Positions 1 through 51,678 of a stretch of 51,678 nucleotides of DNA are shown in pieces. A model generated the notes under the pieces. That model saw only the letters and a program-made list of their open reading frames with translations, had not been told where the DNA came from and did no database searches. Every line of letters begins with the position of its first letter. Positions within the stretch are counted from its first letter, which is position 1. The translations under genes and the position numbers were made by a program. The DNA is from Ectocarpus siliculosus (Eukaryota > Sar > Phaeophyceae > Ectocarpales > Ectocarpaceae): assembly GCA_000310025.1 (NCBI GenBank), contig FN649740.1, forward strand, positions 2,990,824 to 3,042,501. Reading direction: 5' to 3'.

Positions 1-310
1 AAAAGGGGCCGGGAAAAAATTTGGTTCAATTGTTGAAAAAAAACCCTTTTTTAAAAAGGAAAAAAAGGTTTCCTGCCGGCAGGGGGTCCATTCCTCCCCC
101 CCCCCCATTTCCCCGGGCAAAACCAACCTTTTTTGGGGTAAAACCCCCCAACCCTTTGGGGAAAGGCCCCCCCCCCGGGGGGGAGGGACCCCCAAGGACC
201 AAACCCCCCCCCTTTTAAAACCGGTGGGGGTTGGCATAGCGGGATTCCCCGCAAAAATTTCCCAAAAACATTCCCCGGGGGTTTCCCCCCCCCCCCCCCC
301 CCCCCTGGTG
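1..310. other. Low-quality contig-end sequence
   Basis: Nearly every base occurs in stretched runs of 3 to 10 identical letters, and the stretch ends in a run of about 20 C at 285-305. Normal-looking sequence begins after about 310. This is the look of the unreliable tail of a read or an assembly edge rather than biology. No frame in it matches the missing 3' end of the malate dehydrogenase gene that should continue here. From 310 to about 720 the sequence looks ordinary, but I see no gene in it. Confidence 0.75.
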
Positions 311-729
311 ATGTGAGAGCCTGGTCCGGTGAAAGGAGCATTGTTGGTGTCGTTCGCCCCCCTACACCTTTGAGAACGATAGGGGTCGTCCGTTCGTTGT
401 CCAAGAAAAATATATGTTTACGCCCCCCGGGGGGGTGCTCTAAACAAGGGGATTTTGGCGCAAATGCTAACGATTTAGGATATATGGTATGCAATAAAAA
501 CAAACTCTTTTTTTTTTTTTGCATTTTTCGTCAATGTTTTTTTCTCTGGTAACACGAAGAGTTGTTCAGCAAAGGGCTATTTTAAAGTAAGCTTGTACTC
601 GATAAGCTTCTGCCTTGTATTGTTGTTATCGATTTAGGTCATCATACCGAAAAAGAGAGTGGAAAAGTTAGTGAACCTAAATCGCAAAACAGGCCTTCGA
701 GTACAAGGGGCCGCCATGTGTTGTGGTAC

Positions 730-3700
730 CTGACGCAGGGAGAGGAGGAGGCACTAGCCAGTCCGCCAGGTGGCTCGCGACCGCGTTCGCGGCCGACATG
801 GCGCTGCTCAGCTTCCGTGCGCCCAGCACCGCCGCGCCCCTTCCTCGCACAGCTTCTGCCAGCCCTGCTTATGTTCCGGGAGGAGCCGGGGGCGAGTGGG
901 GGGGGGCATGCGTTACAACCTGGTGAGAGGTCCTCTTTTGTCACCGCATGGTCCGCGGCTCGTAATGTGCGACTGTACTGCAAGGCGTTGCACGTTTCTT
1001 GGGTGATTGCATTGTGCAAACACTCATCGATCTACGCGTCTCAACGGCGACATTGCACCGCCGTTCCAATATTTTAGCTCTCATGGCCGTGACAAGCCGC
1101 TGTTTTATCTCTAGAAGTACGGGCGTTCTCATGTGTGTTCTCTCGTGAATCGTTTACGTGCGTAAGCCGCTACTTGCTGCCGCACCTCGGAAATCATGCT
1201 CCCTGAAACTTCACGGCGGACAAGAGAGTCAAGACACAGCAAGTCATCTTCAAGATGATGACGTCGGCACACGAGCTGACCCGCGACAGACCACCGGACA
1301 CAGGCTTGCAAAGACAGAACTCCAACGCAAACCTCCAATGTCACGAGGGCAACTTGATGCAAATGTAACGTCGTCCACGATCACCTAGCACGACTCCCCC
1401 TTCCGCGTCGAACCGCTCGTGAGAGCTGTTGCTGAGGTTGAGCCAGGAGGCGTCGCGGATGACGGCGGGGGCCGGGGTCCAGCAGCCGTTCACACGGAAC
1501 TCTACGGCGCTGGCATCCGGCACCTACACCCATGGCAAAGCGAAAGGCAGTGTCGAGGGGGGTTGTACTCATCGCCGTGCATGCCGTAGTGGTTAAACCA
1601 TTTGACCTCGCATCCCTACAAGCCCGGACGGAAAACGCCGGGTTTTCACCGTACCAGGCGAGCACATCACCAAGCGTACTCATGTTTCGCATGCCTTAGC
1701 GGCTAGACCATTGACCCACGCGCCGTCGAGAGGATGGAACATTGGAAGGGGGTACACACACGATGTTGAAATCACGGAATGTTTTTCGTGCCCTAGAATT
1801 GGAAGGCGTTCCTTCGCGAGCACGCTCGAGGAGAGGGGAAAGTGGATGGTGTCAGGGTCAGGATTTTCCGCGAAAAGAACGACGATACACACCGCAAGAC
1901 GGACGGACTCCTGTGAGGCCGCGGAACGGAATTCTTCAGTCGGGCAGGCAAATACCGTTCGATAGGAAAATTCCCAGCGAGGGGCAGGAAGACAAAAAAA
2001 AAAAAAGCGAGAGAAACGTGGTGCAAGTTAATGTACCTCGTACTTTTGCAATGGTGCTTCGCTTCCTTTGTTGCGCCATTTGGCGGATAGCAACGAAAAC
2101 GGTCCACTAAAACCATGCACTTAGATCGCTCCCGCCAGCTCAACAGCAGCCACCTTCGAAGCCAACCCTTTTTTCCGTTTCACCATCTCGTAAAGAACCC
2201 GCACCTGAGAGTTGCTGTGGTTTCCCCAGACGCAGATACCCCTAACGTCCGCCGGCCCCAGCCGTTGCCATGAACCCCCTTTGGCGCTGCCGTTGCCGTT
2301 AGCGGCGGCGGCGGCGAGGCAGCGGTTGGCCTCGTGAAGAAGCATGCCCGCCATGCGGTCGTGGTCCAGGCGGGACAGGCAGCTAATGTTCTTCCTGCGG
2401 TGGCGTCGTAGATCGTGCAAGGTGTTGTTGTCGGCGGGGGGGTACTCATAGTCGTGCATGCCGTGGTCGTTTGACGATTGACCTCGCATCCCTACAAAGC
2501 CGGGACGGAGCACGCCGGGTTCTCACCAGACCAGGCTCTCACATCACCAAGCGCGAAGCGCCGTGAGGTACTTGGCGAGTCGCATGAAGGGTGAGCTGCA
2601 TCCTGCTAAGGGTGTTCGGCATCTTGTGCTTACTTCCTTGCGTACGGATGACAGGTACGTATGACTTAATTTATTTTCTGGTGCTTTCACTTCCAGAGAC
2701 AGTTGTAAGCACTGTGTAACTGCCTCGAGGAAGCTTGACCATTTTAACACAACGTGGTGCGATCATCCCCCGTTGCGCGGAGAGAGGGTTCTCGACCCCG
2801 CACAACATGATCTACTCGACCACCATTATGGTTACCGCCAAAAAAAAAAACCGAGGTCAAAAAAAAAAAAAACGGTAACCTGGTTGCCGAGTTCACGAAG
2901 TGAATTGGCTTGTTTTACAACGTCGTTGCCAAGCGACGAAAACCCAATCCCGATGGCAAACACCGAGTGGGGGGCTCGTTTTACAACGTCGTTGCCAAGC
3001 GACGAAAACCCAAACCCCGATGGCAAACACCGCGGGGGAGGGGGGGGGGCATTCCGGTTTCGAGTTCTTGGCATGAAACTGAACAGCGCGATTCGGAAAA
3101 AGTTGGGTCATGCGGTTAAGGTCTGTGATGTGTAGATGGGGCCGGCAGGGAGCTGGTATTCCTTCGCCGATGTATGGCGGCAAGAACGAGTGGGTAACAT
3201 ACGTTCCGTGGCGCGCGTATTTCTTGTTGTACGGTATTAGTGTCTTTGTTTTGGGGCTGGGTTGTCAGTTCAGAGGCTGGTTTCGCAGGTGATGAGAGCG
3301 TTTCAGAGTAGGTTTTCCAGCTGGCACGCTTCCCATTGCCCTTGAGGAAAAACGAACTGAAGCACACTCTCAAAACAGGTTTGGCGTCCACAGGTGCTCC
3401 AGGGGGCGAAGGGAGCTGTACTCGAAACCGGAAATACCTTGCTCTTCCATTTTCTTAGTAAAACCAGGCGGACAGTAGTGCGAGGTAGATTTGCGCTCTC
3501 TGATTGTAACCACGCGTCATTTCTGAAAAAAAGCGCGAACCCGAGATGGGTTTCAAACCGCAAAAAAAAAAAGAAACACGATAAAAACTTGCTCGAGAAA
3601 CCAAAGACCAACCAAAAATATCATACCTTGGGATGGATGGAGCGTAAGACGCGAGGACGATGCAGTTGGTCGGCGCGGGGTTGGCCACGACCACCACCTT

Positions 3701-6245
3701 GCAATTACGGCTGGCGTGCTTCTCCAGGCAACCGCCCATCCGCTGTGTAGTTGGAGAGTGGGTGTTGTTCGCGGGCGAGAGGCGAGAGGAGACGGAGACA
3801 ACACGTGAAACTACCGAAACATACACGCACAGGTACCGGTCGTTCGCTTCGCGCCGAGCCTGACCCCAGGTTCAGCCTGAATACCACGGTTGCGAGGGAC
3901 TGGTATGTTGTGCCGGTTCAACTCTAGGATACGGCGCCGGGGGGCGCGCATCGCTGAGGCTGAACATTACCTGTTTTTTGCTGCTACATATTCGGGAAAG
4001 AAATTTCGGCACATGAAGACGGTCTTCTGTGAGAGATGAACCTCCCTCCGCCTCGTATACCTAATAGGCGGGAGGAAGCACCCCCCCCCACTCGATTTCA
4101 CGGGCCTCACCAACAAAGATAGGAGCGAGAACATGCACAATCGAGGGACGCCGGGGTTGGCTGTCCGCGTATGCGGAGGTAGGTGGCGAGACACCTAGAG
4201 CTGGGGTTAGGGTTCGTCCAGGCACAGCTGATACTTCGTTAGGCGGCGTACCCGTGCTTGAAGACATGGCTCGGCAGTCCCTACTATATCCGGGGCGAAA
4301 AAAGGGAGTGCCACATGCTTTCCCAACACGACAATTCAGGACGGCCACACACGTTCTTCCGGTTCTCGCACAATCCGGTAGCGTTGAGAACATGACACAC
4401 AAAACACAGAGCAGTGGCCAAAATCGGGTACACCCGGTCCAAACACGGCCACAATCGGGTACCCCTACAAGATGCTGCTGGGAGCGACCGCACACCACCA
4501 TCTGATTGGCCGACGCCCGCCCCTACCCGACCTTGACCGCCTTTCCACCGGGTGCACCCGATCTTGGCTTCTCACCCCCGGGAGGGGTACCCGGTTTTTC
4601 TTTCCCCAACCCGAAAATGGCTGGACTGTTCGACAAAAACCCAAGCACACATCCACGGGTCGGACGCACACCACCGGCCCTCGTTTGTCGCCAATAATGA
4701 GAAAGTAGCGGGAGGGAGAGAAATATGTCTATTCTTGAGATGAGTCCCGTGTGTGTCGCATCTCGAGAGTGATGAGGTTTTCATCCAGCTCTTTCTTCTT
4801 CTCGATCATTTGAACAGACCGCCAGCCGTTTCCCCCAAGGGAGAATTCCACCGCCGGCGGGGGGTCTGCCTCCGCCCGCCGGGCCGTCAGAAGGTCCGAA
4901 TTCGAGGGCAGGGCGTTGTTGCTGACGTGTACTTGTGTGCATGGGTTTTGGTCGAACAGCCCAGCCATTTTCGGGTTGGGGAAAGAAAAACCGGGTACTC
5001 CTCCCGGGGGTGAGTGGCCAAGATCGGGTGCACCCGGTGGAAAGGCGGTCAAGGTCGGGTAGGGGCGGGCGTCGGCCAATCAGATGGTGGTATGCGGTCG
5101 CTCCCAGCAGCATCTTGTAGGGGTACCCGATTGTGGCCGTGTTTGGACCGGGTGTACCCGATTTTCGCTACTGCTCCAACACAAAATCACCCCCAGCAAC
5201 ACAAAAAAAAAACGCATTTTTCTCTCAAATCACCTTCATGATGCCAGCGTTCTTCTCGATGAGGTCTCCCCGCTCCATCCCAGGCCTTCTTGGGAAACCT
5301 CCCAGGAGGATGGCCACCTGGACAAACACACACATACGACAGGGGACCGACAAAAGCACCAGCAGATGGCGGGGAAGAGGAAGCAGATGGAACAGCTATG
5401 AAGAACGACGGACGGAAAAACGCAGGCATACGTCAGTGCGACACAAAAAAAAAGTGGAAGCGTAGTGTAATCCCGAAGAAAAATCGTCGGTGGCAAACGC
5501 GTCAACAACCCCCCACGACAACGCCGACCGTGTCTCTTGTCAGGCGTGGGGTTAAACCGTGCTCCCGTACAAAAGGGGGCGCGCGGTCGGATGCCACGCT
5601 CGCTGAGCGTGCAGACAGATATGAGTTGCGCTGCAATGCATTGGGGAACCTCTGCGTTGCGGGACCTATTTCGCGTGAGGGAACCTCCGTTGGCTTGGTA
5701 GCAACGGGACCTCTGCCGAAGGAGCACCTTTATCGCATGCACGAGGGGAACCTCTGCATTGGGTAACCTGACCCCCACCGCCCCCTCCACCCCGAAGCAC
5801 GATATTGTTCGATTGCCACCGCCTGCAGACAAGAACAGCCGGGGTTTCAGCAACGCACCTGCGCCCCGTCGAAGGCCTTAGCCTCGTCGGTGGTGGCGAG
5901 AATGCCATCCAAGGCGGTCGAAAACAGGCTGTCCTGCACTTCCATAGCCACTCCTATACAACGCGCGCGGGGCAGGCAGGCAGGAAGCTTAATCTAGGTG
6001 CTACAGGTAGACGACACGAAAATGACGTAGACGGGGCGGACAGGCAGCCAGGCAGATTCATCTATTGCGTGCCATAGTGTAGATAAACAAGCAGAAATTT
6101 GCACCGCAAAGGAAGTCTTCTGTGTGACCCCGGATCATAGATCCTCTCCTCCGCAGCGAAGGAAACGAGCGTGCGGTGGGCAAGATAGATACCGCCGGTG
6201 ACGACATGGTGGGAAGAAGGGGGAAAGAATCAAACAAAGAGCCTA

Positions 6246-6285
<40 letters not shown>

Positions 6286-6973
6286 TGATGGATGCGAACC
6301 CACGACACACACACAGGAGATCGATCAATGCGTGTCACCGCACCACGGTTGGTAGGGACGAGAACGGGGGGGGGGGGGGGGGTCACCAGTGCCGCGACTA
6401 TGCGAGACAGCGTACGCGAAGTGGATTGAACCCGACTCAAGTAGTTGGAGGTACCCACGGGGTAATCATTGCCACGTGCTGACAGCACAATGTGCGGCAA
6501 GGGCACATGTCGACTCTCAACGGCCTTAGTCGCAAGGGTGGGATGCCCAGCAACCGGGTCGACGCTTTAACTCATCCACACCGAACGATGCGCCCACCAA
6601 CTGGTTGCACCGTGTGGCCGTTACAGGCTGCAAGTCCGTACCAGCCAGCCAGCAGCAGCAGGCAGGCAGCAGCGGGAAAAGGCAAGTATGTGTGTGTGAC
6701 TCTGAACTAGCATCGACCGCAGACCAATGAAAAGACGCCAGTCCTACAGCGGAACAAAAAACACGAACACGTTTGTGTGTGCGCGCGTGTGTGTGTTGTT
6801 TTCTACATACCTTCGAGGGCCGAGGCTGAAGGGGGGATGTCCAGCAACCGGAGGTTCACCCTCGTCCGCGGACCGAAGACCAGCCCTCTCGCGATCAGCG
6901 GGATCAAGGAGTAGGCTATCTGGCCCGCTCCCCCCGTGACCACCACCTGCAAGACTACTGTCGGCGCCGCCAT
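730..6973 (-). CDS. Cytosolic-type malate dehydrogenase, 3' end missing
   Basis: NAD-dependent malate dehydrogenase interconverts malate and oxaloacetate; no targeting peptide is visible, so it is probably cytosolic. Seven exons join in phase: 6973-6811, 5953-5859, 5317-5234, 3742-3627, 2394-2205, 1523-1385 and 864-730. The ATG at 6973 is followed by the Rossmann loop TGGAGQIAY (residues 13-21). Later motifs are FPRRPGMER (substrate-binding arginines, near 94-102), the active-site pair in SRLDHDR (Asp about 163, Arg about 166), WGNHS (catalytic His about 212) and [12 protein letters not shown]. About 308 residues are present against the family's usual 330, so one last exon is expected below 730, in or beyond the poor sequence at the edge. 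Oddities are ANPAPTN where the family has GNPANTN, and a glycine/serine-rich insertion of about 15 residues before the WGNHS motif. Exon ends are GT/AG. Family identity is near certain; the exact acceptors are by eye. Confidence 0.9.
1565..1676. repeat. Dispersed repeat, copy 1 (SINE-like)
   Basis: This 112-bp stretch in a malate dehydrogenase intron is about 80-85% identical by eye to 2442-2553, in the same orientation. Both copies carry GCATGCCGT, ACCTCGCATCCCTACA and CACATCACCAAGCG. The part near TAGTGGTTAA resembles a tRNA-type A box, which would suit a SINE, but no clear B box or tail was found. Confidence 0.6.
2442..2553. repeat. Dispersed repeat, copy 2 (SINE-like)
   Basis: Second copy of the 112-bp repeat at 1565-1676, in the neighbouring malate dehydrogenase intron and in direct orientation. 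The two copies are the same length with no obvious internal gaps, so they look like two insertions of one element or a local duplication. Confidence 0.6.
2912..3031. repeat. Two-copy tandem repeat, 66-bp period
   Basis: The stretch starting GTTTTACAACGTCGTTGCC at 2912 recurs at 2978 with few changes. It lies in a malate dehydrogenase intron and encodes nothing recognisable. Confidence 0.7.
4405..5178. mobile_element. Foldback element with ~240-bp inverted arms
   Basis: 4409-4650 and 4935-5176 are inverted copies of each other, near-identical over about 240 bp (both arms read GAGCAGT, then CGGGTACACCCGGTCC, from the outer end), separated by about 285 bp of unrelated sequence. There is no transposase frame, so this would be a non-autonomous foldback or MITE-like element. 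The 8-mer ACACAAAA lies just outside both ends (4397-4404 and 5179-5186), which could be a target-site duplication of the length hAT transposons make; the surrounding AC-rich sequence makes chance agreement possible. It sits in the malate dehydrogenase intron between exons 3 and 4. Confidence 0.75.
6250..6382. repeat. (GA)n microsatellite and G17 homopolymer
   Basis: A (GA)n run covers about 6250-6283 and a run of 17 G covers 6366-6382, both in the first intron of the malate dehydrogenase gene. GGATGCGAACCC between them (6293-6304) looks like a reversed tRNA B box, but no full tRNA fold was found. Confidence 0.8.
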
Positions 6974-9900
6974 GTCGCTTCTTCTTCTTCTTCTTCTCCT
7001 CCTATTCCCTTTTCCTTGATGACGCTTGGTGGGGGTGGCGGTTATTTCCGATCTACTACAGGCTTGGGGCTCGACAAGCCCGTACCACACACGAGCTCGA
7101 CCCTCTGGCGGCGGGGTTCACTATGTTGTACGAGGCCGATTTTGACCGTTCTGGACGTGGAGAACGTTCAGCGCGGAGTCAGTCAACGAGAGGGAGGGGC
7201 CGGAGGATCTGCAGCCGTTAGCAAGCGCATAAGCGCTCGGCCACGAATGACTCGATGGCTACGCGGTCGTTTGCTGAGACGGTAGTCTAGCCTGCTGCCA
7301 CAGCGCAGGTGCATGCGTGAGCAAACACAACACATATCACCTGACGGACCTTGGTTCTTTGGCGAACCCCTTGGATGGGGGGGGATAGCTACCCATCTGT
7401 TGTGGTACATCGTAGGACACGAATGGCGTGATACATACCACCATTGCTGTGTGCCGTGCGGCATAAAAAGTCCCAATACTTCTCAAGATCTGACTAGGAA
7501 ACACAGCGTAGAGGTGCCGACATCATGTATTGGTAAGATATTCTACCACGTAGCAGGGCGTGGACATGCCTACATAGACATGCTAACGGACAGAACCAGA
7601 TTATGTACGCACGAGACGGCTCGCTAGCGGCTCAAAATGCGGCAGGCGGCTGCGCTGCTGCTGGCTACGGCTCGGGAAGATTGCAAGCCCAGCACATCCC
7701 CTCCGGGCCGAGATCTGACTTGTGAAAAGTGGTCCGTCGACACGCTAGACGTGAACAATCGACAAAGAGCAGACTCGGTCGTGTGCTGTGCCAGGCGTGT
7801 AGGGAGCGGCCGACACAATCGATGAGCAAAACAAGCCGAGCGCTTGCAGCGACAAACCTACGCAACGAACACGGGGCCGTGCGGTGTTTGTTTGGTTTCT
7901 GCGAGGCTGCTGTTGACGGTGCAGCCGCAACGAAAACGTGCGTGCCCGCAACCAAAAACTCAAACGTGCAAACTGCCTGCATTTCGTTGTGCTTGAAGCT
8001 TTGGGGTGCTTACGAGTCCACGTTCAAGACAATAGGCCGAGCCAACGTTGCTTTGTCGGGTTCCACGTGCTCGCCTCAAGGCGACAGCAATGCTGCGGTG
8101 TGCGTGTATCAGGGGCACTCCCCCGCGACAACGCGTTTCAACCCGCCCCCTCGAAACGTAGGTGCTGCACAATGGAGCATATATGATGGTACCTCAAGCA
8201 GCGTCAGCACCGGTCTGGCTACGGGCATCTCAAGGCATCATTCCAGAGTAGCACCCCTAGTGTTGTTATGTTTTACTTTGCAAGGCCAGGTGTCCACTGA
8301 CCATGCGTGAAGAAAGGCGGGTGGTGTGGTTTTTGCTTGAGTGCGGCGTTGCGCAGGCCGATGAAATGCATCGACACTCTACAGCCTTTTATAGGGGTGC
8401 TACATACTGCCAAATGCACTTCTGCGTTCAAAACGCGTAAGTATACACATCGCGTGTTCGTTTGCCACGGATATTGGGAGTCAAGAATATGAGACAGTGC
8501 CGTGCGAAGAACGGACGCAAAGTTAAAGCTACCCTGCTACTAGACAGAGCGCCAAGAATGCAACGGTCGTGTCTGTGCGCGTGTCATGAACAGATTCCAA
8601 CTGCTGGGTGCATCTGTTCGCCAGCAAATTCGAATGTCTGTCAATGTGAACGGTCGGACTGCTGTGATGGACACACGATTCATAATCATCCGCTCCCACT
8701 TTGCTGCAATTCGCGCCCTATCTATCGGAAAACACCCGGTGAGATGAACTAACAGCATCGACAGATTATTTCAAGCAAGAACTTCCCGAGCAGATGTGGA
8801 GCGGATTAGATTTTTGGCGGAACCAACTTTGCCGTATACAATACAGGATTGAGGGGGGGGGTGTCTACAACGGAAATGGTTTTTGTGGTTTGTGGCTTCT
8901 CACTTCCTTTTCGTGTGTGTTGTAATCAAGTATTTTCCCCCGCTATCACGCTATCCGACTTCCGCGCCACCCACGCCACCCGGCTTCCACGCGTCCAGGC
9001 CTTCCACGTCCTTGCTTATACCTTTATACCACGGCTTCCACGCCGCGGGGCTTCCACGCCGCTTCCAGGGATGTAACACATCACACCCTTCGGAGCTATC
9101 ACGCTCCAGCACAAGCAAGTAGGAACGACGCCTGCGGATATGTTGTTTCTGTATTTCACCGTTCAGCGGCTGCTGGCTCTTTTACTTCCCACATCGGGAC
9201 CTCGCGCCGAGGCACGAAGCTAAACACACACGCTACATGTTTTGCGGGGATATCACGCCAAGCATGGCGACGTTTGACCAAACATACGACCATTTCAAGG
9301 TGGGTAAAACATAACTCCATCACTGATTGAAACATTGCAGGTCGCAGCGGTGAGTGGTACGCTGCGTTCGTTACAGGGGGTTGTTCTTTACCATGTCGAC
9401 TCGGTAGTCAATTGTTCCAGAAGCAGCGTTCTGCCAGAAAACCTTCCTTCAAGGACGATTTCGTAACCCATGCGGAACAGGAGAAAACCTTGGCTGGACA
9501 CATGGAAACAACCTTGATCTAGAGGCAAGAAACCACACCGACACAGCAATTGCTAGATGCCGTGACGCGCGTCAGCATGGAGTCTTGTCAACGGCTAGAG
9601 ATGAGGTTGTTGCGCGTCTGTGCGTACTTGTTCCACAAAAGAGTCTCTGAACACGTGCGGCCCCGAGTACAAAGTAGATCACCTGCCTCCTCTCTTCCTC
9701 GCGGTATTCACTCTAGTTGTTCCCAGCTATGGCTTCTCCTGTGGCTGCTCCTTGCTAGCTTTGCTCTGCAACTCGCGTTGCTGCGGTGATGTGTGTGACT
9801 GCTGTCTGTGCGATGAAAAAAGTTCTTGCGTCGTTTCGGGGAGGGCGGGGTAATCTTAATTTTGGGACGAAGTGTGACGTCATTGGACACTGGAGATATG

Positions 9901-10518
9901 GTATCGATGTGCCGATGCAACGTTGTTGTTGCAGTTGCTGCTCTCGTTGCCGCTCCTATATCTGCTCAGTACCTTTTATCATCCACAGTCTACTAGTACT
10001 AGTCCGACTTGTGCGGGCGCCTTCCTACTTCGCTCGCATTGTCGAGTGTGCTGCCCATCAGTCTGTCAAATGTCGAGCAATCGCAAGGGTGTCTTGACGT
10101 CGCACTGGAAGGGCCACACCAGCCAGGGCCACCAGCATGCATATTTGCGGCAAATAACAGGTCCAGACAGTGTGTGTGCCGTTCCACTTATTCTGGAGGT
10201 CGGTCGGTACACCTTTCGGCAATTTTTCAGGACGGTCACATAGGAAAGCGACCACCCAGCTCGTCGTAGGGTTACGTAAATATCTGGCGGAAAATGGAAC
10301 CGATGAGATTCTCCACACGCATCTATGTACAGTATTATAGCATCCCTGCAAGAGCGTGCACATTCTAGGTGGATACTATTCGGCACTCAACAAGACAAGC
10401 AAAAAAAAGCCGCAGCAACACATTGCTCGGCAGCAGTTCGGCGTGATTCTCCCCAAGAGACACGAAACAGGACGTGTCCCCACCACATCAACGCACAAGG
10501 ACCCCGTCGTCACATGGA
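6974..10518. other. Intergenic, no supported gene
   Basis: This stretch runs between the start of the malate dehydrogenase gene and the 3' end of the acyltransferase gene, both on the minus strand. It must hold the malate dehydrogenase promoter at its left end and the acyltransferase 3' UTR at its right end. I see no frame with family motifs or paired splice sites. The only structured sequence is a degenerate minisatellite near 8976-9068. Confidence 0.55.
8976..9068. repeat. Degenerate minisatellite
   Basis: The unit CGGCTTCCACGC and close variants occur four or five times with irregular spacing. No coding or regulatory role is visible. Confidence 0.55.
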
Positions 10519-13500
10519 TCAGGGCTCGTACAACAGTGTGTGTCGCCACCACTGCCACATTAGGAAATCAACGGCAAGCCCCATCACAAGAGACGCGCCC
10601 TCGAAAAACGCCACCGCACCCCAACCCCGCCACTCTCTGCCAGCCTTTTTCGTGTTGGAAACCCTCCCGGCACCATCAACACCCCCGCCACCACCAGTGC
10701 CGCAACTATCGCTACCATTCTTGGAGGTGATGGCATGCTGCTCTCCCAGATCCCGCGCTTGGTCAACCACAACATATGATTTCTCGGAATGATCTTCCAA
10801 GGTTCCGTCTGACGTTTCCACCACTGTAGATCCACAGGAGACGTCCGCCGCAGTGGCCGTTGCGCCCGGCTGCGATCTTGTAGCTGCTGAACTCGACGGC
10901 AAAACTGCCTGCTCAGCGGGAGGTCCAGTCCCGTGACGATCGCCACTGTCTTCGCCGGAGGCCCCGGAAACCGCCGCGCTTTCGGAGATGATGCTCCTGA
11001 CGGGGTACATGGCGTCCCACCCGGAGATGACGAAGATGGAGAGGACGAGGGAGAAGGTGCTCACCGGCCAGCACGTCCGGCGCATCGCGACGAAGGTGAC
11101 CGCCTCGTGGACAAGGCTCGAGAACAAGAAGGCGGAGGTCAACGCCAGGAGTCTCCGCCATGTCCACCGCCGTTGCGTCTGCTTCTGCTGCTTCTGCTGC
11201 TGCTGCTGCTGCTGCTTCTTCTCCTCCGCGTAGCCTCCTTGCTGCTGGTGCTCCTCCGATTTCCTACACAACGTCCCAGCCAGTCCCCGGCGGACCCCCC
11301 CACCACTACGCCCCGGTTGGGAGAAAGCAGCGTTCTTGTGGCCAACAACAGGCCTGTAGATGCACGAAGACACCCACCGATGGACGGGTGTGGACCACAG
11401 GCGGTACATGGTATCGGGCTCCTCTGCGAGCAGCCACCACGGCCCTGCAGTTGTGGGCGAAAAGGAGATGAGGCGCGGGGGGGGGGGTGGGGGGGGGCGC
11501 CGGGGGCTGGGTGGGGCGGTGTGTTGGGAATCGGGGGAGCACCTGGAGGTAGGCGGCTCCGCGGCGGACACGNNNNNNNNNNNNNNNNNNNNNNNNNNNN
11601 NNNNNNNNNNNNNNNNNNNNNNNNNNNNNNNNNNNNNNNNNNNNNNNNNNNNNNNNNNNNNNNNNNNNNNNNTTATGTGGCAGGAGAAAAAAGGTGGGGG
11701 GGGGCAAGACGGGGGAGGGAGGGAGGGAGGCCAGGAGGGTGGGAGAAGAGTAAATTGAACCTTCGCGAGACCAAGCCGTAGAAACTAATCACTCAATCTT
11801 GCGGGGCGCTCTTTTTCCTGCTTCAGCACAATATACGTACTTTGGCGCGGGCCCGTCGCACTGGGAACCGCAACACCGAGCCAAAACTATCAGCGGGACA
11901 TACTACAACGACAACGACGGCAGCGACAGCCATTAAAAAACATTGCTGGGACGAGCGCCGTGGACTTTCCGTAGAACGAAAGCCCTGAATATGGTCACAC
12001 AAACGTAGGCGTTCAATCGCAGGTCGGAGAAACAAAACAACAGCAAAAAAATATTGCTCCGTGTCTTACAGCTCGAAATTTTGTGTATCGACGACGGTTC
12101 TCTTTGGGGGGAGACTAACTTATGACCAAGGGCTAATTGGGTATTGTAAGGAATATATTCGGGCCATCCCCATGTTTTCCATGACAAAATCCCTTTCTGC
12201 TGTAGCGTACTTAGGATCAGTACGGAAGGTGTGAAGCCATTGGGCAGCGGTCAGCAAGGTAACTCAATTTCAGATAACAAAACATTGACGTCGGAAACAA
12301 CAGGCCTCGTCTTTCGAAGCAACAACAACCAAAAGCTAATACTCGTAGCTCCTTCCTCCTTGTTGTGTCTCTCACCGTAGAAGTTGCGATCGGGGTAGCC
12401 CCACAGCTCCGCACAGCCGAGACACACACAGTGCCAGAAGCCGTAGAAGGCCATGAAGTGCACCATCGGAGAAAACACGAGCATAGCCAACGCCGATGCA
12501 GCGGCGATCCCCCACCACCCGGCCAGTCCCGCGCCGCCGGCCCCGCCGCAAAAGAGCGACTCGAAATAGGAGATCGCCGCTGTCTCAGGCCCCCCTCCGT
12601 CGAGCAGCAGGGAAAAGAACCACCCGCCGCTCCCGCCGGCGGTGTGAATCCCCTCCGCCCCCGCCCACCCAACGCAATCCACCCAACCAATCGTCGCCCC
12701 ATTAAACGGCGACCCTCCGCACGTGTGTTCGCCATCGCCGCTGCCGCAGCCGCGAAAGTCGGAGGCAAGCGCCGCTTGGGCGCTCTCGCCAACAAGCGAA
12801 GGAGACGGGGTAGAGAAGACGGCCGCAGCCACGACGCGCATGACCGGCGCAAAGAACGCCGAGCAGGCGGCGTGGAGGGCCACGAACACGAGCACGGCGT
12901 GGGAGAACTCGGAGAACGCGCGGCCCGGGCAGGGGGCGCGTCGAGCGTGCTTTCTCAGGAACTCCGGCTCGCACACCTGGGCACACGTAGAAAAAACGGC
13001 TGTGGATGGCATTTGGACGTGGTATACAGAATCTGAAGACCTAGCACCGCACGAAACACGAACTGCGAGAAAAATATGTACGGGGATATATGCATGCGCT
13101 CTGAGTTTGGTACGTTCTAACTTGGGATCATGCCGTAATTTCGCCTTTGGAACAATAGAGCGTGCCCAAGGTGTTTACCTGATGTGAAACGCCCATCAGC
13201 GAGGTAGGCAAGTGGGTGTGGCAGACGCTGGAGCGCCCTCGTGATTCGAGGGCAACAACAACATGAAGCAACAAAGACTGGTCGACGTGGTCGAGTTGCA
13301 AAAAAAGCCGGGGTTCGATAGCATCCCTTCTGAGACCGTAACGGGGAACTACAAGACCTCCGGGTACAAAGATAGGCAGCACTCGCCGTTTCCGATTCAC
13401 ACGCACCAAGGATGGAGCCGCCAGGATGAAGAACAGAAACTCCCCGAAGGTTAGCAGCGGCGGGCCGGCCAGGTCGCCGTCCCCGCAAACGTCTTCCCGC

Positions 13501-13997
13501 GACCTCGTCTCTCCCCCGCTAGGCGCCCCCGTCGCCTCCGCCGCTTCCTTTGCCGTGGTAACGGGTGCATTGAAGCAACACCACGACTGCGCAAAGGAGG
13601 CACTCTTGAGGGACAGGCAGGCACTTAACAGCCCGACACTCAATCCCGAGGCGAGCCCCCAGTCCAGGTTAACCGAGCCCCAAACCGCCAACGTCCAGAT
13701 CGGTAGCGTCGTCGACGCAACGACCATGGCGCTCAACAGGGGAAGGAAAGGCGACGACGACGACAACGACGACAACGACGACAATTGCCGCCGCTGCGAC
13801 CCAGGCGAACGACGTTCTGATTCCGCCTGGCCCTTCCCCGCGCCCCCTGCCGGCACTGCTGATGGTGGCCTAGTGATGAGAAGATGCAGAGGGTATGCCA
13901 GGGTGGCCACGAGAGCCATCACGAACCTGCCGACGCGTGCTTCAGGAATCAGCACGTTGGAAAGATAGTCGACATTCACAACGGGCCAACCACTCAT
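10519..13997 (-). CDS. DGAT1-type diacylglycerol acyltransferase (MBOAT)
   Basis: DGAT1 enzymes are ER membrane proteins that acylate diacylglycerol with acyl-CoA to make triacylglycerol. Three exons join in phase: 13997-13407, 12976-12376 and 11444-10519 (stop TGA at 10521-10519). Junctions rebuild family motifs: APSLVCEPEF spans exons 1-2 (family APTLCYE.NFPR) and NFYGPWW spans exons 2-3 (family FYxDWW). Exon 3 then gives LWSTPVHRW (family WNxPVHxW) and SSLVHEAV with the catalytic-type His-Glu pair, and ends in a hydrophobic C-terminus. Several hydrophobic segments are visible in each exon. From the ATG at 13997 the protein is about 705 residues, longer than plant or animal DGAT1 (about 490-530) because of Q-rich and G/S/T-rich insertions. 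The usual YRGxxN-type first membrane segment was not found, so an upstream exon may exist. Sterol O-acyltransferase is the main alternative in the same family; DWW-like spacing favours DGAT1. Confidence 0.82.
11573..11672. other. Assembly gap (100 N)
   Basis: Exactly 100 N, the usual placeholder for a gap of unknown size. It lies within the last intron of the DGAT1-type gene and does not interrupt a coding exon. The flanks are G-rich (11477-11500 and 11693-11740), a likely cause of the sequencing failure. Confidence 0.95.
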
Positions 13998-16900
13998 CCA
14001 GGACCGTGTGCAGGGGTAGTTTGGGCGTGCTGTCGACTAGGCTCTTTTTTCTCGACTCAGCCTGGAAGAGCGCAAACAAGGGCTTCATCGTCACAATTTT
14101 TACTCGCCGAGCTATCCAGGCGATACATCGGCAACATAATACATTGGAGGTAGGTGCGGTTGAGGCTCCGTCAGGAGCTCCCAAAAAGCAGGGAGCGACT
14201 CACGAACAGCGGCACGCCAACGAGTGAAAGTTCATGCAAGGAGCCCGAGCAGAGGTGAGTCGTGAGAGCCGAATGCACAGGGGACTCCGTAACTCCCAAA
14301 TCATCTCAGATCACACCATACCAACCCGGGACTCCGTGTATCGTACCGACCACCGTGCACACCAAACAAACGCTCTTTCTCTCACATGCAAGCGAGAGCC
14401 TTCCCGATCCCCTCGAAGTGCCTCGCCAACAGGTCGAGCGCCAGCCCCTTCGTCAGGAACGCTGTCCACTCGTCGACTACCGTGGATGCCGCCGGTGTTT
14501 CGAAGTCGGCCGAAGGCGCGGCGGCGCCAGAAAACTTGGCCGAACAAGCCGCAAGGGCAAGCAGCGCAACCGTCCTGGCATTCAGCAGCCGCGGGACGAG
14601 GGACGATTCACAAAAGCTCGCGCGCTTGTTTGTCACGCGCAGTAGGCAAACGATGCAGTGAACCCGCCCACCAACACCACCAAGAGAAACAAAACTTGGA
14701 CACAAAATTAGTTTGGTAAGACTCAGAACAAAGCGTAGGAGCAGACTGGCCAATGGGAGCTTCGGTCGTCTCTCACCGCTGTCAATAGTTTGGGATCAAC
14801 ATGCATCACTGCCGTAGCGTTCAACAGCGTATGGTCTGTTTCTTGTGGGGACCTTCGGAAAAAATGCTCGAGCTCACCATGGCGTGGTCTAAAATCTAGT
14901 CTATACTCGCGTTTGGTTTCAAGCCTCTGTTGTAAAAAAAAAAAAAAGAGGTGAATATAGTATGGGATAATATCCTTCAAATCGAGATTGGAAGGAAAGG
15001 AGGAGATTGGGAGGGTGTCTTCACCAGCCGCGGGAGGTGAGGACACTGTCTCATCCCACACTATATGGGAAGAATAAACCGTCACGAACATACTGATGTA
15101 TTCTGAGGAACGGATCTGGGAATGTTCTAAACAATTTCCAGAACCGTGCACAGACAAAAAGAACAGATATGAGAGAAAGCAATTTCACCATCACTTCTTT
15201 ATTGCGACCGAGTGCCGACACGGAAAACAGGAGGCAAGAGGGAGAAAAGTTATAGCACCGCCCACCCTAAAACAAGTGAGAGTTGTCACTGGCTTTCCCT
15301 TAATAACGTGTCTTTTATTGCGTGACAGCGCTGGAAATAGTTTATCCGTTTCATACTCGTTCTTCATGGTCCACCGTACTGGTGAACAGCGAAGTAGCCA
15401 TGGTTGAGCTGACGCCTGCTGACAAGCAGCGGTGCCAGCCGGAACAAATGGTCACTGCTGTCTCATCATGCATTGTTGTTAAGTGCATGCAATCACGCAC
15501 TGCCATGCGCCAGTTCTCAAACTACGGTAACACCTTCCACACGTTATACCATGATACCAGGTACGGAGTACTTGGTGTGGTGAGGAGAAGATATGCGAAT
15601 GCGGGGTAACCAGAGAGTTGAGAGTTGCGGGGGAGAGGAGACCGGCATTTTCCGCAGCATTTCGGGCGAGTCGCACATCGAATGCAGGAGATTCCAACTA
15701 CCAACTACAGTGCCCACGCGTCTCTACCTGTGTCGGTGAAGCCCCCATCTGAAGGCGTGCTGCAATTCGTGCCTCTTGATCAGTAGTGAGAACTCCGGGT
15801 ATTTGGTCGGATTGTCCAGAAAAGGCTGCTCTCTCATGATCCTCGTCATGGATCTCTTCTAAGTCTTGTCTTCAGTATAGAGCTACCGGCCCGGCGTTGT
15901 AAAAGTCCGAACTGCAAGCAACTCAAAGAAGGAGCGCGGATCCACCCATAGTTGGCACGCAAAGCTTCAGTGCGCCTCTACCTATAGGGAGAGTCTGGTC
16001 CTTGTGGAGTCATGGTCACGCAGCCGATGATGGGGCTCCGCGGAAAACAGAAGCACGTACCTGCGGGGCACCGTCGGCGAAAATTTGAAAATTTGAAAGC
16101 TGTGAAATCCCTGCCATCTCTACTCTGTACTACTGCTGTAACTAGGCATAATGATGGAGTTTGTTGCATGTTGCATGTATTCGTGGGAAAGCTAGCTAAA
16201 TACAGAGTAGACAAGGAGAGAGAGAGAGAGAAAGAGAGGAGAGCACAAAGGGAGCATTTTTTATGATGTTGTACAATGAAGCGAGTTGTGTGCACGTGTC
16301 CACAACGGCGCAGGGCGGTCATTTTTCCAAGTCATCTCAAATGTGTGCTTCAGTCTCTGCAGCAACACCTGAGCAACACATTGTGAAAATGTCAAGACAA
16401 CAATAATACTTGATGATATCAACAGGAACACCCAATATTTCGCCCGATGTGGTGACGCAAAAAAAAAAGTCAACAGTGTAGTACGTACAGCAGTAGTCTA
16501 GATAAGCTTTCACACAGAGCCAGCTCTCTTGTCACCAACCTCTCCCACAGAAAACGCATTTTTGGCGTAACACCCCCCCGCTCGGCACGGACAGCTGTAC
16601 GTGTCTAAACAGTGCATTATCATTTTTTTATTTTTCTTAATATGACACCACGAAGCCATCTCCATCATAGAAAAGAGTCTGAGACAGATTAGCAATGGAT
16701 TCATAGCGTCAGAAAAGTACCTGTATGTCTACGATTTCCCAGACAGCATATAGGGACATCTCCCCTGCGGGTAACAGGCTCAACAAGACAGTTTGGTGGT
16801 TGTCTTGTGTGTCTCATATATGTTATGTTGGGAAGGTGCAGATGATATGTGTTAGGTACTGGTCGGGCGTTTTGTGTGTGGCACCCTTTTAGTCATATGG

Positions 16901-18183
16901 AATGCAATCTTCCTCGGTTTTCAAACGTATGTTCAATGTGGTACGCGTATGTACCGGGTATTTGGGTATGTATACAATATGTGTGGGTACATTTCGGGGT
17001 ATGTGCGGACACACGGGCGTGGTCTCACCATTTTCTTACCTTTTACAATTATCATTGTTTCGCACATTTATGTGTCGAACAGATCGCTCGTTCGCGTAGT
17101 CGCCACGCGCATGTATAGGATCATAAGAGAGAGCCGACCGGTCGAGTTTACACAAAAATACTGCTGCGAGTTAGGTGACAATCCTGGGAAAACGTGTGAA
17201 TATTTGAGCATGTGGGGATACTGGGTACAGTAACCCTGTTCATATTCATGACAAACTGCTGTGTGGCAGGTATTATTCGAGCGGCCGCGCCCAACGCAGT
17301 CTGGGACGCGATCAGCACTGGACACTCAGATAGAACAGGGCCCGTCATTCCATGGACTCTTTCGGAGAAAACTTTCTTGACCACGGAAATGCAATTTGCC
17401 ATCACACCGGTATATTCCGTTTTGAGCACCCTATGCATTGTGTTGGAGCACAAGGTAGCATGCACCTGTAGGGGCGACATCGTGCGTTGCCGCCAACGCC
17501 GGTTGAGCTACGGCACTTTTCGGGTGCAACTATAGGATGTCCAATCGGGATGGATCTCTGCCAATAAAACGTCTTCGAGTCACACGGGAGGAACGACAGT
17601 TTCCGAGAGTTGTACAACGCTTTACAGCGTCGACATCGTATCCAGCAAGGCATATATATCGCCTGCAGTATAAGGAAAACGTCTCACCATACAAAAACGT
17701 ATTGAACAACAAAATAAATAGCGTTTGAGACTTAGACGTCGTTGTGGCTCGCCAGCAGGCATCGGCACGTAAAAGTCAAGGCAACCGCAACCCCGACCCC
17801 CTCTTCTCTTCCTCCCTCACAACACATTTGATTCGCCGTTTCCAGCACCACAATACATGACGTCGTGACATCGTTGACATCGACCAAGCTACAAACAGCT
17901 CGCGGGATGGGTCGTTTCGCCTCCTGTCGCTGCTCCATACACCAACAAGGCCAACCACAAACCACCAAAACAAAAAGAAATGGGAGAGAAACGTCAATAC
18001 GAACGGGCAAAACAGCCAAGGATGATACAGGCCGATCGACTTTCGCCAACTTGCCGGTGTGTCTGCGCATGCCAGTGCCTGCTGCGCAAACAAGCGGGTT
18101 TCTGACCCGCCCCCAGTTACCAACACCATTAGCCTGCTGCTGTGCAGTTGGTCGGTCTGAAACGAAACTCGGAAAAAACTTAC
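13998..18183. other. Intergenic, no firm gene
   Basis: Apart from one weak exon candidate at 14386-14600 I found nothing here with family motifs. Open frames such as those on the plus strand near 16850-17530 lack recognisable content and splice context. A short (GA)n tract lies near 16216-16241, and two exact copies of TACTGCTGTA/TACAGCAGTA occur at 16131 and 16486. Confidence 0.5.
14386..14600 (-). CDS. Possible orphan exon, unknown product
   Basis: The minus strand is open here with coding-like composition: an alanine-rich hydrophobic start (ARTVALLALAACSAKF), then a helix-like stretch containing TAFLTKGLALDLLARHFEG. It runs into a plausible donor AT|GTGAGA at 14386/14385. I do not recognise the protein. 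It lies just upstream of the DGAT1-type gene, but the phase (2) does not join directly to that gene's first visible exon, and the sequence does not match the missing DGAT1 N-terminus. It may belong to another gene or be chance. Confidence 0.25.
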
Positions 18184-18277
18184 GGGGTCGCCTTGACTCC
18201 AAACCAGAATGCTCCGACAGTGTTCTTGAGGCCCTCCGCGGCAACCGCAAATTCCCGCGAGGTCCAGCGCAACTCAA
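18184..18277 (-). CDS. Possible orphan exon, unknown product
   Basis: A minus-strand 94-nt stretch bounded by a possible acceptor (ACTAG at 18282-18278) and a strong donor (GTAAGT at 18183-18178) reads through about 31 codons including WTSREFAVAAEGLKN and VGAFWFGVKA. The composition looks protein-like. I found no partner exon on either side and no family match, so this is a weak candidate. Confidence 0.25.
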
Positions 18278-18921
18278 CTAGTTATACTGAATAATGTTAC
18301 GCACCAAACTACACTGTGCCTGGTGTTCGTGTGAAGGGAATGTCGTTTAAGGCAACAAGGGGGGGAGGGGGGGGGGTCGACTCAGTTGTTGACACCCTTG
18401 ACCCCCAAAAGCTGGTTCTCCGGAAAATATATACAAAGAGAACTAAACGACCCGCCCTCTGGTACCCACCGATAACACCTTCAGTCTCGACATCTTTACA
18501 TGTCGATTTCTGTAGGTAGCCACAGCATTCCACAATCGGCGTCGCTTCCAAGCGCCGGCCGAACGAAAGAACACCAACAACCAGCGCCGACAGCTCAACC
18601 AAGAAAGGGAGCCGTGCACCGGTTGACCGAAAACCAACGAGGCGCTCAGCACACACCAGCGAAGCGTCAGCCTTTCCCGCACACAAGCCTCCGAAGCTTG
18701 ACTCGCCGGGCACCGCCCCCCACAGGCAATACGTCCGCCGGTCTGCATTTCTTCTACTTCCATGTATGTCACCACCGCCCCCCAGCTGGGTGCGGGCGCT
18801 AGCCGTTTTCACGTCCCGCCACAAGACCACCGTCTTCGACACCTTGGTTCCATTTCAGCCAGCACTCCCGACAACCAACGAAACCGCACACAGCACATAT
18901 CGCACATCATCCGCTTCCGCG

Positions 18922-21900
18922 TCACCGGCCCCGCCGCCCCCCGCCCCCGCTCCCGCCGCCCTCCTCGCGCCGGCGCCGGCGCCGGCGGCCCCTTTCCCGC
19001 CGCCTCTCTCTCCTCGCCGCGAGCATGAGCTGCTCGCCGCCCGTGGCCGGCGCGTCCGGTCGCTGCCGGAGGCCTAGGGCGGCTGTCGTGGCCATCCAGC
19101 GGTCGTTGTCCCGGTGTCGTAGCGTCTCCAGGAGGCGGCGCCGTCGCTTCACCAGCACCACCAGCCCTTTTCTCGACACCGCGTCCGTGGGGGTGGTCTG
19201 GTGGGGGGGGGGTACACGCAACGCACATGAGCGGAGCGGGGGAAGAAGCAGACATAGGTTGACACGATCGTGGCGATAAAATCACTCAGGAGCGGGGGAG
19301 GAGGCAAGGGGCGAAAAGGTTGAGACATCAAGCAACGATCAAACCAGCTGTGCCTCGCGCGAAAAACAACGCTCGCTTCATTCCAGGAAGACGGTGTGAG
19401 AAGAAGAAGCTTTGGACGCAAGCACTTCCGCAGGAATATCCCACAGCACGCCGAAGGTGCGGTACGGGGGGGCAGCGAGCAAGGGGACAAGCAGGCCATG
19501 TGCGTGAAACCAACCAAACCAATTCTGTTCTGATCACACTTGGCGTTTCCAACTGCGGTTAACAGAACTCCTGTAACAACGATGACGTAGAATACCGGGA
19601 GTAGGTCGTCCTCAACAAAGCCTGCATACATCGCAAACAAAACAACACAGGGGGTCAAATCGTGCAGGGACGCATTCGTCATGCAAACCGGAGGTCCCGT
19701 CACAATTCTCGAAAAAAGTGAAAAAAAAAATTGGAGAACTTTGGTCTGGCCTCCAGCGGCTTGGCCGAAGACGAAGAGACAAGAGTGGAGTCATCTTGTC
19801 GCTGAGAACAAGGACAGCGTGTGTACGGTGAGAAGGTTTTGGTCCCGACGTCCCGACAACAAAACAAGAACCGAAACATTCATGCCGCTCTGTCCCACCC
19901 AGCCCCCAACCTCGAAATGCAGCTCTAGTCAAAATGGACACACAAAAGGGGCAGCCGAGCGAAATACTGGCGTGTAGTAGTAGCAGAACTCCGATCGATC
20001 ACCCGATCGCAACGTTGTGTTCGTGATTCCTTGTTGGTGGTGTTTCTGCAGTGGTCGGCGTTGAGAAGACGAGCACATGTGTACACAAAATCCCAGTCAA
20101 ATGGGGAACTCAAGCGTGACATCCCCGCGCCTACCTCGCTCACAGCGATGGGTGGGGCCGAAAAAACACAAGTCACACTTCTCCGCCCCCCCCCCCCCGT
20201 ACCATCTACGAAAGAAGGCGTCATACAGCCACAAAACAGAAACATATCATCGTGTGCTGCTGACGCCATTTGCCACTACTAGGACAGCCTTCGCGAGAAA
20301 TCAAGTTTGTGAATGAACAGAACAGGAAGCGGGTACGCACACCAACCCTAACTCAGTCTCCCCGATTGCATACATTGCCCAACATTTTCACCCAAACTCT
20401 TAACCCTAAAGAGGCTACTGCCGCTGCTGTACTGCTGTCGCTCCGCTGTTCACCTTGAGGTGGTCCGCGATGCTTGCGATCCTCGCCGAGAGCAAGGAGA
20501 TCTGGTGCTCCAGCGCAGCCGCATCCCCCTCGAGCTTGTTCTTGGCCAGCGTCTCCGCGAGGCTAGCGGCGGCGGCGGCGGGACCCGCTACCGGCGCCAG
20601 GGGGCCGACTCCGGGCTGCGTCATGAGCTTCATCTCCTTCATGCGCTGGGCAACCTCCAACCTACCACCATGGGTAGCAGTTGGGATTTTATCAGACCGG
20701 CGACGGGACGGGAGGAAAAAATAAACGAGCAAAGAAAAAACAAGAGCTGGTGGCCACGACTAGACCGCATCACCAAGGACTGCCTACAGTACGAAAACAA
20801 GACCAGGAAGGGGGCACGCAGACCCCAACTCTTAACCCTAGCTTAGCCGATTCTAAAGTCTATCCAGTACGTTTGCATGGTCGTATAAACCTGCGTGGGC
20901 TACTGGTCACTAACTGGTGCAATCCATCTGCTCAGCTCGTGCTTGCACGTGCGAGCGCGGCATACCACTCGGCCAGACGGGCGGCAGGTGGTAGGTGGCA
21001 TAATACGTCACGCCCGCGTGACGACAATTTTCGATCTATCTCGTGGGTGTGGTATTCTGTGGGTGTGGTATATTGTGTGGCCTGTGTGCTAAAACTGCCT
21101 ACAGGACTCCGCCCCGAAGGGGGTGCGATAAAGATGGGGGTGCGAGTCATCCATGGGATGAAAAATGCGCCTACCCGACCCAATCTACAGTGGGTGTGCC
21201 AACGAGGGTGTGTGCTTAATCACGGGGTGCGAGAACGTTACACGTGCATCATGAAGTTCTCCCACAAGACTCCACCCTTTAGGGTGTGTGATGACGACGA
21301 CGGGTGCGGGTCTTGGCAAGTGCGTGTTGTATCGCGCACGGTTGCTGACGGAGTCTCAGGGGCCACACTTTCCCCTGCCGCGGGTTGCGGCCCTCCCCTT
21401 CTTTTGTTTTGGTTCATCACTTTACATGAGCGCCCACACCACACACAGCATTGCTGCCGTACAGGAGCTCCAATCCGTGGCCAAACAGAAGGGTACCTCT
21501 CCCTCCACCCCCTCCTTTGGTGCTTGCGTTCGATTGATAACGCCAGAAGAGTGCAGCACTCTCCTTCCCTCAGAGTGTACACACGAACCAGGGACACAAG
21601 CTCTGTGCAGAAAAAGTGACGAAGTTGGACGTGGCGCCTCCGCTAGAGTCTGACTCACTACAGCAGTTTCCGCTGGAGTCTGCCTCACTGAAGTCTGAGC
21701 CGCGATGCTTTCTTCGGCAGTGTTGTGTGTTTCGTTCATTTCCGGGGTGTTGTCATTTTCCATAGCTCTAGCGCAGGGTTCCATGGGTTTTTGGGGGTGA
21801 TCACGGGTTACCACATCACCGGTCCAAGGGGTGTGATAGGGGGGATTCAGGGATACATAAACGGGATTAAATTTGGGGGGGGGGGGGGGGGTAGTATCTT

Positions 21901-24101
21901 CTGTGACCGTGTGATACTACCATTCCAGAGTTTAAAATATATCACACGGGTGTGGTTTTCTGTACATTTTCGTCATGGGTGGTATCTGTGGGTGTTGTAT
22001 CTTATGTCACCTACAGCGGTATGCACGAGAAGACCGAAGACGAACACAAGGGTTGCGGGGTGTCCGCCATCCCTCGGCGGTCTCCAGGCCGAGATTGCAT
22101 ACATGCACACAAGAGAAGCAGCACGCCTCCGCGAAAACGCCTCAGCATACAACCAACCCGAGGATTACAACGTCCCCACCCACCCACTCTGGAATACATA
22201 CAAATGCTGTTGGTGATTTTGAGTCTTTTCCTTGTTCTCCAGAAGCAGGATGTCTGCTGTCGTCCAACTCCTGCGTCTTCGCTGTCAGTATGCATAACCA
22301 TACAACCGACGTTCATAACGTGTTCGCGTTTGTTATCCCACAAGGATTTTTTTTTTTGACATTTGTCCGTCAGGAAAGCCGGGGTTGATGCTTTACTTAA
22401 GGGCGCCCCCAGAACAGCAAGTTCGATGTTGACTAATTTTGAAAACATGCGCAAGAGCACCAGAAACTGTACAACAGACACACAAGACCAGTCGGAAGGC
22501 ATCGCAAAAAACAGAAATCGTTAAATCCCGCACAGGGCGACAGTAGAGGCTGCTAAAAACATACATTTCACACGTCTACCTCCGCACGCCCCCTTTGAAA
22601 TCAAGATAAAAATTCGCCCTATTCTAATTTCAAGTCAAACGAGCCAAAACGGCAGGCGTTCAAATAAGGTCTGTGTTGACATGTACCTGGTAATTAGTAC
22701 TGTTATCAGTAGAGGACACCATAAAGAGGCTTCGTGCGTGCTGGCACGTTCAGGTTTGCTACTGGAGCTGAAATATCGAAGGTTGCAGCAATCTCTGAAA
22801 ACAGTCCGAAATCTGCGCTGGAACCAAGCGGCATCCAACATTTGTCTCAGCCGTGCTCACCGCCACGGACCCCAATCTCCTGAACTGTGCGTTTACAGCA
22901 GTAGCTCATGCCACGAGCTACTGCGGACAACCCTCCGTTGAGGGGTTTACGGTCCGTGGCGGTGTGCACGGCTGTGACAAATGTTGGATGCCGCTAGGTT
23001 CCGGCGCAGATTTCGGACTGTTTTCAGAGATTGCTGGAACCTTCGATATTTCAGCTCCAGTAGCAAACCTGAACGTGCCAGCACGCACGAAGCCTCTTCA
23101 TGGTGCCCTCTACTGCTGATAACAGTACTAATTACCAGTTACACTCTGCGGGAAGGTTGTTTTGTTTCTTATGTTGGATTAAAGTATGAGAAAAGAGCCA
23201 GCGTCAAAACCCCTGTTCTGGGGGACCTTAAAGTAGTCGGGCCCAGATTTTCGATTTTCTGAGCCGATGTACTAAGCATGTGTCGTCAGTCGTTATTCGC
23301 ACAAGGAAGGCTCTGGTCTTCGAGATGCGACTGTAGCAAGACGGAAACGATTGCCACTACACTGCCTGCAGTCCCATCCTGTTGGACGAGTACGTAGCAG
23401 ACTCAGCAGTACTGCCGAAACTCCGCATGTGCATACGCATCATTCCCCCAACGGCTGCGTTGGGCGAAACGACGAACTTCAACATGAGACAAGCGACCCG
23501 AACTTCAAGAACATTGCACTGCCCCCTTTGAATATATGGGCACAATCGCTAAAACATGCAGTGCTCCATGCCAAAATACTCCTAAGTAGCCGAAGACCAT
23601 CAATGCAAAACGCAGACTAGTCTTGTGGTATTGATGCACGATTACTATTGTAGGTGTTGGTAGTGGTGTCCCTCACCACCTCAAAAGCAGCTGCTTGTTC
23701 CTGTGGGTGAGTTAATGTGCTTACCGAAACAGGCTCCCGACGTCCGCCGCCGTCCTCGAACCAGGACGCGTCGCCGCCGGGCTCGAGCTCTCGGCCCCCG
23801 CCCGAGCCTTTGGCCTCGCAAGGGCGCGTCTCAAGAGCACCCGCCTGGCCAACGGAGAACAAGTGTCCTTGCCTGTCGTTGGTCTCCCATGCTGCTGCTG
23901 CTGTTCCTTAGAGCTGGCTGCTGGTGTGGACTCCGATCTCGTTGCGATCGAGCCCGCAGCGACCGCGGGCCCTACGAAGCAGGAAGTCAACGGCCTGCTG
24001 CGGCGGTCGCTGCCATCCGCCCCGAGAGCTGCCGTTGCCACCGTTGCTGTGAACAGAAACACTACTATTAGCATTGCCAGCCGGGCGTCCGCCGTCGTCA
24101 T
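18922..24101 (-). CDS. Organelle ribosomal protein bS15, nuclear-encoded
   Basis: bS15 is a primary 16S rRNA-binding protein of the bacterial-type small subunit, so this product serves plastid or mitochondrial ribosomes. Exons 24101-23725, 20661-20454 and 19197-18922 join in phase (stop TGA 18924-18922); total about 286 residues against about 88 for the bacterial protein. The core is EHQISLLSARIASIADHLK (end of exon 2; family VQIALLTERIxxLTEHLK) followed in exon 3 by SRKGLVVLVKRRRRLLETL and RWMATTAALGLR. The C-terminus is a basic, glycine-rich extension. Exon 1 starts with a signal-peptide-like segment (MTTADARLAMLIVVFLFTAT) and then a basic, serine-rich stretch containing SCFVGPA, resembling the bipartite plastid presequence of heterokont algae. 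The core is firm. Assignment of exon 1 rests on strand, matching phase and lack of another partner, across a 3-kb intron, and is less sure. Confidence 0.78.
22687..23138. mobile_element. Foldback element with ~185-bp inverted arms
   Basis: 22687-22871 and 22951-23138 are inverted copies of each other over about 185 bp with only scattered mismatches; the outer ends read CTGGTAATTAGTACTG and its complement. The 79-bp loop contains a perfect 10-bp hairpin (GCAGTAGCTC at 22898, GAGCTACTGC at 22915). No transposase frame is present. The element lies in the long intron of the bS15 gene and is unrelated in sequence to the foldback at 4405-5178. Confidence 0.75.
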
Positions 24102-24564
24102 CTGTGTGAGCGTGCTCCTGATCGTTTTTTTTTTCTTTATTCCTCGGTGGTGGTGGGCTTTGGTCCCTCGGTCCCGTGGGTTTGGTCCGCCACCTTTCCA
24201 ACGCAAAGGCGTAAGTCGTGTACCTTCGGCTCCCCGAGGCCAACGTGGGGCGGGATAGACTGCTGTCTAGCGTTTCTCTCTCTTGTCTTCCTCCTCGCAA
24301 CTCTCTCACGTGGTGCACGCGCACACGCGCACGCACGCGTTGATCTCCGATCTCCGAACATGATATGACGGTTTTCGGTGCGTTCACGAGGCGTTTGTCT
24401 TTTCGCCCTCTGGGTTCGTAGATCTTCAAGTATGACGTCGGCCACCAGCCGGCAGCAGTTGTATCCCCCCGCCCCCCCTACACACAACGGCCATTACACT
24501 TCCATCCACACCTGCTTGCTGTCCTTCCGAAGAAGCTCAGTAGCTTTAGTCTCATCGCACCACC
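24102..24564. promoter_or_regulatory. Divergent promoter region
   Basis: 463 bp separate the ATG of the bS15 gene (minus) from the ATG of the next gene (plus), so both promoters should lie here if both first exons are right. The stretch has a T-rich run at 24125-24140 and a CACGCGCACGC-type alternating stretch near 24318-24340. No TATA box stands out. Inference from gene arrangement only. Confidence 0.45.
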
Positions 24565-27500
24565 ATGAAGCTTGCTACGTGCCTCGCTCTTGTCCCCCTC
24601 GGTAAGTGCGGACGAAGGAAAGGGAGGGAGAAGCTCTTGTAGTAGCAATCCACTTTCAGGTTGCTGCTGTTGTTCTCAAAATCTTTTGAAGGCTGCTTCA
24701 ACATGACCAGCGCGGGTTGCGGTGATTTCCTCATCGGCGGCGCAGTTTGGGGACGTTGAGTGGCGTGGCATGCCAGGACGCGTGAAATGACATGCGTGTC
24801 GTTACCGCTCCCCAGGAAATTCGCCTGGGGATCAGATCATCCTGAACGAAAATGTACATGTGTGCGGCAGCTCTATCATTTGCTGCTGGCTCTAAAATCT
24901 CTATTTTCGAACAACCGCAAGCGGTTAGGGGGCAACGGTGTTGCTGGTTGCTGTCCACACTCAACTTTCTTCCCGCGCTCGAGATTCCGACCATTCCTGT
25001 GCTTCTCCGCTCTACGGTAGTGGTTGCCGACCCTTTGCAAGTTAGAGAAGATGTTCATTCAGAGGCGAGACACACATGATGTGGGATGTGCGACATCCGA
25101 CAAAAAAAAAAAAAAAGATCGCCCGCCCGGAGCAGCAGATGCGTTACATTTTGGCACATTGACAGGTTGGACTACCGCACCATGCCGTGGCTCAGTGGTT
25201 ATTCTGGGGCAAGACTCTTTGGGTGGCTTGCTTGGCAGGCATCGACTGCCTCTACCTCCCTCCGGCAACGCCTTTCTTCGTGAAACGATCGAAAATCAAC
25301 AAGTAGATCATCTACTGCTGTACTTGCGAAATGCTTCCATTTCGCAATTATTTGGACCGTTTCACCGAACGCGCTAGAAAAAATCTCGCGGAATGCGATG
25401 ATGAAATAAACACCGTACTGTATGTAGGAATTGGTACCTTTATTTCCTTATTTTGAAGATTTACTTCTACACAATACCTCCAGCCGTGTGTTATTTTGGG
25501 TCACACAAGATACCGTACACTTCCATGTACAAGCAGTACAATCCCAAAACCGTTGAAATGCTGTCGCACGGGCGTGGTGTCTCCTGTGGCATCTACCTGC
25601 AGGATCCACTGCATACTCGGAGTATGTTCGTGGTTCGGAATCGTGTTCATTGGTTGTGTTGTCATCGCCTTTTCTTGATGTCGGTGCACACCGTTGGGTG
25701 ATACTTCTATGTTTTGGGACGCCGCAGCCGGGGTGACACAGACAGGACCACACGTTGTTTTGATTGTTGACCTATTTTTGCGGCGGTGTTGCCTTACAAA
25801 ATACAGTACTCCATTCAGCAGAGTAATGTATGAAGCAGAAGTACCAGGTAATTTTCAAGGAAAAGGATCGGCTGTTGATCCTTTCCCTCGTCGAAGACCA
25901 ATACTTCCAACACCTCCAATCTGTTCAATCTGACTATTAATAACTTTTTTCTCTCTCCTCGTTGGACGTCGATGCACATGAGGCGCGACGTCACACACGC
26001 GCGTACAGCGCGCCTGTTGTTTACTTGGCATATCCTCCCTAATTTACCTCACTCTTGTCTTGCGGTGGGATTTGTTTCTTTTTCTGGTTCACATCGTTAG
26101 CCGCCGAGGCTGCTCTTCCATCGAACGGCTGGTTTGGTGGACGTGGAGTTGCCCTGGTCGTCAAGGGTGGGGACCAAAGTGAGCATGATGTTGTTCTCGG
26201 TCGTGTTATTTGTTGGTTAGTGACGAACGATTTTTCTTCCTCTAGGGCGTCTCGCTCGGACGGGCGATGGTATTGGTGGTCACGTGCTTTTCCTGGAGGT
26301 CAAAATGGTGACATGGATTAGAGAGTTGTTGGGTCTCTGCTGTTGGTGATGCACCCCTATAGCAACAGTGTTCGTGTTGTCGATGCTAGTGTAGCGGTAG
26401 CATTTGTTGCGCGTCTTGCTGGTGCTAGTCACTGGCATTTTGATGCTACTTCTCTTCACGTCCCCGTGGACTGGGTCTCCACCAAGAGATGCAAGCAAGG
26501 GATTCAGGAAGACGTCTGCCGCTACCTTTGCCGGGCGTGCATGCTTGCTGCTGCAACTGCTGCTGTGGCTGCTGCCGACCCACCCTCAGTCGTTACGAAC
26601 GAGAAGACGTAAGGAAACCCCCCCACCCCCCAGCCCATGTGATCAATGAACGCTAAGGCGCAAAGCATTACCACTCCCCCACCCCCCCGCCCTCTTCTCC
26701 AAAATGTGGTGTATCAGAGTTCACGTATGCCACCAAGGACGGCGGCAGCGACAGCGCGTCTTTCTACGGAGAGGCCCCGAAGGGCGGGTCGTTCTTGAGG
26801 GAAATCGCCGACTCCTTCAGGGACACTGTCAAGGACACCGAGGAAAAATTCAAGGTGGGAAAATAACCGGTCTTCCTTTCGTTGTTGGCTTGCTTCTTTT
26901 CTTGTCAGTGTGGTGGTTGCGTGCGTTCGAGAGACGCGAAATTGGGCGATCAGGTACAAATGAACGAGTCGCTTATGTGTTGGTTGTTCATGTGTGTGTA
27001 GGCGTATCTGTGTTGTTTTGTGGTGACGGTGGTGATGGTCCTGGTGAGGTGTGGATAGAAAGACGAAGGCGACAAGGAGAGATCTGAAGTGAGATGCTCA
27101 ACCCCGGAAAGGAGCTGTGGGACTCTGTTGCGAACCACTCGACATATATATATATTTTTTTTGTCTTTTTTGGTCTTCTTGTAGTCCTCGGTCGCAAATG
27201 ACGCAGAGCCTCAAGACCCCCTCGCTCAATTGCTCCCCCTTTCGAACAGCAGAAGGAAACTGTTGTCGCGCCAACCAACGAGGACCGTTTCCACGTCGGC
27301 CCTTTCTGGGAGAGCAAGCTCTTCAAGGAAGGCGGGTGAGTGAGTCCGCATGCGCGGCGAAAATGAAACCTCGGCTTACCTGAGGTGGTGCTTGGTTGCT
27401 TGGCTTGTTGTCTGGCGAACGAGGATCGTTCGTACCTCGATATAGGGTATTGAATTTTTATGGGGGGAACGGTGCATTCTGCTGTTGAGTCGCTTGAGTC

Positions 27501-28638
27501 CAAACACACATGATACATTGATGCTGAAAGTGTCAAGAGGCGTCGAGGTTACACTGAGGGACTTAATAGACGTGCAGCGCTTGGCCCCCGATATACACTG
27601 AAGTCTGTGCGAACCTTTTACCCTCCAAGGGATCGTGATAGAAGAGTGACTCCGTGACGCGTTGCGATTCACGTAACCATCAACCTAGTTTATCCCAAAC
27701 GACGACTGTGTGTTAAATGTGAGAACAGGGGCGTTTTCTGATCAACGACCAACATTAAGTCTTCGTTTTCCTGACTGAGCTTACGCTAGGCAATGATTTC
27801 GTGCCGTGTGGGACAGCCGAAGTCGCGATTGGCCTTCATTTTCCAACCACAAGAATTTTCAGCTGCAGCTGCCCTTCGATTGTTGTTGGGAGCAGTCTTT
27901 TGTTGTCTCTGACGCACTTTCTACGCCAATCATGGCCATGAATTCAAATTGGGTTCCTTCTGCTGTTGCCCTCTCGTTCTCTCGCTCTTCCTCCCTCCCC
28001 CCCCCCCCCCCCCCCGCAATCAAGGCTGGGATTCCTCTTCGGGCTTGGCACGGGTGTCTGCGTTCGAAAGGTCAACCAGAACGCCGCCTATGCCGTGAGC
28101 GGCGCTCTCGTAGCCGCGCAGGTGAGAGTTTGTTCTACCAACGCTACGTGGCGTACCCGAGCTCGAAAACAGCAGCAAAGTAGTCGGAACCAAACTGTAA
28201 ACGTATCGGGGTGGGAAGGTATTCCTTCTGCCGTTTCGAAACTAAAAAATCGAATGACTGAAGGGATTCGTGCATAATCGTCTTCCGAAGTCCACGTCGA
28301 TGATGCACGCGCGGACGTGCGGCAAAGGTTCGCTTCCTCTTGAATGCGTCAACCATACCCTCAGTACCCAAGGCCCCCTGCACCCTCCCCCCGACCATGC
28401 GTTCTGGACATCGTAGTACGTGTCTCGCACTGACATCCTAGGTTGTGGTGGCAAGCTGGGTTGGCCCAAGCTGGACGACTACAAGCTGAGGGACTGCGAG
28501 CGCGAGAACTTCGGCTTCATCTGGCGCACCGGCCGCACCTTCAAGCACACCGTTCAGGAATCCCTCGAAACATGCGGTAGGAGACCTTCCATTGATGCCG
28601 TAATTGTTTCTTTAGCACGGCGCATGCATTTGCTCTGA
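24565..28638 (+). CDS. FUN14-like small membrane protein (tentative)
   Basis: FUN14-domain proteins are small membrane proteins of mitochondria or plastids; FUNDC1 is a mitophagy receptor. The firm part is four exons that join in phase: 26718-26854, 27250-27335, 28025-28121 and 28456-28638. They give an acidic segment (SFLREIADSFRDTVKD), then FWESKLFKEGG joined to LGFLFGLGTGVCVRKV and an alanine-rich stretch ending VAAQLGW, which fits the FUN14 pattern of small-residue membrane helix, basic Lys-Val and Gln. An upstream exon ending at 26608 (donor GTAAGG) fits in phase. A likely first exon is 24565-24601: CACCACC before the ATG, MKLATCLALVPL, then donor GTAAGT, again in compatible phase, which would give a signal peptide. 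The 3' end is taken as reading through to TGA at 28638; a donor GTAGGA at 28577 could lead to another terminal exon. Family call is moderate, upstream exons weaker. Confidence 0.5.
27997..28015. repeat. C homopolymer beside an exon acceptor
   Basis: A run of about 19 C forms part of the pyrimidine tract just before the acceptor of the FUN14-like exon at 28025. Its length is likely to vary between reads. Confidence 0.8.
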
Positions 28639-31600
28639 CATGTGTAGGAGAGGCGTGTTTATGCAAGCTTCCATTGTTTTCTGCCTCCAAGAATCTCTGA
28701 TTTTGCCACTTTACAACTCGTTTTTTTAGTGTCCACTTTTTTTAGTGTCCACTAAATAGTGTTTTCGGTAACGCCGTCTGGGAGCTCCTAGAGAGATCTG
28801 TGGTGGGATCTCGTGTGAGGAACTCCGCTAATTTCAATCATGACCAATAATGTGCGCAGTTCACGGCAGCGAACCACGAGCCCCAACAGCGCGCGTTGCT
28901 GTGTCCTCGTGTCTTTCCTGATGTACTGTAGTTCGGTAGGCTCGTCCTTTGTCAGGCCTAAACAGCACGACCCTTCCAACGGTTTTCGCCGGCCTATCGA
29001 GCATTAATCTTCACCCCTCACCCGCCGCGGCGCCCGCCGGGTTTTGTTCCGTTTCTTCCGCTCGGCACACCAGAGGGATACGTGATCGGGTTGGCCGCGG
29101 GCCTAAAGGCACCTCTTCCCTAATGAGGTGTTCCTGTCGTACGCGCGGTTTCCACACAACTTCGGAGGCCTTTAAGTAAGGCTCAGGAGCCTACAGTAGT
29201 TTTATTCGCTAACTCCGCGTGGACATCGCGTGCAGGTCGCTTGGTGCTCGAACGGAAAGGGTCGGTGCCCTTGGAGCTGAGTGGCCCCCATTAGGGTTGG
29301 TGACCCCCCATCAGGGCGGAACAGACCCCTCCGTGATGAGCCATTCGCTCCCATATTTATATCAGCGTTCCTGAACAGCAGCGCAGAGCTGGTCTGCTCC
29401 ACACTAAGTGTTGTTCTCCTGTAGACATGTGTAGGTTATTTACTTAGCAGTTATAAATAGAGTATGCAATAGATGATTGTATGTCAGCCCCCGGCACTGT
29501 AGCGCAAACGTTTTTTCTCGGACTTGCTGGTACATGTGGTTTTGGGCAGTGTTCACCGCTTGCCTAACGCTCGCGGGCGATTTTTCTTTTCTACATATTT
29601 TCTACAGGTAGCCTGCTTGGGGACGCATAGACACTCGCCAGAACATTCAAGAGTGGTCGAATTGTAGATGTGGCGTGGAGAGAGAGCAAGCGTGCAAGTA
29701 GTATTCAACCTGGTAAGTAAGTAGATGTAGATCTTAGGGTACTAGTCTAAGGAGTGGCCACCACGACCTAGTATTCGTGACATTATATATATATGCACGC
29801 CGACCGCAGGAGGAATGGACTCCACATGTTGTGACGGAAAGGAGAATTCTTCTTTGTACTTCCGACCGCTACTAGCTGCGTACGCCTTGACCGGCTGGGA
29901 ATCGGTTGATTGAATATCAGAAGAACTTACTGATACAGCAGTAGCCTCCCGTGGCCATTATCGTCCAGTGTGTGTGGACAAGAGGCATCGTTTTGTTTGT
30001 CCCACACATGAAAGACCAAGTTGGCTCAAGCACGACACTCTGAACTTGCCGTTGAACAGGCGCTGCAAGTGTGTTTCATGCCGAGCATCCTACAGGCCAC
30101 TGCTGTTGCCGTGTCTGGGTGTGAGATGTCCCATATCTCGAAACAAAGCTGTTGCCACGTCCATGGATGGGCTCGAAGATGGTCTGCGGTCTGCGGCAAG
30201 GCATCGTGTTTGTACGTACGTCCCCATGAGAATCTTCTCTGTCGACGTTTGTTTGTTGACCCTTTCGGGTCTACAGGCGTCCTGACAGATCATTGATTTG
30301 ATCCTTTGCAAATGCTGGTGTTGTGGCATGCCATGGAGTTGCCGCCCTGTATCCCTCCACGCCAGGTGTTGGCAAGTCATAGGTAGGTGTGTCTTTATTC
30401 TTCGCATCGACCGCGCTACCCGTTGACCAATGAAATACGTTATTAGTGCCAGCGGGTAATATCAAGGTCCCTGGAACAGCCAAAATAAAAGAAGGGCGCA
30501 CTGCTCTAACACCCTGGAATCTCTCCCCATATCCTTTCACAGAGACACACATCAAAAGCTCCACATACATGCCCTCGCCCGAATCTACAAAGCAAAGACA
30601 GGAGGACAGCGAAAAGGGGCACTCCAAGCCTAACCAGGCCAGGACATTGTGGTTCACTTGCAGCAGCAGTCTTTCGTAAAGGAATTAGTGTTCTATAGAT
30701 AGTAAACCAACATACGTAATAATAATCTTCACTGTATAAGCTTTCGTGCCGCATTCTAAAATCCTTAAATTCTACAATTCATATGTAGTGTAGGCTTTGG
30801 CAAGGTCATACTATATCCTCCCCCCATCGTGACCAAGATTGAAGCGTAACCAGGGGGTGATCCACAATTTGTTTCCACTAGCTCTGCGTGGGATCCCGTG
30901 TGCGCGCGTGTGCGCGCGCTGAAAAAGCGCGCGAAAAATGTTGGAAACCCCGGGGATTTGGTCAACATGTTCCCTCCGGGGACATATAAGGCCTCTCCCC
31001 CCCCCCCCCCCGCGCGACCAAGATTGACACGTAAATTAGGGGTGTTCCATGGTTTCCACTTGGAGGGCCCCAGCGTCTACAAGCCCTCTCACTGATCATT
31101 TTCACTGTGATCATTTGAATGTACTGAAAATAGAGTAGTTTAGGGCGGCTTGACGACTGATCTTTTCGAGATCTACAAGCCAACTTGACCTACCGGCCGC
31201 ACCGCGACCACGCATCAACCCTTCGATGACCCTGTCTGTGCCTACCGTCCTATCGCGGCCACAGCCCTCATGGCCTATGGGTGGAGATAGCTGTTTCGTC
31301 TCCAGAAGTACACTCGTCTCTTTCTGCTGTACTTCTGTCTCTCTCCCCGCACTCGCTCCCCCATTTCTTTTTTGTTGCTGCAAAAAAAAAAGAGCTAGAC
31401 CCAAAGCAGCTGAAGCAATAAGCCTGTTCGGTGAAACTTTCCTCCTACCCGCACTCGATCGATCAGACCCCTACAGTATTCATACAAAAGGTCCATGTTT
31501 CTCCTGCCGTTGAGCTCAGGTAACCTGGGTCCTTTTTTTGCTTACTCTTTCATTGTTTGCATATGCGCTGGCTATGCGGGCCTCTGATGCTTGCTGTACG

Positions 31601-32923
31601 AGGGCATACCAGTACTACATACAGTATAACCATTGGTGGTTGCGCCTGTACCTTAAGCTACGAGTGCCCTGCAGCAGTCAGGCGGTAGAAAATGTATACC
31701 CGAAACACCCTGACCTACAAAACGGCGTCTTTCAAAAACCTCACCCAAGTTTGTCATGTGTAGCCACACAGGCTATCTATCCGGTAGCAATCCAGAACAA
31801 ATCAGAGGCGGGAGCGCGTTCTATGCAGACGTTATCACTGATGCTGCAAGCGCTGACAATATGTTGTCAGATGTGTGCTGCCTACATATGCGCATCCCAT
31901 ACATATGACGTGTGCGCGCGTGCGCCAAGCACATGTCCGTTACTGCTGTCGTCAGTTTTGGTGTTGTTGACGGTTTCGGATATCTTTCATACGGTTACAC
32001 TAATAATAGTCTACTACCGCTACGGTTTCGCCTACCCCCTACCGCTTCCTTGTAGAGCCCTGTGCTCATGTGTGATTTCCGAAACACGCGCACCAGACCA
32101 GCATCGCCAGTTGTTGTTGTTGTTTTTTCTCTCCACATTACATGTAGCTCTACAGTCCACATAAATGGGGAGCCCGCCGTGGTCGCAAAACCCGGGGAAA
32201 CAAAACAAGAATAGAGTACAAACCACTCGGTGATTGGCCCATAATCTGTGACAAACTGCCAGTCCCGTGCCAGGTTTGAAATTTCGATTCGCGTCACTCT
32301 CACGCACCTCGGAACCCTCCAGCAGCACCGCAAACGGCGCAGGCTCTCGTCTTTGATCAATCGATAACGCACCGGCTCATGCATGGGGCACACCCTAGAG
32401 TTGATTCGACGACATGAGGGTGTATTGGTGCCGCAGATATGTCTCTTGCCTCACGAAACACAAGCATGGTACGTACGAGTACCACAGTAGTTAAAACGTT
32501 CGAGTCCCACTTTCCGGTGGGGGTATGCGAGAGGCAGTTTTGCATCCGGGGGAGACCCTCTGATGAAGCTGTGCAAATGATCTTCACACAGAGGAACTTC
32601 CTCGGAGTTCGTCCTCGGTCAAGAAGATGAGCTGGATACTGTTTGGTAGTTGAACGTCCCCGATGCTCGTGTTACGTCAAACATTGTACGTACGCCAAGG
32701 GGTACGCGTTGGTGCCGTCGCCGGCGAAGAAAGGTCCAACAACCATTATCCCATTCGCGTCAATCCTTCCTTCGTCACGTTATCATTCGCCGTGGCAACT
32801 GGCGTAGGCTCCCTCTGAGACGACTGACTGAGTGACGGCTCACTGCCGGGGAAGACTGGTGTGACTGCGGCTAAGGCGAAACCAAATGCAGCGAGGGTGC
32901 CTTGGCCGACTGCTGGATCCACA
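28639..32923. other. Intergenic, no supported gene
   Basis: No frame here shows family motifs. The longest open frame (plus, about 31538-32164) is cysteine-rich without domain pattern and lacks coding-like composition. The promoter of the plus-strand gene starting at 32924 should lie at the right end. A diverged direct repeat is present near 30800-31080, and copies of TACAGCAGTA and TACTGCTGT occur at 29934 and 31941. Confidence 0.5.
30803..31080. repeat. Diverged direct repeat pair
   Basis: Two stretches of roughly 90-100 bp, about 30803-30905 and 30985-31080, share a C-rich run, then ACCAAGATTGA, CGTAA and AGGGG, in that order and spacing. The similarity is partial, so these are old copies of one repeat or relics of long-terminal-type ends. 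Confidence 0.4.
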
Positions 32924-35900
32924 ATGAACTCTCTCCAGCCCGCCCGACACCCACGGCGGGAACAACGTGCTGTCTCCAATACTACCCAGGCTGACAGCAG
33001 CAAACCCATCACCCGGCAGGCGGGCAGAGGAAGCAGCAGTCCCCAACGATCGACTAGTAGTAGGCACCCATCCCGCTCAACCACCGAGATTCTCGGCGGG
33101 ATATCCAACACGCGAAGCCTCGCCTTCCTCATGAAAGTGGCGGGTGAGGACAGCGAGGAAGAAGACGACGAGAACGACTTGATCGCAGCGCCATCACCTC
33201 AGCAGAGGTCGCCATCGGCACCCGAGGAGAAACAGGCAGAGAAGAAGCTCCGGCACCCTTCAGGGCAGTGCGGTCCCCTGCTGCTCAACCACACCGCAGC
33301 GGCAGCAGCCGGCCGCCGCCGCCGCCGCCGCTCTTCCTTGCTGCCTCCCGCGGATCTTGACCCGTTGATGCCGGGGCTGCTGACCTGCCGCGACGACAAC
33401 ATGTCCAAGCTCGCCACCTACAGCGACGACGACAGCGACGACCAGGCCCTCGGAGATGGGCGCGGCAAACCCGCTGGCGACACGAACGAGCAGCCCAGCA
33501 CCGGACGAACGGTAGCCGTCTCCGAGTTCTCCAACTTGGCGGGCACGAGCGCGGCGGCTACCGTCGTTTTCCCTCCACGAAAGCCGGCGGCGGATGGAGA
33601 CGGTCGTGCCGGCCGATCTCTTGGTCTCGTGCCCTCCTACTCCTCTGTGGAGTATGCCGGGTGGTCCAAGTTTTGCCTGGCGTCCAGCGACACCGAGAAC
33701 GAGGGGGGCAGCTCGGGTTCCTTCGAGCAGGCAAAGGAGGTGAGGTCCGGAGGGAAGACAGGGAATGAATCAGGAATGTCAATCACACTGCCGTGCTGCT
33801 GTGAAACTCTTGGTGATGGCCCGGCGCGGGTAACGTTGTATGAAGAAACCGTTGCATGTTTGACAAATTTCGTAGCAAACCGCATGTGTGTGAGAGTGGA
33901 AATGCCGGCCGAAAGGGAAGTTTCGGTTTGAAAATTTCCACGGGTCCAAGCAACAGTCTAAATGTCGCTGTTGGTGCAACTGCCGGACGAACACAAATAC
34001 AGTACGACACGCGCTCTACGCTTGCTCCTACCAGCCGTACGATTGAACTGCTACAATCTAGAAGCGCTCTGATGCCTGGTGTGGCTGAAGCGTTGTGTAC
34101 CAAGTACCATGCACTATTTGGCACGGAAAACAACGGCTGACATTTCTTCATCGGCTACAAGTGTTTTTTTGCTTATTGTAAGAAGAATTCGAGTTGGCGC
34201 GCAAAGTGCTGTTGTTGTTGTCGTCGGTGATGTTTTTGGAGTTTGTTGTTGTTGGTGATGGTGGTACGAGTGGCAGCGGGTTCGATGAAGCTGTAGTTGC
34301 CGGTAGTCGTACCGTTCGGCTTCTTCGTGCCACTCTACACACTACCGCGGGCCCGCAGTTGATAAGAATTCTGTTACGAAAAAAAGGCTCAAGCGTGAAG
34401 GGTTCACGAAAAGTTCCAAAAAAGGGACAAGAAACAAGAAACACAGCTCAATCTCACGCCACAAAATAAGAAACGTCTCAATAAGAAACCTGATAGTGCG
34501 ATACCCCCAAGACATGAGACACAAGGGTTACATGGGGAGCGTGTCCAATAAGAAACGTCCCACTGCTGCTCCTTCCGTGCCCCCACCCCCCTACCTAGCT
34601 GAGCAGTGTGTTATTTCTTTGTAAGGAGGAGAGTGGCCGTTGGGGCATGGGTGCTGCTAGAGGTGGACGAAAAGGAGGGAGTCAGCTACGTGCCGGAGGG
34701 CGACAACCCCCAATGTTCGCCACACCGGGCTTTCTGGTTAATGCTGCATGCATGTTTGGTGTGCTGTTGTATTGTTAGCCAGAAATAAGAAAACCAGAAG
34801 GATGCGACAGTCAAAAGGAATAAGAAGCAAATGGACGACTTCGGCTGATCCTTCGACCCAAAATAAGGAATTGAGGCTCGACCCGATTTTGACGTTTCTT
34901 ACCCGCTGGCCCATACTGTACTACCGACGGATTTCTTGGAAGCGTACTGTAGAGAGATAAAATACGCGTCGTGAAATATCGCGCTTGCAACACCACACAA
35001 CTACACTGCTGTTGATGTGCAAGAGAAGGAGACTGTGTTGTCGGCGACGAAAAGGCGCAGATGGTCGCTAGTGGCAATCAGCTCGATTTGACGGAGAAGT
35101 ATGGCAACTGGCACCAACTTGATTCCTTCGTTTACCCGAGTCTACATGCAGCAGTTTTCACCGAAAGATGAGTCTCGTCGAGCGCTTACAACGCGTCACT
35201 GCCGGCGTATTCGCGCGTCGTTGTGTGGTGAGGCGTCTACGAATGGTTGCACGTGCTTCCTCACGGGGTTGTTGAAGACCCAGGCAACCAGGGGGGAAAG
35301 TGGTGGTTTGTGCTGGGTGGAAAAAGGCCCCTTCGATGATCACATTCCATCCAAGCCTGCCTGTGCTATGCGGAAGAACTCCCTCCGAGTGAATCACCTG
35401 GGGTGAATTTCCACCGTCGGCAAGATTACGAGACAAAGCACAAGCAATTGACGAAGGCTGGGGAGAATTCCATGAACCCGTGTGTCAAGAAAACGGGCAT
35501 AACTTTGCCGCTGCCAACATTTTTCTTGTCATTAGAACGCTACAATATCATATTTGCACGACATGCTCATGTGTTGCTTCCCGCACCACCGGTATTTTCG
35601 AATATTTTCTTGGTGCATACGCACTTTCTAAGACAGCAGTAGGTGCCTCCATGTGCGATGGAGACGAAGGCAAAAACAGCGATAACGAAACCAAGAGATG
35701 AAACAGCCGTACGACTTCCTATTAGCACAGGCAAGGGTTGATGCCGTCCATTTGCGTTTTTTCCGAATTACAGAGACAGAGAGTCGCGCGCACGCTAGTT
35801 CTGTTCTCCCTACGACATCGCGCGTCCGCGGCCTGAATAAACACACACACACGACCCACACACAAAGGAGGACGGCGCATGTGTATATGGGCGCAAGTGA

Positions 35901-38900
35901 TGAACAACGTGTTCTCCCTACATGATTGCAACTTTTTTCCATGGTCTCGGTGTTTGGGCGCAGGACGAATCCGAGGACGACAGCCGGACCTATTCCATCA
36001 CCAGCGGGGAGGAGGATGAAGGCCACGTCAACAGCGACGAGACGGACCCGCCGCTGCGGGGCGAGCAGGACGGTTTCGACGGAGGAGGCGATGGCGGCGG
36101 CGGCGGCGGGCCGAGCAGCGGCAAGAGCTCCGACAGCGACATCCACTTCACGGTGCAGGAAACCCAGGCGATACTCCGGGTCATGGAACGTCTCGGCTGC
36201 GGGGCAACGGTAGGCCGAAAACTTTGTTTGTGCGTGTTGGGGTTAGAGGTGGCTGAGCGGAGGGGGGGGGGGGAGAGAGGGGGTGTTGCAGAGCGCGTGT
36301 TGTTTATAGCCTCACGTTGTAAAAATATTTAATTAGGGTCGTCCAGGCCTCGGGTAGGCTGAACGGTGGTGCATAACTAAATCCAACGGACAAGCCTCGA
36401 GACGCGGGGTCAAGTGGTTGAAGGGCTAGACCGCACTAATGTCACAAAAATCACGCCCAGCACAACCCTCGGAACGATCGGCCGTCGGGGATCGGTCCTG
36501 TGGGAAAATTGTTCCGTCCTCCCGAGGACCCGTGGTCATTAGACTAAGGCATGCAAAACATGAGTACTGTCCCCCCCCCCCCCTCCGCGCTCAGCCCCCA
36601 GTCGATACTGAGTATCCCCGTCACCCGGAATGTCGACCGCTTCAACCAGACCCTTGCCAGGTTCGCGTCCTTCACCCTGGAAGACTGGATGGATGAGGTC
36701 TGCGACCCGATCATCCAGGACCTCCGGGGGAGCCAGAGCTACCGCGCCTCCGGCCTCGACGCGCGGCACCGCTTCGGCCGGGAGGAGAGCATTCCTCCTC
36801 TCAAGAGGTGTGTGTGCTCCGCCAGTGTCGTGTCGGGGCGAGGCCCCGAGGCTTCCTTATGGTTCCACCTGTGAAAGGGGCTCGCCGCTCAACAACGATA
36901 CTGAAAATAAAATAGGGTGCCTATCCCACCACTTTTGGGGGCGCACCTCCCCCCCCCCCACCCCCCCCCCAAGACCNNNNNNNNNNNNNNNNNNNNNNNN
37001 NNNNNNNNNNNNNNNNNNNNNNNNNNNNNNNNNNNNNNNNNNNNNNNNNNNNNNNNNNNNNNNNNNNNNNNNNNNNNNNNNNNNNNNNNNNNNNNNNNAA
37101 GAATAAAAAACCCCCCCCCCCCCCCCCCTCGCAGGACCCGTTGTACCCTCCTCGCTACCGACCCCATGGGTATATGCGTACACCGGTGTAGGACCTCAGT
37201 CCAGGGGGTGTCCAGCTTTCCGTGCCCAAAAGCTAGCGTCGGGACCTCTCCCTCGAAAGAAATACCAACTTTTTGCTCGAACGATATGAAAAAAAAACAG
37301 GTACATCAGCGCCGAGCTCTACCCGGCGTCCACCGCCTTGCTCCGCGACGCTCTCCCGGCGAGGGTCCGGCGGCGGGCGTTCGTCAACACGGCGGCGGCG
37401 ATGCGAGGGGAGGCCGAGGACCCATTCTGCAGCGTTCTCGGAAACAACGGAAGACTCGCCATCGAAGGCGTGGGGGGTGGGGTTGGCAAGGTATGCCCGG
37501 CGGTCGTCTATCTAAGACATTCGAAACGTGTATTCGCTCGGTGTCTTGTCGCGCTTACATAACCTTTCATGGCCCCGTCCCTGGGCGCAAGCAATGGTGC
37601 ACAAAGTTGCTGTTGAACATTTGCAATATTTAACTCATCTTGTGGTAGCTGTTGTGTTCACCGACCCCTCTCCCAAGGGGTTGGCCCGCCATACTTTGCG
37701 ACAACGCTAAACCCAGAGCTGGGACATAGGAGTTCTTCCGTGGACCTTAAGACTCAAAGACGCCGCTTGACCATTCAGAACAGAGACAAAAGCGGCTTTT
37801 TAACCCTAGAACCAATTCGAGGGCTTGGGGAGCCGTGAGCCGGGGGAATCGTGCCTCCGTCGCGAGCCGTTTTCCTTTTGTTGGACGAAATGGAGTTCTT
37901 CTTTTCGTGGCACGAACGAACAATGGTCGCCGCCCGTCCTTGGGCCTTCAACCCTGGCTTCATGTAGAAGAAAGAGGCCCGTGGAGGGGCCTTCCTGCCT
38001 CGGTACATGCAGACCAGAGTCTGCCGAGGGAAGCTCGAATAATCCCAGGAAGCCGCCAGCGACCCCGCTGAAGCATCACACAGCGTACCACGCATTCGGC
38101 TCAGCTCTCGTGAGGGTTGGCGTTCTCTTCGCAGAACGGAAGGGTTCAACTCAACCACACGGCCCTTTTGCCTGAACATACAACCAACGTCGTCGTCATC
38201 GCCGTGTGCACTCCCGTTGTAAACTTTCCAGGGTATCGGCGATGACACCCGCAACAACTTCGCTTCCGTCGTTGCGAGGCGGCTCGCGGAGCACGGGAGG
38301 GCCCACTACAACGTCGCTGACGGCGCCTCCCGCACCGGTGTTGCTGCCACGAGTGCCCTTGTTGGTGGTGAGCGAGGGGGTCCTGGTCGTAGTCGGCGTG
38401 GGCCCGCTGCTGCCACCGGAGGAATAGGAACCACCGCTGCCGACGTCGCCGTCCGGGGGGCGTCCCATGCCGTTTCGATCTACAGCGACAGCAGTGACAG
38501 CGAGAGTGACGGCGGAGTGATGGAGGTGACCTCTCCTCCTGCTGCCTCCGCTACTGCTGATGCTGCCTCCGCTGCAGTTGCTGCTGCTGCAGCAACAGGT
38601 CAGGGGGAGAGATCGGAGCCGCGCCGATCGTTGGCGCTGAGAGTCGACCTCGATGCCGTTGGCGCCGCCCGAAAGATCCCGAAACATGCCATCGGGACGG
38701 GAGGAGGCGAGAGGAACACGCCGTCGGGTTCCGGAGAAAGCAGCAGTAGCAGTGACCACAGCAGCAGTAGCGGCGGGTGCCGGTCTGGCGAGGAGGAGGA
38801 CGACGACGAAGACTACTACGCCGGAGACAGCGATTCCTGTAGCCCCAGACGCTCCTCGCCCCCTTCCATGTTTCGACCCCTGTCGCGGCCGACCGGTGGC

Positions 38901-40220
38901 GCGCCGGACGTGGCGGGCTTCGCCCGGCTCCGCGAGTACCACACGAGGCAGCGGCCCTCCGCCACCGTCGCGCTCGCCCTCAACACCGACACCAAGGGCC
39001 AACGCCACCCGGCGAAATCCTTCAAGGCGGCTGCTGGACGAGGTACTGCTACCGGCGGCCGCATAGTTGGTTGCGGGTGGCATGGCGCCAATCCAAGGCG
39101 GGGGGCGCCGGGGTCGGCGAGGCCGGCGGTCGAGGCGGCGGCGGCGGTGGTAGCGGCGCAGGCGCAAAAGATCGCTGAACCCGAGCGGGCAACAACGGCC
39201 CCAAGGGGTAGGGTCGGGGCAACGGCCACCGGGCGGGTGATTCCGGCGCCGAGGCCGGCGGCGCGACTGGCACGAAAATATGGTGTGATGGCTGGGCTGT
39301 CACCGCCGCCGCCATCGCAGGCGGGGTCGGTGCCGACTCCCGCGGTGACATCGGAAACGTCGGCGGCGGTCTCCGCATCGTCGTCGGCGGCGGCGGCGCC
39401 GAAAGCCGCGGTGGCAGCTGCGGCGGCGGCAGCAGCAGCGGCGGCGGCGGTGGTGACGGTAGCGATGCCACGAGAGTTCTCTCCCGGTGACGTCTGCGGC
39501 AGCGGCACGAAGCCGGCGGAACCGGCGGCGGCGGCGGCGGCGGGAGAAAAGCGATACGCTGATGCCTGTTGCGGCACAGAAGCAAGCTTCACGACCGTGG
39601 CGGCGTCGGAGAGCGCGAGGGAGTCGAAGCCGGAGTACACGCCAGAGAGCGACGAACCGACGACGACAAGTTCGGAAGAGGGGAGCCGCGGACAGGATCT
39701 GCAAGCGGGTACACTCCGCAGCGGTGACTTGGACCGAAGGGACGCGTGCTACAAGCACGGGCCTGCCGTGCCGGGCAAGGATGGCGTTGGCCCAGATACG
39801 CAGAGGAAAGGGCGAGGAGACGAGAGGAGGAGAAGAAGAGGAGAGCAACAAGCAACACGGAGCAAGCGCGTGTTCTTCGCCAGCAGCTCCTCTGGCGACT
39901 CGAGTGCCAGCGCCAGTGGCAAAGGCACCGGTAGCTTGCATCATCAAGGCGGCGGCGGCGGTGGTGGTGGTGGTGGTGATGATGGTCGTCGTCGTATTGG
40001 CGGTGGTGATGGTGAATGTGACCGTCATTCGACTAGAGCTGCGGCGGTACCAGCACCAGCACCAGCAGAACCGGTAAACGTACCGGCAGCAGGAGCGGAA
40101 AGGGGCCGTCTCCTGTACGAGCAAGTCATCAGGAGGGGGGGAGCAGCCCAGCCGAAAATGAGCCCAGTCCGCCCACTGCCCAAACGCCGCCCGCGGGTGG
40201 TATACGAAAGCCTGTGGTAA
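32924..40220 (+). CDS. Large acidic/Ser-rich protein, function unknown
   Basis: I do not recognise this protein. Five exons join exactly in phase: 32924-33739, 35964-36209, 36602-36807, 37301-37490 and 38232-40220 (TAA), giving about 1148 residues. The ATG at 32924 is the first in its frame; an upstream exon cannot be excluded. The ends are low complexity: acidic clusters (GEDSEEEDDENDL, SGEEEDDDEDYY), serine, glycine, alanine and arginine runs. A compact, non-repetitive part of about 160 residues spans exons 3, 4 and the start of 5, with NVDRFNQTLARFASF, LEDWMDEVCDPIIQDL, ISAELYPASTALLRDAL and [19 protein letters not shown]; it looks helical and is the likely folded domain. A second ordered patch, PDVAGFARLREYHTRQRPS, lies in exon 5. 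No membrane segment or signal peptide is visible. The acidic Ser-rich flanks suggest a nuclear or scaffold protein, which is inference only. A 122-N gap lies in intron 3. Confidence 0.75.
36977..37098. other. Assembly gap (122 N)
   Basis: 122 N within an intron of the large unknown gene, flanked by C homopolymers on both sides (36950-36970 and 37110-37128). The flanking exons still join in phase, so no exon need be missing, though a small phase-neutral exon could be hidden. Confidence 0.95.
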
Positions 40221-40227
40221 ATGGGAA

Positions 40228-40275
40228 CCCCCCCCCCCCTCCTCCTCCTCCTCCTCCTCCTCCTCCTCCTCCTAC
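40228..40275. repeat. C-run and (CCT)n tract in 3' flank
   Basis: A run of about 12 C passes into (CCT)n immediately after the stop codon of the large unknown gene, so it lies in its 3' UTR. A copy of ACAGCAGTA follows at 40279. Confidence 0.8.
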
Positions 40276-40287
40276 TTGACAGCAGTA

Positions 40288-43020
40288 ACGGAATGCCTCG
40301 CTCGCGGCAACAGTCGGGCAGAGGCTGTGTCGGGCCATGATGTGATTTACCCTCTCTAAGAATAGTCTTCATTAATGCCGAGCCCATGGGCGCAAGACAC
40401 GAAACATGCACTAGAGAGAAGATGGGGAGAATTGTCTTGCCTGAGGTGGATTAGTTTTCTTCGTGCCAGAACTCCAAGTAAAGTGAAATGCCAAATTCCT
40501 CCACGGTCTTGGCCGGCCTCTGAAAAAACAGGTCCGAGGTAGGGTAGATTAGAGGGTCTTGTAGCATTGGCAATGGGATCTTTGGATGGGGGTTGTTCAT
40601 CTGATTTGTTTGAAACGGCCCTAGTCGCGACTGTTGTCGGAGGCTTTGTGAAACGTGTGGGGGCGGGCCATACTTGTCTTTGAGGGTTTGCATGCCTCGA
40701 TCAGATTGCAGGCTTCGGTCTGGTCAAGGATAGATATTGTAGGTGTCGTTATCTAGGACTTCACGGGTGCCCTACACCTCGTTCTGGTTTGCTGTTGGTT
40801 GCGAGCGTGGGCCTCAAGGGCGTTGGGGGTCTGTAGGGCTGGGCTTGAATTTGAAACGGTTGGATTACCATATTAGGTTGTGTTTAGATTTATTGTACGC
40901 GCAATCTCACGTCCCCGCTAAAGTTTATTGGTAGTGTAGAGAGTTTTCTCTGGCAGTAGTGCTGGGTGATACCATTAGTTTGTCGTCTTGGCCCTTCGAT
41001 CATTGACCCCGCATTCCATTGGAAACGGATCCCTTTATACACCCTGAGCAGATTAAGATTTCCTGCCCCGTTGTGTTCATAGAAAGGAGAGAGGGGATAC
41101 AGAAGTAGTCTTGCTTGGTTTTTCGCGGGAGAGGGGGCGGGCGTCCTGCCGAATACGTATGTCATTGTCATGTCAGCGTTCAAAGGAAAGGGTGATGAAT
41201 CGTCTCAGCCTCCCGACGAAGGAACACAACATGGACTGTGTGGACATATGTAGACATACATACGAGGGGCTGACTTTGGGTGAAGAAACCTGCGGTCCCT
41301 CTCCTTTGTTTTCTTCACCACGGGGTGGGCCAGGAGTTGAGCAGGAGGAGGACGGGGGCATGCGTAGGCGTAGCACGATACTTGTTGTTCGCTGTAGTCT
41401 CCGGTATAGTAGGGATGCTGAGTCTATGTTTTGGGAGGAGTAGACAATCCAGCAGCAGCTGCACCATAGCTGCGCAATTCGTCTTATTTGCGGGCCTCAA
41501 AGTCGGGCTACTCGAGTGCTGTCTTTGTGTGTACAAACCTCATCGCGATTCGATAGACGTTTTTTCCTGAACTGTTGTGAGAGTGCAACACGGTAAGAGT
41601 TTATGACGTTATGGCAGCTTGAAGATGATTGTCTCCGTCAGGTTTCCAGGGAATGGTGGGAGATTACGGCAAGAAATGGCGTAGAGAAGCGTGCCTTCTT
41701 CGGTATGTGTAAATACCACCTTTTTTGTGTATCGGATGGCTACAATTGTACAGAGTACATAGTAGATACGTTCGTATTTGACGTTTTCGGAAAGTGTTTT
41801 GATAATTGCATGGTATATATTGTCCGCATGTGTGGCTGCAAAGTTTGTTCGGGGTGGCTGCCTGGTTCGTTGCGCCAATGAACATTGATTGTTGGATATA
41901 GGGTGACATTTTTATTACGGAGTGCGGTATTTGGTCTGTACAATATTAAGTATCATATGATGAGGCTCTTCCTTCTGTAGACTAATCGGTCTGTTGTGGT
42001 GTAGGCGACATGCATACGTCTTGTATGGCTTACACAATAAAAGTGGACTGCTTTACCGATTACCGGTTCGACAATACCCGCAACAATTGAACGCGCCCAG
42101 AGGGCATTGAAGCCATGCACCCGCGCCAACCACAGGCCGAAAACACCCCATCATGTGAGATCGACAGGGAGTTTGGTCGCGCGACCACACGTGTGTATGC
42201 ATATGAGTGTGCTTCTCAGGTGGTGGCTCTTGCGACTTTTGAGCCCCTGGTGCGATGGCTCTGTGGATTGCGAAACGAACGTAACGGACGGGCGTGCCCG
42301 AACCCGCGCAGCCGTTTATTCGCGTGTGTGCGTGTGTTCTCTCAAGTTGACGAGGAACCAAACTACGGCAGACGGTGCCCTATCCTCTATCCCTCAGAAC
42401 GTGGAAGAGGACAAACTACGGCTTCATTGATAATTTCATGGTTCTTATCGTTGTTTCTAATCGAAAGGAGAGGCGATACACCACGGCCACGGGGAGCAGT
42501 TACTGCTGTGAACGTGAACCCGGGTGGGTCGTGCGTTGTATTTTGTATTACGTGCATATCATGCTACTGCTGTAAAGTCCGAAACGCAACCCATTGCCCC
42601 GCATCTTGTGGTTCACACCACACAGCCCCCGCTGCTGTGCGTACACCGTCCGAGGAGTGCGCGTCAGCAGATAGCAGGACTTTTCTGAAGGTGCTTCGTG
42701 TCCCCACACTTTACGATGAGAAGTCGTCACGATGCAGCAGTTGGGGAGCCGTTTCGTTCTCGAACGGAGAAAGGGCAGCTGCTACTCATGCATGCGCTGC
42801 GCGTATGCTGCGGCCATCCTGCTACACTCTGTCTGCTGTGCTGGCTGTACCCTCAAGGTTAACCTCCCTGGCCGGCCGGTGCATCTCTCTGCCCTCACCA
42901 TTGGCGGGGAGCTGAAACTCCATAGTTCACCCGGACAACATAGCCAGGAGAAGAGGAAAAAAACACCCTGCCCGCAGTGCTCAAGCGAAACGGGGGCAGG
43001 ACCGACCAAAGAGACGGCAG
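40288..43020. other. Intergenic, no supported gene
   Basis: The region separates two plus-strand genes and must contain the 3' UTR of the first and the promoter of the second. The open frame at about 42115-42915 has no domain pattern and I do not call it. Copies of TACTGCTGT occur at 42501 and 42565. Confidence 0.5.
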
Positions 43021-43044
43021 TACAGCAGTATTTGTACTGCTGTA
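43021..43044. promoter_or_regulatory. Perfect hairpin upstream of the kinase-LRR start
   Basis: TACAGCAGTA (43021-43030), loop TTTG, then TACTGCTGTA (43035-43044) form a perfect 10-bp stem with a 4-base loop. It lies 50 bp before the ATG at 43095, so it is in the 5' UTR or core promoter. The same 10-mer occurs singly at several other non-coding places in the window. A regulatory role is inference. Confidence 0.5.
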
Positions 43045-43094
43045 GAACGGTACAGTAGATCGAGTTTCCCACGGACACTCGGATACAAATAACC

Positions 43095-46000
43095 ATGGGC
43101 GTAGATATTATCTCCCTGGTGTCGCTCATATATCAGGCCGGCGGTGCCGTCATCCACCAGTGCAAGCTCGTCAAGCAGTGTCCCGGGCAAGCCGCACGCC
43201 TCGCGATGCGGACGCAGAACGTCCTGGGGTTGCTGAGTTCGGCAGCGGAACAATTCGAGGGCAATGTGGCTCTTGAGACGAGCCTGCTGGAGCTCCGAAA
43301 CGTGCTGCTGCGGGTTATCCAGCTGGTCGAACGGTGCAAGCAGCCTGCGCGGTTCTCGGCAAAGGTGCACAGACGGAAAAGTTCTGGCGAGATTGCCACG
43401 AAAATCTCTTGTGTGTTGTTAGCTTCAACTCAACCGCGTGAGGATACATCTTCACATAACACACCGTTTTCGCATTTCCTTTCAAAGTGCAAAACCGGTT
43501 TAGACTTATTATTATGTGTTTTGTGCTGTCTGTGCGTGCGTCGGTGGTCAAGCCTGGCCGTGTTGATGAAGGTGACATGTGCGCTGCTGTTGCGACACAT
43601 TTGGTCTCGTGTCAAGGCGTTATTTTGTCTCCCATCTCCTCCTCTCCGTGCAGTGGCTCATTTCTCATTCGATCCCAAGTTTTTGCGTCCGTCAGTGCAA
43701 TGAGATCAGGTGACAGCTATTCCGGCATGAAGGCTACAAAAGGGTGACGTTTTCCTTCTCACAATTGCCCCTTCACTGACCAAGTTGTTTTTAGCCTTGA
43801 CGCTCTCGTTCAGTGTTTGGCAGCACGACTCTCTACTTCTAACTTCGTGTCGGTCGGCCTGTTGTTGCCTTGAATAAAAACCAGGTGCTTCGTGTTTTTC
43901 GCATCAAGGCCACCAAAGAAGCCCTCGTGGGAGCTGAGGCGGACCTCGAGCGCGTCACGCGAGACCTCCGCCTACCGTTGCTGACGGACATCAAATGCCA
44001 GCTTGGCGAGATCAAAGATCACGTCGTGAACGATCCTCAGCAAGACAGGGCTGCTGCTGCCGTTACAACCGCCGCCGCCACGGCTAACGGCGACCAACAA
44101 CAACAACAAGCGGCGGCGGCAGCGGCAGCCGCGACCGCGTTGAAGAGCCAGGGTCGGGCCGCGGACCCGCTGGACTGCGCGGATGAAGCGCTGATACAGA
44201 AGGCGAGAGACGCAATCGACCGAGGGATGATGGCCCGCAGCACGAACGGCTCTACCGTCGGAGAGGTCATCCGCGGGGAAATCGCGAAGTCGGGAGTAGT
44301 GAGCCCCCTCACAGAGACCGGCGGCGGCAACCACGGCGCCGGTGGCGGCGATGCGGATCGCACCGCCGGCAGTCTCATCGTCCACGTAAAGCGCGTCCGA
44401 TTCGAGGCCCTGGAGGAAGAGGAGCAACTGGGCCTGGGAACGTTCGGTGTGGTGCTGGCGGCGAGGTACTTCGGCCGCGACGTGGCCGTCAAGAAGGCTC
44501 GGGCTGCCTGCACCAGCCGGACACTCGAGGATTTCCGGTGCGTTGTGGGTCTGTCTGTGTGTGCCGTGATGCTTTTGGTGTTTGTGGTGCTGTGCTTGTT
44601 TTTATCGTCGTCGTTCGGGGGCCTCCGGGTTGAAGAAGGGCAAGAGGAGCAAGAGGGGATCTGTAGATGACTTTGAGGAGCCAATTGGCGTACCATGAAC
44701 GCATCTCATCTCCGATAGTTGATACAAGCGGAATACTGGATGAAAAGTTGAAATTTCTACTGCCGCTGCTGCTTCTGCCTTGGCGGTTTTCCCAGAAAAG
44801 GCGGTTGGAGGCGGCAGCAATGCAGGCATGTGTGTTTTCCCGGGGTCGGCCATCTCGACGAGATGCAACAGGCTGTCTTCTTGGAGGTTCTGGATGTCCA
44901 GATTTTGCTCGTCTTGTTTCTTGTACTTTCGGCTCCGGGCCGCAGCTGCTTTTTTTCGCAAATCCTGGATCCTGACTTGGTGGGGGTCTGCCGGGTTCCC
45001 CGCTGCTTTTTCCTTGCGCTCTCTGGTGTCGAATTCAAATTCGGTTCAACATCACCCTAGTTTCTGTAGAAGTGCGAGCGCTCTGACTACAACGCAATAA
45101 TTGGCAATAATTGGTACCCCCGGCCTCTGACGTAACTTGACAACCGAGTTTGAACGACAATCGAATGGACACCGTCACAGTGAGGGTCCACGGCGGTCCG
45201 TCAGGGACGGAGTTGGAGCCCTAACTCAAAAACCCTACCCCGATCAAGCTTGGGACACGACGAAACCGTGTGTGCCCCAAATAACTTGATCAATTCCTGT
45301 CGAAGGAACATGTGTTGGAGTAACTGTTAAGGTACTACTGACTTGACCACAGAATTTCGGGCTGAAGCCCCTCGACTCCTTGTGGGCTGGGTGGGAGAGA
45401 CCAAACGCGTTGAATTTTCTCGGAAATGTCAACAAAGTCAAGTGCGCGGACAAGTTGACATGTTGCATGACGTAACGTCCCACCCAAGTGTGCAGATTTT
45501 CTTGTTCCGAAGGCGATATTTGATGGTTTGCCGTGCTGTGCTTTACAACCTACGGTAGGCAACAGGAGGGAGGCTCAAATTGCATTTGAGGCAGACGTCA
45601 CAAACAGGCGATGGCACATGCGTACGACACTTGGCCCTCGTCTCTCGTCGCAGGCAAGAGGCCGAACTTCACTTCGCGATGCGCCATGACAACATCGTCG
45701 AAGTCATCGCCTTCAGCGTTGGGGACGCGGTCCACCCCCCCTGCCTGGTCATGGAGAGGATGGACGAGTCGCTCTATGAACTGCTGAGCCTGCAGCTCAG
45801 CATCAACTTCCCGTGGGCCCTCGGAATAATACACGATGTGTGCAAGGTAAACTTCAACTGTGGTCAATTTCAGTAAACTCGAATACCCTGCAGCAGAAAT
45901 CTCCTACCCCGAATATTGTTCAACTTCTTGCTGACCGACGGTCAAACGCAAAATACAAATCCGCAACCTTGATCGTAGTGTGGTTGCTATTGATGCCGCC

Positions 46001-46394
46001 GCCGCCGCCGCCGCTGTTGCCGATGGTTTCCCAGGCCCTTCACTTTCTGCACGCACATAACATTGTGCATAGAGACATTAAGAGCCTCAACGTCTTGCTA
46101 GACGCAGGAGGCACGGCCAAGCTTTCAGACTTTGGCCTCGCCCAAGTGAGCTCGACCGTCAACAAGGACACCGGCGGCACATATCACAGCAAGGTGCCGC
46201 ACTGAGTACCCCCAATACCTGTTTTCCACAACAACGTTCCGTGGAGTGTCTGCACTTCCGCACAGCATCGTTTTCCGTGCCCGATTTCTGTTGTTGCTCT
46301 CGTAGAAGTGTAGGCTAGAAAGTGGGGGTGTTTTTGTCGCACAGCATTTCAGCGCTTTTGGCGACGTATTCCCCTCCGCACCTCCCGTCTCTCC

Positions 46395-46433
<39 letters not shown>

Positions 46434-47547
46434 CTGGGTGTTGGTGTTCAAAGGTTGGTTCGGACTTCTGGATGGCGCCGGAGGTTCACGTGCATCGGAA
46501 GGCCACCGCTCTGTCGGACATCTTCAGCCTGCACGTCGTCATGTGGGAGGTGAGCTTCTACTTGACCGCACCTATCGTATACCAGTGCTTTCTTCTAAAT
46601 GTTTGTTTTGTTGGTGTTTTTGTTTGGTTCCTCGTGAGAGTGAGCGCACCCCGGTAGGCTCAAAGCAGCCACGAACCCCCCTCCTTACGGCAATAGTGTA
46701 CAAGGAGCCAGAACCGAAGCAACCGCTACCGGAACAGTTGGCCTGCTAGCATCTCTGATTGCTAGGAAATAAGTCGACCCAAAGCAGCAGGTCACCGCGG
46801 AATGCCCCCATCCTCACCTGCTAGCGCGCTTGCATCAATCATCGACAAACTCGGGTCGGATGCCCCGAAAAACGAATCGAAATCAGGTAATTACGAACCA
46901 GAAGGCGGGAATCGGTCCTCCTGTTGGAGAGCTCCTCCTCCGAGCTCCGAACGCCAGGCTTTCCCTCGAGAGCGCTTCTGGCCCAGCGCCGCTCATTGAG
47001 CGCATGCAAGACCTGCTCGACCGTTGCGGTTCTCTCCACGACAAAAACAGGCCGACGATGAAGGTCATCGCCCCCGAGATTGCGGCCTTGTGCAAGGCCG
47101 CCGGTCAGGAAGACATCAGTCACCGAGATAGCGCAGTTGTTGAAGAAGGGGCTGAGGAAGAAGAGCAGCAAGAACAGCGCCAACAGCACCAGCACCAGCA
47201 CCAGCGGCAGGAGCAACATCAACAGCAACATCGGCAACAGCAGCAGCAGCAGCAGCACCATCAGCCGCAGCAGCAGCAACAACAGCAGCAGCAACAGCAG
47301 CAACAACAGAAGCAACAACAACAAGTGGTGGTGGAAGTGGCGGACGGCACGAGGCAACCCGAGCAGTCAGTAGCTGGTGATGAACAGCTGGAGGCGACGA
47401 GAGCATTGCATTTGCCGTCCTTGCACTCCTATCATGGACAGTCTCAAGGAGGAGCTGGTTCGGGCACAGCTGGTAACTCGGCCGATCCCGACAATCATGA
47501 CCACTTCGGCAATGGCGCTATTGGCGGCGGCACCGGCGACGTAGAAA

Positions 47548-47588
<41 letters not shown>

Positions 47589-47906
47589 ACGGACACAGGA
47601 AGAAGGATCTCCCCTCGCACAACTGCTGTGGCCATGCGGCGGCAACCATCAGCAGCGGACGCTCCCAGCAGTTCAACTGGGAACTACACAAGCCGCCACA
47701 GCGGCAAACGGAGCCGGCAGGACAGCGACGGACGAGAATCCACTGAAGATGCTCATGCCACCGCTGCTACCACTGCCGCCACTGCTGGAGGAGACTGGAG
47801 GTCGCTCCCCACAACCGCTGCAGCCCTCCGAACACCGTCCGACGCCGATGGCAGCGCGGAGGGAGACTGGCAATCGCTATCATCGCCCACGTTGCTCGCC
47901 CTGCAG

Positions 47907-47992
<86 letters not shown>

Positions 47993-50900
47993 GTCGGCCG
48001 CCGCTGGGCGGATTACCTCCGCCACGGGGCGCGGCCACGACTACGGGGTACGGCAGGGCAACCGAAACAGCCGCCAATACGGCATGCAGCCTGGCAGACG
48101 AGACCGGGGGCCTGCAGCAGCGGCTGCGATGGCCTTACGGCAGCAACCGACCATGGCAGCTAGTAGTCCTTTCAGCTACAGCGAAAGCTACAGCGAAAGC
48201 TTCCACGACTACGGGGAGCGGCATGGGTGGGAGGACAACAGCCTCTCCGGGGATGATTGGGGGATGTTATCACCTCCTGCCATGTCTGCGCAACAGCAGC
48301 ATCAGTCGGCAGCGATCCCCAACTTTGCGGCGGTCGACTACGGCAACCACCGCCACCACCACCACCACCAAATCTACAGCGAGCGGAGCGGGCGAGACCG
48401 CGCAGGCGCGGGCTGTACCACCCACAACTGGGCGCCACAAAGTTCTAGTTGTAGCACTTTTGTCCAGCAACAGCAGCAGCCTTTTGTCCACCATATCCCT
48501 GAAGCCCACGACAACCGCGTCTCCGTCGAATTGAGCGAGACAGGCACACGCTACCCGGGAGATTTCGGCGGTTTCAACCGCGCAGGTGACGGCATCACAG
48601 AAGAAGGTGGTGTGACTGCGGGGGGAACTTGGCAGACTCCAGGCTCGTTCTCAACCAGGCGGCAGCGGTCGGGATCTTCTAGAACCCCCCCCGCCTACGG
48701 CTTCGTTCGGCCACCAGCCCACCCGGAAGCCGTCAGGCCGGGGTTCCAGCCGGGGTTCCGTGAGAGGGCCGGTGGTGCAACGCCGGAGGCCGCCATGCGC
48801 CAGCCACCCCCACCCCCGCCGCCTTCCTCGTCCAGCAGCCCGGCCACCCAAGGCTACGGCAGCCGCGACTGCGTCGAGCTAGGCCTGTCCACGTCCGGTT
48901 CAGGCGTGGGGTACCCGGACTTTCTGGGTCGACAGAATCGGCTGCCGAGCAGCTCGGCGTCAACAGTCAGCAGCTCGTTTCGCGACGGGAAGGAGAGCGG
49001 CGGCGGCAGCACCGGCGGGGGTGCCCACGGAGGAACGACGCCCGACTTGAGCAGCACCAGTGGGGAGACCGTGGTCCACGGCTACGCTCAGTCCCGTTGG
49101 AGCAAGAGGGCCGCCATCGCCGCGGCCAGGAAGCACAAAAATGCAACGGCGAGGGTTGGCGCCACGATCGGTGGCCAGACGCGTATACCCGGCAGAACGG
49201 TCGCCGGGGCGTCCTCCGGCACAGTGCCTGTAGTGGCGCCGGCGATGCGCAACACGCAGCCGGCGATCCGGAGAACCCCCGACACAGGGCCCCTGACCGC
49301 CTTCAGCCTCATGGGCACAGCCCCTTCCAAGGAGGAGGCAGCGACGACTAAAACAACAACCCCGACTGGCGGCAGCGTTGACAACGTCAACAGCAGTGAC
49401 CCGAGGAAACCCGTCGCTGCTAACAGCGATGCCCATGGCGGCGGTGGTGGCCAGACGTTTGGCGGAGACATCCCGCACTCGGCGTCCGGGGACTCTGACG
49501 CCGGATCGAACAACGGTGTCCGCGATGAAAATAACGAATACGAAACGGAGAACGGGCAGGCGGAAGCTGCGGGGGCAGGTCCGACAGTGCGGGGCAAAAC
49601 AGCGGAGGACGACGAGGACCACACGCACCAGACGCGCAAAGAAGATGGCCTGTGGGCGGGAGGACTGGGGTTGGGCACGTCGAAGGAATCGGCTCGCTTG
49701 GACAGCGTCGAGAACCAGCAGCAGGTGACGGAATGGTGCCGGTCAGTAGGCGGTTGGCTGGTCCCCTCTCTGTTGTACAGGGGGCGTCGGCTTGTGTGGT
49801 ATCCAAAGATCTGCGGCAGATTTTACTAGCAATCCGAGTTGAACAGAATCGTATCAAACAATCCACACCCTGCACAATACTCGCAAAACAAACCAGAAGC
49901 ATACAGCAAACACTAACCGGTCTGTCACGCGTCTTTTCGCAGAAGCTTCATCAGCAGCATGAGGAGGAGGCCAGCGAACAGCAGAAGGCAGAACAAGACG
50001 CGGAGGTGGAAGGGGAGGGGCTAGAGGAAGAGGAACGCGTGGACGACGACTTCCCGTTTCCGACGTCCGGCGAGGAGAAGGAGGGGCAGCGCATCACCAC
50101 CCACGACCGCGCCGTGCTCATGATCCTCTTCGAGGTGTGGAAGGGCCCCGCCTGGAACGGCAACGCCAACTGGGGGTCTGACGCTCCTCTCGAGTGGTGG
50201 TACAACGTTTCGGTGAGTGCCCTACGGTTTCCTGCGAAGCGCCCTTGAGCCGACCCTTGCACATCCTCGTGCGGTCGTGGGTCCTCTACTGGGCGGGTTA
50301 CGTACGGCGGGTGGCCACAGCAGTATTAGTACCCAGATGGTAGAGTCAATTTGTTTTTTGCTTTGAACTGGTAGCCTATGTTAGGTACATGCCCGAAGAT
50401 TGTCTTGATGAACTTCCGATGTCATTTATCAACGAATAAACCCAGGTCGATCGAGGCCGCGTGACCGAGCTCATTCTCCCTAGGAACAACATCTCTGGTG
50501 AGACTGAGCGATGCTACAGTTTTAATGGACCGTTCCTCTAAGCCCGCGGTTCGCCTGTGCACTGGTCGACAACACCCGCCGGCCGCGCTTTAATACGGGG
50601 TTCCGTAGTTTTGTTGTTGTTGTGGTGGGCTGGAATGTGAGAAGTGGGCTCAGGTTCCTTTTTATCTCCGTTACCAAACGCTGGTGCGATAGAAGAGCAG
50701 GATGGATTCGTGTGTCGAGCTTCGGTGATTGTTCCATTGTTGTTGTTGGTGTTGGTGGTGGGTGTTGGGCTTGGTGTCGTTCATGGTGCAAAGTCGTCGG
50801 ATTCGATGCTGCTGGTGCAGGCTTCGCCGTATTCCTGGCTGTGTGTGCCCTCCGCCAACCAACCGTCTTACCCGTCCCGCACATCGCGTGATCCGCCGCT

Positions 50901-51678
50901 GTCTAGGCGAAATTCCGCCGGAACTGGGCATGCTCTCCTTCCTTCAGGAGCTCCGTCTACACAGAAATTCTCTCAGGGGTAAGTTCGCTGGTGGTAGGTT
51001 CCGGAACGAGAGTGGCACACGGGTCACAAACGATGCCATGTCATTCCGATATTCTTTGGCGAGATACTGGGTGTGCCCCGAAAAAAAGTGCCCCGTCCCC
51101 CCTCCGTTGTGTTTCTGACTTCGACACGGAATCTTGTATGTATGCCTACGCATGCGACCCTTGACTTTTGACCCCTGTCTTTCCCGCTGCACTGCCCTCC
51201 TTGTCCTGGTTCCGGCCCAGGTCCGATTCCTTCCGCAATCGGGGGCCTCAGTTCGCTGTACCACCTCGACCTCCGCGGCAACAACCTTTGCGGTGACGAA
51301 AAGAGGGAAAAAGTTAAAAAAAAAACACTTCTGGCCTGTGTTGAGTGAAAGAGGAGCTGCAGATAGCCTTGGGCTGCCTTGTCTTTCCTCTCCCGCTGCC
51401 CATGCCTGGGTTGGCCTCTAACACTTAGTAGAAAGTCCGTTGCTTGAACCACACTCCCTCCGGAACTGGGCAATCTTTTGCTTCGAGGAGGTGACATATC
51501 AGGGCAAGGCATACCTCCACAAGCGCGGTGCTCTTGTTAGAGGAGAGCAATTGGACTTCGGGTTGGGAGGCTCCAACTTTCACTGAACCAATCCGCCGGT
51601 GTGCTATCAATGCTCGACATCAAAACGTGGGTGGCTCTATTGATACCCTCCCGCCCCCCCCCCCCCCCCCCCATATAC
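43095..51678 (+). CDS. MLKL-like helical bundle + kinase + LRR protein, 3' partial
   Basis: Ten exons join in phase: 43095-43412, 43885-44537, 45654-45846, 46035-46193, 46454-46549, 46791-49724, 49943-50212, 50446-50497, 50907-50978 and 51221-51292; the gene runs off the window (over 1600 residues). The start has ACCATGG context. Residues 1-150 form amphipathic helices resembling the MLKL-type four-helix bundle ([27 protein letters not shown]). A TKL-like kinase domain follows: GLGTFG (about 289-294), VAVKK (Lys about 309), HRDIKSLN (about 400-407), DFG (420-422), MAPE (448-451), [11 protein letters not shown], and KNRPTM in exon 6. All catalytic residues are present, so an active kinase is expected. 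A linker of about 950 residues rich in Q, S, G and A leads to an LRR N-cap ([23 protein letters not shown]) and LRRs such as [19 protein letters not shown]. No membrane segment is visible, so it is probably cytosolic. The exon 1 donor is the least certain junction. Confidence 0.83.
46394..46430. repeat. (TC)n tract before a kinase exon
   Basis: A long (CT)n run lies in the intron 24 bp before the acceptor of exon 5 of the kinase-LRR gene and serves as its pyrimidine tract. Confidence 0.8.
47910..47993 (+). repeat. Coding CAG/CAA repeat (28 Gln)
   Basis: Twelve CAG, fifteen CAA and one CAG codon in frame encode 28 glutamines in the linker of the kinase-LRR protein. Other glutamine-rich stretches at about 47164-47325 and an alanine run at about 47550-47588 lie in the same exon. 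Pure triplet runs of this sort vary in length between individuals. Confidence 0.9.
50907..51292 (+). other. Two single-LRR exons of exactly 72 nt
   Basis: Exons 50907-50978 and 51221-51292 are each 72 nt, each begin and end in phase 1 (splitting a glycine codon), and each encode one 24-residue LRR of the GxIPxxLGxLxxLxxLxLxxNxLx type. The preceding 52-nt exon 50446-50497 carries the start of the LRR array ([13 protein letters not shown]). Such symmetric exons can be duplicated, deleted or swapped without breaking the frame. Confidence 0.85.
51455..51600 (+). pseudogene. Decayed LRR exon remnants
   Basis: ACTCCCTCCGGAACTGGGCA at 51456-51475 closely matches the start of the intact LRR exon at 50907 (ATTCCGCCGGAACTGGGCA), but it lacks an acceptor AG in the right place and diverges after about 35 bp. 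A second fragment at about 51555-51597 (GGGAGGCTCCAACTTTCAC, then CTGAACCAATCCGCCGGTG) reads like the second half of an LRR exon with a small deletion that breaks the frame. Both appear to be relics of former LRR exons. The intact array may resume beyond the window. Confidence 0.5.
51654..51672. repeat. C homopolymer at window end
   Basis: A run of about 19 C ends the window and may mark another sequence break. Confidence 0.8.

What the first reader, a model, noticed from the sequence alone, without database searches (positions are those of the whole stretch)
43095..51678. MLKL-like bundle, active-looking kinase and C-terminal LRRs in one protein
The order is unusual. Plant LRR receptor kinases place LRRs first, outside the membrane, with the kinase inside. 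Here an MLKL-like helical bundle comes first, then a complete kinase domain, a 950-residue Q/S-rich linker, and LRRs last, with no membrane segment. MLKL-type bundles are known to disrupt membranes in cell death, and LRRs commonly sense pathogens, so this could be an intracellular immune receptor linking sensing to a death effector. Exon phases agree across all junctions, including between linker and LRR, which supports a single gene. That immune role is inference.
Basis: partly seen in the sequence, partly recalled or inferred. Interest (0 to 1): 0.88.

Follow-up and report, generated by a model that had tools for sequence, protein, structure and literature searches.

The report
MLKL-type bundle, kinase and LRR protein
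This gene appears to encode one long protein that joins a cell-death-type helix bundle, a protein kinase and a leucine-rich sensor in an unusual order, and a second copy in the same genome shows that the order is real, which makes it a good candidate for an internal immune receptor that has still to be tested.

Summary
Ten in-frame exons (43095-51292) encode an N-terminal MLKL-like bundle, a complete TKL-type kinase (8e-42) with HRD and DFG, a 928-residue low-complexity linker and plant-type LRRs. Decisive test: a paralogue on contig C22 is the best foreign match for bundle (54%), kinase (66%) and LRR cap (59%), in the same order. There, kinase C-lobe, linker and LRR cap share one exon, so two genes are very unlikely. 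C22 is a pseudokinase (HRN, DVN) with eight more 72-nt LRR exons, in the register of shuffled LRR exons of brown-algal ROCO genes (PMC11378527). The bundle assignment is borderline by single sequence (27.1 bits alone, 23.4 in context; cut-off 27), significant by profile, undecided by structure. MLKL_N-like bundles also front NB-ARC genes here, which supports an immune role by association only. Death activity, ligand and localisation are untested; the 3' end reads N. My searches showed no description of this order. New variant of a known kind.

The parts
43095..43364 (+). exon 1: MLKL_N-like bundle, first three helices
   Evidence: AlphaFold2 on this exon alone: helices at residues 5-26, 30-53, 58-81, mean pLDDT 72.6
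43885..44537 (+). exon 2: end of bundle (to about 44031), Q/A-rich spacer, kinase N-lobe from 44371 (GLGTFG, VAVKK)
   Evidence: the C22 bundle reads through the exon 1/2 junction in one frame
45654..45846 (+). exon 3: kinase, helix C to hinge
   Evidence: 70% identical to C22:124937-125137
46035..46193 (+). exon 4: kinase catalytic core, HRDIKSLN and DFGLA
46454..46549 (+). exon 5: kinase, APE region
46887..49724 (+). exon 6: kinase C-lobe end (to 47096) and most of the low-complexity linker
   Evidence: linker part has no Pfam match better than E 0.8
49943..50212 (+). exon 7: end of linker and LRR N-cap (from 50099)
   Evidence: 59% identical to C22:129123-129344
50446..50497 (+). exon 8: LRR 1
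50907..50978 (+). exon 9: LRR 2, exactly 72 nt, codon split one base/two bases at both ends
51221..51292 (+). exon 10: LRR 3, exactly 72 nt, same register
51293..51678 (+). unresolved 3' part (a degenerate LRR-like stretch near 51460, by eye); sequence beyond reads N

Best explanation
One gene encodes an intracellular receptor of the form MLKL-type bundle - TKL kinase - long flexible linker - LRR. Most likely mechanism: the C-terminal LRR array, built from interchangeable 72-nt exons, binds a non-self or damage ligand; this relieves the resting contact between LRR, kinase and bundle; the kinase phosphorylates itself or a partner; and the freed bundle oligomerises and puts its hydrophobic first helix into a membrane, causing permeabilisation and local cell death. 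Shown: domain order, single gene (by paralogue), intact kinase motifs, low dN/dS in all three domains, register of LRR exons, MLKL_N-like bundles in front of NB-ARC genes of the same genome. Inferred: ligand sensing, activation order, membrane damage, immunity.
For: Gene model; domain scores; MLKL tops the PDB list with the six-bundle profile; paralogue C22 with the same order and one exon joining kinase C-lobe to LRR cap; dN/dS about 0.19 (bundle), 0.20 (kinase), 0.19 (LRR) with a poorly conserved linker; 72-nt LRR exons in the register described for shuffled ROCO LRR exons; MLKL_N-like bundles in front of NB-ARC, in one gene with TPRs after it, and of other kinases; the N-terminal helix is the most hydrophobic 19-mer of the readable protein, 1.62, as described for HeLo/HELL domains in PMC10197012 (passages); wheat Pm13, an MLKL_NTD-kinase, confers mildew resistance (PMC10951266, passages).
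Against: The MLKL_N score is borderline: 27.1 bits for the cut piece, 23.4 in longer context, cut-off 27; the C22 bundle alone does not hit MLKL_N; the three-copy profile is not significant against PDB MLKL; phmmer of the window bundle finds no MLKL. Exon-1 fold search: 0 of 272 matches with E <= 0.001, no MLKL in the 50 rows shown. Two of the three NB-ARC-linked bundles are under the cut-off, and their profile matches the window-type bundle only weakly. C22's first helix (1.35) is less hydrophobic than other stretches of that protein. Pfam finds nothing in the 570-residue C22 exon; its two ends are recognised by BLASTP to the window only. dS is 1.2-1.9, near saturation. No expression, localisation or functional data; a later membrane segment is not excluded.
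Confidence: 0.48

Rival explanations
1. A signalling kinase with no killing function: the bundle is a regulatory or dimerisation module, the LRRs bind an endogenous partner, and the output is phosphorylation in growth or stress signalling.
For: Kinase motifs intact here and, by eye, in the C10, C29 and C33 kinases; LRR sequence is generic plant-type; helical bundles are common in regulation; MLKL_N score borderline.
Against: MLKL_N-like bundles also head NB-ARC genes; C22 keeps bundle and LRR while its kinase lost HRD/DFG, so kinase activity is not the only conserved purpose.
Confidence: 0.35
2. Two neighbouring genes: a bundle-kinase gene ending near 49829 and an LRR gene starting near 49943.
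For: Exon 6 reads on to a stop at 49829 if the intron is retained; the LRR query matches 147 places in the genome, so LRR caps of this kind occur elsewhere.
Against: In C22 kinase C-lobe, linker and LRR cap are in one exon, 570 residues without a stop; co-location expected by chance 0.003 times; splice sites and phase fit.
Confidence: 0.03
3. A decaying or damaged gene with no present function.
For: 3' end runs into Ns; degenerate LRR-like stretch near 51460 by eye; the C22 sister has a young dispersed repeat between bundle and kinase.
Against: Ten exons open with intact splice sites; dN/dS about 0.2 in three domains.
Confidence: 0.08

Closest known systems
Animal MLKL (with RIPK3)
   Same: N-terminal MLKL_N-type bundle followed by a TKL-type kinase domain; the best PDB match of this kinase is RIPK3 (E 1.7e-26), with TAK1, CTR1 and IRAK4 close behind
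   Different: kinase here has HRD and DFG intact; linker and C-terminal LRRs are absent from MLKL (recalled). The C22 copy is a pseudokinase, as animal MLKL is (PMC8816944, abstract in a search listing).
Plant MLKLs and wheat Pm13 (MLKL_NTD-kinase)
   Same: bundle-kinase order; Pm13 is said to have the key kinase residues and gives disease resistance (PMC10951266, passages)
   Different: 476-residue protein without linker or LRR
LRR receptor kinases of plants, oomycetes and Ectocarpus
   Same: LRR plus kinase in one protein
   Different: there LRRs are extracellular with a membrane segment; 2 such genes are reported for Ectocarpus (PMC3268121, passages). Here LRRs are C-terminal and no spanning segment is seen.
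NLRs with HeLo/CC/kinase N-termini; brown-algal NB-ARC-TPR genes
   Same: killer-type bundle first, repeat sensor last
   Different: a kinase and a long linker stand where NB-ARC would be
Brown-algal LRR-ROCO genes
   Same: LRRs on single 72-nt exons, nucleotides 3-71 coding 23 residues (PMC11378527, passages)
   Different: LRR-ROC-COR order, GTPase instead of kinase

Membership tests
MLKL family | N-terminus over the Pfam MLKL_N cut-off (27 bits) | tested here: inconclusive
   27.1 bits for residues 1-146, 23.4 within 538 residues
MLKL family | homology of the N-terminal bundle to MLKL bundles | tested here: met
   six-bundle profile: MLKL is the top 7 of 28 PDB matches, best E 2.6e-5; three-copy profile alone not significant, E about 0.3
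MLKL family | four-helix bundle in a structure model | tested here: inconclusive
   exon 1 only: three helices; Foldseek 0 of 272 at E <= 0.001
MLKL family | TKL-type (pseudo)kinase domain after the bundle | tested here: met
   PF07714 8.1e-42; RIPK3 best PDB match
MLKL family | kinase is catalytically dead (animal MLKL) | tested here: not met
   HRD and DFG intact in the window; the C22 copy has HRN and DVN
MLKL family | protein ends with the kinase (recalled for animal MLKL) | tested here: not met
   linker and LRRs follow; in C22 they are in the exon of the kinase C-lobe
MLKL family | membrane permeabilisation and cell death | not testable with these tools
   needs expression
LRR receptor-like kinase | N-terminal extracellular LRRs, membrane segment, C-terminal kinase | tested here: not met
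   order reversed; highest hydropathy 1.62, only at residues 2-20; 3' end not readable; no signal-peptide program was run
NLR | NB-ARC or NACHT domain | tested here: not met
   none found in bundle, spacer, kinase, linker or LRR pieces
Shuffling LRR-exon genes of brown algae | each LRR on its own 72-nt exon in one register | tested here: met
   exons 9 and 10 of the window; in C22 8 of 8 LRR exons have AG before and GT exactly 72 nt later, in frame. LRR 1 in the window is on a 52-nt exon. Shuffling itself was not tested.

The most novel reading that the evidence does not exclude
A further eukaryotic design of intracellular death receptor: sensor, kinase switch and MLKL-type executioner in one chain, with a sensor diversified by exchange of 72-nt LRR exons, and with an active-kinase copy (window) and a pseudokinase copy (C22) acting as a RIPK3/MLKL-like pair within one family; in this lineage the bundle is a common killing module attached to kinase-LRR, NB-ARC-TPR, LRR and zinc-finger partners.
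Probability: 0.3. Interest if true: 0.87.

Novelty: new variant of a known kind. Interest (0 to 1): 0.72.

Why it matters
If the bundle kills, necroptosis-type execution would exist in a lineage far from animals, plants and fungi, fused directly to a sensor and a kinase in one chain. It would tie the question of how such algae recognise and contain pathogens (candidate receptors described, outputs unknown) to a concrete, testable effector domain that several receptor types of the same genome appear to share.

Tried and rejected
Two-gene reading: rejected because of C22. A membrane segment after the LRRs of C22: frames of 45 residues or more between 132.5 and 136.7 kb reach at most 1.62 in hydropathy, none shown to belong to the gene; the last LRR exon, if unspliced, meets a stop after two codons; not proof of the gene end. 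N-myristoylation at G2: motif not met. phmmer of the window bundle against PDB: chance matches only, best E 1.3. Bundle tree of ten genes: 0 of 7 inner branches starred, so no branching claims. Profile comparison of window-type with NB-ARC-linked bundles: probability 41.7%, 56 columns. C33 helical region before its kinase: no MLKL_N match, so its bundle is by eye only. Inverted repeats around the C22 repeat: none at the settings used. First gene model with mistaken borders, replaced. Prior descriptions: the listings showed none of this domain order; most subscription papers are not held, and Zambounis et al. 2012 (PMC3341825) was not held, known to me only through papers citing it.
Full report
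What is there. The window lies at G000:C15:2990824-3042501 of a 189-Mb assembly. From the ATG at 43095, ten exons with GT/AG borders give an unbroken 1558-residue reading. Residues 1-146 match PF22215 MLKL_N (E 3.3e-6; 27.1 bits, cut-off 27); within 538 residues the score is 23.4 (E 4.6e-5). Exons 2-6 hold a protein kinase (PF07714, 8.1e-42) and the C-terminus matches LRR families. The kinase keeps [18 protein letters not shown] and APE. Its best PDB sequence match is RIPK3 (1.7e-26), closely followed by TAK1, CTR1 and IRAK4 among 2652 matches, so 'TKL-type' is as far as this goes. The exon-6 part of the linker (876 residues) and the spacer before the kinase hold no convincing Pfam domain.

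Is the bundle really MLKL-like? Alone it finds nothing in the PDB. A profile of six bundles from this genome (window, C22, C485, C10, C29, C14) has MLKL in the first seven places of 28 matches among 177,635 sequences, E 2.6e-5 to 3.7e-4. A profile of the three nearest copies only gives MLKL at ranks 2-6 with E about 0.3. The C485 copy (37% identical to the window's) scores 33.4 bits; the C22 copy does not reach MLKL_N. AlphaFold2 on exon 1 alone gives three helices (5-26, 30-53, 58-81; pLDDT 72.6), and Foldseek finds no significant solved fold (0 of 272 at E <= 0.001; no MLKL in the 50 rows shown). Homology is supported by profiles, borderline by single sequence, and not decided by structure.

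One gene or two? Searching the host genome with the bundle gives C22:122694-123089 (54%) as the best foreign match; with the LRR cap, C22:129123-129344 (59%); with the kinase, C22 exons at 124.4, 124.9, 126.1, 126.7 and 127.6 kb (46, 70, 53, 61, 63%): same order, same strand, within 7 kb. The C22 exon 127584-129294 reads 570 residues without a stop, from the kinase C-lobe (66% to the window over 73 columns) through a linker to the LRR cap and first LRR (62% over 55 columns). The window's introns between linker and LRR cap, and within the LRR cap region, are absent there. Pfam recognises neither end of that exon on its own (0 families); the whole C22 kinase domain scores 1.8e-37. By domain, window and C22 are 54% (bundle), 66% (kinase), 32% (linker, poorly alignable) and 69% (LRR) identical, with dN/dS about 0.19, 0.20 and 0.19 for the three domains (dS 1.2-1.9, so rough). 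The simplest reading is a whole-gene duplication with all three domains kept.

C22 as a natural variant. Its kinase reads HRN for HRD and DVN for DFG: a pseudokinase. From the donor of its second kinase-coding exon to its last LRR exon the borders are GT/AG; the border at the repeat described next is not determined. Eight further LRR exons follow, 8 of 8 with GT exactly 72 nt after the acceptor AG and in frame. A dispersed repeat (40 full-length places at 98-100%, this one included; 40 of 107 candidates scored) lies between its bundle and its kinase, so this copy may be freshly interrupted, or the repeat is spliced out; not decided.

LRR exons. Exons 9 and 10 of the window are 72 nt with codons split one base/two bases. 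PMC11378527 (abstract and passages) describes LRR exons of brown-algal ROCO genes as 72 bp with nucleotides 3-71 coding 23 residues, reports exon shuffling and alternative splicing, and says that most of 15 other shuffling-LRR sequences in S. japonica contain only LRRs. The arrangement here is the same (that paper calls it phase 2). I did not test shuffling.

The bundle in the rest of the genome. PF22215 finds ten places, four over the cut-off; one of the ten is the window's exon 1 (19.9 bits) and C22 is not among them. Neighbours: C10 and C29 carry a kinase with HRD and DFG (by eye; C29 tested, 2.6e-36); three C21 places are followed by an NB-ARC frame (one tested, 1.2e-15; two by eye), and downstream of the tested one, in another frame of the same strand, lie TPRs (TPR_12 1e-18); C485 is followed by GRF zinc fingers (1.7e-8); C24 by a sub-threshold PDZ match (16.9 bits, cut-off 27) and LRRs; C14 (26.3-26.9 bits, just under the cut-off) continues into hydrophobic stretches. 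None of these genes is confirmed by cDNA. The bundle thus looks like a mobile N-terminal module that also heads NLR-like genes. That is the main support for a receptor role.

How it would work. Per PMC10197012 and PMC9950082 (passages), MLKL/HeLo bundles act at membranes, MLKL by oligomerising, HeLo/HELL domains through an N-terminal helix with membrane propensity; in this protein the most hydrophobic 19-mer is residues 2-20 (1.62), though in C22 other stretches exceed the first helix. The simplest model is LRR sensing, relief of inhibition, kinase switching, bundle release. All steps beyond the anatomy are inference. I give 0.48 to this model, 0.35 to a non-lethal signalling kinase, 0.08 to a decaying gene and 0.03 to two genes.

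Against what is known. Pm13 is a bundle-kinase of 476 residues (PMC10951266, passages); animal MLKL likewise ends with the kinase (recalled); LRR receptor kinases carry their LRRs in the extracellular part (PMC3268121, passages); in Phytophthora infestans transmembrane TKL kinases with extracellular LRRs are described (PMC3019232, passages); moss and monocot NLRs may begin with a kinase (PMC10952240, passages). I found no report of bundle-kinase-LRR in the listings, within a library that lacks most subscription papers. It is not an MLKL by full definition (kinase intact, extra LRRs), nor an LRR-RLK, nor an NLR; it is a new variant among MLKL-type bundle-kinase proteins, in two copies.

Limits. 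One genome only; no expression data; gene end hidden by Ns (assembly gap or withheld); a survey of other algae was not possible with these tools.

Noticed in passing
G000:C21 around 3137075 (-), 3142917 (+), 2955352 (+); loci L008, L010, L014, L065: Three NB-ARC frames are preceded by an MLKL_N-like bundle (28.6, 20.2, 16.4 bits; one over the cut-off); one is followed by TPRs. NB-ARC-TPR candidate receptors of this lineage may carry a HeLo/MLKL-type domain.
   Followed up: partly
L052 (C485:50445 onward): The nearest bundle after C22 (37% identical) sits in front of GRF zinc-finger repeats; no kinase frame was seen in the 13 kb read after it.
   Followed up: partly
L054 (C24:539501-549500): MLKL_N bundle (two frame pieces joined by eye, 32.7 bits) upstream of a weak PDZ-like stretch and several LRRs on the + strand; not shown to be one gene.
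   Followed up: partly
L009 (C14:554023-554328, - strand): MLKL_N-like bundle (26.9 bits, just under the cut-off) in one open frame with two strongly hydrophobic Gly/Ala-rich stretches (hydropathy 2.27 and 1.69).
   Followed up: no
L049 3090-3990 (C22:123090-123990): A dispersed repeat found at 40 full-length places (98-100% identity, this one included) lies between bundle and kinase of the C22 copy: a young mobile element.
   Followed up: partly
L013 (C25:273917-274087, - strand): A bundle-kinase relative of C10 and C29 with frame breaks; looks like a decaying copy.
   Followed up: no
L064 (C33:1465501-1475500): A related kinase (46-54% by exon) with similar exon borders by eye, preceded by a helical region without a Pfam match; no LRR seen by eye in the 10 kb read.
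   Followed up: partly
window 10522-14036, minus strand: Frames resembling a membrane-bound O-acyltransferase of the DGAT1 type, by eye only.
   Followed up: no
window 51640-51678 and beyond: The window ends near a poly-C run and then Ns for about 17.5 kb as far as fetched, hiding the end of the gene.
   Followed up: partly
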